Positions 1 through 64,000 of a DNA stretch of 64,000 nucleotides are shown in pieces (positions within the stretch are counted from its first letter, which is position 1; each line of letters opens with the position of its first letter). Below the pieces are notes generated by a model. That model ran no database searches. It was not told the DNA's origin and was given only the letters and a program-made list of their open reading frames with translations. Source of the DNA: Acidobacteriota bacterium (GTDB taxonomy: Bacteria > Acidobacteriota > Terriglobia > Terriglobales > Acidobacteriaceae). The stretch lies in contig JACPYL010000008.1 in assembly GCA_016196065.1 (NCBI GenBank), positions 248,001-312,000 of the forward strand, read 5' to 3'. The position numbers and the translations under genes are program-made.

Positions 1-49
1 TTGCGTCTGAGCCGGGTGCCGCATAACTTTAGGGCGCCCCAGACATTCG

Positions 50-355
50 CCTGGTGCCCCAGGTTCGCGCCCCATACGAACGGTCGATCTCACGATGCTC
101 TGTTCTTGGGGCGCTAACCTGGGTTTCAACAATTTCAAATCGGGCGCCGCCGACAAGTCTGCTCGCGGATCGGGCCGGATCGATAGTATCCGCAGGTCGC
201 GAAACATAGTAAGAAAACTACACCCGCCAAACCTCGTGGTAAAGGAGTCGTCGGTTGGACGGGTCGGTTCGCTGTGCCCCAGGTTAGCGCCCCAAAAATC
301 GGGGCAATCTAGATTTCCGAACTTAGAGACGGGGGCGCGAACCTGGGGCACCAGG
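50..355. repeat. Nested inverted repeat element
   Basis: Two perfect inverted pairs are nested here. The outer arms are 24 bases each (50-73 and 332-355, core GGTGCCCCAGGTTCGCGCCC). The inner arms are 18 bases each (106-123 and 278-295, core CCCAGGTTAGCGCCCC). Inner and outer arms are variants of one unit, so four copies are arranged as a palindrome around about 150 bases of unique sequence. No convincing gene lies inside. Such GC-rich palindromes are common between genes in acidobacterial-type genomes. Whether this is a mobile (MITE-like) unit cannot be told from one copy. Confidence 0.75.
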
Positions 356-372
356 CACCAGGCGGCGGCCAG

Positions 373-399
373 CCATTCGCAAAATGCGCGAAAGAATGG
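373..399. repeat. Imperfect hairpin repeat (CCATTC/GAATGG)
   Basis: Arms CCATTC (373-378) and GAATGG (394-399) enclose a loop rich in GCG and CGC. A run of GGGCACC and GCCACC motifs follows. It sits just past the end of the neighbouring minus-strand gene and resembles the dispersed hairpin at 930-960. Confidence 0.4.
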
Positions 400-432
400 G
401 GCACCCGCGAGCCACCTGGGCCACCCACCTTC

Positions 433-834
433 TTAGCCAATTAACTTCTTTCGGAAATGAGGTCCGTTTGGAAGTGGGGCCAAAACGAGGGTCGGGAATA
501 TTCCGAACGCCTTGTCAAACTGGCCGTGTGCTTGTCCCTCTGTATTCATCTCTTGTCCCGACAGTTTCAGGAATTCATGGGAAAACGAAACGTGCGCTTC
601 ACCGTAGCGGTCCCAATGTCCTTCTGCTCTCTTGATTTCACCTGAACGCCTTAGCTCTTGCACAAAGGTACGATCTGCCCGCAGTTGCAAGACGCAATTC
701 TCGCCGTTCCCATCAAACCCATAGGTTCCTGCTAGAACCCCATAGTCGTAATTGCTCGCGGTGTTATACCAGAACCCAAACAAGACAATTGCGAGAATGA
801 GCCCCGGCCCCCAAAACGCACGAATGGCTTTCAT
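433..834 (-). CDS. Small membrane-anchored protein of unknown function
   Basis: A 133-residue protein. An N-terminal hydrophobic segment (about residues 5-23) could be an uncleaved signal anchor. The rest is soluble and contains a tyrosine- and glycine-rich stretch (YDYGVLAGTYGFDG), suggesting a small secreted or periplasmic beta domain. I do not recognise a named family. The internal methionine was chosen as start because GGAGG lies eight bases upstream of it; the more upstream ATG, five codons earlier, overlaps that ribosome-binding site. It is transcribed away from the large secreted protein at 1300 and is followed by the repeat region at 50-399. A lineage-specific hypothetical is the safest label. 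Confidence 0.6.
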   Translation of the reverse strand: MKAIRAFWGPGLILAIVLFGFWYNTASNYDYGVLAGTYGFDGNGENCVLQLRADRTFVQELRRSGEIKRAEGHWDRYGEAHVSFSHEFLKLSGQEMNTEGQAHGQFDKAFGIFPTLVLAPLPNGPHFRKKLIG

Positions 835-929
835 ATTGGGTTCCTCCACGTGGAGGTTTAATCCACGAACCCCATTTGATCGTCTGGAGCGGGTGGCCCA
901 CCTCTTCCACCCACATATTAACTCGGGGA

Positions 930-960
930 CCCATTTCTCGCGCTCTTTGCGAGAAGTGGG
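930..960. repeat. Hairpin repeat, 12-bp arms
   Basis: The arms CCCATTTCTCGC (930-941) and GCGAGAAGTGGG (949-960) pair over 12 bases with one wobble, around a seven-base loop. It resembles a degenerate relative of the 373-399 hairpin. Confidence 0.6.
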
Positions 961-1144
961 CAGTGATGCTGTCTGCGGCGAAGGGCTTTGTTACCTGGGC
1001 GGCGGGCAGCCACTTCTTGATCTTGAGAACAAACCAGCCGTCCACCGTCACCGGACCACCTCGGCCAACACACACGCTCTGAAAAGCTGTTTCCATCGCG
1101 CGATCTGGTTCACCGTACAGCGTGAGGGTTCGCCAACACTTTTC

Positions 1145-1171
1145 TTGACAGCCCAGCATTTTCGATATAAA
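1145..1171 (+). promoter_or_regulatory. Candidate sigma-70-like promoter
   Basis: A perfect TTGACA (1145-1150) is followed after 15 bases by TATAAA (1166-1171), slightly shorter than the usual 16-18 base spacing. It would give a leader of roughly 120 bases for the secreted protein starting at 1300. Confidence 0.4.
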
Positions 1172-1299
1172 ACGGTGCCTGTTATTTTGCGGCAACGCTT
1201 GGGCTGCCGATAACTTCGATAACATCTCCGGCTTACAGTCCATACCTTCCGCCCGGCCCCGATTTTCGACACTCGTCTGCTTCTTGAAAGGTCCTTACT

Positions 1300-4200
1300 A
1301 TGTCGTCGCATCTGGCTAGAACTGTCTTGTCCCTGTTGTGCATCATCTACTGGTTTCCTTCCACTGGATTTGCCGGCACCATCATTCATGTGCCAGCGGA
1401 TCAGCCGACTATTCAGGCCGGCATTGATGCCGCCTCCAACGGTGACACGGTACAAGTTTCGGCCGGGACCTATCACGAAAACATCGATTTCTATGGGAAG
1501 GCCATCACCGTAACCAGTGAGAAGGGTCCGGGGCTGACGGTCATTGACGGCGGGCAACCTTATTACTCGACTGTGAACTTCATTTCCAATGAAACCACTA
1601 CGTCAGTCCTGAGTGGCTTCGCGATTCAGAATTCCAACAATCAAGTTATCTATATCTCGAACTCATCGCCGACGATCCGATGGAATGTGATTTCGGGGGG
1701 ATCGCAAAGCTATACAAACGGCCTCTACGTACAAGGGGGTGCCCCGGTGATCCAAAACAACCTGATCGTTGGAAACCGGCAAAGCGGCATCACCGTGTAC
1801 AGCGACAACGGTATCCAGATTACTGGCAACCTCGTCGCAGGCAATGCAGTGGGTGTGGCTTTGAATTATTCGAACGGCACCGATGTCGTCCAGCAGAACA
1901 CGATCGCCGGAAATTCCAGCACCGGTTTCGCCGCCTACTCTTTCGGCAATAGTCTAAACCTGATACAGAATCTGGTTCTGGGGAACGTAGGTGTGGGGAT
2001 TTATCTCGCCGGCGGTCCGGGGCCCCTGACCATGGTGAATAACACGGTCACCGATAATCAGCCGGGATGCTGCGGATCAGGCGCGAGTGAGATTGTCATC
2101 AGCGAGGTCTCCAGTCAGGTTACGTTGCAGAATAACCTTTTCATCGCGACCGGGAGCGGAGGTGCCCTTTGGTGCCAGCAATATTTGAGCGCTCCAGTTT
2201 TTACGAATAATGACGTGTTTTCGGCCGGCAATGCTGCCTACGGCGGAGCCTGCCAGGACCTGACAGGCACGGATGGCAACCAGTCGACTGACCCCTTGTT
2301 TGTCGATTTGCTGAGCGACAACGTTCATCTTCAAGCTGGTTCCCCGATGATCAATGCCGGCACCAACGCTGCCTCTCCGCAGCCGACCGTTGACTACGAT
2401 GGGGACCCGCGGGTCGCCGGTGGAACCGTGGACATCGGGGTAGACGAGTATTCCAAGAAACCGACGGTAGCAATTTCATTGTCAGCCTTGCACTTCGCGG
2501 GACAGCAGGTTGGGACTACTAGTTCTCCGCAGGTCGTGACGCTTACCAACAACGGAAAAACGGCAATCCCTCTGAATCTGATCGCAACCGGCCCAAGTTT
2601 TGCGCAGACCAATAACTGTGCGGCGACCCTGCCTGCGAGTAGTAGTTGCCGGATCAGCGTAACCTTCAGCCCGCTAGGCGGAGGAGCGATCGGTAGCGCG
2701 CTCGGAATTTTCACGGATGCGAGTGCGAATCCCAAGTCGGTCACCTTGATCGGAACCGGACTCGCTCCGCAAGTGCAGTTCAATGGCAATTTTTATTTCT
2801 ACAATCAGGTCATCGGCACACAAGTTACCCAGGCGGGAACATTGACGAACGTGGGGCAGGCGCCGCTTTCCATCAGCAATATCGCGTACACAGGCGCCAC
2901 CGATTTCTCGGAAAGCAACGATTGCCCGATCCAACCCAATGTGCTCGCGATCGGCGCAGCCTGTACGATCAGCATCACGTTCGCGCCGACAATAACGGGA
3001 TATGAATACGGCAATATCACCGTGACTGACAACGCGCAGCCGAACACCCAGTCGATCAACATCAACGGCAGCAGTGTGAGCGCGGGCATTCCAATTCTCA
3101 ATCCAACCTCACTGACATTCCCAACCACGATCATCGGACAAAGCAGCCCCCCTCAGACGGCGACCTTGACGAATACGGGGACCGGGCCGCTCGGTATTCA
3201 GCAAATTTATTCTTACAATGATTTTCCCCAAACCAATGACTGCCCCGCCTACCTGGCAGTGAACGCAAGTTGCACGCTGACAGTCACTTTTACGCCCACC
3301 AATCAGGGCAATGAGAATGGATACTTGTCGATCAGTACCGATAGTGCGTACTTCCAGGTTTCGCTGAATGCCACTGGGACAGGGCAAGCGCCCGTTCCGA
3401 CTGTCTCGTCACTGTCTCTTGCCAGCGTAGCCGCGGGATCTCCCGATACGTCAATGACGCTGACTGGGACCGGGTTCACCTATAACTCTCGCGTGCTTTG
3501 GAATAGCGTTGCTTTGCCTTACTCCTCGAACTATGGAAACACGCAGATCTACTTTACGATTCCGGCGGCAAATCTTGCGAATGCAGGTGTCGCCCAGATC
3601 TCCGTGTTCACTCCCCAGCCGGGCGGAGGCACATCGAGTACGCTGCCTTTCACCGTCTATACGCCGATCAACTATGCACAACAGGCGGTCGCCTATAAGT
3701 ACCGCGCAATTACGGGGACGAATTTGAATCTCTCCTACTACAATGGAGCGAATATCGATTCTCCCTTCCCGATTCAATATGGCGGCGGCAGCTATACCAC
3801 GATGACTGTTGCCGGGAGCGGAACGATTTCGTTCTCTAATTTTGTATACCCCTACAATTCGCCGCTTCCAACGGGTCAAACTCAGACCCTGATTGCTCCT
3901 TTCTGGACGTCGCTCTATCCGTGGAGCTCGGGCAGCGACAACAACGTCTTCTGGGCTGTAACGGGGACGGCACCCAACCGGCAGCTGGTCGTGGAGTGGC
4001 GGAATATTCCTTATTGCTGCAACAGTCGCGCTGGCACGGTTAAGTTTGAGGTCGTGTTCTTTGAAGGCAGCAGCAACGTCCAATTCAACTACGCGGACAC
4101 TGTCTTTGGCGGAACGGATGGCTCTAACGACAACGGAGCCACCGCCACCGTGGGCGTTCAGGTGACCTCCAATCTGGCCACTCAATTTAGCTTCGACACT

Positions 4201-4860
4201 CCATCCCTGGCAGGAAAAACGTCCTTGCTATGGTTTCCAAGTGCGCCCACGGTGACCGTCTCCGCAAGCACTCTGGACTTTGGCTACCACAAGATCGGCA
4301 GCCCAAGTCGTCCGCAGAAGTTTACGCTGACCAATGGCGGACTGGTCGCTGCGAACATTACGGACATAAGCTTGTCGAATGCCGACTTCTCGCAAACGAA
4401 TGATTGCGGTACGACGGTCGATCCGGGAAAGAGTTGCACGTTCCTGGTGCGGTTTAGTCCCAGTCAGCCATTTGCAGAGACGGCGACACTTTCTATCACG
4501 GATAATGGAATGAACAGTCCGCAGACCGTGAATTTGAGTGGGATTGGGGCGATCCAACCGATCGTCGTATTCCCGATTCAATTGAACTTCGGGGGTGTGA
4601 CAGTAGGCCAGAGCAGCACGCTTCCGGTGACACTCGCAAACGCTGCCAACACCAAGTTGACGATCCAGCAGATCACGGCGTCCGAAGCAGCGTTTGTTGC
4701 GAACAGTAATTGCGGCGTTTCGCTTGCTCCTGGGGCGAGCTGCACGGTGAATGTCACATTCACTCCGACGAGGCCCGGCAATGCGACTGCCAAGCTGGTA
4801 ATGGGACTGAACGGAAAGGCGGTTGTTCCGGAGGCGAAGTTGGTGGGGAACGGCCAATAA
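1300..4860 (+). CDS. Giant secreted right-handed beta-helix / choice-of-anchor D protein
   Basis: A 1186-residue exported protein. A signal peptide occupies roughly residues 1-25. Residues about 28-385 form a right-handed parallel beta-helix, shown by repeated short N-, G- and V-rich strands and the opening motif PADQPTIQAGIDAASNGD. Five choice-of-anchor D (ASH/HYDIN-like Ig) repeats follow: three at about 388-695 and two at about 960-1186. Each has the pattern L-x-F-G/A ... V-T-L-T-N ... NC ... C-x-I/V-x-V-x-F-x-P. An IPT/TIG-like domain (about 696-785) and an unassigned beta-rich region (about 786-960) lie between them. The beta-helix suggests carbohydrate binding or surface attachment, but no catalytic motif was identified. 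A promoter lies upstream and a strong terminator follows. It probably acts at the cell surface or outside. Confidence 0.85.
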   Translation: MSSHLARTVLSLLCIIYWFPSTGFAGTIIHVPADQPTIQAGIDAASNGDTVQVSAGTYHENIDFYGKAITVTSEKGPGLTVIDGGQPYYSTVNFISNETTTSVLSGFAIQNSNNQVIYISNSSPTIRWNVISGGSQSYTNGLYVQGGAPVIQNNLIVGNRQSGITVYSDNGIQITGNLVAGNAVGVALNYSNGTDVVQQNTIAGNSSTGFAAYSFGNSLNLIQNLVLGNVGVGIYLAGGPGPLTMVNNTVTDNQPGCCGSGASEIVISEVSSQVTLQNNLFIATGSGGALWCQQYLSAPVFTNNDVFSAGNAAYGGACQDLTGTDGNQSTDPLFVDLLSDNVHLQAGSPMINAGTNAASPQPTVDYDGDPRVAGGTVDIGVDEYSKKPTVAISLSALHFAGQQVGTTSSPQVVTLTNNGKTAIPLNLIATGPSFAQTNNCAATLPASSSCRISVTFSPLGGGAIGSALGIFTDASANPKSVTLIGTGLAPQVQFNGNFYFYNQVIGTQVTQAGTLTNVGQAPLSISNIAYTGATDFSESNDCPIQPNVLAIGAACTISITFAPTITGYEYGNITVTDNAQPNTQSININGSSVSAGIPILNPTSLTFPTTIIGQSSPPQTATLTNTGTGPLGIQQIYSYNDFPQTNDCPAYLAVNASCTLTVTFTPTNQGNENGYLSISTDSAYFQVSLNATGTGQAPVPTVSSLSLASVAAGSPDTSMTLTGTGFTYNSRVLWNSVALPYSSNYGNTQIYFTIPAANLANAGVAQISVFTPQPGGGTSSTLPFTVYTPINYAQQAVAYKYRAITGTNLNLSYYNGANIDSPFPIQYGGGSYTTMTVAGSGTISFSNFVYPYNSPLPTGQTQTLIAPFWTSLYPWSSGSDNNVFWAVTGTAPNRQLVVEWRNIPYCCNSRAGTVKFEVVFFEGSSNVQFNYADTVFGGTDGSNDNGATATVGVQVTSNLATQFSFDTPSLAGKTSLLWFPSAPTVTVSASTLDFGYHKIGSPSRPQKFTLTNGGLVAANITDISLSNADFSQTNDCGTTVDPGKSCTFLVRFSPSQPFAETATLSITDNGMNSPQTVNLSGIGAIQPIVVFPIQLNFGGVTVGQSSTLPVTLANAANTKLTIQQITASEAAFVANSNCGVSLAPGASCTVNVTFTPTRPGNATAKLVMGLNGKAVVPEAKLVGNGQ

Positions 4861-4883
4861 CAACCGAGTCGCTGTCGGGTGGA

Positions 4884-4920
4884 GGGCTTCGCGCGACCTT
4901 CGCGGAGCCCTTTTTCTTTT
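4884..4920 (+). terminator. Rho-independent terminator
   Basis: A 10-bp stem (GGGCTTCGCG at 4884-4893 with CGCGGAGCCC at 4901-4910, one G-T wobble) has a seven-base loop and is followed by TTTTTCTTTT. It ends transcription of the giant secreted protein. Confidence 0.85.
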
Positions 4921-4981
4921 CGCTATTTTCAGCTTCTCTCAAGGTTTGGAATTTCTTGCGGTGACGTGGTAAACGTGAAAG

Positions 4982-5395
4982 ATGAAATTCCACACGGAAT
5001 ATCTGACGTTTCACACCAAAACCAAACGTGCTTATGTCCACCTGACCCCGCAAGTCGAAGGGATTCTTAAGAAGTCCGGCATCAAAGACGGGATGGTGCT
5101 GGTTTCGGCGATGCACATCACGGCGGGCGTATACGTGAATGACAATGAGAGTGGGTTGATCGCGGATATCGACCAGTGGCTGGAGGGGCTGGCGCCGTTT
5201 AGTCCCGACTACCAGCATCATCAGACGGGTGAAGATAACGGTGACTCGCATCTGAAGGCTCTCCTTATTCATCATGAAGTCATCGTACCGATCACGAACG
5301 GCAAGTTGGATTTCGGCACTTGGCAGCGAATCTTCTACGCCGAGTTCGACGGGCAACGCGACAAGCGCGTCATCGTCAAGGTGATGGGAGAGTAG
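4982..5395 (+). CDS. yjbQ: YjbQ family protein (UPF0047)
   Basis: A 137-residue protein covering the whole YjbQ/UPF0047 family. The conserved histidine and acidic clusters are present: [12 protein letters not shown] near residue 45 and [17 protein letters not shown] near residue 80, followed by HHE. Some family members show weak thiamine-phosphate synthase activity, hence the usual database name, but the physiological role is unsettled. It is probably a soluble homotrimer. The gene stands alone between a terminator upstream and a DUF4337 gene about 70 bases downstream. Confidence 0.9.
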
Positions 5396-5468
5396 GGCAA
5401 GGTTTGCGGTTCGGGGCAGAGGTTTGAATTTACAATTCTGAGATTGCCTTCACGGGAGAGAGACATTC

Positions 5469-6011
5469 ATGTCAGAGGAATTGCACGAGCTACACGAACA
5501 TGCGGAACATGCGAAGCACAATCCGAGCCTTGCTCCAGTCACGCTCACGATGGCTGTGCTGGCGGTTCTGGTGGCCACCGTTTCCCTGCTTGGACACCGC
5601 ACCAGCACCGAAGAAGTGATCCTGCAAAACAAGGTCACCGATCAGTGGGGCTACTACCAGGCAAAGAATATCCGCCGCCATACCGACGAGTTGTTTGCCG
5701 ATTTGACCACCGTGATTGCAACCAAGAACGCGGAAGAAGCGACGAAGCTGCAGGAAAAGTATCGTGCGGAAGCCGACCGCTATCGCGACGAGCAGAAGGA
5801 GTTGGACGCCAAGGCGCGCGAACTGGAGCAGGAAGCGGATCTCGCGCATCGAAAGACCGACCGGTTCGATCTCGCGGAAGTGTTCCTGGAGATTGCGCTG
5901 GTGATTACTTCGATTACGCTACTTTCCGGAAAACGGCTGTTCTGGTATCTGGGCCTGCTGCTTGGAAGCGTGGGAATACTAGCCTCAGCTTCGGCTTTGC
6001 TCGTGAAGTGA
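5469..6011 (+). CDS. DUF4337 family membrane protein
   Basis: A 180-residue protein matching the DUF4337 layout. A histidine- and glutamate-rich N-terminus (EELHELHEHAEHAKHN) is followed by a transmembrane helix (about 22-43). Next comes a conserved stretch with DQWGYYQAKNIRRH and a long charged coiled coil (about 80-135). Two more transmembrane helices lie at the C-terminus (about 138-155 and 158-178). The family function is unknown. GGGAGAGA precedes the start, which fixes it. The protein should sit in the inner membrane with the coiled coil on one face. Confidence 0.85.
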   Translation: MSEELHELHEHAEHAKHNPSLAPVTLTMAVLAVLVATVSLLGHRTSTEEVILQNKVTDQWGYYQAKNIRRHTDELFADLTTVIATKNAEEATKLQEKYRAEADRYRDEQKELDAKARELEQEADLAHRKTDRFDLAEVFLEIALVITSITLLSGKRLFWYLGLLLGSVGILASASALLVK

Positions 6012-6029
6012 CTTGGTACCCCCCAAGGA

Positions 6030-6047
6030 GGCGCGGCAAGCCGCGTC
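6030..6047. repeat. REP-type hairpin GGCGCGGC-AA-GCCGCGTC
   Basis: Eight-base arms with one wobble and an AA loop, followed by TCTAC. A relative with GAGGC/GCCTC arms and the same trailing TC occurs at 12584-12601, so this is a dispersed family. Confidence 0.55.
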
Positions 6048-6182
6048 TCTACTACAGTCTTGCCGACTCCAGTTCGGTTGCGACGCCCCCCTCTCAGGAC
6101 TTTCATTCCGATTTTGCCTCCTGGAAAGCGCGTATCTCCCTGTTGCACAACACGTTGCTGGCGTAGCTTAATCACGTTCAAA

Positions 6183-6198
6183 TGTGACAGGGGTCACG
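6183..6198. promoter_or_regulatory. CRP/FNR-like dyad TGTGA-N6-TCACG
   Basis: TGTGACAGGGGTCACG matches nine of ten positions of the canonical TGTGA-N6-TCACA half-sites. It lies 155 bases upstream of the cytochrome c gene. Similar dyads occur at 16049, 16094, 37615 and 53299. Regulation by a CRP/FNR-family protein is inferred. Confidence 0.4.
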
Positions 6199-6353
6199 GC
6201 GGGTGGACCTCTTACTGTTGAAACTTACCTCAGCGCAGAAATGCAACAGGTGACATCAGAAACGAAGGTAATTGCAAAGATTCACAACAGGTTGTCAGCC
6301 CGGCACGACGGGGCACTGCGCAAAGTAAACATTTTTGAAAGGACAACGCACTC

Positions 6354-6671
6354 ATGAAGACAACGAAGGTCGTAATGATGGTCCTGGTGATCGCGGTGGC
6401 ACTGTTCATTCTTATCCCGAGCCTGGCTTGGGCCGAAGACGGCGCTGGTCTGTACAAAGCGAAATGCGCAATGTGTCATGGTCCAGACGGCGCAGGCAAA
6501 CCGGCCGCCAAGATTCCGAGCCTGGTTGCACCAGAAGTTAAAGCAAAGTCGGATGACGACATCACGAAATTTCTGGCCAGCAACGCGAAGCATGCGGGCG
6601 TGGCGAAGGCGCTGACACCGGACCAGACCAAGGCCGTCATCGCGTACGTTCGCGACTTGCAGAAGAAGTAA
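6354..6671 (+). CDS. Small periplasmic c-type cytochrome (cytochrome c6/c553-like)
   Basis: A 105-residue precursor. Residues 1-27 are a Sec signal peptide ending LAWA. The mature part has one haem site (CAMCH, about residues 39-43) and a C-terminal helix ending in AYVRDLQKK, typical of class I mono-haem cytochromes. A downstream methionine in the SLVAPEVKA to GVAKALT region is not obvious, so the axial ligand is uncertain. AAAGGA lies 11 bases upstream of the start. It precedes the HybA/HybB-like genes but is separated from them by 339 bases and a terminator. It may still be the electron partner of that membrane module. Confidence 0.85.
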   Translation: MKTTKVVMMVLVIAVALFILIPSLAWAEDGAGLYKAKCAMCHGPDGAGKPAAKIPSLVAPEVKAKSDDDITKFLASNAKHAGVAKALTPDQTKAVIAYVRDLQKK

Positions 6672-7010
6672 CGGATCGACTGTTCTGCTTCGCTCTCCGC
6701 TGCCAACCTGGAAGTGGTAGCGGGGAGACTGCGGGAGGTGATTCGTTATGCCGTCATGCGGTGGAAACGAACTCATCCTAAAGAACGGCGGCTCTGAGAT
6801 TCTGGAGAGCCGGCGAATCACCCTTCCGCTAGATAGAGAACGGTCTGCCCAGGCCTTGTGGGGAAGCCAAGGCCCGGGCTTTTTACTGGCCGCGGGCTGG
6901 ACTTACCCCCTTCCGGCTCGCGGCTGTCACTTCGCTACAGCCATCCCCAACGCCTACATATCATCCGCGGGCGCGGACTCCCTGTCCCGAAGTGGCTGGG
7001 AGAATTTGCC
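6672..7010. other. Intergenic region with terminator
   Basis: 339 bases between the cytochrome and hybA-like genes. It holds a small CTCCGCT/AGCGGGGAG hairpin near 6690-6730 and the terminator at 6847-6884. No gene or recognised riboswitch was found. Confidence 0.5.
6847..6884 (+). terminator. Rho-independent terminator between cytochrome and hybA-like gene
   Basis: The arms GCCCAGGCCTTG (6847-6858) and CAAGGCCCGGGC (6868-6879) form a 12-bp stem with one mismatch and a nine-base loop, followed by TTTTT. It lies 127 bases before the hybA-like start, so it may end the cytochrome transcript or attenuate read-through into the redox operon. Confidence 0.65.
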
Positions 7011-7799
7011 ATGAGCAAGGCTATCCTTTATGACGCAACGCTCTGCATCAACTGCAAGCAGTGCGAGGCGGCATGTGCCGAGAAAAACCATCTTGGTTAC
7101 AGCGACCCCGTCGCTGCGGAAGATCGGCAATCCGAACACAAGTTCACAGTCGTTCTAAACAAGAACGAGAAGTACATGCGTCGGCTTTGCATGAACTGCG
7201 GGGATCCCGCTTGCGCATCGGTGTGCCCGGTAGCCGCTCTGAAGAAGACCGCGGAAGGCCCCGTTACCTACGACGCGGGACGGTGCATGGGATGCCGTTA
7301 CTGCATGGTCGCTTGCCCCTTCAACGTGCCGAAATATGAGTGGAGCAAACTGGCGCCGCGCGTGCGCAAGTGCGATATGTGCTCCGACCGTGTGCTGGCG
7401 GGCGAGCCAACGGCCTGTGCAGGGATCTGCCCCACGGGAGCCACGAAGTTTGGCGATCGCGACGAACTGATCACGGAAGCGCAAAAGCGGCTGCACGACA
7501 ATCCCACCAACTACGTCAACCACATCTATGGATTGAATGAAGTGGGCGGAACCTCTGTCCTGTTGCTTTCGAGCGTGGGATTCGATGAGTTTGGATACCG
7601 CCCCGACCTGACGCGCGATCCCCTCCCCTTATTTACGTATCGAGTGCTGTCACGAATTCCCGATTTCATCCCGCTGGGCGGGATGGTGCTGGGAGGCGTG
7701 TGGTGGATCACGCACCGCCGGGAGGAAGTTGCAGCGGCAGAAGAACCCGCAAAACAAAATGTCTTTTATCCGCGTAGCGATGACAGGGGACCGAAATGA
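7011..7799 (+). CDS. HybA-like 16-Cys (four 4Fe-4S) ferredoxin subunit
   Basis: A 262-residue iron-sulfur protein with exactly sixteen cysteines in four motifs: C12/15/18/22, C60/63/68/72, C92/95/98/102 and C121/124/136/140. This is the ferredoxin subunit of NrfD/HybB-type membrane redox complexes (HybA, DmsB, PsrB relatives). A hydrophobic segment near residues 225-243 (FIPLGGMVLGGVWWIT) could anchor the C-terminus, as in HybA. No Tat or Sec signal is present, so it either faces the cytoplasm or is exported with a partner. GGGAGAA precedes the chosen ATG; longer in-frame starts add a low-complexity extension. The stop overlaps the next start as ATGA. No hydrogenase or molybdoenzyme catalytic subunit is nearby. 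Confidence 0.85.
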   Translation: MSKAILYDATLCINCKQCEAACAEKNHLGYSDPVAAEDRQSEHKFTVVLNKNEKYMRRLCMNCGDPACASVCPVAALKKTAEGPVTYDAGRCMGCRYCMVACPFNVPKYEWSKLAPRVRKCDMCSDRVLAGEPTACAGICPTGATKFGDRDELITEAQKRLHDNPTNYVNHIYGLNEVGGTSVLLLSSVGFDEFGYRPDLTRDPLPLFTYRVLSRIPDFIPLGGMVLGGVWWITHRREEVAAAEEPAKQNVFYPRSDDRGPK

Positions 7800-8971
7800 A
7801 GATGAAGATCACATTCTGGAAAATCGTCTTCCTGTTTCTAATGGCGGCGGGTGTCTGCGCGACCTACGTCCGTTTCGCCAAAGGCCTGGGCGCAGCGACC
7901 AATTTGAGCGACCAGTTCCCCTGGGGCATCTGGGTCGGTTTCGATGTACTCTGCGGCGTGATGCTGGCCGCGGGCGGGTTCACGCTCACGGCAGCCGTTC
8001 ACATTCTCAATATCAAGCGCCTGAAGCCCATCGTGCGGCCGACGATTCTCACTGCGTTCCTGGGCTACGTGCTGGTTTCGATTGCCCTGATGTTCGATCT
8101 CGGAAAGCCCTACAACATATGGCATCCCCTGATCATGCGGAACCCGCACTCGGTGATGTTTGAAGTTGCGTATTGCGTGATGTTGTACACGACTGTGCTG
8201 AGTCTGGAGTTTTCTCCGATTGTCCTCGAGCACTTCAATTTACAGAAACCGTTGAAGATTGTTCGCGCGGTTCTGATCCCGCTGGTGATCGGCGGTGTCA
8301 TCCTCTCCACGTTGCACCAGTCTTCGCTAGGGACGCTCTACCTGATCATGCCAGGGAAATTGCATCCGTTCTGGTATACACCGCTGCTGCCGGTGTTCTT
8401 TTTCTTGTCGGCGATTGCGGTCGGGCTGGCGATGACGATCTTTGAATCGTCCATGAGCGCCAAGCACTTTGGACGTCAGCTGGAATTACCGATCATCCAG
8501 GAACTCGGACGCGTACTGCTGGTGGTGCTGGGCGTGATTGCCATCCTGCGCTTCGAGGACCTGCTTCATCGCGGGATGCTCGCACAAACGCTCAAGCCAA
8601 GCTATGAGATGTACCTGTTCTGGCTGGAGATTTCCTTGAGTGCCGTGTTACCGCTAATCCTCTTGACGCAGAAGAAAATACGTTCGAGCGCCGGCGGCCT
8701 GTACGTGATTGCAGTGCTGGTCGTGCTCGGATTCATCACGAATCGACTGAATGTGAGTATCACGGGGTTGGAGGCATCGGCCGGGATGCACTACGTCCCG
8801 AAGTGGCCGGAACTGGCGATCACGGGAGCCATCATCGCTGCCGGATTTGCGCTGTTTGGGCTGGCCGCGAAGTATCTGCCCATCTTCCCCGCTGAAGAGC
8901 ATCACGCACTCGCGCAACCGGAACCAGAACGGGTGGCAGGTGCTGGGACGTTCGTCCATGCCGGAGACTGA
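7796..8971 (+). CDS. HybB/NrfD-family quinone-interacting membrane subunit
   Basis: A 391-residue polytopic protein with about ten transmembrane helices. It has the NrfD/HybB signature PWGIWVGFDVLCGVMLAAGG near residue 43 and the HQSSLGTLYLI motif typical of HybB near residue 170. Family members exchange electrons with the quinone pool without haem, working with a four-cluster ferredoxin. Here it is translationally coupled to the HybA-like gene upstream (ATGA overlap) and overlaps the sensor kinase downstream by 14 bases. The complex probably links the membrane quinone pool to an unidentified periplasmic donor or acceptor. Confidence 0.87.
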   Translation: MKMKITFWKIVFLFLMAAGVCATYVRFAKGLGAATNLSDQFPWGIWVGFDVLCGVMLAAGGFTLTAAVHILNIKRLKPIVRPTILTAFLGYVLVSIALMFDLGKPYNIWHPLIMRNPHSVMFEVAYCVMLYTTVLSLEFSPIVLEHFNLQKPLKIVRAVLIPLVIGGVILSTLHQSSLGTLYLIMPGKLHPFWYTPLLPVFFFLSAIAVGLAMTIFESSMSAKHFGRQLELPIIQELGRVLLVVLGVIAILRFEDLLHRGMLAQTLKPSYEMYLFWLEISLSAVLPLILLTQKKIRSSAGGLYVIAVLVVLGFITNRLNVSITGLEASAGMHYVPKWPELAITGAIIAAGFALFGLAAKYLPIFPAEEHHALAQPEPERVAGAGTFVHAGD

Positions 8972-10637
8972 GCTAACGCGATGGTGGACCGCCGTGCGGG
9001 AGCACTTCCGGCACGGGCTGGGCACCAAGTTGATCGGATTGTTACTGGGAGCGATGATCGTCATTTTTGCGCTCCTGGGATACCTCACCATCCGGCTTCA
9101 CCGCCAACATCTTGACGCGGCCGCGTTGCAGAGCGCGGAACGGATCAGCGACGTCATCAAGCGCAGCACGATGTACTCCATGATGCGCAACGATCGTGAA
9201 GGCCTGTACCACTCCATGGCAACGATGGCGAACGAGCCGGGAGTGGTGCGTGTGCGGATTTTCGATCGCGAGGGGCGCATCACCTATTCCACCGAACCCA
9301 CCGAACTCAGCCATGGCGTGGATAAGAATGCTGAGGCTTGCTACGGCTGTCATGCACAGCAACAACCGCTCTCGAAACTGAACCGCCCAGACCGCTTCCG
9401 TGTGTATCGCAACGGGGGTGGGGCGCGGGTGCTTGCGATCATTACGCCGATTGAGAACCAGGCCGAATGTTCGAACGCTGCCTGCCATGCGCATCCCGAA
9501 AGCCAGCAGATTCTGGGAGTGCTCGACACCCATATGTCACTCGCGCGCGCCGATCAGCAGCTCGCACAGAGCACGTGGCAGATGCTGGCGTACGATCTGC
9601 TCGCGATGATTGCGATCGCGGTGCTCAGCTGGCTTTTCATCTGGAAGATGGTGGACCGCCCCCTCAAGCAGTTGGAAGAAGGAACGGAGCGGCTGAGCAA
9701 GGGCGAGTTGGGATACCAGATTGAATTGCCATCGCAGGATCAAATCGGCGACCTGGCATCGTCATTCAATACGATGAGCATGCAGTTGCATGGCGCCAAT
9801 GAAGAACTGGTTTCATGGACGCGCACGCTCGAAGATCGCGTGGAACAGAAGACCCGCGAGTTGCGCCGCGCCTATGACGAAGTCCTGCATGTCGAGACCA
9901 TGTCATCGTTGGGAAAAATGGCCGCCGTGGTGGCGCACGAGATCAACAATCCCCTCTCGGGGATTCTTACCTATTCGAAGCTGCTTAAGAAGTGGGTCGA
10001 TCAGGACGAAACTGGCGCCGCCAGAAAAGAAGAGGCCATCCAGTGCCTCGATCTGATTACGTCCGAGAGCCGGCGATGCGGGGACCTGGTGAAGAGCCTG
10101 CTGAGTTTCTCGCGCCAAGGCCCCATGAACGTGCAGCCCACGGACATCAATAAGGTTGTGCAGCAATGCGTTCTGCTTCTGCGGCACAACCTGGAGCATG
10201 CCTCAATCCAGCTGAACCTGGGCGTGGCCGACGGACTTCCCCTCTTGCAGTGTGACCCATCCCAGATTGAGCAAGTGTTGCTGGCCTTGATCGTGAATGC
10301 GATGGACGCGATGCCGCGCGGCGGAAATTTATGGCTGGGCACGAAATTGTCGAACGACGGCGCCCGGGTGGCAATCACCGTACGCGATGACGGCGGCGGG
10401 ATCGCTCCCGATATCCTTCCCAAGATATTCGACCCCTTTGTGACCACAAAAGAGCATGGCCACGGTACAGGACTGGGGTTGGCGGTGAGCCGCAGCATCG
10501 TCGAACGGCATAGCGGCAAGATTGGTGTGCAATCGGAATTGGGGAAAGGCACTACGGTGACCATCACACTGCCGGCACCGAGAGCAAGCATAGCAACGGA
10601 TGCTATTTTGACGGGCGCGGAGGGGAGAACGAGGTGA
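8958..10637 (+). CDS. Membrane sensor histidine kinase with two haem-binding-type motifs
   Basis: A 559-residue kinase. Its N-terminal transmembrane helix (about 23-45) and a second one (about 209-229) flank a periplasmic domain. That domain contains C128-x2-C131-H132 and C171-x4-C176-H177, the spacing of covalent c-type haem sites (the second has the wider CX4CH form). A HAMP linker (about 231-283) is followed by a coiled coil and the phosphoacceptor motif with H327 (AHEINNPL). The ATPase domain has N, G1 (DDGGGI) and G2 (GTGLGL) boxes. The likely role is to sense redox state or a haem ligand and signal to the NtrC-type regulator downstream. The ATG overlapping hybB was chosen because upstream sequence reads as hybB in another frame. 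Confidence 0.88.
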   Translation: MPETELTRWWTAVREHFRHGLGTKLIGLLLGAMIVIFALLGYLTIRLHRQHLDAAALQSAERISDVIKRSTMYSMMRNDREGLYHSMATMANEPGVVRVRIFDREGRITYSTEPTELSHGVDKNAEACYGCHAQQQPLSKLNRPDRFRVYRNGGGARVLAIITPIENQAECSNAACHAHPESQQILGVLDTHMSLARADQQLAQSTWQMLAYDLLAMIAIAVLSWLFIWKMVDRPLKQLEEGTERLSKGELGYQIELPSQDQIGDLASSFNTMSMQLHGANEELVSWTRTLEDRVEQKTRELRRAYDEVLHVETMSSLGKMAAVVAHEINNPLSGILTYSKLLKKWVDQDETGAARKEEAIQCLDLITSESRRCGDLVKSLLSFSRQGPMNVQPTDINKVVQQCVLLLRHNLEHASIQLNLGVADGLPLLQCDPSQIEQVLLALIVNAMDAMPRGGNLWLGTKLSNDGARVAITVRDDGGGIAPDILPKIFDPFVTTKEHGHGTGLGLAVSRSIVERHSGKIGVQSELGKGTTVTITLPAPRASIATDAILTGAEGRTR

Positions 10638-12001
10638 CCACTGTGATTACAACCGGAAGGCTGCTGATTGTGGACGACGAGTTGAGCGTGCGCGATTCGC
10701 TCGCCAAGTGGTTTCACGAAGAAGGCTACGACGTTGGGACTGCCGAAGAGGCGAACAGCGCTCTCACGCGACTCGCGGAACACAAGTGGGACGCAGCCCT
10801 GGTCGACATCAAGATGCGCGGTACGGACGGAATCGAGTTGCAGAAACGCATGCACGAGATCGATCCGGACATGATCGTCATCATGATGACTGGCTATGCG
10901 TCGGTAGATACGGCCGTTACGGCGCTGAAAAACGGCGCGTACGACTATGTCACTAAGCCGCTCGATCCGGATGAAATCTCGCACCTGGTGAAGAAGGCGC
11001 TGGCGCACAAGCGCACCGAGGAAGAGAACGTCCGGCTGCGCGAGACAGTGGCAGAAGTGGCTCGTCCCGAAGAAATCATCGGGGAGAGCGAACCCATGCA
11101 GCATGTCTTCCACGCCATCGAAACCGTAGGGCCAACCGACGCCACGGTTCTCGTCACCGGGGAAAGCGGTACGGGAAAAGAATTGGTGGCGCGCGCGATT
11201 CATCACGCCAGCCCGCGGCGCTTTCATCCCCTGGTGGTGATTCATTGCGGAGCGTTGACGGAAACCTTGCTGGAAAGCGAACTCTTCGGACATGAAAAAG
11301 GCGCGTTCACCGGAGCGCAATATCGCAAGAAAGGCAAGTTTGAAATCGCCGAGGGTGGGACAGTTTTCCTCGACGAAATCGGCGACATCAGCCTGAAGAC
11401 GCAGACAGATCTACTGCGGGTCCTGCAGGAGCATGAGATCGTGCGCGTGGGCAGTACGCAGCCCATCAAGGTAGATTTCCGGTGTGTGGCGGCAACCAAC
11501 AAGAACCTGGAGTTGTTGATTGAAGAAGGAAAGTTTCGTCCCGACCTGTTTTACCGGCTGAACGTATTCCGCATCGAGTTGCCGCCGCTGCGCGATCGTG
11601 CCGACGATATTCCCCTGCTGGTAAACCACTTTGTCCGCAAGTTCTCGCAGCAAATGAACAAGAAGATCAATCGCGTGTCTCCCGCCGCGATGGCATTGCT
11701 GCAGCAACAGCCCTGGGCCGGCAACATCCGTGAACTGGAAAACGCGATCGAGCGGGCGATGGTGGTGGCGCAGGAGCCGGAAATTCGCGAGCAGGATTTC
11801 GCCTTCAAGATCGTGGTGAATCTGGTTCCGAATGGCGGTCCAAAGTCATTGGACGACGTAGAGAAGGCGCACATCCAGCGCGTGCTGGAACAATGCGGAT
11901 GGAATCAGACGCGGGCGGCGGAAGTGCTGGGGATTGACCGCGTCACACTGCACCACAAAGTAAAGCGATACGGCTGGAGTAAGCCCGTCGAAACAAGATG
12001 A
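10634..12001 (+). CDS. NtrC-family sigma-54-dependent response regulator
   Basis: A 455-residue activator. The receiver domain (about 8-125) has the DD pair at 14-15, phosphoacceptor D58 and the conserved K (TKPLD) near residue 108. The AAA+ domain (about 145-375) has Walker A (GESGTGKE), the intact GAFTGA loop that contacts sigma-54, Walker B (GGTVFLDEIGD) and an arginine finger region. A Fis-type helix-turn-helix closes the protein (about 415-450, RAAEVLGIDRVTLHHKVKRYG). It starts with GTG, overlapping the kinase stop, behind GGGGAGAACGAG. It is the evident partner of the haem-type kinase. No clear sigma-54 promoter (TGGCAC-N5-TTGC) was found by eye near this cluster, so its targets are unknown. 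Confidence 0.93.
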   Translation: MTTVITTGRLLIVDDELSVRDSLAKWFHEEGYDVGTAEEANSALTRLAEHKWDAALVDIKMRGTDGIELQKRMHEIDPDMIVIMMTGYASVDTAVTALKNGAYDYVTKPLDPDEISHLVKKALAHKRTEEENVRLRETVAEVARPEEIIGESEPMQHVFHAIETVGPTDATVLVTGESGTGKELVARAIHHASPRRFHPLVVIHCGALTETLLESELFGHEKGAFTGAQYRKKGKFEIAEGGTVFLDEIGDISLKTQTDLLRVLQEHEIVRVGSTQPIKVDFRCVAATNKNLELLIEEGKFRPDLFYRLNVFRIELPPLRDRADDIPLLVNHFVRKFSQQMNKKINRVSPAAMALLQQQPWAGNIRELENAIERAMVVAQEPEIREQDFAFKIVVNLVPNGGPKSLDDVEKAHIQRVLEQCGWNQTRAAEVLGIDRVTLHHKVKRYGWSKPVETR

Positions 12002-12546
12002 AAATGCTGAACCTGCTGCCGATCGGAAATTTCGACGAGCGGCTGTTGCGTGAAGCAGCTCCAGCGCTCGCCGATGCGTTCCATGTAGGATGTCGGATTC
12101 TCGACACCCGTGTGGATCCGCAGTTCGCATTTCATCGCGAGCGGCAGCAATATCACTCCTCGGAAATTTTGCAGGCCATGCAGGAGCATGCCAACCGCGG
12201 CGCATGGCGCGTGCTGGGTGTCACCGGCGTCGACCTGTACATTCCAATTCTGACGTTTGTATTTGGCGAAGCTCAGATGGGCGGACCCTGCGCAGTGGTT
12301 TCGTTTCATCGTCTCATGCAGGAGTTTTATGGCTTGCCGGCGGATCCCAAGGTGCTGGTCGACCGCCTCGTCAAGGAAGCGGTGCATGAAGTTGGCCATA
12401 CTCTGGACCTGACACACTGCGAAGACTATTCCTGTGCCATGGCGCCTTCTCATGCCGTGGAATGGATCGACTTAAAGGAAGCGACGCTCTGTCGCGACTG
12501 CCGGCAACAGGCGATGGAAGTAACCGGGGCACCCCAACATTCGTAG
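11998..12546 (+). CDS. amzA: Archaemetzincin family zinc metalloprotease
   Basis: A 182-residue protein with the archaemetzincin zinc site H130-E-x-x-H134 and a third histidine at H140. The structural-zinc cysteines are C141, C146, C165 and C168 (HCEDYSCAM ... CRDC). This combination is diagnostic for archaemetzincins, putative aminopeptidase-like metalloproteases found in archaea, vertebrates and scattered bacteria. There is no signal peptide, so it is cytoplasmic. Its ATG overlaps the response-regulator stop as ATGA, which places it in the redox/two-component operon. Why a protease is tied to that operon is not known. Confidence 0.92.
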   Translation: MKMLNLLPIGNFDERLLREAAPALADAFHVGCRILDTRVDPQFAFHRERQQYHSSEILQAMQEHANRGAWRVLGVTGVDLYIPILTFVFGEAQMGGPCAVVSFHRLMQEFYGLPADPKVLVDRLVKEAVHEVGHTLDLTHCEDYSCAMAPSHAVEWIDLKEATLCRDCRQQAMEVTGAPQHS

Positions 12547-12871
12547 CATTGTTGCATTCCGCCACTACAAATCCAACTGCAGTGACGAGGCTTGCCTCGT
12601 CTCCGTTTGAGGCAAGGAACGAAGTGAGCCGCGTCTCTGCAACATGATTTCTGACGCCCAAGGATTTCGTGATGACGAAAGTTCGGCGGCAGCGACTAAC
12701 CTCCGTCGGCGAAGTCGTGCGGCCGTGAGTCTCCCATCCGACCCGACCCGGTAACATCCATGGAGTCAAGCAGCTGACTCGGCATCAATAAGGTGGGACA
12801 TTCGGCCTGTTGCGTGCACTGCCAAGGACACTCTCTGGCCGATGTTTTGAAAGAGTAGATGGGATGTATCC
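12547..12871. other. Intergenic region with one REP-type hairpin
   Basis: 325 bases. The only clear structure is the perfect hairpin at 12584-12601. No gene is supported. Confidence 0.45.
12584..12601. repeat. REP-type hairpin GACGAGGC-TT-GCCTCGTC
   Basis: A perfect inverted repeat with eight-base arms and a TT loop. It is followed by related GAGGCAAGG and GCCGCGTCTC fragments up to about 12643, and is of the same family as 6030-6047. Confidence 0.6.
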
Positions 12872-13135
12872 ATGCTGCGCAAGTGCGCCAACCCAGCCTG
12901 CATCGTACCCTTCCGTTCCTTGCGTGAAGGCAAACTCTTTATCGCGGAAGCTCCTCACAGCGTTCCCGACGCATTGTCTGACGGTCTCCGAAAGAGGGCG
13001 CCCAGGCGGGAACATTTCTGGCTATGCCAGGCGTGTTCCGGCCACTTCACGCTTCGCTTCGACGTCGCTCTGGGAATGATGACGGTGCCACTGAACCGCG
13101 ACCCGCGCCCAACCTGGGTGACGGCGTTAGCCTGA
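12872..13135 (+). CDS. Small zinc-ribbon protein
   Basis: An 87-residue protein with two CxxC-type metal pairs: C5-x4-C10 at the N-terminus (RKCANPAC) and C52-x2-C55 (LCQAC), about 40 residues apart. This is the layout of a small zinc ribbon. Proteins beginning MLRKCANPxC with an xFWLCxxC second knuckle are, to my recollection, frequent in Acidobacteriota. The function is unknown; a nucleic-acid or regulatory role is only a guess. GATGGGA lies upstream as a modest ribosome-binding site. The next gene, also cysteine-bearing, follows after 34 bases, so the pair may be co-transcribed. Confidence 0.65.
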   Translation: MLRKCANPACIVPFRSLREGKLFIAEAPHSVPDALSDGLRKRAPRREHFWLCQACSGHFTLRFDVALGMMTVPLNRDPRPTWVTALA

Positions 13136-13169
13136 CCAACAGAACCTGATGATCTGGAAAGGAAAGCCT

Positions 13170-13652
13170 ATGGATCGCGATCAAGCGACTGGTATGTCGT
13201 GCGGCGTATGCGGTATCGAAACGAAGCGGCATGCCGGATGGTTTCTAGTGATGGAGAATTGCTGGCTCGACCGAGTGAAGGTACTGTCTTGGAATCCGGT
13301 ACTGGCGCGAGAGGGTCGCATCCGCGCTGTGTGCGGCAAGGTTCACTTGAAGATCATGCTTACCCACTGGCTCAATTGCGCCAACCTGCAGCTCATGGCC
13401 GGAGGAACCGCGCCCCTGCCGGCGGACATGAATGTTGCACGGTCTCGCTACGCCAGCTTTTCAGCGGGACGAGTGTTAGGAGAATTGGCCGTAGAGCGAG
13501 AATGGCTCTCCCCGGTTTGGACCGGGTCGCCCGAAACGATGGAGTGCATCCTGGATGCACTCATCGGAGAGACTGACGCTCAATCGCAAGCTCTCAAGGT
13601 GACATCCCTCGAAAATTTGGTGGGATATTCGCGGGACTATGCGTTCCGATAG
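13170..13652 (+). CDS. Cysteine-containing hypothetical protein
   Basis: A 160-residue soluble protein. Its N-terminus has a CxxC knuckle (SCGVCGIETKRHAGW, C11 and C14), further cysteines at about 31, 55 and 69, and a histidine-bearing stretch (VCGKVHLKIMLTHWL). It could therefore bind one metal ion. I do not recognise a named family. AAAGGA six bases upstream fixes the second in-frame ATG as the start. It follows the small zinc-ribbon gene on the same strand. Confidence 0.6.
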   Translation: MDRDQATGMSCGVCGIETKRHAGWFLVMENCWLDRVKVLSWNPVLAREGRIRAVCGKVHLKIMLTHWLNCANLQLMAGGTAPLPADMNVARSRYASFSAGRVLGELAVEREWLSPVWTGSPETMECILDALIGETDAQSQALKVTSLENLVGYSRDYAFR

Positions 13653-13907
13653 GAAGTCAACGGCTGAGAGTCCAGCACCTGGATCTGAACTTTCCATTCG
13701 CGCCAGTCCTTCTCTACGCTGCCGCCATGGCGTCGGGTCACCGAACGGCATGCGTGTCCCCGCCAGAATGAGCGCAGGATGAGTGTGTCGCACAGGGCCG
13801 TCGTTACATCCGTAATGATGCGATTCTCGACTCCGTCCATTAAGATTCGCCGATAAGGAAATGAAATCCACAATCTACCAACGTGACGGCAGGGGGAAGA
13901 CTTCCAC

Positions 13908-15173
13908 ATGCACCGAGCCCGGAATATCGTGGCCTTTGTTGTACTCTTTGCGGGAATCTGTTTCGGCCAGAATGTAAGTTCTTCTGACCAGGAAACCATC
14001 CATCTACTGGTCCAGCAAGTCAAAGAACTTCAGGAAAAGGTGAGCGCCCTGGAAGCAAAGCAGGGTAGCCAACCTGCGCCGCCGGCTGAAGCCAAGTCGG
14101 CCATGGTGCAACCTGCGCAGGAACCGAGTGAAATGCAGCAACCCGCTGCATTCGATCTCCACGAAGTGCACGGCATCCAATGGCGCGGCTTCGGCGAAGT
14201 CAACTACAAGGCTCTGGATCAGCGACAGCCGGAACTCGGGACTTTCGGTTTTGTGCCCGGTTCTGCCGCTAATTTCTATACTGGCGATTTCGATCTGTTC
14301 CTCACATCGAAGATCACCGACAAAACGAGCGTGCTTGCCGAACTTGTTTTCGGACAAGGCGATGCCCAAAGCTTCGATGTCGACCTGGAACGAGTGTTAC
14401 TGAAGTATGACTACAACGATCACCTGAAAATGTCATTCGGGCGATACCACACCGGCATCGGTTACTACAACACGGCCTTCCACAGCGGGAAATGGTTGCA
14501 GACGACAGCAGACCGGCCGCTGATCATGGAATTTGCCAACGATGGCGGCCTATTGCCGACCCAGGCCGTGGGCGTATCCATGACCGGATTGATCCCATCA
14601 GGAAAGCTTGGCCTGAATTACACCTTTGAATATGGGTCCAGCGACACGATCCGCCCGGAAGTCGACATCAACGACGGGGAGGTGGACGAGAACAACGGCA
14701 ACCACTTCAACGTTGGATTCTTTGTCCGTCCCGATGCGATTCCCGGATTGCAGATTGGCGCTTCGGTGTATCACGACAAGATCAGCGACTTCAATCGCGG
14801 GCCTTCGGTCCGGCTTGGACAAACCATCACCAACGTCCACGCCGTTTATGTTGCGCGCGGCGTTGAATTCCTCAGCGAAGGATTTCTCATCCATCACGCC
14901 TATGAGGAGCACGGCCCGGTCTACAACACTTCATCGTTTTACGCACAGATATCGAAAAGCTTTGCGCGGTATCGGCCATTTTTCCGCTACCAGTACATCA
15001 ACGCAAACCCAGACAGTCTCTTTGAAGACGTAGGCCTTCGCCATGGACCATCGTTTGGCGCGCGTTACGACTTCAACGACAGCGTGGCCCTCAAAGCCCA
15101 GCTGGATCACACATTTCGCAAAGGTGAGCCCGACTTGAACGGACTGCAACTACAGTTGGCATTTACTTTCTAA
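13908..15173 (+). CDS. Outer-membrane beta-barrel porin with N-terminal coiled coil
   Basis: A 421-residue protein. A signal peptide (about 1-20, ending CFGQ) is followed by a short coiled coil (about 26-50, TIHLLVQQVKELQEKVSAL) and a proline/alanine linker. A beta-barrel of roughly 300 residues rich in alternating aromatic strands follows, ending in the terminal phenylalanine (LAFTF) required for outer-membrane assembly. A coiled coil before the barrel is typical of OprP/OprO-like porins, which trimerise. The next gene, eight bases on, encodes a small phosphate-binding-protein-like export, so the pair may act in uptake of phosphate or another oxyanion. The substrate is not determined by sequence. 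Confidence 0.8.
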   Translation: MHRARNIVAFVVLFAGICFGQNVSSSDQETIHLLVQQVKELQEKVSALEAKQGSQPAPPAEAKSAMVQPAQEPSEMQQPAAFDLHEVHGIQWRGFGEVNYKALDQRQPELGTFGFVPGSAANFYTGDFDLFLTSKITDKTSVLAELVFGQGDAQSFDVDLERVLLKYDYNDHLKMSFGRYHTGIGYYNTAFHSGKWLQTTADRPLIMEFANDGGLLPTQAVGVSMTGLIPSGKLGLNYTFEYGSSDTIRPEVDINDGEVDENNGNHFNVGFFVRPDAIPGLQIGASVYHDKISDFNRGPSVRLGQTITNVHAVYVARGVEFLSEGFLIHHAYEEHGPVYNTSSFYAQISKSFARYRPFFRYQYINANPDSLFEDVGLRHGPSFGARYDFNDSVALKAQLDHTFRKGEPDLNGLQLQLAFTF

Positions 15174-15181
15174 GGACTGAA

Positions 15182-15658
15182 ATGACATCAAGGAGATTGC
15201 AAAGGAATGTCTTCGTCCTGCTGCTCGTTCTTTCTTGCGCGCTGCGGGGCTTCGCGCAGGAGAGAAAGATCGCGGTGGTCGTCAATGCGAACAACGGAGT
15301 ATCTACTCTGACGACAGCCGAATTGCGCAAACTATTTGCCGGAGAGAAACGCTCATGGCCGGGTGGTCAACCCGTGAAACTCTTTGTGAGAGCGATCGGG
15401 ACGCCTGAGCACATTGCGCTTCTAAAACTGCTCGGCATGTCGGACGCGGAGTACAAGAAACACTGGACCGAACAGGTGTTCCGGGGCGAAGCCCAATCGG
15501 AACCGGCAACCCTTCCTTCCAATGGAATGCAACTGGAAGCAGTGCGGTCTTTTGCCGGCGCGATTGCTTTGATGCCCATCGACGACGTCAAAGCAGGCGT
15601 CAAGGTTGTCAAAGTCGATGGGCACTTGCCCGGGGAAGCAACCTACTCTCTGGAGTAG
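15182..15658 (+). CDS. Small exported PBP-like (PstS-related) protein
   Basis: A 158-residue precursor with a signal peptide (about 1-25, ending GFAQ). The rest matches the single-lobe PBP-like domain annotated in many genomes as phosphate ABC transporter substrate-binding protein, with motifs TAELRKLFAGEKRSWPGG near residue 44 and a GAIALMPID segment near residue 126. It is about half the length of a true PstS, so it is unlikely to be a stand-alone ABC binding protein. It follows the porin gene after eight bases and is probably in the same operon. A periplasmic accessory role is plausible. Confidence 0.75.
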   Translation: MTSRRLQRNVFVLLLVLSCALRGFAQERKIAVVVNANNGVSTLTTAELRKLFAGEKRSWPGGQPVKLFVRAIGTPEHIALLKLLGMSDAEYKKHWTEQVFRGEAQSEPATLPSNGMQLEAVRSFAGAIALMPIDDVKAGVKVVKVDGHLPGEATYSLE

Positions 15659-15727
15659 TTCGTCGCTCCCGAGGGGGGAGTGCGGCGCCTTCCGTCCGGA
15701 ATTCGCGCCGACACTCCACGATCCGGC

Positions 15728-15982
15728 CTAGTTCGCGTAGTAGGCGGCGTTGATTTCCAGATATTCTTTCTTGTCTTCGGGCAGTTCATCCGCGGTAAAA
15801 ATGGCGTCGGAACCGCACACCGGAATGCATGCGCCACAATCGATGCAGCCTACGGGATCGACGTAGAGCTGGGTAGCGGCGGCAAACTTTTCCTCGTCTC
15901 CCTTGGGATGAATGCAATCGGTGGGGCAAACGTCGACACAGAGCAGATCCTTAATACAGTTATCGGTAATTACGTAGGCCAT
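15728..15982 (-). CDS. 7Fe-type ferredoxin
   Basis: An 84-residue soluble ferredoxin. Cysteines are at 9, 15, 19 and 23, then 46, 49, 52 and 56. The second motif is a regular CxxCxxCxxxC. The first lacks the second cysteine of the usual CxxC pair (D instead), as in ferredoxins with one 3Fe-4S and one 4Fe-4S cluster. It probably carries electrons in the cytoplasm. The ribosome-binding site AGGAGAGGG is strong. Two CRP/FNR-like dyads lie upstream at 16049 and 16094. It is convergent with the PBP-like gene. Confidence 0.9.
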   Translation of the reverse strand: MAYVITDNCIKDLLCVDVCPTDCIHPKGDEEKFAAATQLYVDPVGCIDCGACIPVCGSDAIFTADELPEDKKEYLEINAAYYAN

Positions 15983-16048
15983 GACCCTCTCCTGAACCCT
16001 CTATCACCAGGTTCTGCTTCAACTTACCCTTCGGATGACGCAGGGGGC

Positions 16049-16064
16049 AGTGACTTCCATCACA
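16049..16064. promoter_or_regulatory. CRP/FNR-like dyad AGTGA-N6-TCACA
   Basis: AGTGACTTCCATCACA matches nine of ten half-site positions. It lies 67 bases upstream of the ferredoxin start, close to the spacing (66) of the dyad before nuoI at 37615. Confidence 0.4.
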
Positions 16065-16093
16065 AAAGATTGTGCGCATCAGGCACACGGGCT

Positions 16094-16109
16094 TGTGACC
16101 GGCGTCACT
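16094..16109. promoter_or_regulatory. CRP/FNR-like dyad TGTGA-N6-TCACT
   Basis: TGTGACCGGCGTCACT matches nine of ten half-site positions. It is the second such dyad in front of the ferredoxin gene (112 bases upstream) and lies about 180 bases before the CocE-type hydrolase on the other strand. Confidence 0.4.
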
Positions 16110-16289
16110 GCGGCCTTGAATGCGTGATTGGTACAAGGGTCGCAAGGAAATTCAGGCTGGTGCCCGGCCTTACTCCACGACCCCACAAAGCCGCCTCTCA
16201 GCGGCGGGCCGGGCACGCGTAGTACGCTCCCCGACAGTCCTTCCCATTCGTGCAATGCGTCAACGTCTGCTGGTATGATTTTCGCCTCC

Positions 16290-18347
16290 ATGAACAGACC
16301 CCGTTTCCTGCACATATCTCTTCTGATTTTGATCGGAGTTGTCTATGGCCTCGCAACGCCGTGCCTGGCGGCTCCAGCTACACGCTATGGCGTCCGCATG
16401 GAGCAGCAATGGATTCCCATGGCCGACGGCATTCGCCTCGCGATCACCTTATACATGCCGGATGGCGCGAAGCCCAACGACAAGTTCCCTGCCCTGCTGG
16501 AATATCTTCCCTACCGCAAAGACGATTCGACTGCATCGCGAGACTATCCGATCCATTCCTACTTCGCGCGTCGCGGATATGTTTCCGTGCGCGTGGACAT
16601 CCGCGGATTCGGCGCCAGTGAAGGCGTGCCCACCGATCGCGAGTATTCGGAACGTGAGCAACTGGATGGCGAACAGGTAATCGCCTGGCTGGCCAGCCAG
16701 CCTTGGTCGAACGGCAACGTCGGCATGTTCGGCATTTCCTGGGGAGGATTCAACGCGATTCAGATGGCCATGCGGCGTCCGCCGGCATTGAAAGCAATCA
16801 TCGCCGTTGATGCGACAGAGGAGTTGTTCAAAGACGATATTCACTACATCGACGGCTTGATGCACATCGACGAATTTGAACTCAACATGGATATGGCGCC
16901 GGGGATGACCGGCGCGCCCGACTACACGCTCGACGAAAAAGTACTTGGTCCACGGTTCGATGCTGCGCCCTGGTCGCTCCTTTACTTGAAGCATCAACGC
17001 GACAGCCAGTTCTGGCGAAGTCCCGTGCGTCCCCTCAAAGACATCAAGATTCCCTGTTTCCTGATCGGCGGTTTGCTCGACGGCTATCGTGATTCGATTC
17101 CACGCATGCTGGAACAGGTAAAGGCTCCTGTGAAGGCGATCGTCGGTCCGTGGAACCATACATTTCCGCACGACGCGGCACCCGGCCCACAAATTGAGTG
17201 GCGCGATCAGGCAGTACGGTGGTGGGACTACTGGTTGAAGAATCGCAATACGGGAATCATGGACGAACTCCCGATCTCGATTTACATGCGGCAATGGCAC
17301 CCGCCGGACGCGAAACTGGAAAAGGTGCCTGGATTCTGGCGGGCGGAACCGTTGTGGCCTCCGCGCGATGCGGCCAACACGACCCTCTATTTGCAGGACG
17401 CGCATATCCTCTCAACGGAAGTTGCCAAGCCGGCGACGCATCAACTGCGATACATCCCGTCGGTGGGAGTCGAGGCGGGATTCTGGTGGGGAGAGCTACT
17501 CACGGATCAGCGCCCGGTGGACGCCTTCAGCCTGACCTACGATTCGGTCCCACTCAAGGAAGACCTCGCTGTATTGGGGCGCCCTCATGCTTTGCTGCAG
17601 GCGAGTGCGTCAGCGCCGCTTGCAGACTGGTTCGTTCGGCTTTCTGATATCGCGCCGGATGGGTCAGTAACGCTTGTGACAGGCGCGGGATTGAATGGTG
17701 CGCAGCGGGAATCCATGGCTGACCCCAAGGATCTGGAGCCGGGGAAAGTCTATCCGCTTGATCTCGAGATGCACCTCACGACCTGGATCTTTCCCAAGGG
17801 ACACAGAATTCGCCTGGCAGTTTCAAACGCGCTTTGGCCGATGATCTGGCCAACTCCGTACAACATGACCACCACGCTTCAACTCGGCGCCGAACAGGGA
17901 TCGCGAGTCGTCCTGCCGCTGGTGCCGCCATCACAATACTCCGTCCCCCGGTTCGCTCCGCCCGAGCCATTGGAAGAACGGAAAGACATCGTCTCGATTG
18001 GCTTCCCATTTCCCGGCGAGTGGTCGACAGAGCGCGATCAGGTGAACGGCAAGACCAAAGTGATTTGGAGCGGAAAATCTTCGGAAGAATATCCGTGGGG
18101 GAAAGAAACTGATCTTGAGAAATTAACGTACTGGGCGGATGACAATCATCCCGAGACCAGTTCGATCCTAGGCGAGGCGGATACGACGCTCAATCTGAAA
18201 GATCGCGTTTTGTTATGGCGAGGACGACTGAACTTCAGCAGCGACGCGAAGAATTTCTACTACAAATACACCCGCGAGTTGCTCAAAGACGGACAAACAA
18301 TCAAGCAGAAAACCTGGGAAGAAACAATTCCGAGGGACCACCAGTAG
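16290..18347 (+). CDS. CocE/NonD family hydrolase (X-Pro peptidase-type esterase)
   Basis: A 685-residue exported enzyme. Residues 1-28 are a signal peptide (LATPCLA). The alpha/beta-hydrolase domain carries the oxyanion region near YLPYRKDD and the nucleophile S150 in GISWGG. A likely acid lies in GLLDGYRDSIP and the catalytic histidine in GPWNHTFPHD. The C-terminal part (about 400-685) is the jelly-roll domain typical of CocE/X-Pro dipeptidyl peptidase S15 proteins. These enzymes hydrolyse esters or amides such as cocaine, acyl amino acids or proline peptides; the actual substrate is unknown. The start is the ATG directly before the signal peptide; longer frames read into the upstream dyad. 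Confidence 0.88.
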   Translation: MNRPRFLHISLLILIGVVYGLATPCLAAPATRYGVRMEQQWIPMADGIRLAITLYMPDGAKPNDKFPALLEYLPYRKDDSTASRDYPIHSYFARRGYVSVRVDIRGFGASEGVPTDREYSEREQLDGEQVIAWLASQPWSNGNVGMFGISWGGFNAIQMAMRRPPALKAIIAVDATEELFKDDIHYIDGLMHIDEFELNMDMAPGMTGAPDYTLDEKVLGPRFDAAPWSLLYLKHQRDSQFWRSPVRPLKDIKIPCFLIGGLLDGYRDSIPRMLEQVKAPVKAIVGPWNHTFPHDAAPGPQIEWRDQAVRWWDYWLKNRNTGIMDELPISIYMRQWHPPDAKLEKVPGFWRAEPLWPPRDAANTTLYLQDAHILSTEVAKPATHQLRYIPSVGVEAGFWWGELLTDQRPVDAFSLTYDSVPLKEDLAVLGRPHALLQASASAPLADWFVRLSDIAPDGSVTLVTGAGLNGAQRESMADPKDLEPGKVYPLDLEMHLTTWIFPKGHRIRLAVSNALWPMIWPTPYNMTTTLQLGAEQGSRVVLPLVPPSQYSVPRFAPPEPLEERKDIVSIGFPFPGEWSTERDQVNGKTKVIWSGKSSEEYPWGKETDLEKLTYWADDNHPETSSILGEADTTLNLKDRVLLWRGRLNFSSDAKNFYYKYTRELLKDGQTIKQKTWEETIPRDHQ

Positions 18348-18439
18348 TCCCCGTTCCCAAACAGAGAGGGACGAGGAAACCCGCCCAACCGCAAAAGGGC
18401 GCGCTCGCCCCTGGCTCCAGCCGCAAGGACGACTTGGCT

Positions 18440-18530
18440 CCAGCCGCGAAGCGGCGCAAGAATGCAGCCCAGGGCGCAAGCCCTGGGTACTATCCGGAAA
18501 GACGAGCGAGCCCCGAAGGGGCGAAAGAAA
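18440..18530 (+). repeat. REP/BIME element, copy L (three hairpins)
   Basis: Three palindromes in a row: GCCGC-gaa-GCGGC (18443-18455), CCCAGGGC-gcaa-GCCCTGGG (18468-18487) and GCCCC-gaa-GGGGC (18510-18522). They are followed by GAAAGAAA, which abuts the stop codon of the transposase gene. It is related, in opposite orientation, to the element at 18978-19070, and nearly identical to 19210-19325. Confidence 0.8.
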
Positions 18531-18977
18531 CTAATCCCAGATGTAACGCTCGTCGTAGGCGACATTGTTCTTCTTCAAGAACGCCACAAATTCCGTCTGA
18601 AAGGTTCGCTTCGTGTGGTGTTCCTCCTGCGTTGCGATGTATCGCGTAACCGCCGGAATATTGGACTCACTCACACTGAAGACCCCGTATCCCGCTTGCC
18701 ATGCGAATTCTCCGTGGCCCTTTTGGCGGACCCATTTGGATGAATTCGCTTTGATCACGCGCGCCAGATCGGCAACCGCCTGGGCGGGACGGATGCGAAC
18801 CAGCAAATGAACGTGATCGCATGTGCCATTGATGATAAGAGCCGTAGACCGAAGTTCGCGCACGATTCCACCAAGGTAAGCAAACAGATCGGGCTGCAAT
18901 TCACTCGTGATCAGAGGTTTGCGTTGTTTGGTACTGAAGATCAGGTGCACCACGACATTGCCGCAGGTTTGCGCCAT
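18531..18977 (-). CDS. REP-associated tyrosine transposase (IS200/IS605-like, RAYT)
   Basis: A 148-residue Y1-type single-strand transposase. The HUH metal motif is H55-V-H57 (CDHVHLLV) and the probable catalytic tyrosine is Y113 in the TRYIATQEEHH segment, with Q117 beside it. The central WQAGYGVFSVSES block is typical of the family. Length and motifs are complete, so the enzyme could be active. The gene is tightly bracketed by inverted REP elements: one ends at the base before its start codon, the other ends at its stop. Known RAYTs mobilise neighbouring REP sequences. Confidence 0.93.
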   Translation of the reverse strand: MAQTCGNVVVHLIFSTKQRKPLITSELQPDLFAYLGGIVRELRSTALIINGTCDHVHLLVRIRPAQAVADLARVIKANSSKWVRQKGHGEFAWQAGYGVFSVSESNIPAVTRYIATQEEHHTKRTFQTEFVAFLKKNNVAYDERYIWD

Positions 18978-19070
18978 GATTCTTTCGCCCTTTTAGGGCT
19001 CGGCCCTCTTCCACCCTTAGACCCGGGGCTTACGCCCCGGGCTGCATCCTGTTGCCCCTTCGGGGCTGCT
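18978..19070 (-). repeat. REP/BIME element, copy R (inverted)
   Basis: Read on the minus strand it contains GCCCC-gaa-GGGGC (19054-19066), CCCGGGGC-gtaa-GCCCCGGG (19022-19041) and a GGGC/GCCC hairpin. GCGAAAGAATC directly before the transposase start codon closes it. It mirrors copy L, with the order of hairpins partly changed. Confidence 0.75.
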
Positions 19071-19209
19071 GAATAGCTGCGCTTACATCATCGCTTTCGC
19101 CAAGCCCAACTCCACTTCCTAACAATCTCTACCGATTAGCCTGTTGCATTTTGCACCGAGCACTGCCCGGTCGCGGTGACCTGGATCACGGCGTCTCTGT
19201 GACGATTTC

Positions 19210-19325
19210 CAGCCGCGAAAGCGGCGCAAGAATGCAGCCCAGAGCCTGCCCCGAGCTTGCCGAGGGGGCGCAAGCCCTGGGTACCATCCGGAAAGACGAC
19301 CGAGCCCCGAAGGGGCGAAAGAAAC
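19210..19325 (+). repeat. REP/BIME element, copy T with nested insertion
   Basis: Almost identical to copy L, including CATCCGGAAAGACGA, GCCCCGAAGGGGC and GAAAGAAACT. The CCCAG arm of its middle hairpin is split by about 24 bases that form a second small palindrome (CCTGCCCCGAGCTTGCCGAG). This looks like a repeat inserted in a repeat. Confidence 0.75.
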
Positions 19326-19381
19326 TCAGGGAGTGGGTTGTGCAGAGTCGCGGTTCTAGAATCCGACAAAGGATGGGTCTG

Positions 19382-19783
19382 TTATAGGTGCGCGCCGTGC
19401 TCAAGTTGACGTTGATACTCCGCGCTATCGAAATGGCCGTGCGACACCGCAATCAGGCCGTCGTGGCCGATCTGCCATTCCTCGAAACCACTGATGTGGA
19501 CTCTCTTCCCGGTGCCGGCGTTGGTTCCGTCCAGCGTCCAGCGATAGACGGCACGCAGCCCGTCCTGCTCCAGACTATCCATCGAAACTTTCAGATCGGG
19601 GAACGCCGTCATGAATCCCTGGGCCGTTGCTGTGATCGCATTCCGCCCCACCGCAGGAGGTCCACCGTTGACGCTGAGCGATCCATCCGGCGCATAACAG
19701 GCAGCTACGCTCGCCGCATTTTGGCTACACCACGCCGCGGTATAGCGTTCGGCAAAATTCTGGACTTGGGCTGGCTTGGGCAT
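19382..19783 (-). CDS. NTF2-like / SnoaL-like protein
   Basis: A 133-residue single-domain protein of the NTF2/SnoaL-like alpha+beta barrel fold. The pattern is AERYTAAWCSQNAASVAACYAPDGSL at the N-terminus, then VGRNAITATAQGFMTAFPDLKVSMDSL, then VYRWTLDGTNAG and FEEWQIG. Such proteins are small-molecule isomerases, polyketide cyclases or stress proteins; sequence alone does not say which. The internal ATG was chosen because it gives the usual family length. The longer frame would overlap the amidohydrolase stop by 13 bases. The gene is probably read from the amidohydrolase promoter. Confidence 0.75.
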   Translation of the reverse strand: MPKPAQVQNFAERYTAAWCSQNAASVAACYAPDGSLSVNGGPPAVGRNAITATAQGFMTAFPDLKVSMDSLEQDGLRAVYRWTLDGTNAGTGKRVHISGFEEWQIGHDGLIAVSHGHFDSAEYQRQLEHGAHL

Positions 19784-19818
19784 CTTGTATAACTTGCCGG
19801 GAGACCGGCGAGCACGAA

Positions 19819-21138
19819 TTATTTCTGGCACGACGCACTGCCGCCCTGCTTATAGACTTTGCCTTCCTTCATCACGAACTCAATGTCTTCGAGCACGCTG
19901 ATATCTTTGAGCGGATCGCCGCTGACGGCAACCAGGTCCGCAAATTTTCCTGGCTTGATCGATCCAATTTCGTTTGAGTGTCCAAGCAGTTCGGCGGCGC
20001 TGGTCGTAGCAGACTGGATGGCCTGCATCGGGGTCATCCCATACTTGACCATGAAAGCGAACTGTTTGCCGCTCGTGCCGTAGGGGCATACGCCGAGGTC
20101 GGTGCCGAACGACATCTTCACACCTGCCCGGACCGCCTTGCCAAAATTCTCGCGTTGCACGCGAGCGAGCCCGGCATCATGTTCGAGAAAATCCGCCGGA
20201 GTTTGCCCGGTCTTGCCGCCAGCCTGGATACATTCCTCGTCGTAGATATCCATATCAAGGTAAGTGCCGTGTTGCTTCGCAAGGGCGATGATCTCGTCGT
20301 CAATGTACTCGGAATGTTCAATCGAGGCGGCGCCGGCCACAATCGCGTTCTTGATGCCCTCCCGCGCATGAGCGTGGACGGCAACTCGCAGTCCGAAGTT
20401 TTTCGCTTCTTCAACGCCAGCTTGAAGCTCTTCCGGCGTGAACTCAATCGACATGGGACTGCTGCCGTGCGTGAGGACGGCGCCGGTCGAGAGCATCTTG
20501 ATGACGTCGACGCCGTTATGAGCCAGGAGACGAACCTTCTGCCGGACTTCCCATGGGCTATTGGCTTCGCCGTAATGTAAATCCCAGGGAAGTTGAATAT
20601 CAGGCGCTTGTCCAGTCATCGCGCCGGCGCCGCCGGTGATCGTAATGTATGCTCCAGCAACAAACATTCGTGGGCCAATGATGTCACCTCGAATGATTGC
20701 ATCGCGAAGAGCGACGTCGTTGAGCGCTCGATACGTTCCCACATCACGCACGGTTGTGAAACCCGACTCCAGTGTCTTCCGGGCATTGGCGACGGATTCC
20801 AGCGCGATCTGCGACGCCGTTTTCTTGAGTACGTTGAAAGGCTCGCCGTCACCGTGGCCGTCCGCGACGTGTGTGTGGCAGTCGATCAGTCCGGGCAGAA
20901 CGGTTTTCGTGGATAGGTCAATCACAGTAGCGTCAGCAGGAATTGGCAAACCCTTGCCGACGGCCTGAACCTTGCTGCCCTGGATCAGAACGATCTGGTC
21001 AGTGAGGACGGTGCCGGAGTCAGGATCGATGAGCCGCCCCGCGCGGACAGCGGTGACTTGAGCAATGCCGGCCGAGGCCAAGACGAAGAACAAAAAGACT
21101 GAAAAGAACACTGACTTCTCGATTGAGTGAACGCGCAT
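19819..21138 (-). CDS. Exported amidohydrolase (Xaa-Pro dipeptidase/imidazolonepropionase-like)
   Basis: A 439-residue enzyme of the amidohydrolase superfamily. A signal peptide (about 1-26) precedes a small beta-sandwich and the metal-dependent TIM barrel. Metal ligands are visible as H88-x-H90 (DCHTH), a lysine in VDVIKML that could be carboxylated, the histidines of AVHAHA and IEHSE, and the aspartate of FGTDLG. A C-terminal motif (SIKPGKFADLVAVSGDPL) completes the fold. The closest annotated relatives are secreted Xaa-Pro dipeptidase-type hydrolases, with uncertain substrate. The ATG before the signal peptide was preferred; longer frames run into the repeat at 21150-21230. Confidence 0.87.
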   Translation of the reverse strand: MRVHSIEKSVFFSVFLFFVLASAGIAQVTAVRAGRLIDPDSGTVLTDQIVLIQGSKVQAVGKGLPIPADATVIDLSTKTVLPGLIDCHTHVADGHGDGEPFNVLKKTASQIALESVANARKTLESGFTTVRDVGTYRALNDVALRDAIIRGDIIGPRMFVAGAYITITGGAGAMTGQAPDIQLPWDLHYGEANSPWEVRQKVRLLAHNGVDVIKMLSTGAVLTHGSSPMSIEFTPEELQAGVEEAKNFGLRVAVHAHAREGIKNAIVAGAASIEHSEYIDDEIIALAKQHGTYLDMDIYDEECIQAGGKTGQTPADFLEHDAGLARVQRENFGKAVRAGVKMSFGTDLGVCPYGTSGKQFAFMVKYGMTPMQAIQSATTSAAELLGHSNEIGSIKPGKFADLVAVSGDPLKDISVLEDIEFVMKEGKVYKQGGSASCQK

Positions 21139-21149
21139 CAAAGACGCTC

Positions 21150-21230
21150 CAGCCGCGAAGCGGCGTAATGTGAAAGCCCGGCACGTAAGTGCCGGGTCAG
21201 AGAATTCCAGGATCAAGTCCCGCAGGGACG
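21150..21230. repeat. REP-type cluster of three hairpins
   Basis: GCCGC-gaa-GCGGC, GCCCGGCAC-gtaa-GTGCCGGG (about 21175-21196) and GTCCC-gca-GGGAC (about 21217-21229) follow one another between the amidohydrolase start and the Rieske oxygenase stop. The first hairpin is shared with the elements at 18440 and 19210. Confidence 0.65.
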
Positions 21231-21247
21231 GTACTCTCGCCTCAAAC

Positions 21248-22384
21248 CTAATCGGCCGCAACCGCCGTCTTTCCCACCGCGGCGCGCAAATCTGCTGCCA
21301 ACAACCGATGAAACAACTGCTCGCCCGCTTCCCGCCTCACCGACAATCGTCCCGCCTGATAGGCGCGCGACTTCAATCCGCGCTGCACGGCTTCGCAAAT
21401 GCCCAGGTCTTCATCCTGCACGCGATTGCCGACAGCCACGCTTTGCTCGTTATAGGCCCGCGCGGGCTCGCTGATATCGCTGAAATAAAAATCGAAGATC
21501 ACGCGGCAATGGTCAACGTCCACCGGGATGACGAGGTTCGTATCCATGTAGCCTTCGTAGCAATTGAACATGAAATTCGGATAGTGCCAGTAATACCAGG
21601 CACGATCGCCGCGGCGCGTGTTGGAGGTGGCAGCGTCTTCATTACCGCTCACCATCGGACTCGACTGCAGGCAATATCGATCTTCGTTTTCGATCGTGTA
21701 TTGCTTGTAGTCGAGCACCGAACTCAGGCCCTTGTGGAGATGCGGAACGTGATATCCCCCGTCGAGATAGTTGTCGACGAAAACTTTCCAGTTGCAGTGG
21801 ATGTCGTAGGACTGCGTGGCGAAGAATTTCAGCTTGTGCAATTCCAGAGGAGCAGCCCGCTTCACCATTCCACCGAGAAAGTCCTGCAACGAAGTCGCCT
21901 GCGGATCGAGGTTGACGAACACCAGCGTCTCCCAGGTGTCGCATTTCACAGGAACCAGTCCGTTGTCCTTGCGCTCGAAATTCTTTACGCCGTCGAATTC
22001 CGGCATGCCTTTGAGCGCGCCATCCAGGCCATAGTTCCAGCCGTGATAAGGACAATGCAGGATTGACGCTTGTCCGCAGGGTTCGGTAACAACCGCTGCC
22101 GCGTGATGGCGGCACACGTTATAAAACGCGCGCAAGACGCCATCGTTCCCCCGCACCGCGACGATCGGCTCGCCAGCTACGGTCGCAGTCAAGAACTGGC
22201 CCGGCTTTTCCACCTGGTCGACACGCCCGATCACCTGCCAGGTCTTGCTGAAAACAACCTGCCGCTCTAACTCGGCTACGCGGGGATCGACATACCACGG
22301 CGCAGGAATCGTGTAAGCGTCCGACAATGCGGCCTTGTCGTCGTAGGAGGCAAGGATCTGATCGATAGGCTTGTCCAGGATCAT
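21248..22384 (-). CDS. Rieske non-haem iron oxygenase alpha subunit (choline monooxygenase-like)
   Basis: A 378-residue oxygenase. The Rieske 2Fe-2S site is C91-x-H93 ... C111-x2-H114 (CRHH ... CPYHGW). The mononuclear iron site is in DNYLDGGYHVPHLH (H212, H217, with D204/D208 nearby for electron transfer). This subfamily includes choline monooxygenase, glycine-betaine demethylase and carnitine oxygenase. N-demethylation of a quaternary amine fits the neighbouring DAO and BHMT-like genes. No reductase gene is adjacent. The start overlaps the TetR stop by four bases, so the two are co-transcribed. Confidence 0.88.
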   Translation of the reverse strand: MILDKPIDQILASYDDKAALSDAYTIPAPWYVDPRVAELERQVVFSKTWQVIGRVDQVEKPGQFLTATVAGEPIVAVRGNDGVLRAFYNVCRHHAAAVVTEPCGQASILHCPYHGWNYGLDGALKGMPEFDGVKNFERKDNGLVPVKCDTWETLVFVNLDPQATSLQDFLGGMVKRAAPLELHKLKFFATQSYDIHCNWKVFVDNYLDGGYHVPHLHKGLSSVLDYKQYTIENEDRYCLQSSPMVSGNEDAATSNTRRGDRAWYYWHYPNFMFNCYEGYMDTNLVIPVDVDHCRVIFDFYFSDISEPARAYNEQSVAVGNRVQDEDLGICEAVQRGLKSRAYQAGRLSVRREAGEQLFHRLLAADLRAAVGKTAVAAD

Positions 22385-23091
22385 GCTTTCTTTCCTAAGT
22401 GCTGAATCTTTTCCGATCCGATGGCGCGGCGAAGTAGGTCCGTAAATTGTTCGATCCTGGCTTCCTTCTTCTCGGGCACGGGTCCTTGTTTACGGAACAA
22501 TCCGGGATCGAGTTCTTCGGTGAGAAGTGCGTCCTGAAAACGATCCATGGTCCACTCCAGGATCGAGCCGATCATGTCAGCGTCAAGATCCTGGCGAAGT
22601 TCGCCGCGAGATGCTCCATAGTGAACGAAATCGCGCCATCCATAAGGATCTTCTGCAACGAGGAAGCGGTTGATCTCACGACGCAACGCGAGGTCAGTAC
22701 CGTAGTTCCCCACCAGGTAGATGCGATAGGACGCCCAGTTGTCGCGCACCATGTGTTCGGTGCGGCCCAGCCAGTAACGCAACATCTCGAAGAAGCCCTG
22801 CTTCTGAATCTCGGGCGGGGCCTCCATATATTTCGGAAAGGAGCGTACGGCTTTCTTGTAGGCTTCGAAAAACAGGCCGTCCTTGCTCTTGAAATGCTGA
22901 AAGACCGATCCCTTGGCGATGGCAAGTTCGGCGGCAATATCTTCCACGCGCGCCGCGCTGTAACCGTGCTCCGCAAAATGGCGGATGGCTACGTCGACGA
23001 TTCGAGCGCGCTTGGCCTCCGATCGCGGACGCGGTTTTCCATCAGACCGCAGTTGCGTGGGCTTGGCCAGACTGCTGGCAATTCCATTCAT
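22381..23091 (-). CDS. TetR/AcrR family transcriptional regulator
   Basis: A 236-residue regulator. The N-terminal helix-turn-helix (about 25-75) shows the TetR signature: RIVDVAIRHFAEHGYSAARV, then DIAAELAIAKGSVFQHFKSKD. The ligand-binding domain is about 80-230. It is transcribed divergently from the PYROXD2-like flavoprotein and shares a 122-base intergenic region containing palindromes. It is translationally coupled to the Rieske gene. By position it should control the whole cluster and itself, with a betaine-type compound or product as ligand (inference). Confidence 0.88.
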   Translation of the reverse strand: MNGIASSLAKPTQLRSDGKPRPRSEAKRARIVDVAIRHFAEHGYSAARVEDIAAELAIAKGSVFQHFKSKDGLFFEAYKKAVRSFPKYMEAPPEIQKQGFFEMLRYWLGRTEHMVRDNWASYRIYLVGNYGTDLALRREINRFLVAEDPYGWRDFVHYGASRGELRQDLDADMIGSILEWTMDRFQDALLTEELDPGLFRKQGPVPEKKEARIEQFTDLLRRAIGSEKIQHLGKKA

Positions 23092-23104
23092 GCTTGACCC
23101 CGAG

Positions 23105-23210
23105 TCAATGGCACGATACAGCACTAGATAACCATTTTTCAATGGCTTTTTTCCTTGCGTTCCGTTAATTTCGCTTACCCGGGGCGGGGACCTTTCTTGA
23201 CCATAGGTCA
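23105..23210. promoter_or_regulatory. Divergent operator region of the TetR cluster
   Basis: Two palindromes lie between the divergent genes. CCATT-tttc-AATGG is at 23132-23145. TGACC-ata-GGTCA is at 23198-23210, four bases before the start codon of the flavoprotein gene. The octamer TCAATGGC occurs at 23105-23112 and again at 23139-23146. Either dyad could be the TetR operator. Confidence 0.45.
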
Positions 23211-23213
23211 TTC

Positions 23214-24845
23214 ATGAGAACGACAGCCGGAAATCGTGTCTACGACGCCATTGTCATCGGCGCGGGCCACAACGGGCTGACCGCTGCCTGCTACCTCGCG
23301 CGCGCCGGATTGTCCACCTTGGTGCTTGAGCGCCGGGACATTGTGGGCGGATGTTGCGTCACCGAAGAGATCGCTCCTGGCTGTCGCGCGTCCACAACGT
23401 CCTACATCGCGAGCATGTTGCGCCCGGAAGTGATTCGCGATCTGAAACTCGCGGAACATGGATTGCGCATGGTGCCCTGCGATCCCGCATTGCAGGTTCC
23501 CTTCCCCGATGGACAAGTTGTTTCGTGGTGGTCGAATCGCGATCGTGTGGTCGCGGAACTACGCAAGATTTCGGTGAGAGATTCGGAAACGTTCATCCGC
23601 GTTGATGATCGTTTGAAAAAACTGGCTCGCTACCTGCAGCCGTTCTTCCTCGAGCCTCCGCCAGAAGTTGATACAACTTCGCTGGGAGGATGGGCCGATC
23701 TGCTGCGAGTCGGCAAACGATTTCGTGGGATCTCGAGTGCGGATATCTCCGAGCTCGTTTCTTTTCTCACCGGCAGCCTGGGCGACTTCCTCGATCGCAA
23801 CTACGAATCCGAAAAAGTTAAGACTCTCTTCCTCGCCAACAACGTCTACGGCAAACACGGCGGGCCGTATCAGCCGGGAACCGCTCTGGGCCTGCTGTTT
23901 CACCTGTTGAGCGGCGGCGAACACGAACTGCAGGGATTCTATGGCCACGTCATGGGAGGCATGGGCGCGATCACGGGTGCGATGGCCGAGGCGGCCCGCG
24001 GCTTCGGCGTCGAGATTCGCACCGGTGCTTCGGTCGCACAGATTGACTCCCGTCAAGGAAGGGCGCGCGCAATTGTTCTGGAAGATGGCACCGAGATTCG
24101 CGCTCGCGTCGTGCTGTCAAACGCCGATCCGAAACGGACTTTTCTCAAGATGGTTCCAGAACACGATCTGCCGTCTGACTTTGTGCATGCAATCAAAGGC
24201 ATCAAGATGGACGGCCCCTGCGCGAAAGTGAACATGGTCCTCTCCGAGGAGCCGCGTTTCACCGGCACGCCCAGCAACTACGATGCGCAGCAACGCTCGC
24301 TTTTTACGCTGGTGCCTTCGCTCGAATTCGCCGAGCGCTGTTACGACATCGCCAAGTTCGGCGAGATTCCGGAACAGCTTTGGGTGGACTGCGTCATCGC
24401 CTCCAATGCCGACCCGTCACTCTGTCCTCCCGGCAAGCATGTGATGACCTGCTTCGTGCAATACGTCCCATACAAACTGCGGCAAGGTAATTGGGATGAC
24501 AATCGCGGCTTGCTTGGGGACCGCGTCGTCCGCAAGATCGCCGAATACGCGCCGAATGTGCCGAACGCGATCATCGCGCGACAGGTGCTGACGCCGCTCG
24601 ACCTTGAGCGGACTTACGGCTTGACGGAAGGCAACATCTTCCACGGAGAACTCAATCTCGAACAGCTGTTCTTCAATCGCCCGGTGGCAGGCTGGTCACA
24701 GTATCGAACGCCAATTGCAGGGCTTTATCTTTGCGGAGCAGGCGCGCATCCGGGAGGCGGTGTCACGGGCGCTCCCGGGCACAATGCCGCACACCAGGTT
24801 CTCCGCGATTGGAAGCGCGGCAAATTCAAGGAGGCCGTGGCGTGA
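23214..24845 (+). CDS. PYROXD2-like FAD-dependent oxidoreductase
   Basis: A 543-residue flavoprotein of the phytoene-desaturase-related NAD(P)/FAD family. The N-terminal dinucleotide motif is GAGHNGLTAACYLARAG, followed by VLERRDIVGGCCVTEE. The C-terminal FAD-contact segment is YLCGAGAHPGGGVTGAPGHNAA. The length and both motifs fit PYROXD2-like proteins, whose substrates are mostly unknown. It opens the plus-strand half of the betaine-type cluster and its stop overlaps the GTG start of the DAO gene. Oxidation of a demethylated intermediate is a possible role, inferred from context. Confidence 0.87.
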   Translation: MRTTAGNRVYDAIVIGAGHNGLTAACYLARAGLSTLVLERRDIVGGCCVTEEIAPGCRASTTSYIASMLRPEVIRDLKLAEHGLRMVPCDPALQVPFPDGQVVSWWSNRDRVVAELRKISVRDSETFIRVDDRLKKLARYLQPFFLEPPPEVDTTSLGGWADLLRVGKRFRGISSADISELVSFLTGSLGDFLDRNYESEKVKTLFLANNVYGKHGGPYQPGTALGLLFHLLSGGEHELQGFYGHVMGGMGAITGAMAEAARGFGVEIRTGASVAQIDSRQGRARAIVLEDGTEIRARVVLSNADPKRTFLKMVPEHDLPSDFVHAIKGIKMDGPCAKVNMVLSEEPRFTGTPSNYDAQQRSLFTLVPSLEFAERCYDIAKFGEIPEQLWVDCVIASNADPSLCPPGKHVMTCFVQYVPYKLRQGNWDDNRGLLGDRVVRKIAEYAPNVPNAIIARQVLTPLDLERTYGLTEGNIFHGELNLEQLFFNRPVAGWSQYRTPIAGLYLCGAGAHPGGGVTGAPGHNAAHQVLRDWKRGKFKEAVA

Positions 24846-26020
24846 GTGCGAATGGCGCAACGCGAACGGCCGACTTCATAGTCCTCGGCGCCGGGGTAAT
24901 GGGAGCGTCGATTGCCTTCCATCTGGCGCGCCGCAAGGCGGGATCCATTGCCGTCCTCGACAAAGATCACGTGGCCAGCGGTGGCAGCAGCCGTTCGTCC
25001 GCGCTGGTCCGCATGCACTACAGCTTCGCGCCTGAAGTGCAGATGGCGTTGGTGAGCTTAAAGATGTTTCAGCACTGGCGCGAGATCGTGGGCGAAGCCG
25101 GCGAGTTTCGTAAGACAGGTTTTGTGCGGATCGTGCATCCGGGTGAAACAGACATACTTAAGAAAAACGTGGCCATGCAGCGCGAACTCGGCGCTGGCGT
25201 TGAATTGATCGATCGTCAGCAATTGCACGAACTGGAACCGGATTGGGTGGTCAACGAAGTCGAGCTTGCCGCCTACGAACCGGATTCTGGTTACGGCGAC
25301 GGCAACGTAGTGGCCAACGATTTTCTGAGTGGAGCGCGCGATCAAGGTGCAACGTATCTGCCCAAAACATTCGCATCGTTGCTGGTCGAGGGCGGACGAG
25401 TGCGCGGCGTGGAAACAGCAGCAGGCGCCATCCACGCTCCGGTCGTGATCGCTGCAACCGGGCCATGGACAAGGCCTTTGCTTCAGCCGGCGGGATTCGA
25501 TCCGCCGATTGAGCCCGAATACCATCAGGTTGCGATTCTAAAGAATGCCCCTGCCATGAGAAGTGGCGGATGCGCTTGCATCGATTCCGTAACCGCCACC
25601 TATTTTCGTTCGGATGGCAGCGACAAGTTCCTCATTGGCGATTTCTACGGCAAGCGGCCAGTCGATCCCGACAATTTTCCGCAGCGTGCATCGGAAACGG
25701 AACTGGAAGAGATCATCGAACGCGCCAGCCGGCGAGTTCCGAAGCTTGAAAATGCAGAAGTGATGCGCGGTGTGACAGGTGTCTATGACATGACGCCAGA
25801 TTCGCGGCCGCTACTAGGCTCGGTGCCGGGCGTCGAAGGACTTTATCTCTGCGCCGGATTTTCAGGAATGGGATTCAAGATCTCTCCCGCCATCGGCTTA
25901 GTGATGTCGGAATTGATTCTCGACGGAGCGGCGACCACGGTCGACGTTACTGCGTTTCGCCCTTCGCGTTTTGCGGAAGGCAAGCCGATCAAAGCAAAAT
26001 TTGAATACAAAGACGATTAA
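24842..26020 (+). CDS. DAO-family FAD oxidoreductase (sarcosine/dimethylglycine oxidase-like)
   Basis: A 392-residue flavoenzyme of the D-amino-acid-oxidase/sarcosine-oxidase-beta fold. The FAD motif is VLGAGVMGASIAFHLARR near residue 14, then GGSSRSSALVRMHY for flavin contact. C-terminal motifs include GVTGVYDMTPDSRPLLG and GLYLCAGFSGMGFKISPAIG. These enzymes oxidise N-methyl or amino-acid substrates; with a Rieske oxygenase next door, dimethylglycine or sarcosine are natural guesses. The GTG start is supported by AGGAGG seven bases upstream and by the GTGA overlap with the preceding stop. Confidence 0.88.
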   Translation: MSANGATRTADFIVLGAGVMGASIAFHLARRKAGSIAVLDKDHVASGGSSRSSALVRMHYSFAPEVQMALVSLKMFQHWREIVGEAGEFRKTGFVRIVHPGETDILKKNVAMQRELGAGVELIDRQQLHELEPDWVVNEVELAAYEPDSGYGDGNVVANDFLSGARDQGATYLPKTFASLLVEGGRVRGVETAAGAIHAPVVIAATGPWTRPLLQPAGFDPPIEPEYHQVAILKNAPAMRSGGCACIDSVTATYFRSDGSDKFLIGDFYGKRPVDPDNFPQRASETELEEIIERASRRVPKLENAEVMRGVTGVYDMTPDSRPLLGSVPGVEGLYLCAGFSGMGFKISPAIGLVMSELILDGAATTVDVTAFRPSRFAEGKPIKAKFEYKDD

Positions 26021-26038
26021 GTGCCACTTATTAGGTTC

Positions 26039-26075
26039 TGTCATCCCGAGCGAAGCGAGGGATCTGCAGTTTTCA
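26039..26075 (+). repeat. Half copy of the CATCC-GAGCG-GGATC dispersed repeat
   Basis: TGTCATCCCGAGCGAAGCGA and the following GGGATCTGCAG lie between two operon genes. Full inverted copies of the same sequence are at 28293-28372 and a variant is at 33255-33316. Confidence 0.65.
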
Positions 26076-26084
26076 GGAGGAGTC

Positions 26085-27077
26085 ATGGCAAAGAAAGGCA
26101 TTCTCGAACGTCTGAAAGATGGGCCGGTTCTCGGCGACGGCGGTTACCTACTCGAACTGGAGAAACGCGGATGGGTGCGGCCCGGCCCGTTCACTCCCGA
26201 GGTTGCGATCGTGTATCCGAACGCGTTGCGCGAATTGCACATCGAGTTCCGCGAAGCGGGAGCGGAAGTGTTGCAGGCTCTCACCTTCTACGCGAGCCGC
26301 GACAAGCTGGCGACCGTCGGCCTTGAAGATCGCGTCGAGGACATCAATCGCTCGGCCGTTCGCGTCGCGAAAGAAGTTGCGGGCGATCAGTGCCTGGTCG
26401 CGGGCAACCTCAGCCTGACCTGGATGTACGAGCATGGCAGCGCCTCGGCGGCGGATCGCGTGCGCGAGACGTTCGACGAACAGCTCCGGGTCCAGTGCGA
26501 CGAAGGTGTCGACCTCATCATCGGCGAAACATTCTCCTGGCTGGGCGAGGCTTTGCTGGCCGTGGAGCGAGCGAAGAAGACTGGCCTGCCCGTGATGGTC
26601 ACGATCTGCTTTGAGAACAAGGATGAGACGGCCGAAGGCAAGAACGCAGAGGAAACGGCCAAGACTCTACTGGATGCTGGCGCCGACATTGTCGGCATGA
26701 ACTGTCTGCGCTCGCCGGAACACACCTTGCCGTCGATGGAAAAGATGAGAAAAGCTGTGAGCGGATATCTTGCCTGCCAGCCGGTCGGATATCGCACTCC
26801 GAAAGAGAAGCCTGACTTTACCAGCCTCGAAGAGTTCCCATACGGGCTCGATCCCCTGCAACTCACGCGCAAGGAAATGGGCGAGTATGCGCTCCGCGCA
26901 AAGGAAATCGGCATCAACTACATCGGATCGTGTTGCGGATCGGTATCGGAACATGTCCGGGAAATGGCTCGCGTCCTCGGCAAGCTGCCGGCAGAATCGC
27001 GCATCTGGAAAAAGGGTGGCACAAAGCCGATGTCTGCGTACGAATACTACGATCACGATCAGATGACGACGAAGTAG
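26085..27077 (+). CDS. Homocysteine S-methyltransferase family protein (BHMT-like)
   Basis: A 330-residue TIM-barrel methyltransferase. The zinc-binding cysteines of the family are present at C207 (GMNC) and C283/C284 (GSCCG), the same spacing as in betaine-homocysteine methyltransferase. The N-terminal GDGGYLLELEKRG motif contacts homocysteine in relatives. It probably moves a methyl group from a betaine-type donor to homocysteine or a similar thiol, giving methionine in the cytoplasm. AGGAGGAG directly upstream fixes the start. A dispersed repeat separates it from the DAO gene, but the same promoter may serve both. MetH is encoded 6 kb away. Confidence 0.88.
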   Translation: MAKKGILERLKDGPVLGDGGYLLELEKRGWVRPGPFTPEVAIVYPNALRELHIEFREAGAEVLQALTFYASRDKLATVGLEDRVEDINRSAVRVAKEVAGDQCLVAGNLSLTWMYEHGSASAADRVRETFDEQLRVQCDEGVDLIIGETFSWLGEALLAVERAKKTGLPVMVTICFENKDETAEGKNAEETAKTLLDAGADIVGMNCLRSPEHTLPSMEKMRKAVSGYLACQPVGYRTPKEKPDFTSLEEFPYGLDPLQLTRKEMGEYALRAKEIGINYIGSCCGSVSEHVREMARVLGKLPAESRIWKKGGTKPMSAYEYYDHDQMTTK

Positions 27078-27124
27078 AGCGCAATATCTCAGCGGTTCAT
27101 GCCGGATAGGAGTAATCTTGTCAT

Positions 27125-27145
27125 CGCAGCGGCGGAACCGCTGCG
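27125..27145. terminator. Hairpin after the BHMT-like gene
   Basis: CGCAGCGG (27125-27132) and CCGCTGCG (27138-27145) form a perfect eight-bp stem with a five-base loop, followed by CCAAAAATCG. There is no run of T, so a termination role is uncertain. Confidence 0.35.
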
Positions 27146-27209
27146 CCAAAAATCGCTCCCCCGTTGGCGGCGGCACCTTCGAGGAAGCGCTTCGTCAAGG
27201 AGGGCTTTC

Positions 27210-28181
27210 ATGCCCAGGCCAGTCTCCACACTGCTTGCGATCGTATGCGTGCTCTGCATCTTCGGGAGTCCCTCCAGGTCAATGGCGGCGGACAACAAGC
27301 CAGACCGCCAGGTAGCCATCACGATTGATGACTTGCCGGCGGGTTCCAATGTACTGTCCGCGGCCGCCATCACCGAGATGACCACGAAGTTGCTGACAAC
27401 GCTCCACGATCAGAAAATTCCGGTGGTTGGATTCGTCAACGAGAAAAAGATCTACAAACCGGGAGAAGCCGACCAGCGTATCGCCGCCCTCCGCATGTGG
27501 CTCGATTTCGGATTTGAACTGGGCAATCACACTTATAGTCATGCTTCGCTGAATAAGGTTGGGTTGAAAGCCTGGGAAGACGAAGTGATCCAGGGCGAGA
27601 GTGTCACGACCCTGCTGCTGGCCGAGCACAAGATGAAGATGCGGTACTTCCGGCATCCATATCTCGATACGGGACGCGATCTGCTAACGCGGCGCGAGGC
27701 GGATGCGTTCCTGACCGCGCGCGGATACCACATCGCTCCCATCACACTGGACGCATGGGATTGGGCATACGCCGCCGTCTACGAAGATGCCAAGCGACGC
27801 GGGGACACGGCTGCGCAGGATGAGTTGGCAAAGAGCTATCTCGCTTACAGCGACGCGTCGTTCGCTTATTCCGAACAGCTTTCAAAACAAATTGTCGGCT
27901 ACGAGCCGAAGCAGATTATTTTGCTGCACGCGAACCAACTGGAAGCCGACCACATCGGTGAGTTGCTCGACTTGTTTCGTAAGCGCGGCTATCGCTTCAT
28001 TACCCTCGAAGACGCGCTGAGCGACGGAGCGTACAGCTTGCCCGACACCTATGTCGGCGAAGGCGGCACTGGATGGATCGAGCACTGGGCGATCAGTCAA
28101 GGCAAGATTCCGCAGGGAGCTCCGCCGTTTCCGCAGGCTGTGATCGACAAGTGGAAGGTGCTGGCGCCGACGCAGCCGTAG
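27210..28181 (+). CDS. Exported polysaccharide deacetylase family protein
   Basis: A 323-residue protein with a signal peptide (about 1-26, ending SMAA). The NodB/polysaccharide-deacetylase fold is shown by TIDDLPAG (catalytic and metal aspartates), GNHTYSHASLN (metal-binding HxxxH), RYFRHPYLDTG and the C-terminal IILLHAN motif. These enzymes remove acetyl groups from chitin, peptidoglycan or surface glycans, or related amide substrates. The start is fixed by AAGGAGG seven bases upstream. Downstream lies a large inverted repeat and the convergent mbfA gene. Confidence 0.88.
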   Translation: MPRPVSTLLAIVCVLCIFGSPSRSMAADNKPDRQVAITIDDLPAGSNVLSAAAITEMTTKLLTTLHDQKIPVVGFVNEKKIYKPGEADQRIAALRMWLDFGFELGNHTYSHASLNKVGLKAWEDEVIQGESVTTLLLAEHKMKMRYFRHPYLDTGRDLLTRREADAFLTARGYHIAPITLDAWDWAYAAVYEDAKRRGDTAAQDELAKSYLAYSDASFAYSEQLSKQIVGYEPKQIILLHANQLEADHIGELLDLFRKRGYRFITLEDALSDGAYSLPDTYVGEGGTGWIEHWAISQGKIPQGAPPFPQAVIDKWKVLAPTQP

Positions 28182-28399
28182 CTGCACCGGCACCAAGCGT
28201 CCGAATCGTCCGAACCTTTGCGGCATGGCTGAAATTCGTACCGTGAACCTTTTTTGAGACTGTAATCTTTTGAGACTGTCATTTTTGGAGACTGTCATCC
28301 TGAGCGGAGCGAAGGACCTGCTTTTGCTGCCAGCGAGGAGAAAGCAGATCCTTCGCTCCGCTCAGGATGACATTTCTTGAGTTGGGGGCTGCTCACCTC
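28182..28399. repeat. Large inverted repeat with tandem GAGACTGT units
   Basis: About three imperfect tandem copies of a GAGACTGTCATTTTT-like unit lie at 28254-28300. Inverted arms at 28293-28325 and 28340-28372 follow, about 33 bases each with few mismatches and a 14-base loop. They start TGTCATCCTGAGCGGAGCGA. The element lies between two convergent genes and could end transcription from both sides. Relatives are at 26039 and 33255. Confidence 0.75.
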
Positions 28400-29356
28400 T
28401 CACGAACTCCCAATCCAAATCCCCGTGATAAACACGAGCACTCCCCCGACGACCACTTGAAATGCAGCCGAGAGCAGCGGTGTGTCCATGTAGCGATTGC
28501 GAATCCACGCAATGGCTGCGAGTTCCAGCGCCACAATCACCACGGCAGCAACGAAGGCTGCGTGGAAATCTTTGAGCAGGAACGGCAGCGTGTGACCAAT
28601 GCCGCCCGCTGCAGTCATAAGTCCCGTAACTGCGCCTCGCAAGACTGGACGGCCGCGGCCTGTGAGCGAGCCATCGTCCGACAACGCCTCGGCGAATGCC
28701 ATCGAGATGCCGGCTCCGATCGAAGCGGCGAGTCCGACGACGAAGGCGTCGTGACTGCTCTTGGTCGCGAAGGCAGCGGCGAAGACGGGAGCCAGAGTTG
28801 AGACGGAACCGTCCATCAGTCCGGCTAAGCCAGGCTGAACAATTTGCAGGACGAAGAGACGGCGTTGCGCTTCATCCTCGGTCTTCTCAACATCAGGAGT
28901 GATGTTTTCCTGGAGCGCTTCTGCTGCCACGGCATGTTTGCGCTCGCTCTCGGCGAGGTCGCCGAGCAGCTTGCGGATTCCGGCATCCGTCACCTGCGAC
29001 ATGGAGCGTTCGTAGAACCGGGTGGTCTCGAGTTCCATGATCTCAGCTTGCTTGCGGACGTCGGCGATCTTCAGCGGACGGGTCAGCCAGAAGGGGCGGC
29101 GCTGAATGAAGCCCTTGATGTCCTGCCGGCGAACCAGTGGAATGTGCTCACCAAAACGTTCGCGATACGTTTCGATCAGGCGGGAGCGGTGCTGCGATTC
29201 TTCCTCGCGCATGTCCTCAAAGAGCTTGGCGGTGGCGGGATAGGTTTCGCGGAGCCCGTCGGCAAAATCCGCATAAACCCGGCCATCCTCTTCCTCTGCT
29301 GCAATCGCAAGCGCCAGAATCTCACGCTCGGATAAGTCCTTGAATTTGCGCGCCAT
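28400..29356 (-). CDS. mbfA: MbfA-type membrane-bound ferritin/iron exporter (erythrin-VIT1)
   Basis: A 318-residue fusion protein. The N-terminal ferritin/rubrerythrin-like domain (about 1-160) carries di-iron ligands in E21-E23, E52-ExxQH56, a third in [12 protein letters not shown] near residue 107 and the fourth in ESERKH near 137. The C-terminal VIT1/CCC1-like membrane domain (about 175-318) has about five transmembrane helices and the motif [15 protein letters not shown]. Proteins of this layout export iron and protect against iron and peroxide stress in alphaproteobacteria. The ends are complete. No iron-box was recognised upstream; an inverted repeat lies there instead. Confidence 0.9.
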
Positions 29357-29553
29357 GAGGCTCCTAGGGAAAAACAGGTGTCGGGTCTTAGGTGTTAGGT
29401 GTCAGGAAAACAGACTCTTCACAAAGTATCGAATTTCCTGAGACCTAGCACCTGACACGATATCAAATGCGACGGTACCTCGTTTCCAGGCATCTATGTG
29501 ACTGGCACGCCCGCGGCGTGATAGATTTAGCTTTAGAACGAAGCGGCTTTCTT
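29357..29553. repeat. Inverted GTGTCAGG-type repeat and leader of cysK
   Basis: Arms at about 29379-29409 and 29434-29458 carry TTAGGTGTTAGGTGTCAGG and its complement CCTGAGACCTAGCACCTGAC. This is a dispersed repeat type of unknown role. A weak promoter-like pair (GTGACT at 29498, TAGATT at 29522) follows before the cysteine-rich leader ORF. Confidence 0.5.
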
Positions 29554-29631
29554 ATGTTTCTAGCCTCTCCATACCGCTCTCATCGGTTCTCGCAGGGCCC
29601 CTGCGCCTGTTGTTGCTGTTGTTGTCGTTAG
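29554..29631 (+). CDS. Cysteine-rich leader peptide upstream of cysK-cysE
   Basis: A 25-codon ORF. ATG is at 29554 and TAG at 29629-29631. The peptide reads [15 protein letters not shown], then [10 protein letters not shown]. Seven of the last nine residues are cysteine, using both TGT and TGC codons. A cysteine biosynthesis operon follows 64 bases after the stop. The layout matches an amino-acid attenuator peptide; poly-cysteine small ORFs are known to regulate cysteine genes in mycobacteria. The ribosome-binding site is weak (GAAG ten bases upstream) and an in-frame GTG lies at 29518. Function is inferred from position and composition. It is short, so chance cannot be fully excluded, but seven cysteines beside cysK make chance unlikely. 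Confidence 0.72.
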
Positions 29632-29691
29632 AATTCACTGGCTGCGCCCATTTCCTTACGGCAATCCTAAACATCAAGAATCACAGGAGCA
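29602..29691 (+). promoter_or_regulatory. Possible pairing between leader Cys codons and cysK ribosome-binding site
   Basis: TGCGCCTGT (29602-29610), the first cysteine codons of the leader ORF, is complementary to ACAGGAGCA (29683-29691). That second stretch contains the AGGAG ribosome-binding site of cysK. Eight of nine bases pair, with one A-G mismatch. CGCAGG-gcc-CCTGCG (29591-29605) is a competing local hairpin. A ribosome stalled on the cysteine codons would prevent the long-range pairing. This is a model read from the sequence. Confidence 0.45.
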
Positions 29692-29695
29692 TTTC

Positions 29696-30661
29696 ATGAG
29701 AATCGCAAATGACGTAACCGAACTGATCGGCAAAACGCCGCTGGTCCGATTGAACCGGATCACGAAAGGCGCGTCCGCGACGGTAGTCGCTAAGTTGGAG
29801 AGTTTCAATCCATGCGCGAGCGTGAAGGACCGCATCGGCGTCAGCATGATCAACGAAGCGGAGCGCGCCGGAAAGATTCAGCCCGGCAAGACCGTACTGA
29901 TCGAACCCACCAGTGGGAACACGGGAATCGGGCTGGCATTTGTCGCGGCAGTGCGCGGATACCGGTTGATCCTCACCATGCCGGAGACAATGAGTCTCGA
30001 ACGGCGAGTGCTGCTGCGCGCGTTCGGCGCGGAAATTGTTCTCACACCGGGTCCGAATGGAATGCCGGGCGCAATCGCGCGGGCCAACCAGATCCTGGCC
30101 GATACTCCAAACGGCGCCATCCTGCAGCAGTTTTCGAATCCTGCCAATCCGAAGATCCACCGCGAAACGACCGGCCCGGAAATTTGGGACGATACCGACG
30201 GACAGGCCGATATACTCGTGTGCGGTGTTGGAACGGGCGGCACCATCACGGGCGTGTCAGAATTCATCAAGGCGCGCAAACCGTCGTTTCGAGCGATTGC
30301 CGTGGAACCCAGCGCCAGTCCTGTACTTTCGGGCGGTAAACCGAGTCCGCATAAAATTCAAGGGATCGGCGCCGGCTTCGTTCCCGAGATTCTTCGGACG
30401 GACTTGATTGATGAGGTGGTGCAGGTCTCGAACGAAGATGCGATTGAAATGGCAAAGCGGCTTACTCAGGAAGAAGGACTGCTCAGCGGGATATCCTGTG
30501 GAGCGGCAGCGCATGCCGCGGTGCAAATTGCGCGCCGTCCGGAAAATGCTGGCAAACTGATTGTGGTCGTGCTGCCGGACTTTGGGGAACGCTACCTGAC
30601 CAGTATCCTGTTCGATCACTTGCGCCAGGAGGCACTGGCCATGGAAACTGTCGCGGCATAA
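29696..30661 (+). CDS. cysK: Cysteine synthase A (O-acetylserine sulfhydrylase)
   Basis: A 321-residue PLP enzyme that joins O-acetylserine and sulfide to make cysteine in the cytoplasm. The PLP lysine is K44 in [13 protein letters not shown]. The substrate loop is [12 protein letters not shown], the PLP phosphate loop [10 protein letters not shown], and the C-terminal [11 protein letters not shown] contact is present. Length is normal. AGGAG lies six bases upstream of the start and may be sequestered by the leader. cysE follows after six bases, giving a compact two-gene operon. Confidence 0.96.
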
Positions 30662-30667
30662 ACCATC

Positions 30668-31294
30668 ATGAGCCTGATTCGCAATATCGGTGAACACATC
30701 ACCTCCATCATGGAGCGCGATCCGGCGCCGAAGTCGCGCCTGGAGGTGCTGCTCTGCTATCCCGGGCTGCACGCGGTCTGGATTTATCGCCTCACCCATC
30801 AACTCTATAGAGCCCGGCTCTTTCTGGTGGCGCGCCTGATTTCGCAGTGGGCGCGCGCGATCACCGGAGTTGAGATTCATCCAGGCGCCGAGATTGGCAA
30901 GCGCCTGTTTATCGATCACGGCATGGGCGTGGTGTTTGGCGAAACGGCAGTCGTCGGAGACGACGTCACGATTTATCAAGGTGTAACGCTTGGCGGAACG
31001 GGCAAAGACAAAGGCAAACGTCATCCAACCATCCGCAACGGAGTTGTGATCGGCGCAGGAGCTCAGGTACTCGGAAATATCACGGTCGGAGAAAATTCAC
31101 GTGTCGGTGCCGCTTCGGTAGTGATTGACGACGTACCGGACAATTCCACGATCGTCGGCGTGCCCGGTCATATCATCTTCCGCAACGGCAAGCGAGTGGT
31201 GATTACGAATCCGCGCGAGATTCGCGATCCGCTGTCGGATGCGCTGCATGAAGTCGTCCAGCGAGTTGAAAAACTGGAGAACCGGGATATATGA
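30668..31294 (+). CDS. cysE: Serine O-acetyltransferase
   Basis: A 208-residue enzyme that acetylates serine with acetyl-CoA, the step before CysK. It shows the left-handed beta-helix hexapeptide repeats (about 70-170), with the catalytic segment [19 protein letters not shown] and [19 protein letters not shown]. The N-terminal helical domain is short, as in many bacterial forms. The usual C-terminal isoleucine that binds CysK is present (…NRDI). It overlaps nothing and ends inside a perfect palindrome. Confidence 0.95.
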
Positions 31295-31312
31295 CATTCG
31301 ATGTCATATATC
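31286..31312. terminator. Perfect palindrome spanning the cysE stop
   Basis: GATATATGACAT (31286-31297) and ATGTCATATATC (31301-31312) pair completely around a three-base loop. The stop codon of cysE (31292-31294) is inside the first arm. It lies between convergent cysE and ygiD and is unusually AT-rich for this window. There is no T tract, so it may be a bidirectional terminator or a binding site. Confidence 0.45.
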
Positions 31313-31319
31313 GCTTCTG

Positions 31320-32120
31320 TTAACTGGTAAGCGCGAAAGTGTACATCGACATGTTGCCGTACTCGATCCCTTCAAAAATCGAGTTGACCTTGTAGCCAAC
31401 TCCAGCCGCACCCAACACAGGAAATATTGGAACGAAGTGCTCCTCGGTCGGAACCGCGCGAGCAACATGTGGAGCGATCGCCTGGTAGTTGAAGAGTGAC
31501 GTCAAGTCGTGTCGCTCGATCTTGTCCTGCACCCAATCCTGAAACTCGCTGGCCCAACTTTCCGGCACCGCGTCCTGCTGTGCAAAGTTCATGAGGCGCA
31601 GATTGTGGACGATTCCGCCGCTGCCCACGATCAGTGCGCCCTTCTTGCGAAATTCACGCAAAGCTTCTCCGACGCGATACAACTCTTGCGGTGTGGATTG
31701 CGTGGACAGGGAGATTTCTACGACGGGCACCTTCGCTTCGGGAAACATGAGATGGAGCGGCACCCAGACTCCATGATCCCATCCACGATGGTCGTCCAGT
31801 TGGGCGCCGAAGCCTGCGCGCTTCAGCACCGCTGCCGCTTCTGCAGACAAATCGGGCGATCCCGGCGCGGGATATTTCATCTCATACAATTCGCGAGGAA
31901 ATCCGCCAAAGTCGTAAATCAGTTCTGGACGCGGCGCGGACGCGATGCGGATGTCGCGCTCCTGCCAGTGCGCGGAGATAACAAGGATCGCCGAGGGCGC
32001 GACGGATTTTCCAAACCGGTTCAATGCCTGCGCGTAAAGCCCACGCTCTAACGCGGCCATGGGCGACCCGTGAGACACGAAGACTACGGGTTGGAGTTGG
32101 TTGTTCTTGGGCTCACTCAT
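31320..32120 (-). CDS. ygiD: LigB-type extradiol dioxygenase (YgiD, DOPA 4,5-dioxygenase-like)
   Basis: A 266-residue protein of the class III extradiol ring-cleavage family. The metal ligands are expected in VSHGSP near residue 17, SAHW near 50 and the GSGGIVHNLR segment near 167. DDHRGWDHGVWVPLHLMFP is the typical family core. The bacterial member YgiD is a zinc- or iron-dependent enzyme that can cleave DOPA; the natural substrate here is unknown. It is convergent with cysE and divergent from the Fpg-like gene. Confidence 0.9.
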   Translation of the reverse strand: MSEPKNNQLQPVVFVSHGSPMAALERGLYAQALNRFGKSVAPSAILVISAHWQERDIRIASAPRPELIYDFGGFPRELYEMKYPAPGSPDLSAEAAAVLKRAGFGAQLDDHRGWDHGVWVPLHLMFPEAKVPVVEISLSTQSTPQELYRVGEALREFRKKGALIVGSGGIVHNLRLMNFAQQDAVPESWASEFQDWVQDKIERHDLTSLFNYQAIAPHVARAVPTEEHFVPIFPVLGAAGVGYKVNSIFEGIEYGNMSMYTFALTS

Positions 32121-32279
32121 TTTCGCCTCGGGTCAACATCACAACAATAGTCGTTATAACAGATGTATTTGGAGCTGAAAAGGATTCACGACCCTTGGAT
32201 AACCTGCACCTTCGGCGTGGAAGCAATACAGATCGCGCATCGAAGCGCTACGATATACCAACCGGAACGCCTCGCACTC

Positions 32280-33182
32280 ATGCCCGAACTACCCGACATT
32301 GTCGTCTACATCGAAGCGATCGAGAAACGCATCCTCGGACAAACGCTCGAACAGGTGCGGATCGCCAGCCCTTTTCTGCTGCGCACGGCGAATCCGCCGG
32401 TGTCTTCTGTCGAAGGCAAGCAAGTCGTGCAGCTGCGCCGGATGGGCAAACGGATCTGCATTGGTTTGGAAGGCGAGCTGTGGCTGGTGCTCCATCTGAT
32501 GATCGCGGGACGGCTGCATTGGAAGAAACGCGGTATCAAGGTTTCTCCGCCGCGCGGGCTGGCAGCGTTTGATTTCGGGAATGGCAGCCTGCTCTGGACC
32601 GAAGCGGGGTCTCGCAAACGCGCTTCCCTGCACGTTGTCGCGGGGGAGGCTGGCCTGCGCGCGCTTGATCCGGGCGGCCTGGAAGTGCTGGATGCGAGCC
32701 TGAAGCAATTCGCCGCCGTACTCACTTCTTCAAATCACACGCTGAAGCGGGCGCTTACGGATCCGCGCTCGTTCAGCGGGATTGGGAATGCTTATTCGGA
32801 TGAGATTTTGTTTCAGGCACAGCTCTCTCCCATCCGGCTGACACAAAAGATGACGCCGGAAGAGATCGAGCGGCTGTATGTGGCGGTGCGCGAAAACCTG
32901 CGCGAATGGGTTTCACGCTTGCGCGCTGAGGCAGGCGATGAATTTCCTGAGAAGGTCACGGCGTTTCGTCCGGGGATGGCAGTGCATGGGCGATACAAGG
33001 AACCTTGCCTGCGTTGTGGCGCCAGGATTCAGCGCATTCGCTACGCGTCGAATGAGACGAACTATTGTCCGGTGTGCCAGACGGGAGGAAAGTTGCTGGC
33101 GGACCGCGCTTTGTCGCGACTATTGCGCGAGGATTGGCCGCGCACGCCAGAAGAGTTGGAGATGCTGAAGCGGGAGAAGTGA
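32280..33182 (+). CDS. mutM: Fpg/MutM-family DNA glycosylase
   Basis: A 300-residue base-excision repair glycosylase. The catalytic proline 2 and glutamate 3 are present (MPELPD), which also fixes the start. The helix-two-turn-helix domain includes the [14 protein letters not shown] segment. The C-terminal zinc finger has four cysteines (PCLRCG ... CPVCQTGGK). PELPD in place of PELPE is a small deviation seen in some Fpg/Nei relatives. It would remove oxidised purines such as 8-oxoguanine. It is convergent with metH; a dispersed repeat lies between them. Confidence 0.9.
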
Positions 33183-33254
33183 CTTCGCACTCTCGTGAGT
33201 CGAGCATTCGGGTTAGAACGCCTTGCAGCGGCGTTTGTTCAATCTGCAGTGTCG

Positions 33255-33316
33255 GGGTCCTTCGACTTCGTAAGTCCGCTCGCTTTTCGTGCGGACTCAC
33301 TGCGCTCAGGATGACA
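33255..33316. repeat. Variant of the CTCAGGATGACA dispersed repeat
   Basis: CCTTCGAC on the left and CTCAGGATGACA on the right flank a GTCCGC-rich hairpin (AAGTCCGCTCG ... TGCGGACTC). It belongs to the family of 28293-28372 and separates two convergent genes. Confidence 0.6.
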
Positions 33317-33334
33317 GCGCAATGAGGGTTGCAA

Positions 33335-36300
33335 CTACACCACGAAATACTTCGCCGACGGATGATGGATGACGATCGCGGATGTCGACTGCTCGGGTTC
33401 GAGAAGGAATCCGCTGGTCAGGCGGACGCCGACGTTCTTTTCCGGATCGAGCAATTTGAACAATTTGGTCTGATCTTCCAGGTTCGGGCACGCGGGATAT
33501 CCGAACGAGTAGCGTGATCCACGATATTTCTGGTGGAAGAGGTCACGGGTGTGCGGCGAGTCCTCCCCGCCGATGCCGAGTTCTTCGCGCATCTTCTTGT
33601 GATGAAATTCGGCAAGGGCTTCGGCGGTCTCTACGCTTAGTCCGTGGAGGTAGAGATAGCGCGTGTATTCTCCGGCTTCGAATAGGCGCTGGGTTTCGAC
33701 GGAGGCTCCCGGCCCGATGGTGACCAGCGACAAGCCCAGGACGTCCATTTTTCCAGAGGCCTTGGGAGCGATGAAATCTGCGATGGCCAGTTTGCGTCCT
33801 TCGCGCTGGCGCGGGAATGTGAAGCGCAGGAGTTCTTGTCGAGCTTCGCTCGACTCGCGGGCGGGGGCGCCCGCGCCACATTTACCCGGGTCGTAGACGA
33901 TGATGTCGTTGCCGTCGCTTTGGGCGGGGAAATATCCGTAGACAACTTTCGGCTCGAACAGGCCACTGGCTAAAACTTCATCCTGCAGCTTGTGCTTGAT
34001 CGGACGATATTTCTCTTCGACGAGGCGCGCGTAGTCTTCCTGGGCAGCGGTCTTGAGCTGCCACTGGTTCTTGAAGAGTGCCGTGTCGTTGATAAAGGGG
34101 AAGAGTTCGTTGAGGTCGTAATCCTTGATAACCCGCACGCCCCAGAACGGCGGGGTCGGAATGTTGGGCGCATCGGTGACGACTGGACTGCGCTCGGCGA
34201 ATACCGGGCCGGTTTCTTCGTCGACAGCGGTGGCCTTGGCATACTCTTTCACGGTCTTGCCTTCGGTGAGGCGAGTCGCTTTTTGGCCGCCGCCAGCGAC
34301 CAGGTCTTCCATCACGTGCAGTCCGGCAAACGCATCTTCGCCGTAGAAGACGGCGTTGGAATATTCGCGGCGCAGATCGTCTTCTACATATTTGCGCGTC
34401 AGAGCCGCTCCGCCACAGATCACCGGGTAGGCGAGACTCTGCTGCTGGAGATCCTGGATCACGTACTTCATCTCGAGCGTGGACTTTACGAGCAGGCCAC
34501 TGAGTCCGATAGCGTCGGCGTTGTGTTCTTTGGCGGCACGGATGATGACGTCGCCCGCCTGTTTGATGCCGAGGTTCACGACTTTATAGCCGTTGTTCGA
34601 CAGGATGATGTCCACGAGATTCTTGCCGATGTCGTGAACGTCACCCTTCACGGTCGCAAGAATGATCGTGCCCTTCTGCTGCGAGCCGGACTTTTTCTCC
34701 ATCTTCGGCTCGAGGTAGGCGACAGCCGCTTTCATGACGGCTGCGGAATCCAGCACCGAGGGAAGCTGCATTTTCCGCGCGCCGAAGAGGTCGCCGACCG
34801 TCTTCATGCCGTCGAGCAGGACGGTGTTGATCAGGTCGAGCGGCGTGTACTGAGTGAGAGCCTCTTCCAACAGTTCATCGAGCGTCTTCTTCTGCGCGCC
34901 TTCGCCGACGGATTTCTCTCCGTTGATGATGGCGTACTTCAGCTTGTCCTCGATCGAAAGCGCATCGACGTGAGCGGCAGTCTGCGCCTGCGGCTTGCCT
35001 TTCGTCCCGGCAAAATGCTGCATGTAGACCTGCAGCGGATCACCTGCCGAGCGATCCTGATAGATCAGCTTGCGCGCGAGTTCCACCTCTTCGTGCGGGA
35101 TCTTGTACAGCGGATACACCTTGCTGTAATTGACAATCGCCATATCGAGGCCGTTGTCGACCGCTTCGTGCATGAAGACAGAATTCAATACGCGCCGCGG
35201 ATAAATATCGAGTCCGAAACTAATGTTGCTCAAGCCGAGAATGGTCTTTACTTCCGGCAATTCCTGCTTGATGCGCTTGACGGCGTTCAATGTTTCGATG
35301 CCGGCGCTGCGGTACTCTTCCTGCCCGGTCGAGATCGGAAGCGTGAGCGCGTCGAAAATAATGTCGACCGGTCGAATACCGTACTTCTTTGTGGCGAGAT
35401 CGAAGATGCGGTGCGCGATCGCAACCTTGCGATCAGCAGTAAGAGCCATGCCTTCTTCGTCGATCGTGAGTGCAATCACGGCGGCGCCGTAGCGCTTCGC
35501 CATGGGCAGAACCTTGGAGGTGCGCTTCTCGCCGTCTTCGAGGTTGATTGAGTTGATGATGGCCTTGCCGGGAATACGCTTGAGCGCTTCTTCGATGACG
35601 TCGGCTTCGGTCGAATCAACGAGGATCGGCGCGGGCACGCGGGTCGCGACCTTCTCGAGAATTGCCGAAATGTAGCCTTTTTCGTCTTCGCCTACGATGG
35701 CGCAGCACAGGTCGAGCATGTGCGAGCCTTCGTTGGTCAGTTTTTTCGCGAGCGCGAGAATGTCGTCGTACTTCTTGCCTTGAACGAGCTTGCGGAAATG
35801 GTCCACGCGCGTGGTGGTGTTCATTTCCTCGGCGACGATCAAAGGCTTGGGTTCGAGATCGAGCGGTACGGTCGTGTACGCACTCGACGCCGCGCCGACC
35901 GGCTTCACTTCCCTCTTCGCCGGTTCCACGTTGCTGACGGCGTCAACCACGGCTTTCAAGTGTTCGGGCTTGGTTCCGCAGCAGCCACCGACGATCCGGA
36001 CACCGAAATCCACGACAAAATGCTTGTGATACTTTGCGAGCTCTTCTGGCGACAGCTTGTAGACGGCGTGTCCGCCTTCGTTTTGCGGCAGGCCGGCGTT
36101 TGGCAGAATCGAGATGTGCTTGGTCGAGTTCAGACCGAGATAGCGAACAGCATCCTGCATCTCAGCCGGACCGGTGGCGCAGTTCAGACCGATGATATCG
36201 ATGTCGTACGGTTCGAGCGCGGTGAGCGCGGCGCCGATTTCGGTGCCGAGCAGCATTGTGCCGGATTCCTGCAACGTGACCTGCACGGTGACGGGCAGGC

Positions 36301-36844
36301 GCTTCCCGGCCTTGCGCATCGCTTCGATCACGGCAGCGGTGGCCACTTTGGCTTGCAGCAGATCTTGCGCCGTTTCGATCAGCAGAACGTCAACTCCGCC
36401 TTCGATCAGAGCCAGTGCCTGCTGTTCGTAGGAGGCGAACATCTCGTCGAAGCCGATGTGTCCGAGCGACGGCAGCTTGGTGGTCGGGCCCATGGAGCCG
36501 GCAACAAAACGCGGCTTGTCCTTGGTGGAGAACTGCTGCGCGACTGCGCGAGCCAACTTGGCTGCGGTGATATTGATTTCTTCGACGCGATCTTCGAGTT
36601 CAAACTCACGGAGGACAAGACTCGTTCCGCCGAAGGTGTTGGTTTCGACCACATCGCAGCCGACCTTGAAGAAGGCTGCATGGATGTCACTGATGATGTC
36701 GGGACGGCTCAGTACCAGGACTTCGCTGCAATTCTCTTTGCCCCAGTAGTCGTCGAGGCTGGGATTGCGCACCTGGATGTTGGTGCCCATGGCGCCGTCG
36801 TAGACGACGACACGGTCTTGCACGAGTTGGAGAAAATCAGTCAT
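33335..36844 (-). CDS. metH: Cobalamin-dependent methionine synthase
   Basis: A complete 1169-residue MetH. The homocysteine domain (about 1-310) has zinc ligands C222, C288 and C289 (GLNCATGP, GGCCG). The methyltetrahydrofolate domain is about 330-600. The cobalamin domains have the cap near 640-700 and the lower-ligand motif DVHDIGKN near 720. The C-terminal activation (SAM-binding) domain includes RYSFGYPACPNLEDQ. It regenerates methionine from homocysteine with methylcobalamin. No ribosome-binding site lies upstream; a 34-base inverted repeat begins six bases before the start. No cobalamin riboswitch was recognised. It links to the nearby BHMT-like gene and to cysK/cysE through sulfur amino-acid metabolism. 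Confidence 0.97.
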   Translation of the reverse strand: MTDFLQLVQDRVVVYDGAMGTNIQVRNPSLDDYWGKENCSEVLVLSRPDIISDIHAAFFKVGCDVVETNTFGGTSLVLREFELEDRVEEINITAAKLARAVAQQFSTKDKPRFVAGSMGPTTKLPSLGHIGFDEMFASYEQQALALIEGGVDVLLIETAQDLLQAKVATAAVIEAMRKAGKRLPVTVQVTLQESGTMLLGTEIGAALTALEPYDIDIIGLNCATGPAEMQDAVRYLGLNSTKHISILPNAGLPQNEGGHAVYKLSPEELAKYHKHFVVDFGVRIVGGCCGTKPEHLKAVVDAVSNVEPAKREVKPVGAASSAYTTVPLDLEPKPLIVAEEMNTTTRVDHFRKLVQGKKYDDILALAKKLTNEGSHMLDLCCAIVGEDEKGYISAILEKVATRVPAPILVDSTEADVIEEALKRIPGKAIINSINLEDGEKRTSKVLPMAKRYGAAVIALTIDEEGMALTADRKVAIAHRIFDLATKKYGIRPVDIIFDALTLPISTGQEEYRSAGIETLNAVKRIKQELPEVKTILGLSNISFGLDIYPRRVLNSVFMHEAVDNGLDMAIVNYSKVYPLYKIPHEEVELARKLIYQDRSAGDPLQVYMQHFAGTKGKPQAQTAAHVDALSIEDKLKYAIINGEKSVGEGAQKKTLDELLEEALTQYTPLDLINTVLLDGMKTVGDLFGARKMQLPSVLDSAAVMKAAVAYLEPKMEKKSGSQQKGTIILATVKGDVHDIGKNLVDIILSNNGYKVVNLGIKQAGDVIIRAAKEHNADAIGLSGLLVKSTLEMKYVIQDLQQQSLAYPVICGGAALTRKYVEDDLRREYSNAVFYGEDAFAGLHVMEDLVAGGGQKATRLTEGKTVKEYAKATAVDEETGPVFAERSPVVTDAPNIPTPPFWGVRVIKDYDLNELFPFINDTALFKNQWQLKTAAQEDYARLVEEKYRPIKHKLQDEVLASGLFEPKVVYGYFPAQSDGNDIIVYDPGKCGAGAPARESSEARQELLRFTFPRQREGRKLAIADFIAPKASGKMDVLGLSLVTIGPGASVETQRLFEAGEYTRYLYLHGLSVETAEALAEFHHKKMREELGIGGEDSPHTRDLFHQKYRGSRYSFGYPACPNLEDQTKLFKLLDPEKNVGVRLTSGFLLEPEQSTSAIVIHHPSAKYFVV

Positions 36845-36849
36845 TGGTC

Positions 36850-36954
36850 AAAGCGTCGTTCGCTATTCGTCGTTCGCTGTTCGTCCTTCGCTATTCGCTA
36901 TCTCGTCGACGGGGGTCCCGCGAACAGCAAAGGACGAATCGCCAACGACGCTTT
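36850..36954. repeat. Long inverted repeat in the metH leader
   Basis: Arms at 36850-36883 and 36921-36954, each 34 bases, match at 30 positions (first 11: AAAGCGTCGTT). The spacer is 37 bases. Short imperfect direct repeats (TTCGCTATTCG, TTCGCTGTTCG) lie inside. It starts six bases from the metH start codon, so folding in the transcript would involve the translation start. Confidence 0.75.
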
Positions 36955-36963
36955 CTATACACA

Positions 36964-36990
36964 AACGCCGGCCCGCTGGGGACCGGCGTT
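36964..36990 (-). terminator. Hairpin terminator downstream of nuoI
   Basis: AACGCCGG (36964-36971) and CCGGCGTT (36983-36990) pair perfectly. On the minus strand the hairpin is followed by TTTG. It lies between the nuoI stop and the metH inverted repeat. Confidence 0.45.
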
Positions 36991-37018
36991 GGATTGAATC
37001 TCAAAATTGCGAAGTCGA

Positions 37019-37549
37019 CTAGCTCCCTTGAGTTCCCAGCGCCGGTGCGGCGCCTTCCGGCTCCGCTCCGCTGAACACGGAGTTGGCACCCATATGGGCC
37101 GGCATGATCGACAGCAATTGTTCTTTGCGATAAATCAGGTTGCTGGCGTTGAAAGAAGCCAGTTCAAAACCGTGGCCGTGAGTGATCGCGTCGGTGGGGC
37201 AGGCCTCGACGCAATATCCGCAGAAGATACATCGATTGTAGTCGATGTTGTAAACGTGGGCGTAACGCTCGGCGCCCGAGACGCGCTTCTCTTCGGTATT
37301 CTCGGCGGCTTCGATGTAAATACAGTTCGAAGGGCAGGCGGCTGCGCACAGAAAACAGGCCACACACTTTTCCAGGCCGTTTTCGTCGCGCTGCAGGACG
37401 TGCATCCCTCGGAAACGCTCCTGAAATTTCGCACCCTTCAGAGGGCCCGGACCGTCGGGATAGTTCTCGACGATGGTGGGCTGAAACATTTCCTTCAGGG
37501 TAATGCCCATTCCCTGGACGATCGCGGCGGTGTTCTTAATCACGGACAT
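37019..37549 (-). CDS. nuoI: NADH-quinone oxidoreductase subunit I (NuoI)
   Basis: A 176-residue ferredoxin subunit of respiratory complex I. Two 4Fe-4S motifs are clear: CVACFLCAAACPSNC and CIFCGYCVEACPTDA. An N-terminal amphipathic region (IVQGMGITLKEMFQPTIVENYP) is typical for membrane attachment of NuoI. No other nuo genes flank it, so this copy is isolated from the usual operon. The CRP/FNR-like dyad at 37615 lies 66 bases upstream. Confidence 0.9.
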   Translation of the reverse strand: MSVIKNTAAIVQGMGITLKEMFQPTIVENYPDGPGPLKGAKFQERFRGMHVLQRDENGLEKCVACFLCAAACPSNCIYIEAAENTEEKRVSGAERYAHVYNIDYNRCIFCGYCVEACPTDAITHGHGFELASFNASNLIYRKEQLLSIMPAHMGANSVFSGAEPEGAAPALGTQGS

Positions 37550-37614
37550 GCCTGACTAGTATAGCGGATGGCGTGAATGGCGGGTAGGGTGGGGTGAAAA
37601 CCGACCAAATTCAG

Positions 37615-37630
37615 AGTGATCGCAGTCACA
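37615..37630. promoter_or_regulatory. CRP/FNR-like dyad AGTGA-N6-TCACA
   Basis: AGTGATCGCAGTCACA matches nine of ten half-site positions. It lies between divergent nuoI (66 bases away) and the giant secreted protein (59 bases away). Confidence 0.4.
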
Positions 37631-37688
37631 GACCCGCATAACCGCGGCTTGTAGGTTGGACGCAGTTCCCTCCTTGCAGCGCAAACCT

Positions 37689-40600
37689 ATGACTACCCAA
37701 TATCTACGCCTTTCTCTCTCTTCTCTTTTTGTTCTCACTTTGCTGGTCACGAACGGACTCGGTCAAGGCTCGAAGAGACGGTCGGAATATGATTCCGTCG
37801 ATGCGCGTGACCAGGATCGTCCGGCGAAACGCGCGGAGTGGATGCGGCGTGGGCGGGAGGCTCAGGCGGGGAGTGCCGCGGCAGCGCTGCGCTTGCGGGC
37901 ACACCAGCAAAAGATGGCGATGCGAGCACAGCGCGAGACTGCAACCTCGCGGACCGGATCTTTCGACCTGACGGGATCCGTATGGGTTGGGCTCGGCCCG
38001 GCGCCGCTGGTTTCCGACAACAATTTCTATGGGTTGGTTTCGGGGCGCGTGACATCGGTTGCGATTGATCCGACGGACTCGACTGGCAACACGGTCTATC
38101 TCGGCGGGGCGTATGGCGGCGTATGGAAATCCACCAATGCGACCGCATCCGCGGCGAATGTGATCTGGACGCCGGTAACGGATCAGGAAGCGTCGCTCGC
38201 GACCGGAACGGTTTCTGTTAAGCCAGATGGAGCGGTCGTGCTGGTTGGGACGGGGGAGCCGAACAACTCCATCGACAGCTACTACGGCGTGGGCATTTTG
38301 CGATCGATCAACGGTGGAGAAACTTGGACGCTGATTCCGTCCGCCGATGGAGGCAGCCATCCATTCGCGGGGCTGGGCGTGGCAAAGTTTGCCTGGAGCA
38401 GAGGCAGCGGACAAACCAACATCGTGGTCGCCGCAACTGCGACTACCGCAAAGGGCTTCAATGAAGGCGAGATTACCAGTACCACCAATCGCGGGCTTTA
38501 CCGGTCGGCGGACGGCGGCGTGACGTGGACGTTTCAATCGCTCCCCGATGGCGGGCCGATTTCCGCTACGGACATGGCTTACAACGCGATCCAGGGAAAG
38601 TTCGTGGCGGCGGTGCGCGGTCATGGACTGTACACGTCACTCGATGGAACGAACTGGACGCGACCGGCGAATCAACCGGCTCCGCTGACATCGGCATGTT
38701 CGGCGCAGGAGAATTGTCCGATCTATCGCGGACAGTTGGCGATCGTTTCCGGCCGCGATGAGATGTATCTATGGTTCGTCAGTCTCGATTCCAACGGCGA
38801 TGCGGTTGACCAGGGAATCTGGCGGTCGATCAGCGGCGGAGCGTGGACACAAATTTCCGAAAATGGCCTGACCAATTGTGGCGACTTCGACGGCTGCGGC
38901 GCGGAGCAAGGCTATTACAACCTGACGCTGGCTGCGGTGCCGGACGGAGCAGGCGTGACCGATCTCTACGCGGGAGCCGTGAATCTTTTCAAATGCAAAC
39001 TTCTCGCGAGCGCCACTTCCTGTTCGACGGTGGATGCCAATCTGCCCAATGCGTGGCTCAACCTCACGCACGCCTACGGCTTCTGCAGCAGCAAGGCGCA
39101 GGTGCATCCTGACCAGCACGGAATGGATTGGATGGTGGCGAATGGAAAGGCGATCCTGTACTTCGGCAATGATGGCGGCCTCTATCGGGCGCTGGATGGA
39201 TACACGGGACTGAATATCGGATCGTGCAACACGGCGGGAAACAATCAGTTCGACAATCTGAACGCGAAGTTGGGATCGCTGACACAGTTCGTATCGTTTT
39301 CGAATGATCCGGTTGATCCGAACACAGTGCTCGGAGGATCGCAGGACAACGGCTCTCCAGCAACGAACGCGGCGACATCGAATTCGGAGTGGATCACTGT
39401 CAAAGGGGGCGACAGCGGATACAGCGTCATTAATCCTGTAACGCCCGCGCAGTGGTTCACTTCTGATACGGGTGTCAGCATTGAAGAATGCAACCAGGGA
39501 ATTGCGTGCAACACAAACACCTTCTCTCCGGTGGTGACGAATGCGACCGTCGGCGGAGATGAAGGTCCTTTCTATACGCCTTTCATTCTCGATCCGCAAA
39601 ACGCAGGCGAGATGCTAGTGGGAACATGCCGGATGTGGCGCGGCAGCACTGCGGGCACGGCGTTTTCCCCGCTGAGCGTGAATTTTGATGTGCTCAGCAA
39701 TAGCACTTGCACCGGGAATGAATTCAATCTGGTGCGGGGGCTGGCAGCAGGCGGCCCGACTCAGGGCAGCTTTTCAAACGTTGTGTATGCCACGACCGAG
39801 GGATCCGGGCCGAACTGTACTGGAAGTTGCGGCGGTCCATTTGGCGGCGAGGTGTGGGTTACGACAAATGCCGCGACCACGCAGATGTCGAACGTTACGG
39901 GCGCAATCAATCCACTGAATTACACTATCTCATCGGTCGCACTTGATAACTCGGCGGGCAATGGGCAGACAGCTTACGTCGGGATCATGGGATTTGTGGG
40001 CGATGGCAACGCACATATCTTCAAGACTGCGAACGCGGGGCAAACGTGGACTCCGTTTGGCGATACCTCCAATGGCTTGTTGGACTCTCCAGTAAACGCG
40101 TTGCTGGTCGACTCGAATGCTGGACAGATATATGCCGCCACGGATACCGGTGTATTTGTCAGTGCGACGGCGGTGGCAAGTTGGACTGAAGTTGGTCCCC
40201 TGGCTCAGCCGGGCGCTTCAGGATATTTGCCAAACGTGGCCGTGTCGGGGATCCGGATATTTAGTTCTGGAGCCGCGAAGAGACTGCGGGCTTCCACCTA
40301 CGGGCGGGGCATCTGGGAATTCGATCTGGCGACTACTCCGGATTATCAACTGGCAGTCGCTAATACACCGCTCAGCGTTTTTCCGACCCAGACGGCGGCA
40401 TTCAATGGCACGCTGACGTCCGTCAATGGCTACGTGAGCAAAGTCACGCTCAGTTGCGGAACGGGTGCTCCGGGAGCGTGCACGATTCCGGGCAATCCAA
40501 TTACTCCGACGGCGGGCGGTGCTGCGTTCGGCGTTTCGATGAACAGCGGGAACACCGCGGGGGACTACAGCTTTAACATCCACGGCGTGGGCGCGGATGG

Positions 40601-42092
40601 CAACTCGATCACGCACGACGCGGCGGTTGCGCTGCACGTTGTCGATTTCGGATTGAGCCCGCCGGTCCCGAGTACGGTCACCGCGCAACAGGGTGGAACC
40701 TCTAACACCACAACGTTTCAAGTGACGGGATTGGGATCGTTTGCAGGAGCTGTGACGCTGAGTTGCCAGGGGACGGTGATTACAACCGGGGCAACCTGCA
40801 ATTTCCTGCCGTCGGCTACGGTGAGTCCGACTGTGGCGAACCCGGTCACGGTGTCGTTGACGGTATCGGTGCCGTCGAGTGTGGCGGTGAACAGCTATGC
40901 AATCACGATCCAGGCCGCAACTGCGGGTGCACCCGCGCCGAAGACGCAACCGCTCACGCTCGGAGTGATTGCGCCGCTGCCGGATTTTGCAGTGGCGGTC
41001 ACGGCGAATCCATCCACGGTACTGGCACAGCAAACGATCCAATGGGCCGGTACATTGACGGCTATCAATGGATACAACAAGACGGTCGTTCTTTCGTGCG
41101 GGGTAGGAAAACCCGGGACGTGCAAATTCACGCCTGCATCGCTGGTGCCGACAGCGAACGGAGCCCCGTTTACAGTCACATTGGGGAGCGTCACCGCGGC
41201 AGTGTTCGATTTCACGATTCAGGGAAGTGACGGAACGTTGGCCCGCGCATCGACCAACAAAACACTAACCGTGAATACGGATGTGCAAGTCCCCACATCA
41301 ATGGCAGACGCAACGGCGCAGCCTGGACAGACGGCGACGACGTCGCTCATGCTGGCGCCGATCGGTGGCGGCACATTCAGCGGGGCGGTGACCTATGTAT
41401 GTTCAGGGCTTCCCGCCGGACTGTTGTGTGTGTTCAATCCTCCGCAGATTGCCGCGGGCGGACCAGCGACGAGCGTGGGCCTGAGCATCCTGACGGCGGG
41501 ACCGTTTGGGGGAACGCAGCGGCCATCGCACGGTCAAAACCGCCTTCCCCGACTGCTCACGGGGCTACCACTGGCGGGCATCATGCTCATCGGACTGGCC
41601 AGGAAACGGCTGCCCCGCTGCAACCTCCTCGCGCTGAGTATGATGCTGATTTTCTTGGCAACCTTCATCGCGTGCGGAGGACTCGGCGCGAAGAATGAAC
41701 CTCCTCCACCTCCACCGCCAGTGAGCGTGACGGTGAATCCGAGCGTTGTGAATACTCTCTATCCGAACCTGAACGGAGCACCACCGCAGACACAACTGTT
41801 CGCAGCCACGGTCCACAATTCGACTAACCAGAGTGTGACTTGGGCTGTAACCGGCGGAGCCGCAAACGGGACGGTCGATGCGAACGGACTGTACACGGCT
41901 CCGGTGGCGCTTCCGGTGGGGGCAGTCACGGTAACAGCCAGCGCTCAGGCAGACAGTGGCAGGTCTGGAGATGCCACGGTCAATATCCAAACTCCAACGC
42001 CGTCCGGGACGTCCGCAATCACCGTCACTGTAACGGAAGCCACGCAGCCACAGGCGCAGCATAGTGTGACCTTCAACCTCACGATCCAGTGA
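37689..42092 (+). CDS. Giant secreted BNR/propeller protein with Ig-like repeats
   Basis: A 1467-residue exported protein. The signal peptide is about residues 1-25. Residues about 85-880 have repeated VW+G/T BNR-like strands (GVWKST, GGVTWT, TWTPFGDTSNG), as in Vps10/YCF48-type beta-propellers. Residues about 885-1290 contain three or four Ig-like units starting DFALS-like motifs. A hydrophobic pair (about 1295-1335, LAGIMLIGLARKR, then NLLALSMMLIFLATFIACGG) follows. A proline run and a last bacterial Ig domain (about 1345-1467) end the protein. The membrane-like pair before the last domain is odd for a secreted protein and may reflect anchoring or a gene fusion. The substrate is unknown; a surface or predatory/adhesive role is only a guess. 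Confidence 0.82.
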   Translation: MTTQYLRLSLSSLFVLTLLVTNGLGQGSKRRSEYDSVDARDQDRPAKRAEWMRRGREAQAGSAAAALRLRAHQQKMAMRAQRETATSRTGSFDLTGSVWVGLGPAPLVSDNNFYGLVSGRVTSVAIDPTDSTGNTVYLGGAYGGVWKSTNATASAANVIWTPVTDQEASLATGTVSVKPDGAVVLVGTGEPNNSIDSYYGVGILRSINGGETWTLIPSADGGSHPFAGLGVAKFAWSRGSGQTNIVVAATATTAKGFNEGEITSTTNRGLYRSADGGVTWTFQSLPDGGPISATDMAYNAIQGKFVAAVRGHGLYTSLDGTNWTRPANQPAPLTSACSAQENCPIYRGQLAIVSGRDEMYLWFVSLDSNGDAVDQGIWRSISGGAWTQISENGLTNCGDFDGCGAEQGYYNLTLAAVPDGAGVTDLYAGAVNLFKCKLLASATSCSTVDANLPNAWLNLTHAYGFCSSKAQVHPDQHGMDWMVANGKAILYFGNDGGLYRALDGYTGLNIGSCNTAGNNQFDNLNAKLGSLTQFVSFSNDPVDPNTVLGGSQDNGSPATNAATSNSEWITVKGGDSGYSVINPVTPAQWFTSDTGVSIEECNQGIACNTNTFSPVVTNATVGGDEGPFYTPFILDPQNAGEMLVGTCRMWRGSTAGTAFSPLSVNFDVLSNSTCTGNEFNLVRGLAAGGPTQGSFSNVVYATTEGSGPNCTGSCGGPFGGEVWVTTNAATTQMSNVTGAINPLNYTISSVALDNSAGNGQTAYVGIMGFVGDGNAHIFKTANAGQTWTPFGDTSNGLLDSPVNALLVDSNAGQIYAATDTGVFVSATAVASWTEVGPLAQPGASGYLPNVAVSGIRIFSSGAAKRLRASTYGRGIWEFDLATTPDYQLAVANTPLSVFPTQTAAFNGTLTSVNGYVSKVTLSCGTGAPGACTIPGNPITPTAGGAAFGVSMNSGNTAGDYSFNIHGVGADGNSITHDAAVALHVVDFGLSPPVPSTVTAQQGGTSNTTTFQVTGLGSFAGAVTLSCQGTVITTGATCNFLPSATVSPTVANPVTVSLTVSVPSSVAVNSYAITIQAATAGAPAPKTQPLTLGVIAPLPDFAVAVTANPSTVLAQQTIQWAGTLTAINGYNKTVVLSCGVGKPGTCKFTPASLVPTANGAPFTVTLGSVTAAVFDFTIQGSDGTLARASTNKTLTVNTDVQVPTSMADATAQPGQTATTSLMLAPIGGGTFSGAVTYVCSGLPAGLLCVFNPPQIAAGGPATSVGLSILTAGPFGGTQRPSHGQNRLPRLLTGLPLAGIMLIGLARKRLPRCNLLALSMMLIFLATFIACGGLGAKNEPPPPPPPVSVTVNPSVVNTLYPNLNGAPPQTQLFAATVHNSTNQSVTWAVTGGAANGTVDANGLYTAPVALPVGAVTVTASAQADSGRSGDATVNIQTPTPSGTSAITVTVTEATQPQAQHSVTFNLTIQ

Positions 42093-42248
42093 GAAATTTG
42101 TAGTTTGGTGATTGGAAACTTCACGGCACGGCGGCGAGTGGCACATTCTTCTGTTGCGTCGGCGGGATCATCGACTCTTCCGGCCGTTAGGGATGCGATA
42201 GTATCGAGTGTTGTCGCATTCGGGTTGCAACCACAAATTGCAAATCCT

Positions 42249-43451
42249 ATGTACGACATTGCGATTGTTGGCGGCGGTATCGTAGGCCTCTCGGTGGCCA
42301 TGCAGGCGAGCGAGCAATATCCTGGCTTGCGGGTGCTGATCCTGGAAAAGGAAAACGGGGTTGCACAGCATCAGACCGGGCATAACAGCGGCGTCATCCA
42401 CAGCGGGATCTACTACAAACCGGGATCATTGAAGGCGCGGCTGTGTGTCGAGGGTGCGCGGGAGATGGTGGATTTCTGCCAACGCAACGCCATCGCCTAC
42501 GAAGTCTGCGGCAAAGTCATCGTTGCGATCAACCCCGAGGAGACTGCGCGTCTCGATGGCTTACATCAACGCGGGCTGGCCAATGGCCTGACCGGTCTCG
42601 AAGTGCTGGGTCCCGAGGGGATGCGCGAAATCGAGCCACATCTGGTCGGCGTGAAAGCACTGAAGGTGCCTTCGACCGGAATCACCCACTACGGGGAAGT
42701 CGCTCGCAAGTACGCAGAGATTGCCGTCGCTCATGGGGCTGACCTCAAGACCGGCGCGGGAGTGACGGGATTTCGGAATTCCGCTGATGAAATCGTGGTG
42801 CAGACTCGCGCGGGAGATTTCTCCACGCGTTATGTGGTCAATTGCGCGGGCCTATACAGCGATAGGATTGCGCGGCTGGCAGGGCACGATCCGGAAATCA
42901 TGATCGTGCCGTTTCGCGGCGAATACTACGACTTGATCCCAGAACGCAGTGGATTGGTGCGGAATCTCATTTATCCGGTCCCCGACCCGCGCTTCCCTTT
43001 TCTGGGTGTGCATTTTACGCGGCGTATTACTGGAACGATCGATGCTGGTCCGAACGCCGTCCTCGCACTGCGGCGGGAAGGTTACCGGCGTACGGATTTC
43101 AAAGTTGGTGAAGCGTTCGAAACGCTTACCTATCGCGGGTTCCTGGCGATGGCCAGCCGGCAATGGCGCTACGGGCTTTCGGAATACAAGCGGTCGTTTA
43201 TGAAGAGCGTGTTCGTGCGCTCGCTGCAGGAACTGATTCCCGAAGTCCGGGCAGAGGATTTAGTTCCGGGCGGAGCCGGCGTACGCGCGCAGGCATTGGC
43301 TAAGGACGGCAATCTGGTGGATGATTTTCGCTTCGTTCCCAAGGACCGGTTTTTGCATGTGCTGAATGTTCCGTCCCCGGCGGCAACGGCCTCGCTGCCG
43401 ATTGGACGAGAAGTTTTGAAGATGGTTCCGATGCAATTTTTGACGCACTGA
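42249..43451 (+). CDS. lhgO: L-2-hydroxyglutarate oxidase
   Basis: A 400-residue FAD enzyme. The dinucleotide motif is IVGGGIVGLSVAMQA. The LhgO signature HQTGHNSGVIHSGIYYKPGS is intact, and the C-terminal half keeps the substrate-domain features (GGAGVRAQAL). It converts L-2-hydroxyglutarate to 2-oxoglutarate, usually passing electrons to the quinone pool. The second in-frame ATG starts the FAD motif at the usual distance; upstream sequence has no gene-like composition. It is followed by proC after about 78 bases on the same strand. Confidence 0.93.
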   Translation: MYDIAIVGGGIVGLSVAMQASEQYPGLRVLILEKENGVAQHQTGHNSGVIHSGIYYKPGSLKARLCVEGAREMVDFCQRNAIAYEVCGKVIVAINPEETARLDGLHQRGLANGLTGLEVLGPEGMREIEPHLVGVKALKVPSTGITHYGEVARKYAEIAVAHGADLKTGAGVTGFRNSADEIVVQTRAGDFSTRYVVNCAGLYSDRIARLAGHDPEIMIVPFRGEYYDLIPERSGLVRNLIYPVPDPRFPFLGVHFTRRITGTIDAGPNAVLALRREGYRRTDFKVGEAFETLTYRGFLAMASRQWRYGLSEYKRSFMKSVFVRSLQELIPEVRAEDLVPGGAGVRAQALAKDGNLVDDFRFVPKDRFLHVLNVPSPAATASLPIGREVLKMVPMQFLTH

Positions 43452-43529
43452 TCGGCGTCCGCCGGCCCGCAAACCCGATCACCCTGGTGTAGTCTGGACA
43501 TTCGCGAATACCAGCCCGGAGAACAAGCC

Positions 43530-44357
43530 ATGAGCAAGAGTGTGACCCGCAAACAGAAAGTCGCTTTCCTCGGTACCGGCAAGATCGGCGGCATCATATT
43601 GCAGGCACTGCTCCGCGATGGCCTGCTTTCACCGTCGCAGACGTGGGCCACGGTGGCGCACCCCGAACGCGCGCGGGCACTCAAGGACAAGCTCAAAGTC
43701 CACGCCGGAACCGACAATCTGGAAGCGGTACGCGACGCCGACATTATCTTTTTGGGTGTGAAACCGCAGGTCGTAGTCGAAGTGGTGCGGGAGATCCGCG
43801 CGCATGTCACTCGCAAGCAGCTATTGATTTCGGTCGCTGCGTCGGTGCCCACGGAGATGATCGAGCGGGAACTGGACGGAGAGGTGCCCGTCGTACGCGC
43901 CATGCCGAATACACCTTGCGTGTTGGGTGCGGGCATGACCGCTCTGTGCAAGGGACGATTCGCGCAGAAGCATCATCTGGATCTGGCGTCAAAGTTTTTC
44001 GATGCAGTCGGCCGTACGGTTGTGGTCGACGAAAAACATATGGATGCGGTGACTGGTCTATCGGCGAGCGGGCCGGCGTACATCTACATCATTCTCGAGT
44101 CGCTGGCCGAAGCGGGAGTGAAGGTCGGATTGCCACGCGATATTGCGACTTTGCTCGCCGCCCAGACGACACTCGGCGCGGCGCGGGTGGTGCTCGAGAC
44201 GGGAGATCATCCGGCACTGCTGAAAGACGCGGTCACTACTCCAGCGGGATGCACGATCGACGGAATCATGGAATTGGAAGAAGGCAAATTGCGCGTGACG
44301 CTGATCAAGGCGGTGGTAAAAGCGGTGCAGCGCGCGAAGGAACTGGCATTCTCGTAA
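43530..44357 (+). CDS. proC: Pyrroline-5-carboxylate reductase
   Basis: A 275-residue enzyme making proline from pyrroline-5-carboxylate with NAD(P)H. The Rossmann motif is FLGTGKIGGIIL, and the C-terminal dimer domain has DAVTGLSASGPAYIY and KDAVTTPAGCT, both conserved in ProC. Length is normal. A GGAGAA ribosome-binding site lies close before the start. A REP-rich region follows. Confidence 0.95.
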   Translation: MSKSVTRKQKVAFLGTGKIGGIILQALLRDGLLSPSQTWATVAHPERARALKDKLKVHAGTDNLEAVRDADIIFLGVKPQVVVEVVREIRAHVTRKQLLISVAASVPTEMIERELDGEVPVVRAMPNTPCVLGAGMTALCKGRFAQKHHLDLASKFFDAVGRTVVVDEKHMDAVTGLSASGPAYIYIILESLAEAGVKVGLPRDIATLLAAQTTLGAARVVLETGDHPALLKDAVTTPAGCTIDGIMELEEGKLRVTLIKAVVKAVQRAKELAFS

Positions 44358-44780
44358 ATTGAGAACGGGCCGTTACCGGATTCAGATTGACCCTTGCTTG
44401 TGCGACCGCATAGTGCGACGAGCGCAGTTCTACCTGCTTCAACCTCCGGAGCTGCAATAGCCCCAGAAATAAGCGATCCATTTATTTCGGCCGGTAGTGT
44501 GGAATCGAATCTGGGCCGTCAACGGCAGCGGCTCAAGCCGGATTTTGGCGGGCCTGAAGGCCCGCCCTGATACGAACTTTTCCAACTAGCGGCACGAGTG
44601 GAACTCGTGCCCTTCCCGAACTCGCGCGAAATAGGAGTTTTTCAGCAGCCTGTCATGCCGTTTCTTCTTCCGAGCATTGCGGCATCGCTAAAGCGATGCC
44701 CTGATACGAATCCCTGACACGAATCCCCGGCAGGACTCCCTGATGATCAAACTGCACCACCACCCAGAAGGACGGGCACT
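44358..44780. repeat. Array of REP-type hairpins
   Basis: 423 bases with three clear hairpins: GGCGGGCC-tgaa-GGCCCGCC (44547-44566), GGCACGAGT-gga-ACTCGTGCC (44591-44611) and GGCATCGCT-aa-AGCGATGCC (44691-44710). The first and third are followed by CTGATACGAA. No gene is seen. It lies between convergent proC and the GAF-TonB gene. Confidence 0.75.
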
Positions 44781-46037
44781 TTAATCCGGCAGCGAAAACT
44801 TCAAAGTGACATCAGTTTGGAATTCCGCGGGACGGCCCTGGAGGCGGTACGGTTCGTAACGCCAGTTGCGGACAGCGTCGGTGGCGGCTGCGGCCAGGAG
44901 TGGATCGCCGGTCAGGACGCTGGTAGACGCGATCGAGCCGTCCGCGGCAACGATTACTTCCAGAACAACCTCTCCGGTGCGGTGAGCGGCTAAGGCATCC
45001 GGCGGATACTGCGGTTCGGTGCGCTGGCGCAACCGGCTTTCGGCTAGATCGGGTGCGAGCCAAACGCGTCCAGAAGGGCCGACGGTAGCCGCTCCGGGTC
45101 CCGCATCACTGGCAGCGGATTTTTTCGGCGCAGCCGGATCCATCCGGAAAACAACTTTGCCTTTCTGGTAGACGACGAGCCCACCGGGGTTCGCGTCGGA
45201 CGGAGGCTTAGCGGTGACGTCCGCAGCACTCTGTTGTCTTGCCGGAGTTGTGGAGGGACCGGAACTTTTTTCAGCAACTTGCGGCGCCGGCGCAACCGAT
45301 CCACGCGTTCCCCCTGTGCCAAGCCATCCGATACGGGATCCAATCAGGAAGCTGATCGCAACCGCAAGCAAAATGGCTAGACCGCCGAGAACGAGAGTCC
45401 AGATTTCGTAGGGCGCATGCTTGTTCGGCACCGTATAGGTAGACGAGAGCACGAAGGGCGTTATGTCCGGGACAGTCGCGATTTTTGGCCGCTGTTCCAG
45501 TTCAAGCGCGGCACGGCGGATTCGAGTCACCTCACGAGCAAAGATCTCCAGCAGGTTCTGATCGGTGTCGACAAACTCCGACGAGTCGGTAGCGAACACT
45601 TCCAGCACTCCGACCAAGTCCGCCGAATCCAGCACGGGAACGATCAGCATGGAGCGGATTCCCAGCCGGCGAGCGGCTTCAGCATCGACCCGGGGATCGG
45701 TTTCGGTGTCGAGACAGAGTTGGGATTTGTGTGTGCGCAGACAGGCACCGGAGAGGCCGTCGCGCGTGTTGAGAGAGATGCCGAGATCGGGAGCGTGGTC
45801 TCCGGTGGCGGCGCGGCACACCATTTCGTCATCGCGCTTGAGGGCCAGGGCAGCGGATCGGGCGCGCGTGGCGGTAGCGGCGCGCACCACTAATTCATTG
45901 AGCACCAAATCGAGAGCGAGTCCGAGCGGAAAGCCGCCGGCGATTTGCTGCTCAAGGGCTTCCACCAGATCCGTCCGGGCAAGCGGATTGGAATCTTCTT
46001 CGCGCGCTTCAGACCACGACATGGGTTGCGGGAACAT
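44781..46037 (-). CDS. GAF domain - transmembrane - TonB C-terminal fusion protein
   Basis: A 418-residue protein with an unusual order. A GAF domain (about 30-180; ARSAALAL, GLSGACLRTHKSQLC, SMLIVPVLDSADLVGVLEVF) comes first. A transmembrane helix (about 212-238) follows, then a proline/serine/lysine linker. The C-terminal TonB-like domain (about 335-418) has YPPDALAAHRTGEVVLEV and VRNWRYEPYRLQGRP. A cytoplasmic GAF sensor joined through the membrane to a periplasmic TonB domain suggests signal-modulated energy coupling, which is inference. It is convergent with proC and upstream of nothing on the same strand. Confidence 0.85.
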   Translation of the reverse strand: MFPQPMSWSEAREEDSNPLARTDLVEALEQQIAGGFPLGLALDLVLNELVVRAATATRARSAALALKRDDEMVCRAATGDHAPDLGISLNTRDGLSGACLRTHKSQLCLDTETDPRVDAEAARRLGIRSMLIVPVLDSADLVGVLEVFATDSSEFVDTDQNLLEIFAREVTRIRRAALELEQRPKIATVPDITPFVLSSTYTVPNKHAPYEIWTLVLGGLAILLAVAISFLIGSRIGWLGTGGTRGSVAPAPQVAEKSSGPSTTPARQQSAADVTAKPPSDANPGGLVVYQKGKVVFRMDPAAPKKSAASDAGPGAATVGPSGRVWLAPDLAESRLRQRTEPQYPPDALAAHRTGEVVLEVIVAADGSIASTSVLTGDPLLAAAATDAVRNWRYEPYRLQGRPAEFQTDVTLKFSLPD

Positions 46038-46216
46038 GGCAGAGTCCCGGTAGCCTGCCGGCGTGGCAATCGAAAGCAGGCTCAGAGGCGAGTTTCCCGC
46101 GAATTCGCAGAGATGTCAATTCGCGGAACGTACCTCGGCACTTGCGAGTGTTACCACTCGTAATTCCGGAGTACGAGGCAGGTTGTAAAAGGGGCCCGGA
46201 TACAGAGCAAAGCGAA

Positions 46217-49024
46217 CTATTGCGCAACTTCGGTAAAAAGCGCCGGACTGCCGACGCCGGCAGCGCTGGCACTGATCGTCACACCGCCCGGGACGCCGGG
46301 CAGTTGGTAGAAGTCCAGGGCGGTTCCCGTATTGTCCGTGGCGACGGGATTGCCGGAGAATTGGCCTCCGCTTCCAGCATCGTCAAACACGACGTCCACA
46401 CCAGAAACAGGGTTCGCGTACTGGTCGGCGACGATCACTGCGAGCGGCTGTGGTAGCAGAGATCCGGCAGGCCCGATCTGACCATCGCCCCCGCTGACCG
46501 TCACAGACGACGGCGGTCCGGGAGTGATGGTTTCGTGAAACGACGCGGAGGCGGAACCTGCGGTGGCGGTAATTGTGACCGGACCGGCGATCGTCCCTGC
46601 CGTGTAGGCGGCGCTCGCACTACCACCGCTGTCGGTTGTGGCGGGACTACCGGTAAAACTTCCAGACGGAGCCGTGAATGTCACCGATGTTCCGGCAACT
46701 GCATTCCCTCCTTGATCGGTCACCTTCACGGCGAGCGATTGTGGAAGTGGAGAGGTAACGGTGGCGGACTGACTGTCCCCGGAGATGATTGCAACATTGG
46801 CGGGGGGCCCAATTACAGCAGTTTCGCCGAACTTGACGGCTTTCAGACCGGTCGAATTGGCAACCACAATGACCTTACCGGGAAGGTTGGGCAACTGGTA
46901 TGAGACACGAGCTTTGCCCGCTGCGTCCGTCACCAGCGTTGAAGGAGTCAGGATACCGCCTTTGCCACCGTCATCGAACGTCACGGTGACATTGGGGACA
47001 CCATTCTTATTGGCGTCCTGCACGGTTACACCGAGCAGAATTGGCAACACTGTGCCTGCGGGTCCAGTCTGGCCGGGTCCGCCCGCATTCACCATTCTCA
47101 CCGGCGCGCCTGCGGTAGCGCTCGCCGAGAAGAGCAGATCGCCAAAGCCGACTGAGGAAGCCGTCAGCGTGTAGGTCCCGACTTTTGCAGGTGTCGTGTA
47201 GACAGTTGTCGCGATGCCGCTGGAGTCGGTCGTAGCCGATGCCGGATTGAACGAGCCACCTTTGCCGCCGTCGCTGAACGTGACGGTGACGCCGGGAAAC
47301 GGAACATTCGAATAGGCCTGTACCGCCTGGACCTGAATGGGTTGCGGCAGCGGAGTCTTGACTGGTGCGGTCTGGTTGGCTCCGGCGATGAGCGACATGT
47401 AGTGACGAAGTCCGAATACTTCCAGGGTGGTGCGGGTCGCCATATAGACTCTGCCATTGGCGACGGTCTGGGTAACGAAGTGCGAAATTTCCGGCAGGTT
47501 GTCGCGCGACATCTGGTGCGAGTTGTAAAGCATCTTCAAGCTGATCGCGTCGTAGGCGTACAGCTGGCCGCCGTTAAATTCCCACACAATTCCATTGGTG
47601 TTCCCATTGGCGGAGATCGATGGCGCGTGTGCGCCCGTCAGTTTGAGGGTGGTACTGGCAACCGGTGCGCTCGAGAGCATGCCCCCGGAGATTGAAAATA
47701 CTTTCAGGAAATCAGCCTTCGCACTGAAGTAAAGCCGCCCGTTCCAATACGCTGGAGCGCCGCGCATCGAACCGACAACACCGACCAGCTCCTGGATGAT
47801 CTGAGTATCATTCGGAGCATACATGCCCAGAAGGTCACGATTCAGAACGTAGATGGTGCCCTGCTTGCCGGATGCCACGATGACATGCGGGAATGGTCCC
47901 TCCAGATCGGGCAACACGAGCGGCGAGCAGCCGCTGAGATCAAGATCGTGAGCGTTAAGGAATGCCACCGAGCCGGGAATGAAGTAATCGACCAGATCCA
48001 GATTGCCGTCCAGTTTAAGCACGGCGTGCGTGTAGCCCTGGCCACCAGTGTCAACGTCGAAATTTCCTTCGGACGTTAATGGATAGATGTATCCAGCGTC
48101 GTCCGCAGCCAAACCACCACCGGCTTGCCAGATCGAGGTCAGGCCGTGATCAGGATTGGTATTGAAAACACCGGTCTGCTGCAACGTGGCGCCGTCATAG
48201 CCCAGCACCCAGGAATGGTTGTTGTCATTGCAGTAGTTCGAACCAAAGGCGAGGTACACGATGCCATTGAGGAAGAGCAGGCCGGGACGGTTCTTCTGAT
48301 GCAGACTATTGAAGTTGACGACTGTTCCAGCGTTGCTGGTGATCGTAGCGCTAATCGTTACCGGACTGCCGGGCTTCTCCTGCCCGGTTGCCACATCCAA
48401 GGCGTGCAACTGATGGCGCACGGTCCCGTTGTCCAGGATCTTCGCGACCACGTACATGGTATTCGTGACGGTATCGATGGCAGGGGTGGCAACAATTCCC
48501 TCCTGCGTGAAACCAGGTCCTCGATCTTCCGTGGTAGCGCAGGGCAGAAAAGCCCCGCTCGCGGTCGTAATGCCGTTGCCCGGATCCGTGAAATTCACCT
48601 GCCACAGGGGTGTGGCGTTGGCTCCTCCGTTGCTCTCCGCATCGAAGGCGTAAACCGTATCAGCCATGGTCGCCACATAGACGACGTTGTGCACTCCCTT
48701 GCCCGGTATATTCACGTTCGGGACGTACAAGGGTTGCGCCAGAGCCTGATAGTCAAGCGGGTAGCTGAAGAGACGGCCAAAGTTATTCTTGTCGATGTTG
48801 CCGGGAGTCAGCAGACCTTCGTTGGTGTTCGCGCCGGTGCGCGCGTTGTCTCCGTGACTGGTCGGCACGGGCGTCTGTGCGAAAGCGACGGACGCAAGCA
48901 TGCAGAACACAAGGCAACTCGCGGCCATGAGCCTGGTGCCTGGCCGGCCAAAACTCGAACGCAACGGACGCACTGCATGGGAGCGGGGGGTACCCACTCG
49001 CTCGACGGGCTTCATGAACCTCAT
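46217..49024 (-). CDS. Secreted PQQ-like propeller with Big-1 Ig domains
   Basis: A 935-residue exported protein. A basic N-terminus precedes a hydrophobic segment (about 35-50, ASCLVFCMLASVAFA). Residues about 55-540 form a pyrroloquinoline-quinone-type beta-propeller (NARTGANTNEGLLTP, VVYVATMADTVYAFDAE, SNYCNDNNHSWVLGYD). Four invasin-type Big-1 repeats follow (about 560-935), each with V-T-V-T/F-D-D-G-G-K-G-G and T-D-S/A-x-G-x-A. A quinoprotein catalytic site cannot be confirmed. The GGAGG upstream fits the second ATG. It sits 241 bases downstream of the TonB receptor on the same strand. Confidence 0.82.
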   Translation of the reverse strand: MRFMKPVERVGTPRSHAVRPLRSSFGRPGTRLMAASCLVFCMLASVAFAQTPVPTSHGDNARTGANTNEGLLTPGNIDKNNFGRLFSYPLDYQALAQPLYVPNVNIPGKGVHNVVYVATMADTVYAFDAESNGGANATPLWQVNFTDPGNGITTASGAFLPCATTEDRGPGFTQEGIVATPAIDTVTNTMYVVAKILDNGTVRHQLHALDVATGQEKPGSPVTISATITSNAGTVVNFNSLHQKNRPGLLFLNGIVYLAFGSNYCNDNNHSWVLGYDGATLQQTGVFNTNPDHGLTSIWQAGGGLAADDAGYIYPLTSEGNFDVDTGGQGYTHAVLKLDGNLDLVDYFIPGSVAFLNAHDLDLSGCSPLVLPDLEGPFPHVIVASGKQGTIYVLNRDLLGMYAPNDTQIIQELVGVVGSMRGAPAYWNGRLYFSAKADFLKVFSISGGMLSSAPVASTTLKLTGAHAPSISANGNTNGIVWEFNGGQLYAYDAISLKMLYNSHQMSRDNLPEISHFVTQTVANGRVYMATRTTLEVFGLRHYMSLIAGANQTAPVKTPLPQPIQVQAVQAYSNVPFPGVTVTFSDGGKGGSFNPASATTDSSGIATTVYTTPAKVGTYTLTASSVGFGDLLFSASATAGAPVRMVNAGGPGQTGPAGTVLPILLGVTVQDANKNGVPNVTVTFDDGGKGGILTPSTLVTDAAGKARVSYQLPNLPGKVIVVANSTGLKAVKFGETAVIGPPANVAIISGDSQSATVTSPLPQSLAVKVTDQGGNAVAGTSVTFTAPSGSFTGSPATTDSGGSASAAYTAGTIAGPVTITATAGSASASFHETITPGPPSSVTVSGGDGQIGPAGSLLPQPLAVIVADQYANPVSGVDVVFDDAGSGGQFSGNPVATDNTGTALDFYQLPGVPGGVTISASAAGVGSPALFTEVAQ

Positions 49025-49265
49025 TACCACGTTCCTCCAGAGATAAGTGCTGCCAAGTCAGTATTCGATGAAAGACGAAACGGTACCTGGGAAAGAGCAG
49101 TTGTTACGCCAAGGGGGAAAGGAGTTCTGTTCCTACTAAAGGGTTCTGGGGACTTGGCTTCCTTATAACACGGTCGTTTTGGCCCCGAATAGAAATTTTT
49201 GGAACTGCAAACGTTTGCACATATTGAACAGCTGATCGGCGACATCCGAGACACTACGGCAGGAG

Positions 49266-51599
49266 TTAGTAATCGAAACGCAACCGCACGGAGACGCTGC
49301 GTGGTGAGCCAATCGCGGTGCCCGAGAAAATGCTGGCGAAGTTAATGACATTCAAGCGGTCGTTCAAATTCCTTATGTCGCATTGCAAACGTACGGCGCG
49401 AGTTTCTTTGCGGTACAGGTCCACTGCGCCGGAGAGGTCGACCGCCAGCAACGGCTTGACGCGGCCGGCGGGCAGGTTGACTCGATCTACCACCGCTTGG
49501 CCGAACTGTTCCACCAATGTGGCGATGTCTTCGCCATCAAGTTCTACCGGAAGGCCAGTCCCGTACGAGGAACCGAGCGCCACCCAGAACCTTGACCATG
49601 GCTGATAACGAACTTGCCCATGGACGGTATGCCGCTGGTCCTGCGAATTCCAGACACGGGCGTGAGAATTCAGCTCATCGCTCACGTCCTCACCCAGGAA
49701 CAGCCCTCCTACAACCGGAAGCTGGGCCGAGGCCACCTGATACGAATAACTGACCCACGCAGTGACTGGTCCCCACTGCGGGAGCACGAATTGACTCTCG
49801 ACACCGTAGACATCCGCGGAATGGAGCGCGATGGGAAAGCTGACTCCGGTATTGAGCAGCACATCGTCGTCGGCAAAATTCCGCAGATTTCTTCGAAACA
49901 GATTCGCAGAGATATGTGCTTTCCGGAATAGCTCTTTCGTGGCCCCCAACTCGTAATAGTTGCCGCGCGACGGTCGCAATGTAAGTTGGGCGGCCTCGCC
50001 ATCCAGTGTGCGCACTTCTGCCGAGGTGCTAAGGAGAAGGTTTTCAATGGCCGGCGTACCAAACACGCGGTCATACGATCCACGAAACACGACGCCCAAT
50101 TTCGGCACATACCAGGCAAAGCCAACACGAGGACTGAACGCCGATTCATCAACTCTGACTTGATAGTGGTCGAAGCGAATACCGGCGCTGACATTCAGGT
50201 TGCCGAAATGAATGTTGTCCTGAAAGAAAATCGCTTGTTCCCGGTCGCGTCCACTCTCGTGAAACGCGAAATCGATGGGAGTAGACGGATCGAAACCTTC
50301 GGGATCCGTAATGTGATAGGAGAATCGTTCGTGAACCAGGGTGTAGATCATGTCCACACCCGCCTTCAGTTCGTGGTGTTTCAGTGCGGCGGCGACGGTG
50401 CCACTGAGATAGCCTTCGCGAAATCCACGATCCTGAAAAACTTCGATCGGCGTAGAAAGCGCATTGGAAACCAGGCCCGCTTCGGTATCGCGCACTCGGC
50501 CTTGCACTGTGCCCATCACGTCGGACGAAAAAGTGTGCTGATAGGAAAACTGCCCGGACACTTCCTTATTGTTGCGGTCCTGTCGCTGGCCGGCGTCCTG
50601 CTGGATCAATTCATTGGGAACCAACAATCCCGAGCGCGCATAGATCACGGAAAAGCGGAGTCGATCCTGGGGAGTGAGGTCACGCTCGAAGCTTCCCTTC
50701 ACGCTGGCCATGGTCGCGCGGTTGGTGAAGTTCTGGAGGACGGGCGGGTCGAGAAAGCGGTCGGTGCGCGCACTCTCCATGCTCAGGCCCAATACATTGC
50801 GACCGTCGTAGTAACTGGTCCCCAGGAAGCCGTTCGCGGTGCCGAAGCTACCTCCACCCAGCAGTACCGTGCCGTGCAACCCACGGGCCGGATTACGGTC
50901 CGACACAGTTTCGATGACGCCACCGACTTTTCGTCCGAATTCAGCGGGGATGCCTGAGGTATACATCTTCACGGACTGCACATCCTCTAAATCCTCGGTG
51001 GCGGAGAACGCGGGGGAACGATTGTTCAAAATGGGCAGGCCGTCGACTACATATTGTGTGTCGTATTCCGCACCGCGCGGATGCAGCACGCCATTGGCTT
51101 CAAGCAGCCAGCCGGGCTGGGTCTGCACAACGTCGATTGCCTGCCGTCCGGGGGCGGTTGCCTTCCAATCGCGCAAAGCGATCGCCCCGAGTTGATAGGT
51201 GTTCCCGGTATTGATGGTGTCCATCAGCGTGTCGGAATCCTGGACATTGACGGTTTGCGTCACGGAAGCGACGGCGAGCGAAGCCGCAAATTTCAGCGGC
51301 AATTCGGAGCGGATTTCGATCAGTGTGGCGAAGATCGAGAATCCAGCCTCCTCCAGGGTCAGTTTGTAAGCACCCAGCGGAAGCTTGCGGGCGACATATT
51401 CCCCGGAGGCTGAAGTATCGAAGCTCAACTCGAAGTGATTGGCCTGGCTTGAAAGCGTGCCATGAGCGGGCAAAGCGGCGCCGGAAGCGTCCGACACCGA
51501 GAGGCGAAGTTCACCCGAGCGATCTTGTGCGATTGCGCCCGGCGGCAACACGACCAGGAAAGCCGCAAGGAATCCGGCACGTAAGAAAGTTTGATTCAC
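49266..51599 (-). CDS. TonB-dependent receptor with carboxypeptidase-regulatory N-terminus
   Basis: A 777-residue outer-membrane receptor. The signal peptide (about 1-24) is followed by a CarboxypepD_reg-like Ig domain (about 26-110). Next come the plug (about 115-230, with the motif AEYDTQYVVDGLPILNNRS) and a 22-strand-type barrel to the C-terminus, ending VRLRFDY. A GTG start is used. The substrate is unknown. It is shorter than the approximately 1000-residue acidobacterial type but complete. It is divergent from an MFS carrier across about 170 bases. Confidence 0.87.
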   Translation of the reverse strand: MNQTFLRAGFLAAFLVVLPPGAIAQDRSGELRLSVSDASGAALPAHGTLSSQANHFELSFDTSASGEYVARKLPLGAYKLTLEEAGFSIFATLIEIRSELPLKFAASLAVASVTQTVNVQDSDTLMDTINTGNTYQLGAIALRDWKATAPGRQAIDVVQTQPGWLLEANGVLHPRGAEYDTQYVVDGLPILNNRSPAFSATEDLEDVQSVKMYTSGIPAEFGRKVGGVIETVSDRNPARGLHGTVLLGGGSFGTANGFLGTSYYDGRNVLGLSMESARTDRFLDPPVLQNFTNRATMASVKGSFERDLTPQDRLRFSVIYARSGLLVPNELIQQDAGQRQDRNNKEVSGQFSYQHTFSSDVMGTVQGRVRDTEAGLVSNALSTPIEVFQDRGFREGYLSGTVAAALKHHELKAGVDMIYTLVHERFSYHITDPEGFDPSTPIDFAFHESGRDREQAIFFQDNIHFGNLNVSAGIRFDHYQVRVDESAFSPRVGFAWYVPKLGVVFRGSYDRVFGTPAIENLLLSTSAEVRTLDGEAAQLTLRPSRGNYYELGATKELFRKAHISANLFRRNLRNFADDDVLLNTGVSFPIALHSADVYGVESQFVLPQWGPVTAWVSYSYQVASAQLPVVGGLFLGEDVSDELNSHARVWNSQDQRHTVHGQVRYQPWSRFWVALGSSYGTGLPVELDGEDIATLVEQFGQAVVDRVNLPAGRVKPLLAVDLSGAVDLYRKETRAVRLQCDIRNLNDRLNVINFASIFSGTAIGSPRSVSVRLRFDY

Positions 51600-51767
51600 C
51601 TGTTTCTCTTAGATGCGTCGGGGATGCGCCGTCTAGCGGTTATTATATCTGGGCCACGAGCCTGCCCTGCCGCTCCGGATGTCCCACACCTTCTGGTGTG
51701 ACGGCACGAAGGTGGCATCCGGTTGCCTTGGTGGCGAGGGTTTGGAATCTACTATGGCGCATGCCCA

Positions 51768-53000
51768 ATGACAGCGGATCAACCTTCGCGGTTCCCTCTC
51801 ACTTCCGAGCAGCGCCACGCCGTCAGTGCCAGCTTTCTGGGCTGGACGCTGGATGCCTTCGACTTCTTCGTACTGGTCTTCATGGTCGACGTTCTGGCCG
51901 CGCACTTTGGAGTGTCGCCGTCCAAGATCATCTTCACCACCGCTATCACTCTGGCGATGCGTCCCTTGGGAGCCTTGCTCTTCGGCATGTTGGCCGACCG
52001 CTACGGGCGCCGCACACCACTCATGGCCAACGTGGTGTTTTTTTCAGTCGTGGAGTTGCTCTGCGGATTCGCTCCCAACTACACCGTGTTCCTGATCCTC
52101 CGGGCGATCTACGGTATCGGCATGGGGGGAGAATGGGGCGTCGGGGCGTCGCTGGCGATGGAGAGTGTCCCTGCAAAATGGCGCGGCACAATTTCCGGGA
52201 TCGTGCAGTCCGGATATTCCTGCGGTTATCTACTAGCCGCGGTGGCCGCGAAAGTCATCCTGCCGATGTGGGGATGGCGGGCGATGTTCTGGGCGGGCGG
52301 CCTGCCCGCACTCCTGGCTTTCTACATTCGCTTCAAGGTGACGGAGTCGGAAGCGTGGAAGCAGCATCGGATGCCGGGCTTTCGCGCGATTGTCAGTACA
52401 GCGGCAGCAAATTGGAAACTGTTCCTGTACATGGTCGGCATGATGAGTTGCATGCATTTTCTGTCCCATGGAACGCAGGATTTGTATCCCCACTTCCTGA
52501 AATCGGTGCATGGCTTCTCCACGTCGACCGTGGCGAACATCGCGATCATCTACAACCTCGGATCGCTGCTCGGAGCGCTCACCTTCGGACAACTCTCGGA
52601 GCATATCGGGCGACGAAAGAGCCTGATCAGCGCGGCGCTGCTTTCTTTGTGTGTGATCCCACTGTGGGCTTTTGGCAACAAGTTGACGGCGTTGGCAGTG
52701 GGCGCGTTTCTGATGCAGGTGGGAGTGCAGGGTGCGTGGGGAATCATCCCAGCCCATCTGAACGAACTGTCTCCGGCGGCGGTTCGCGGGCTGATTCCGG
52801 GATTGGCGTACCAACTGGGAATTCTGGTGGCTTCGCCCGTCAACAGTATTGAATACGCATTGCGCGATCACTTCGGATACTCACGGGCGCTGGCTGGCTT
52901 CGAGATTGCGAACATCATCCTGCTTACGGTCGTGGTCGCTCTCGGGCCAGAAAAGAAAGGCAGGGACTTTCTTGCAGGACCAGACCGCACCGGACCTTAG
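51768..53000 (+). CDS. MFS transporter (SHS/sialate-lactate symporter-like)
   Basis: A 410-residue inner-membrane carrier with 12 predicted helices. Motif A (DRYGRRTP) follows helix 2, and GIGMGGEWGVGASLAMESVP is the conserved segment of SHS/sialate and carboxylate MFS carriers. A second motif-A copy (EHIGRRKS) starts the C-terminal half. It probably moves a small organic acid with protons. The internal ATG was chosen as the family start. It is divergent from the TonB receptor; a link between the two is possible. Confidence 0.87.
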   Translation: MTADQPSRFPLTSEQRHAVSASFLGWTLDAFDFFVLVFMVDVLAAHFGVSPSKIIFTTAITLAMRPLGALLFGMLADRYGRRTPLMANVVFFSVVELLCGFAPNYTVFLILRAIYGIGMGGEWGVGASLAMESVPAKWRGTISGIVQSGYSCGYLLAAVAAKVILPMWGWRAMFWAGGLPALLAFYIRFKVTESEAWKQHRMPGFRAIVSTAAANWKLFLYMVGMMSCMHFLSHGTQDLYPHFLKSVHGFSTSTVANIAIIYNLGSLLGALTFGQLSEHIGRRKSLISAALLSLCVIPLWAFGNKLTALAVGAFLMQVGVQGAWGIIPAHLNELSPAAVRGLIPGLAYQLGILVASPVNSIEYALRDHFGYSRALAGFEIANIILLTVVVALGPEKKGRDFLAGPDRTGP

Positions 53001-53120
53001 ACCCCAGACCCTTTCGGGCCTTCGGACCAAGTCAACTGTTTCATTCGGAGGGCACGAGATCACACAGGGAAAGGCCTTGCGGTTGCGCTGTCAAGCAACT
53101 GCGCCAGGAGCGGCACGCCT

Positions 53121-53252
53121 TCAACCGATCTTGCCGGCACCAGGTGTCGCACTCTTCACTTTTTTGTGTTCGAACGTTACTGCCAGGGCCAGCATCACAC
53201 CGATGAGGCCGAACGCTGCCAAAGCTACTAAAGCGATGATCAGGATGGGCAT
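53121..53252 (-). CDS. 43-residue single-pass membrane protein
   Basis: A short gene (43 codons plus stop) with a strong ribosome-binding site AGGAGG six bases before its ATG. The peptide starts MPILIIALVALAAFGLIGVM, continues with more hydrophobic residues to about 25, then has a basic tail (EHKKVKS ... GKIG). The N-terminal half is a clear transmembrane helix. No family was recognised. It lies between the convergent MFS gene and the divergent ugd gene, next to the dyad at 53299. The strength of the start signal is the main evidence. Confidence 0.65.
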   Translation of the reverse strand: MPILIIALVALAAFGLIGVMLALAVTFEHKKVKSATPGAGKIG

Positions 53253-53298
53253 ATGACCCTCCTACTTTCGCATTCTGACCACCGCTGCAAGTCGACGC

Positions 53299-53314
53299 CG
53301 TGACCGCTATCACT
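53299..53314. promoter_or_regulatory. CRP/FNR-like dyad CGTGA-N6-TCACT
   Basis: CGTGACCGCTATCACT matches eight of ten half-site positions. It is 47 bases upstream of the 43-residue gene and 147 bases upstream of ugd. Confidence 0.3.
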
Positions 53315-53460
53315 GGTTGGTGTGACAGACCGAATTCCCATTCCTGCTCTCGATGAAACCAAGATTCATGTTGCGCCGCAGACGCGCTCCGAAACACTGC
53401 TAGATTGGTTTTCAGACGACGGGAACATACCCGCGTGATCCCTTGAAGGAGCTTGGCGTC

Positions 53461-54870
53461 ATGCGCATCGCAGTGGTTGGATCTGGTTATGTAGGGTTGG
53501 TTACAGGGACATGTTTTGCAGAACTCGGGCACGAAGTTGTGCTGGTCGACAATGATGAGAACAAACTGGCGGAACTTCGGGCCGGCAAGGTTCCCATTCA
53601 TGAGCGCTTCCTGAATGAAATGTTGGCGCGGCTGCGCGGCCATCGCATGCGATTCTCAGGCGATCTGGAAAACGCGGTGCGGGAGTGCGACGCGATCTTC
53701 ATCGCGGTCGGAACCCCTCCCACTGACCGGGGAGATGCGGACATGTCGTACGTCGAATCGGTGGCGCGTGAAATCGCGGGCGCGGTGGACAGCTACAAGG
53801 TAGTGGTCGAAAAGAGTACGGTGCCGGTATACACCAGCCAATGGATCCGCACCGTCATCATCCGCAACGGAGCGAGCGCGGCCTCGTTTGATATTGCTTC
53901 CAATCCTGAATTCCTGCGCGAAGGAACGGCGGTCAGCGATTTTCTCTACCCTGACCGCATCGTGGTGGGAGTGGAGAACGAACGCTGCGCCGCCGTACTG
54001 CGGCAGATTTATGAACCGCTGACGAGTGGCGAATATTACCGTCGCGCGGATGCGATCCCGTGCCCGAACGGTGCTGCGAACCCGCCCCGTCTGATCCTCA
54101 CGAGCACGCGCAGCGCGGAATTGATTAAGCATGCTTCGAATGCATTCCTAGCCATGAAGATTTCTTTCATCAATGCGGTGGCGTCAATCTGCGAATCGGT
54201 GGGAGCGAATGTCCAGCAGGTATGCGATGGGGTAGGCGCAGATTCACGGATTGGGCCAGGCTTTCTGAAGCCAGGGATCGGCTACGGAGGATCGTGTTTC
54301 CCCAAAGACTTGCTGGCCTTCCGCGCAGTCGCGAAGGAATGTGGATACGATTTCCGGTTGCTCGACGAAGTCATCCGTATCAACGAAGACCAGCGCCATC
54401 GCTTCTTACGCAAGGTCCGCAGCGTGCTTTGGACATTGCGGGGCAAGCGTTTGGGAGTGCTCGGCCTCGCATTCAAAGGGGGTACGGACGACATCCGCGA
54501 ATCGCCCGGCCTGGCGCTGGTCCAGGAACTGCTCCACGAGGGCTGCCACATTTGCGCCTACGACCCCGCGGCCATGGAGCGCGCCAGGGAGATTCTGCCG
54601 TCGAGCGTCGAATATGCGGACGGACCGTATGCGGCTGCGGCACACGCGGATGCGTTGCTGATCCTGACGGATTGGGAAGAATTTGCAGCGCTGGATCTAG
54701 TCCGCCTGCGAAAGCAGTTGAAATATCCCATTATTCTTGACGGGCGGAACTTGTATGATACTCAAAGCATGTCGGCGCATGGTTTTTCGTATTACAGCGT
54801 GGGCCGCCCGGCGGCGTTGACGGAAGAGGCGGCGGTTGCGGCCGAACCGGCAAGAAGGCAGGTTTCCTGA
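53461..54870 (+). CDS. ugd: UDP-glucose 6-dehydrogenase
   Basis: A 469-residue enzyme that oxidises UDP-glucose to UDP-glucuronate with two NAD+. The NAD motif is VVGSGYVGLVTGTCFAELGH, the catalytic cysteine lies in GIGYGGSCFPKD, and the central and C-terminal domains (NPEFLREGTAV, VLGLAFKGGTDDIRESP) are intact. AAGGAG nine bases upstream supports the ATG. The next gene, five bases away, is a UDP-glucuronate decarboxylase remnant, so the pair would make UDP-xylose for surface glycans. Confidence 0.95.
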   Translation: MRIAVVGSGYVGLVTGTCFAELGHEVVLVDNDENKLAELRAGKVPIHERFLNEMLARLRGHRMRFSGDLENAVRECDAIFIAVGTPPTDRGDADMSYVESVAREIAGAVDSYKVVVEKSTVPVYTSQWIRTVIIRNGASAASFDIASNPEFLREGTAVSDFLYPDRIVVGVENERCAAVLRQIYEPLTSGEYYRRADAIPCPNGAANPPRLILTSTRSAELIKHASNAFLAMKISFINAVASICESVGANVQQVCDGVGADSRIGPGFLKPGIGYGGSCFPKDLLAFRAVAKECGYDFRLLDEVIRINEDQRHRFLRKVRSVLWTLRGKRLGVLGLAFKGGTDDIRESPGLALVQELLHEGCHICAYDPAAMERAREILPSSVEYADGPYAAAAHADALLILTDWEEFAALDLVRLRKQLKYPIILDGRNLYDTQSMSAHGFSYYSVGRPAALTEEAAVAAEPARRQVS

Positions 54871-54874
54871 ACTC

Positions 54875-55830
54875 ATGAAAACGCGGGCTCTGGTCACGGG
54901 AGGAGCAGGCTTCCTCGGTTCACATCTCTGTGATGCTTTGCTGGGAGACGGCTACTCCGTCATCGCCGTCGACAACCTGTTGACAGGACGGCTTTCCAAT
55001 CTCGAACACCTGCGAAATGAATCTCGTTTCGAATTCCTTGAACAGGATGTTTGCAGTCCGATCGAGAGTGGCACGGTCGATTACGTATTTCACTTTGCCA
55101 GCCCCGCTAGCCCGGTGGAATAGCTGTGCACGGAATTGCGACTCTGCGAGTAGGGTCTTACGGCACGTTTGAAGCGCTGGAACTGGCGAAGCGCTACGAC
55201 GCTCGATTTGTCATGGCTTCTACTTCGGAGTGTTACGGTGACCCGCTGGAACATCCTCAAACCGAAAACTATTGGGGACACGTCAATCCAGTTGGGCCGC
55301 GGTCAGTTTATGACGAGGCCAAGCGCTTCTCCGAAGCCGTCACCATGGCGTATCACCGTTATCACAAGGTAAATACCTGCATCCCGCGAATTTTCAACAC
55401 CTATGGACCTCGTATGCAGATCAACGATGGCCGGGTGATTCCCAACTTTATGGCACAGGCACTGCGGGGTGAGAAATTAACCGTCTATGGCGATGGCAGT
55501 CAGACGCGGAGTTTCTGCTACGTGAGTGACGAGATTGAAGGACTGGTGCGCCTGTCGCGATCTTCGGAACACCTGCCGGTAAATATCGGAAATCCCCACG
55601 AGTTCACCATCCTGGAATGTGCGCGGCAAATCATTGACGTCAGCGATTCGGCGAGCAAGATTCAATTGGAACCATTGCCGCTCGATGATCCGAAGCAACG
55701 ATGTCCGGATATTTCCAAGGCGCGGCGATTGCTGGGCTGGGAACCGAAAGTAGATCTGGCGCAGGGGCTGAAGTTGTCGCTGGCCTATTTTCGTAAGGAA
55801 GTACAACTGACCAGCGGTGCCGTGCGCTAG
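54875..55830 (+). pseudogene. UDP-glucuronate decarboxylase (UXS-like), frameshifted
   Basis: An extended-SDR sugar-nucleotide enzyme split in two frames. Frame one (54875-55123) starts MKTRALVTGGAGFLGSHL and ends [11 protein letters not shown] plus TAG. Frame two (from 55126) resumes with [20 protein letters not shown], then [12 protein letters not shown] and the YDEAK catalytic motif. Adding one base after GAATA near 55121 removes the stop and gives [11 protein letters not shown], restoring a 318-residue protein. A one-base loss is thus the simplest cause. It may be a true mutation or a sequencing error. The rest of both halves is undamaged. Confidence 0.85.
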
Positions 55831-56930
55831 CGCGGCATCTCATCGAGAGTGGGACCGGCAGCGAGTTGCGCCAGGAGGCGCAGGATTTCTTCGCGTTCGG
55901 CCTCACTGTCAAACGTGAAGCGCACGCCCATTCCAAATCCAGGATGAACAGCCTGTACCTGACCCCGAATCTTCAGTTTCATGTCCGCCGTGCGAACCAC
56001 GATCTCAACGGAAGGCTGGCCGGAAAGAGGGGACGGCATCTCCACGTAACAGCCGCCTTCGCTTACGTCAGACAATGTGCAGCGCATCGGTACGCTGCTG
56101 CCCGCGCGGTAGAGTTCCGCGCCCAGCTTACAGGCGAAGCGGCGCTCGCCACGACGATTCCCAGCTAGTCCGGGCTTGTTTGCTTCCGGCCGTGGTTGCG
56201 AACCTTGGGGCGTGACGGGACGCGCAGGCGGTGCATCCTTGTCTGGAGCGGACCGAAAACTATTCTGCAGGAGCCACTCGTGCATGAGCCGGCGCGAGGA
56301 CTGGGGAACATCCACGAAGCGGATTCCGGTACGGCCCGCCGCATCCTGCCAGGCCACTTCTCCGGAGAGGCGTACCGGTTTCTGTTGTCCGGGAAGAGCA
56401 AACTGAAAATACACTTTACCGGCGGGAGGCAGAGGATCTCCGCTCCGCAATGAGGTACCGCCATCGCTGAGATCCACGATGGTTCCACTGCCATCTTCCT
56501 TGCCTGGATAGGCAACCGTGGTCGGTGAATTCAGCGGAATGCGAGGGCCGCGTCGCCGCTCGCGACGCATCAAGCCTCGGGCCGCGCGCAGGCTGAGCCG
56601 AATCCGATCGATGGAGAGTGGCCGGTAGAGAACAAAATTTGCGCCCAGTCCAAAAAGTGGGCGAGCGCTGAAGTCCGCGTCGAGGATCGCGATGAGAAGC
56701 GTCTTCCGACTCTTGGTATGAGTCTGGCGCAGCTTGGCCACAAATTCTTCAGAGCTCTGGTCAGCCCGATAGTCAAGGATGACTGCGTCGAACGTGTCTT
56801 TATGCAGGCGTTCCAGTCCGCGGGAAATGGAGGGCGTGTGCTCCGCCGCAATGTCCATTTCCGTGAGTACGGTGCTCAGCAAGTTTGCCGAGTCCTGGTC
56901 CGGACACACCACAAGAACGCGCAAATCCAT
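55827..56930 (-). CDS. Receiver-like / PilZ / PilZ protein
   Basis: A 367-residue cytoplasmic protein. The N-terminal 120 residues form a receiver-like fold ([18 protein letters not shown] with a possible phospho-aspartate, and YRPLSIDRI where KP is replaced). Two PilZ domains follow: about 125-220 ([26 protein letters not shown]) and about 265-355 ([29 protein letters not shown]). R-x3-R and D/N-x-S-x-x-G c-di-GMP signatures are seen in both. It probably responds to c-di-GMP. It is convergent, with a four-base overlap, with the UXS remnant, and lies upstream of the pilin region. Confidence 0.85.
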
Positions 56931-57084
56931 GATGTCAGCATCCTAGGGGGCACGCGGAGGTAACGACAAGTTACCTGTGTCATGAGGAAACTTTCGTCAT
57001 CTGGACTTTCTTACCGCCGGGTCTAAGCTGACCGTATGTGCAACCCCCGCTTGCACGTCGATCTCAACCCCAGGAACTCCTAAC

Positions 57085-57513
57085 ATGGCAACCAAGACCG
57101 GCAATTGGATGATGGCAGTTGGCGCACTCATCGTGTTTATGGGTTTGTGCTTCCTGCCTGCAGCGTTCGGGCCCGATGCAGACCGAACCATGCTGGGCGC
57201 CGGATTCGTGGTCGTATCCATGGGATTGCTGACGATATCGTCGGGATTCTATGTCAAGGCGCGGAACATGGAAGGCCCCGCGGAACCGGCGAGCGGGTCG
57301 GCGAATGCCAAGCGAACGCGCGGGAAAGCGATTTGCGATCAGTGTGGCGAGGATGAACCCGTCATCCAGTGCCGGGTGCATCAGCTGCATTTGTGTGCCA
57401 ACTGCTTAAGCGCACACTACGACTTCCGCTCGTGTGCGTATGTCCCGAGTACAAGGCGCGGCGTAACGGCCAAAGCGCATGCGGCCGGTTCCTCACAGAC
57501 CAGCAACGCCTAA
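57085..57513 (+). CDS. Small membrane protein with cysteine/histidine zinc motif
   Basis: A 142-residue protein. Two transmembrane helices (about 8-28 and 36-56) are followed by a soluble tail. A B-box-like CxxC set lies at about residues 85-112 (CDQCGEDEPVIQC ... HQLHLCANC ... H ... SCAYVPS), which could bind one or two zinc ions. The family was not recognised. AGGAA before the ATG gives a plausible start. It stands between the PilZ protein and the pilin operon. Confidence 0.65.
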   Translation: MATKTGNWMMAVGALIVFMGLCFLPAAFGPDADRTMLGAGFVVVSMGLLTISSGFYVKARNMEGPAEPASGSANAKRTRGKAICDQCGEDEPVIQCRVHQLHLCANCLSAHYDFRSCAYVPSTRRGVTAKAHAAGSSQTSNA

Positions 57514-57717
57514 ACTTTTGTAACCTCCTGCCGATTACATCTCCAAAGGACAGTGTGCGAAGGTGCGGTGTACCCCGGTACTTTGACCGATGCCCCATTG
57601 GTCCCTACCATCACCGTAGTTATCCCCCATGTTGAGAGCGGTCCGAAAGGATTGCGCTTGGCGTGGGCGAAATTCTATTTGCAGACAACGAGTGAGAAAG
57701 CGGCTTCGGCAACGCTT
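57514..57717. other. Leader of the pilin operon
   Basis: 204 bases with no gene or clear regulatory structure. The pilin frame stays open upstream to 57553 but has no prepilin-like sequence there. Confidence 0.4.
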
Positions 57718-58377
57718 ATGAAAAGCCTGCGAACCAATCGATCGCGTCGGACCAGTGGCTTCAGTCTGCTGGAAATGGCCATGGTGCTGGCGCTGATAAT
57801 CATCATGGCTACCATTTCGTTCATGAGTCTGCAACCGATGTTACGGCAGCAGCGCCTGAACAATTCTTACAACCTGGTGCTGGGCGCAATGCGACAGGCG
57901 CGGGATAACTCGGTCGCGCAGCGCACTTCCTACGTAGTCATCCTGGACAGTTCGACCTTGCCGCACAAGATTACGGTCTCGCCCACGTTTTCAGGTCCGC
58001 AGGGGATTCAGAGTACGGTCACCTATACCTTTCCGAGCGATGTGCAGTTCAAGGCGGAAGCGGGCATTCCGACTGCCGCCAACAAAACGCCGGATGGTTT
58101 TGGAACCGGGGCGCAGGCGATTGATTTCGGATACACGGGCCAGGGAGCGGGTGTAGGCGGTCAGAATCGAATTTATTTTTGTCCGGACGGTTCCGCGCAG
58201 GACGCAGCCGGCGGTGTAGGCCAGTGCTCGGGCAATCTCAACGGTGGCGTGGTCTATATTTCGCGCCCCGGAGAGTTAATGAGTTCACGCGCGATCACGG
58301 TGTGGGGAGGGACGGGTCGCATGCGCGGGTGGCGACTCTATCCCGGTGGAGGAGGTCCAACATGGCAACGACAGTAG
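57718..58377 (+). CDS. Type IV pilus minor pilin, FimT/GspH-like
   Basis: A 219-residue prepilin. A short basic leader (MKSLRTNRSRRTSG) ends at the prepilin peptidase site G-FSLLEMAMVLALIIIMATI, with the +5 glutamate present. A long hydrophobic helix follows. The rest resembles the FimT/GspH beta domain. It starts the minor-pilin operon. The chosen ATG is close to the leader, although no strong ribosome-binding site is visible. The end overlaps the next gene by 16 bases. Confidence 0.82.
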   Translation: MKSLRTNRSRRTSGFSLLEMAMVLALIIIMATISFMSLQPMLRQQRLNNSYNLVLGAMRQARDNSVAQRTSYVVILDSSTLPHKITVSPTFSGPQGIQSTVTYTFPSDVQFKAEAGIPTAANKTPDGFGTGAQAIDFGYTGQGAGVGGQNRIYFCPDGSAQDAAGGVGQCSGNLNGGVVYISRPGELMSSRAITVWGGTGRMRGWRLYPGGGGPTWQRQ

Positions 58378-58955
58378 AAGTGGAAAACAAGCCGGCAGCC
58401 GAGGTTCGCAGATCGCAAAGCGGATTTTCGCTGCTCGAAGTGGTCATCTCCATGGCAATTCTCACCATCGGGCTGGTCAGTCTCTTGGGCGTGTTCGGCA
58501 TTGCGATGGCGGCGACGCAGGACTCACAGCAAGACATGATCGCGAAGCAACTGGCCAACGAAGCGGTCGAGAGTATTGTCACTGCGCGCAATACCGCCCA
58601 ATTGCAATGGAGCGATATCCAGAACGTGTCCGATGGCGGCATCTTTCTGAATAATTATCAGCAGATGTTCGTGGCCGGCGCGGACGGCGTGCTGGGAACG
58701 GCAGACGACATCTCGGGTGGCGTCTATCAGAAACTTACCGAACCGGGCCCGGACGGAATCTACGGGACCTCGGATGACATCAAGCTTCCCCTGTCGAACT
58801 ACCAGCGCAAGATTGAGATTCAGCCAGTGACGGACGCAAGTGGAAACGTCGTGGCCTCGCTGCGCGCTGTCAACGTGACGATCCAGTACAACACACCGCG
58901 GTTGCAGTCTTCGAAGACGTATGTACTGACATCGTTTGTTTCGCAGTTCCGGTAA
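58362..58955 (+). CDS. Type IV pilus minor pilin, PilV-like
   Basis: A 197-residue prepilin. The leader contains a SQSG-FSLLEVVISMAIL cleavage site with +5 glutamate and a hydrophobic helix. Two repeats in the globular part (GADGVLGTADDISGG and GPDGIYGTSDDIKL) look like calcium-binding loops. GGAGGAGG before the ATG makes the start strong. It probably forms part of the pilus tip complex with the neighbouring PilW- and PilX-like proteins. Confidence 0.85.
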   Translation: MATTVEVENKPAAEVRRSQSGFSLLEVVISMAILTIGLVSLLGVFGIAMAATQDSQQDMIAKQLANEAVESIVTARNTAQLQWSDIQNVSDGGIFLNNYQQMFVAGADGVLGTADDISGGVYQKLTEPGPDGIYGTSDDIKLPLSNYQRKIEIQPVTDASGNVVASLRAVNVTIQYNTPRLQSSKTYVLTSFVSQFR

Positions 58956-58966
58956 TAAGGGGGAAT

Positions 58967-60124
58967 ATGCAACGCCGAGTCAAGATCCGCAACCAAGGTT
59001 TCACCTTGCTGGAAATGATGATCGCGATGGCACTGGGAGCCGTTGTGCTGGCCGCGGCGGTGGAGATGTTCAGCAAGAGCCTGGGCGCCACGTGGCTGGT
59101 TTCACAGCGCGCGGAAATGCAACAGGACTTTCGCGCTGCCGCCAACATGCTGACCAAGGACGCCAGCATGGCGGGCTCGGGCATGGGCAACAACGTCCAA
59201 GTCGCATTGCCCTCGGGCAACGGCGTGCAAGTTCCTGTGTACGGCTGTGACCAGACGCCGAAGTGCTACATCAACGGCAGCGCGGTGGCGTATCCGACGC
59301 AGGTCGTCGGTGGCGTCAATGTCCCTTACATGTATGGATTGATGCCGGGATCGCAGTTCGGCCCCATCATCAATGCGGCAGCCGGAGCAACCGACGTACT
59401 CACGGTCGTGAATGCGGACACAAATTTTCTACTCAGTTGCTATTCGGTGAGCGTGACCAGTGCCACGGTGGTGAAGTTTACTTTGAATAATCCCTTGCCC
59501 GTCACTTGCATTGTGCCAGCACCGTTGACAGCGCCACAGGCCATCAACGATCCAGTCATGGGTCTGACGCCGGGCGACCTGGTGCAGTTTCAAGTCACGA
59601 TCGGGGCGGGAGCGGGAGCAACCAGTTCCACAGTGGTGGGAGAAGTAACGAACGTTACGCAAACTTCCGCCAATACCTGGGACGTCGCGTTTGCGGCGGG
59701 TGATCCGCTGCGCATGAATCAGCCTACCGCCGCCGCTGGCAGCATCAAGCAGATCGTAGGCGGCGCCGGATCCGGCACACGTATCAACGTGATTTCGTAC
59801 TACATCGACAACAGCATCGTTCCTCCCCGCTTGATGCGGCAGACGAGCGGACACTCACCCATTCCGGTGGCAGAGAACGTCGTCTTCCTGCAATTCAGCT
59901 ACGACCTCTACAACTTCAATACCGGGGCCGTATTAACCGAACAGGCAGACGGCGGTAAGTCGCAGAACCTAACTCCCAACCAGATCACGAAGATCAATAT
60001 CATGCACATGAGCATCAACAGCACGCTCCAGGGAAGCGGCGGCTATCAGGGTCTGGATCTTCAGACCTCGGTAAGCGCACGCGATCTGACATTCAAGAAC
60101 GACTATCCCCTGTCGTCGCCGTAG
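58967..60124 (+). CDS. Type IV pilus minor pilin, PilW-like
   Basis: A 385-residue prepilin. The cleavage site is NQG-FTLLEMMIAMALGAVVL with +5 glutamate. The large globular domain is rich in glycine and valine and fits PilW-type proteins. The gene follows pilV after 11 bases. It is expected at the pilus base or tip in the inner membrane before assembly. Confidence 0.82.
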   Translation: MQRRVKIRNQGFTLLEMMIAMALGAVVLAAAVEMFSKSLGATWLVSQRAEMQQDFRAAANMLTKDASMAGSGMGNNVQVALPSGNGVQVPVYGCDQTPKCYINGSAVAYPTQVVGGVNVPYMYGLMPGSQFGPIINAAAGATDVLTVVNADTNFLLSCYSVSVTSATVVKFTLNNPLPVTCIVPAPLTAPQAINDPVMGLTPGDLVQFQVTIGAGAGATSSTVVGEVTNVTQTSANTWDVAFAAGDPLRMNQPTAAAGSIKQIVGGAGSGTRINVISYYIDNSIVPPRLMRQTSGHSPIPVAENVVFLQFSYDLYNFNTGAVLTEQADGGKSQNLTPNQITKINIMHMSINSTLQGSGGYQGLDLQTSVSARDLTFKNDYPLSSP

Positions 60125-60190
60125 AGCGAGAACCGCCCCCAGGGAAGTTGGCGTGGCCAATTCATGCGCGGAAATATCAGGAGTTCAACG

Positions 60191-63100
60191 ATGAGAAGCA
60201 CGAAACTTCATTCACGAGGATTCACGCTGATTGCAAGTTTGCTGTTGTTGCTGCTCTTGTCGGGCATTGCCATCGGTCTGATGATGATGGTCAATACCGA
60301 AGGCAAGGTGGGCGGAGTTGACTTGCAGAACAACGTCGCGTACCACAACGCCGAGGGCGGCATCGAGAAGATGACGTCGGACCTGGCGGCCACCTTCCGG
60401 TCCGCGCAGTCGCCGCAGCCCAGTGATATTTGCGCGTTGAGCGCCTTGCAGCCAACGATCGCGGGAGTGACCTGGAAGGACTATCAGGTACAACCGGCGT
60501 CGGGTTGCTCCGCGGCTCTGACCAACCAGTATGGACAGATTCAGTCGGGACCGAACCAGGGCTTGTGGGCACAGATCATTCCGGTAACGATGCTGGCGAC
60601 CGCCGCACAAGCGGGCGGACAAGAAGTCAGCATGATGCGCAACGCACAAGTCGCGCTCATCCCGGTATTTCAGTTTGGCGTTTTCTCCGAGAGCGACCTG
60701 TCCTTCTTCAGCGGTCCGAACTTTGATTTTGCGGGACGCGTCCACACCAATAACGATTTGTATCCCGAAGTTGGCAACGGCAGCACGCTGACGTTTCACG
60801 ACAAAGTGACTGTCTTCGGCAACGTAGTGCGAGCGCAGCTGGCGAACGGGTTTCCGACCAACGCGAACTATGCGGGTACGGTGCTGATGCCGACCGCAGC
60901 CCAGGGTTGCGACGCCGGCAGGCCAGCTTGCCGGGCACTCAGCTTGACGGAAGGCAGCGTGACTGGCGCGGGAGGCAATCCGCCGCAATCGGGGAACAAC
61001 ACCGGCTGGCCGACGGTTTCGCTGAGCAACTACAACTCGGAAATCGTAAACGGCAACTTCGGCATCACGCCTCCGGGCGGCACGGGTGCTAAGAACCTGC
61101 AACTTCCGTTTGTGAACGGAACCGCGCAACCTTTCGAAATCATTCGCCGTCCGCGAGCCGGTGATTCTTCAGGACTCGCATCATCGCGCGAATACAACAT
61201 GGCGCAGATTCATGTGTTGCTCTCCGACGATCCCGCGGACCTTCCAGGGGGCGGCGGCGATGCGGAGAACGTGCGCCTGGCCAACGTGCCGGGCAGCAAC
61301 CAGTTTGGCATCGCGGCATCCTATCCCGCGGGCTTGCCTGGATTGGCGGTGGGGGCGAGTTACAACACTTATTTCGCAAGCGGTTCCACGGCGATCCCGG
61401 ATAACTCGACTTGCACGGCAGCCTCGCCGGGTGGACCGACGTGTCCGCCTCTGAACACGACCGCCGCTGCGACACCGTTGTTGTTCGACTGGCCTTTGGC
61501 TCCGGCTAATCCTGCTCCTGGAGCGCAGACACTGGTTCCTGCGGGAGCGCCTAATGTGTTTGCGGGCGGTGCGCCTGCACCGGTCGTCACACTTTGCCCT
61601 CCGGGAAACTTGAACGTCGCGCCACCGGCTGGATGCCCGGTTACCAACCCACCGTATCCGTACGAAGTCACAGCGAACCTGGACAAGGCTGCAACTTGGA
61701 ACATGTTGGACGGCTACCTGCGCGTGGAATACAAAGATGCTGCCGGCGCATGGCACGCGGTAACGAACGAATGGTTGCGGCTGGGCTTTGCAAGAGGCCC
61801 GCTGCCTCCGACCGCTCCGGGAGCGAACCCGGTGCATCCAACCGCAATTCTGCTTCTGCAAGCGCCAGCGGATCGCAATGGCGATGGTGCCATCGATGCC
61901 GATGGCCTGGCCCCGGTCTGCACGAAAACGAACGCCCCGACGGTGCCGACCAAGTGCATTCAATGGAATTATGGGCGTCCGCCTGAGGTCATTAAAGAAA
62001 CCAACAGCACCAGCCCGTACGTCGAACTCACCAACGGCGGCGCGAACACCGGGATCACTAGGAACAACTGGTATCCAATCAACCTTTACGATACCCGTGA
62101 AGGCGAACCGCGCGACGTGGCGGCGGGCAACAACTCGTGCTCTGCGGCGGGCGTGCTCAATGCCGTTGAAATCGATACCGGCAACCTGAAGAGATGGCTC
62201 TGGGGAGCGATTGGAGCAAGCGGCACCAACGTCGACTTCCTGGCCCAGAACGGATGGGTGTTGTACTTCTCCGATCGGCGGGGCATGTTAAAGAACCCGA
62301 ATCCGCCGTACAACGGGATTGAAAAATCGGGAGACTCCGGGCTCGAGGACGTGATCAATTCAGCTTCGGCGGGCGGCGTACCCGATGGCGTTTTGGACCC
62401 GATCGCGCCGGGCAAGAAGTTCTCCGCAGAAGATGCCAGCCAGAACAAGCTTCCTGATTTCTATGGCCCGGCGAACATCGGCCTGGGTTTCTACAACGGT
62501 GCCATCAACATCAACGGCCAGATCATCGGCGCGGTGCCGGACAACCCGTATCTTCCGCGCATCAATGCCTGTCTGACAACAGGGCGCAAGAACTGGGTGA
62601 GCGGCGCACGTCACGCGCTCAAACTGGTGGATGGTTCACTGGGCAACGTGCCGTTGCGTACCGATAACACCGGAGGATTTACGGTGGCTTCGGAGAATCC
62701 TGTCTACGTGCAGGGCAACTACAACTCCAACGCCGCGGACCCGACCTGGGGCGGTGGCGCGGACGTCGGCGGACATGCGGCCGCCGCGGTCATCGCGGAC
62801 ACCGTGACGCTGCTCTCAAACAATTGGACGGATCTGAACAGCATGGCGAACCCGACCACGGTCGGAAATCGCAATGCGGCGACCACCTACTACCGCCTGG
62901 CAATCGCAGGCGGCAAGAACCAGAACTTTCCGAAGCCGGCCTGGGGTGCGAATGACTATGGCACTGACGGCGGCACGCACAACTTCCTGCGCTATCTGGA
63001 AAACTGGGGCGGACAGACTCTGAACTACAAGGGTTCGCTGGTCAGCCTCTACTATTCGACTTACAACACGGGCGTCTTCAAATGCTGTACCACGGTCTAC

Positions 63101-63232
63101 TCGCCGCCGGTGCGTAATTACAGTTTTGACGCTGACTTCGCATTGCCGTCAGGACTGCCACCGGGAACACCGTTGTTCCGCGATGTGGACACGCTCGGAT
63201 ACCGCCAGATGTTCGCAGTGCGTGACAAGTAG
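60191..63232 (+). CDS. Giant PilX-like prepilin-type protein, copy 1
   Basis: A 1013-residue protein. The N-terminus SRG-FTLIASLLLLLLLSGIA is a PilX-type prepilin start without the +5 glutamate (alanine instead), as in PilX proteins. The N-terminal 150 residues are PilX-like. The remainder, about 800 residues, is a large beta-rich domain with motifs such as DFAGRVHTNNDLYP and LQGSGGYQGL-like runs, far larger than PilX elsewhere (about 180 residues). AGGAG seven bases upstream supports the ATG. A second copy follows at 63496. Confidence 0.82.
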   Translation: MRSTKLHSRGFTLIASLLLLLLLSGIAIGLMMMVNTEGKVGGVDLQNNVAYHNAEGGIEKMTSDLAATFRSAQSPQPSDICALSALQPTIAGVTWKDYQVQPASGCSAALTNQYGQIQSGPNQGLWAQIIPVTMLATAAQAGGQEVSMMRNAQVALIPVFQFGVFSESDLSFFSGPNFDFAGRVHTNNDLYPEVGNGSTLTFHDKVTVFGNVVRAQLANGFPTNANYAGTVLMPTAAQGCDAGRPACRALSLTEGSVTGAGGNPPQSGNNTGWPTVSLSNYNSEIVNGNFGITPPGGTGAKNLQLPFVNGTAQPFEIIRRPRAGDSSGLASSREYNMAQIHVLLSDDPADLPGGGGDAENVRLANVPGSNQFGIAASYPAGLPGLAVGASYNTYFASGSTAIPDNSTCTAASPGGPTCPPLNTTAAATPLLFDWPLAPANPAPGAQTLVPAGAPNVFAGGAPAPVVTLCPPGNLNVAPPAGCPVTNPPYPYEVTANLDKAATWNMLDGYLRVEYKDAAGAWHAVTNEWLRLGFARGPLPPTAPGANPVHPTAILLLQAPADRNGDGAIDADGLAPVCTKTNAPTVPTKCIQWNYGRPPEVIKETNSTSPYVELTNGGANTGITRNNWYPINLYDTREGEPRDVAAGNNSCSAAGVLNAVEIDTGNLKRWLWGAIGASGTNVDFLAQNGWVLYFSDRRGMLKNPNPPYNGIEKSGDSGLEDVINSASAGGVPDGVLDPIAPGKKFSAEDASQNKLPDFYGPANIGLGFYNGAININGQIIGAVPDNPYLPRINACLTTGRKNWVSGARHALKLVDGSLGNVPLRTDNTGGFTVASENPVYVQGNYNSNAADPTWGGGADVGGHAAAAVIADTVTLLSNNWTDLNSMANPTTVGNRNAATTYYRLAIAGGKNQNFPKPAWGANDYGTDGGTHNFLRYLENWGGQTLNYKGSLVSLYYSTYNTGVFKCCTTVYSPPVRNYSFDADFALPSGLPPGTPLFRDVDTLGYRQMFAVRDK

Positions 63233-63352
63233 TTGGGTGCGCGTAGAAAGCCCTGTGATGAGGTGGAATGTCAGGAAAGAGTTAAGGTACAACTTCCGCC
63301 GGCACGATAGGTTTCCTCCACCGCCGGCTACGTTTGACCCGCTGAGGATCCG

Positions 63353-63375
63353 GGAGCAGGCCGCCAACCTGCTCC
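63353..63375 (+). terminator. Hairpin after PilX-like copy 1
   Basis: GGAGCAGG (63353-63360) and CCTGCTCC (63368-63375) form a perfect eight-bp stem with a seven-base loop. No T tract follows. It lies in the 263-base gap between the two PilX-like genes. Confidence 0.35.
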
Positions 63376-63495
63376 GGGACTCCCACGATTGCAAATCCAC
63401 AAACTTTCGTAACTCTGTGAATAACTGAGGTTTGCGGGTATCTATTGGCAGGCGAGGCAAGTGCCGATCTAATAGAAGACGACACTAACTAGGCC

Positions 63496-64000
63496 ATGAG
63501 GGACACAATGATCCGGTCACGTGGATTCACTTTGATAGCGAGTTTGCTCTTGTTGCTGTTGTTGTCCGGCGTCGCTATCGGCCTGATGATGATGGTCACC
63601 ACGGAAGGCAAGGTGGGTGGAGTCGACCTGCAGAACAACGTCGCTTACCACAATGCTGAAGGTGGCATCGAAAAGATGACCTCCGACCTGGCGGCGACCT
63701 TCAAGTCGGTACAGGCCCCGAAACCCAGTGACATATGCGCTCTGAGTTCCCTGCAGCCCACAATCACCGGAGTCACGTGGAAAGACTACCAGGTGCAGCC
63801 GGCGTCAGGATGCTCCGCTCCGCTGTCGAACAATTACGGGCAGATCCAATCCGGACCGAACCAGGGTCTATGGGCACAGATCATCCCGGTCAGCATGCTG
63901 GCGACGGCCGCTCAACCGGGAGGCCAGGAAGTCAGCATGGCGCGCACCGCACAGGTGGCGCTGATTCCGGTATTTCAGTTTGGTGTCTTCTCGGATAGCG
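63496..64000 (+). CDS. Giant PilX-like prepilin-type protein, copy 2 (partial)
   Basis: Open to the window end. It begins MRDTMIRSRG-FTLIASLL and aligns without gaps to copy 1 (MRSTKLHSRG-FTLIASLL), which supports this start rather than the inner ATG at 63508. The first 168 codons keep long runs identical to copy 1 (EGKVGGVDLQNNVAYHNAEG). It is therefore a tandem duplicate. Its C-terminus is not in the window, so it cannot be judged whether the long domain is conserved. Confidence 0.85.
   Translation, partial: MRDTMIRSRGFTLIASLLLLLLLSGVAIGLMMMVTTEGKVGGVDLQNNVAYHNAEGGIEKMTSDLAATFKSVQAPKPSDICALSSLQPTITGVTWKDYQVQPASGCSAPLSNNYGQIQSGPNQGLWAQIIPVSMLATAAQPGGQEVSMARTAQVALIPVFQFGVFSDS

Follow-up and report, generated by a model that had tools for sequence, protein, structure and literature searches.

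A probable cysteine-sensing leader peptide upstream of cysK-cysE in an Acidobacteriota genome

The question raised by the present locus is what a short reading frame ending in a run of cysteines does in front of the gene for cysteine synthase A. In the window, by which we mean the whole 64,000-nt stretch of Acidobacteriota DNA analysed here, a frame of 25 codons starts at ATG 29554 and stops at TAG 29629–29631; its peptide ends in C-A-C-C-C-C-C-C-R, and 64 nt separate its stop codon from the ATG of cysK (29696). Our answer is that 29554–29631 probably encodes a cysteine-sensing leader peptide attenuating cysK-cysE, with a Rho-dependent output slightly favoured. The sensor is well supported by the comparison of sequences among relatives, and we infer the mechanism that would operate in the window.

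The leader frame and its surroundings in the window

The features of the window used in the following are listed here.

29498..29527, + strand: weak candidate promoter, GTGACT (29498–29503), 18 nt, TG-n-TAGATT (29519–29527)
29554..29631, + strand: leader ORF of 25 codons, found by ORF reading and recurring in relatives
29602..29625, + strand: Cys codon tract, TGC GCC TGT TGT TGC TGT TGT TGT, by sequence reading
29632..29695, + strand: spacer of 64 nt with C over G, candidate site of the output step (Rho loading or start control)
29683..29691, + strand: ACAGGAGCA, the ribosome-binding site of cysK and the claimed partner of the Cys tract; foldable, not above chance and not conserved
29696..30661, + strand: cysK, cysteine synthase A (curated model TIGR01139, 455.9 bits)
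30668..31294, + strand: cysE, serine O-acetyltransferase (curated model TIGR01172, 252.9 bits)

An earlier note on this DNA had reported the 25-codon poly-Cys ORF 64 bases before cysK, and we could confirm its coordinates and sequence as well as, by the above models, the identities of CysK and CysE. The tract holds seven Cys codons, five of which are TGT, and one codon separates it from the stop. When the 300 nt upstream of cysK are read on the forward strand, the real maximum is six Cys in six codons; among 5000 dinucleotide shuffles of these 300 nt, five Cys in six codons occurred in 0 and four in six codons in 8 (forward). The window leader is a short ORF rich in codons of the product amino acid and located upstream of a biosynthetic gene, as amino-acid leader-peptide attenuators in general are. 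The gap between cysK and cysE is only 6 nt, and cysE is presumably on the same transcript.

An alternative in-frame ATG at 29467 gives a 54-codon version of the leader, and this version is excluded if the promoter at 29498..29527 is used. The weak promoter box ends 26 nt upstream of the leader ATG; a consensus promoter scan found no promoter at the window leader. Among the relatives described below, TTGAC[TCG]-17/18-TATAAA ends 9–10 nt before the leader ATG in the genus g46 (4/4), and TTGCAA-17/18-TGnTACAGT ends 7–8 nt before a GTG start in g32 (2/2). Because these −10 boxes stand 7–10 nt from the leader start, the mRNA of g46 and g32 may be leaderless or nearly so.

In agreement with the earlier note, neither the terminator scan nor the hairpin rule described below found an intrinsic terminator with a U-run between the leader and cysK (29632–29695); the only terminator-like match of the scan, at 29591–29605, is within the leader and 5' of the Cys run. 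No Rfam family (riboswitches, T-box and others) was over its gathering score in 29300–29760, where the six matches are all miRNA families far under their gathering scores and all lie on a palindrome (29381–29461). This strong palindrome, which extends over 29376–29464 (−45 kcal/mol, z −7.9) between a divergent ORF (28400–29356) and the leader, recurs in the genome, with 31 matches that are full or partial, and looks like what we label a REP-type repeat family. Methionine-cycle genes, named by reading, are also found near cysK-cysE: a homocysteine S-methyltransferase-like ORF (25971–27077) and a metH-like ORF of 1169 aa (33335–36844).

Recurrence in relatives and codon choice

We examined 132 cysK upstream regions of the GTDB family. 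They come from CysK searches in which the close matches were fetched first, and are therefore not a random sample of independent loci. As a leader we counted a small ORF with at least four Cys in six residues, located no more than 300 nt from cysK. Such ORFs were found in 17 of the 132 loci, whereas the reverse strand gave 0/132 and shuffled sequences gave 0.16 per 132; the recurrence is far above chance. One more locus (L077), whose peptide ends in SCCC with three Cys, was added by eye, giving 18 of 132 loci and 8 of 38 genera with a leader. A looser scan, extending to 600 nt and requiring no start codon, gave 21 places on the forward strand and one on the reverse; this widening added L090, L093 and L218 forward and L026 reverse, none of which was counted as a leader.

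The earlier note had made its reading depend on the presence of Cys-rich ORFs in relatives, and the outcome is divided: the leader is missing from 12 of the 13 cysK loci that represent the genus of the window, and seven other genera carry it. Its presence is also scattered on the CysK tree (39 rows). Both observations count against the reading as an attenuator, and the scatter, taken together with the absence from most same-genus loci, indicates that gain, loss or transfer has been frequent. The near relatives that bear names are MAGs, Acidobacteriaceae and Granulicella among them. Across the leader loci, the tract and the stop hold the frame, and the remainder of the peptide varies widely. 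In one locus (L017, genome G139), a CCCC run and the stop are retained upstream of cysK, an in-frame start codon is absent and a short repeat precedes the run; this leader is apparently decaying, and we counted it as decayed.

Outside the family, four Cys in six residues were found in 0 of 73 loci not named as Acidobacteria and in 0 of the 20 loci checked among 36 from other Acidobacteriota families, a group in which L279 and L288 have only about 100 nt of upstream DNA and L274 is mis-set. Second leaders were searched for near PAPS-reductase/CysD-type genes (14 loci in 10 of 17 genomes), and no small ORF with four Cys in six residues was found there.

The choice of Cys codons in the tracts is opposite to that in the downstream gene. 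The leader tracts of the 18 loci have 56 TGT and 18 TGC, whereas the CysK genes of 11 leader loci have 2 TGT and 15 TGC (Fisher 1.6e-6, without correction for relatedness); among 32 long frames of the window, some of them unproven as genes, the counts are 61 TGT and 165 TGC. A modelling study holds that sensitive attenuation requires a particular choice of control codons (PMC1183508). This might account for the bias of the tracts towards UGU, on which ideas about the choice of control codons could be tested. Avoidance of structure in the tract is an alternative account of the same preference.

Two leader architectures and the output step

Two architectures can be distinguished among the leaders, class A with six loci and class B with 12, the window belonging to class B. 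Class A consists of L010, L027 and the genomes L096, L101, L109 and L113 of the genus g46, four of the six thus representing one genus. In this class the Cys run ends 7–12 codons 5' of the stop, and an intrinsic terminator with a U-run begins 21–48 nt past the leader stop. We folded only the RNA outside the modelled ribosome, with the polymerase placed just beyond the 5' arm of the terminator. With the ribosome at the last Cys of the run, the terminator 5' arm was predicted to be paired with the leader end at a fraction of 0.57–0.86 in all six loci, and with the ribosome at the stop, the same pairing dropped to 0.01–0.35 (6/6). Shuffled spacers equalled the effect in 30, 16, 37, 26, 13 and 2 of 500 for the respective loci; a single class A locus is accordingly no more than suggestive, and the six together carry more weight, with the reservation that one genus supplies four of them.

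By one fixed rule, which is the rule that had defined the class A terminators, a terminator-like hairpin within 200 nt of cysK was present in 6/6 class A loci versus 19/113 leaderless loci. As far as the folding models go, the class A anatomy is that of a textbook attenuator, with Cys codons, an antiterminator arm within the ORF and an intrinsic terminator. In g46, the conserved end of the peptide (G...IV) coincides with the pairing arm; the outer antiterminator helix is nearly invariant there and so gives no covariation support. For the inner helix of L096, a later CGTGGAA pairs better, by eye, than the CGTG used in the helix script. The central proposal of the earlier note, namely a cysteine-sensing leader upstream of cysK-cysE, is thus supported both by the eight genera and by six relatives with the full anatomy of a Cys attenuator.

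Class B comprises the window, L002, L201, L202, L003, L008, L014, L020, L061, L023, L077 and L097. Here the Cys run ends 0–2 codons before the stop, and in L077 right at it; the distance from the leader stop to the cysK ATG is 63–75 nt in 10 of the 12 loci and close to 100 nt in the two loci of g32. The class A rule found a terminator-like hairpin between stop and cysK in one of 12 loci (L097, loose), and in the last 80 nt of leaderless controls it is found in 2/113; in L023, inspection by eye shows a hairpin of 7 bp and just four T ahead of the ribosome-binding site of cysK. The window, with a Cys run near the stop and no terminator found, has the form seen in mycobacterial-type leaders. The C-over-G skew of the spacer is 0.36 in 13 loci (the decayed L017 included) versus 0.07 in 113 others; the difference between genus-level means is modest (0.33 for 5 genera versus 0.07 for 31, p 0.0098), and several leaderless genera are as skewed as leader genera.

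The mechanism we propose is as follows. When Cys-tRNA is charged, the ribosome would pass the Cys run, terminate at TAG and depart, and cysK-cysE expression would be cut; when Cys-tRNA is short, the ribosome would stall on the run beside the stop codon, and expression would rise. For the window, we infer leader translation, stalling and the direction of control alike. In class B, the output may be that Rho terminates transcription prematurely within the C-rich spacer unless a ribosome held at the leader end hinders it. Our analysis slightly favours this output over control of translation, because the spacer has C over G, Rho is encoded in the window's genome and a run placed against the stop is suited to shielding of a Rho site. 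The earlier note had ranked translational above transcriptional control, a ranking we find unsupported since relatives carry intrinsic terminators and terminator-less leaders can use Rho.

The alternative that survives best, which we nevertheless consider rather unlikely, is another translational route, in which the class B spacer hides the cysK start by a fold other than the pairing claimed in the earlier note, or re-initiation is coupled to leader translation, and a stalled ribosome alters either. Passages of the mycobacterial literature describe poly-Cys leaders as acting on translation (PMC9031893, PMC9094748, PMC13236596), and the stop-to-ATG distance of 63–75 nt in most class B loci is also consistent with such a route. 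In 3/14 loci (L201, L008 and L023), pairing between the RNA past the stop and the cysK start is nominally significant (p <0.05) against one of two controls, and a hairpin that covers the ribosome-binding site of cysK can form in four closely related g63 species. This hairpin is, however, not kept across the g63 set, and the search of the g63 class B spacer gave no structure with convincing conservation or covariation. When only the RNA beyond the ribosome was folded, the cysK start became more accessible (by over 0.02) in just 1/12 class B loci with a stall at the first Cys and in 4/12 with a stall at the third. Unmasking of the Shine-Dalgarno sequence by stalling was rejected, modelled start accessibility having no consistent shift across the 12 loci. 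A pause hairpin before the Cys run was a further candidate; L020 alone among the 18 loci exceeds every one of 200 shuffles, and this candidate was also set aside.

The translational attenuation proposed by the earlier note is more doubtful still. Here the first Cys codons, TGCGCCTGT, would pair with the cysK ribosome-binding site, ACAGGAGCA (29683–29691), and a stalled ribosome would free the site. By reading, the two match at eight of nine positions. In ribosome-free window RNA the nine pairs have a mean probability of 0.46–0.53, which falls to 0.02–0.24 with the ribosome at the stop and to 0 with the ribosome on the first Cys codon; since the pairing folds in ribosome-free RNA and vanishes with the stalled ribosome, the switch is mechanically possible, and the folding speaks for control of translation. 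A duplex as stable as that between tract and start in the window (−12.6 kcal/mol) forms, however, in 25% of cases when the leader is shuffled and in 26% when the start region is. Among the 14 loci tested in all, p <0.05 was reached in L010 only, a class A locus, and no other class B locus tested had a significant duplex. The accessibility of the window's cysK start moreover hardly differs between the free (0.55), finished (0.55) and stalled (0.55–0.57) states. What stands of this proposal is the match and the ribosome-free folding; strength above chance (p ~0.25) and conservation in relatives do not.

Far less probable is that the tract is a functionless accident, i.e., that a stretch rich in GTT, or a set of Leu codons in a different frame, happens to read as Cys. 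The window's own genome offers examples of this kind: a TGY4 pattern has 54 matches there (43 in a control), 30 of which came with a locus; 23 places from these were inspected, and 16 of them, apart from the leader itself, were tested as other poly-Cys leaders and rejected, all sitting in stop-to-stop frames of 135–841 codons, several with Leu runs. Recurrence before cysK far over the controls and the attenuator anatomy in six relatives nevertheless speak against an accident at the present locus. Two related long frames at 60240 and 63551, pilin-like by their start GFTLIASLLLLLLLSG as judged by reading, have Leu runs that read as poly-Cys in another frame.

Equally improbable is that the peptide itself acts, e.g., as a thiol or metal sensor, instead of sensing Cys-tRNA; clustered Cys residues can bind metals, but both the UGU bias and the placing of the tract relative to stop or antiterminator are in keeping with codon sensing, and the remaining peptide varies widely.

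Returning to the leader as a sensor of Cys-tRNA charging, we give about an even chance to the view that the loci form one family with one sensor, a UGU-rich Cys run before cysK, and two outputs, one with antiterminator and terminator and the other terminator-less with the run against the stop. If this is true, the family would include a classical intrinsic-terminator attenuator for cysteine and would offer a natural set of cases in which one attenuator output (terminator or none) gave way to another and the sensor was kept.

Comparison with known systems

Among the literature matches listed, which are mostly without subscription papers, we found neither a cysteine leader in Acidobacteriota nor a classical cysteine attenuator with an intrinsic terminator. 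Classical attenuators such as those of trp, his and leu (PMC1183508) resemble class A in having control codons, an antiterminator arm that the ribosome covers once it reaches the stop, and an intrinsic terminator. They differ in that the control codons here are those of Cys and that the window is without a terminator.

In tnaC of E. coli, free tryptophan is sensed via the nascent peptide, and the ribosome is held at the leader end. The likeness is that a ribosome held at that place could shield a Rho site beside the stop; the difference is that tnaC responds to free tryptophan through its nascent peptide, whereas charging of tRNA is presumed here.

Candidate terminator-less cys leader peptides were predicted in Mycobacterium, P. 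acnes and B. longum in 2005 by Seliverstov and colleagues (PMC1262725), passages of which suggest Rho termination for the Actinobacterial leaders and name tna as a parallel; the authors called this suggestion weak because the motifs were not conserved. As described there, the Actinobacterial leaders are like class B in having Cys runs near the stop and no conserved terminator hairpin, and unlike the present ones in that their targets are cys operons and cbs and that they lacked the terminator found in class A (PMC1262725).

A further likeness is to the leaderless poly-Cys sORFs of mycobacteria (Canestrari 2020), which precede cysteine genes according to passages of PMC9031893, PMC9094748 and PMC13236596. 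Common to both, as far as these passages go, is a short ORF of contiguous Cys codons, and with a −10 box 7–10 nt from the start the mRNA of g46 and g32 may likewise be leaderless or nearly so; the present leaders differ in the phylum, in the target cysK-cysE, in the intrinsic terminators of six relatives and, for the window, in a weak promoter box 26 nt from the ATG. Judged from sequence comparison, the locus would represent a cysteine-sensing leader of a known kind, now in another phylum and with a terminator-bearing variant in its relatives.
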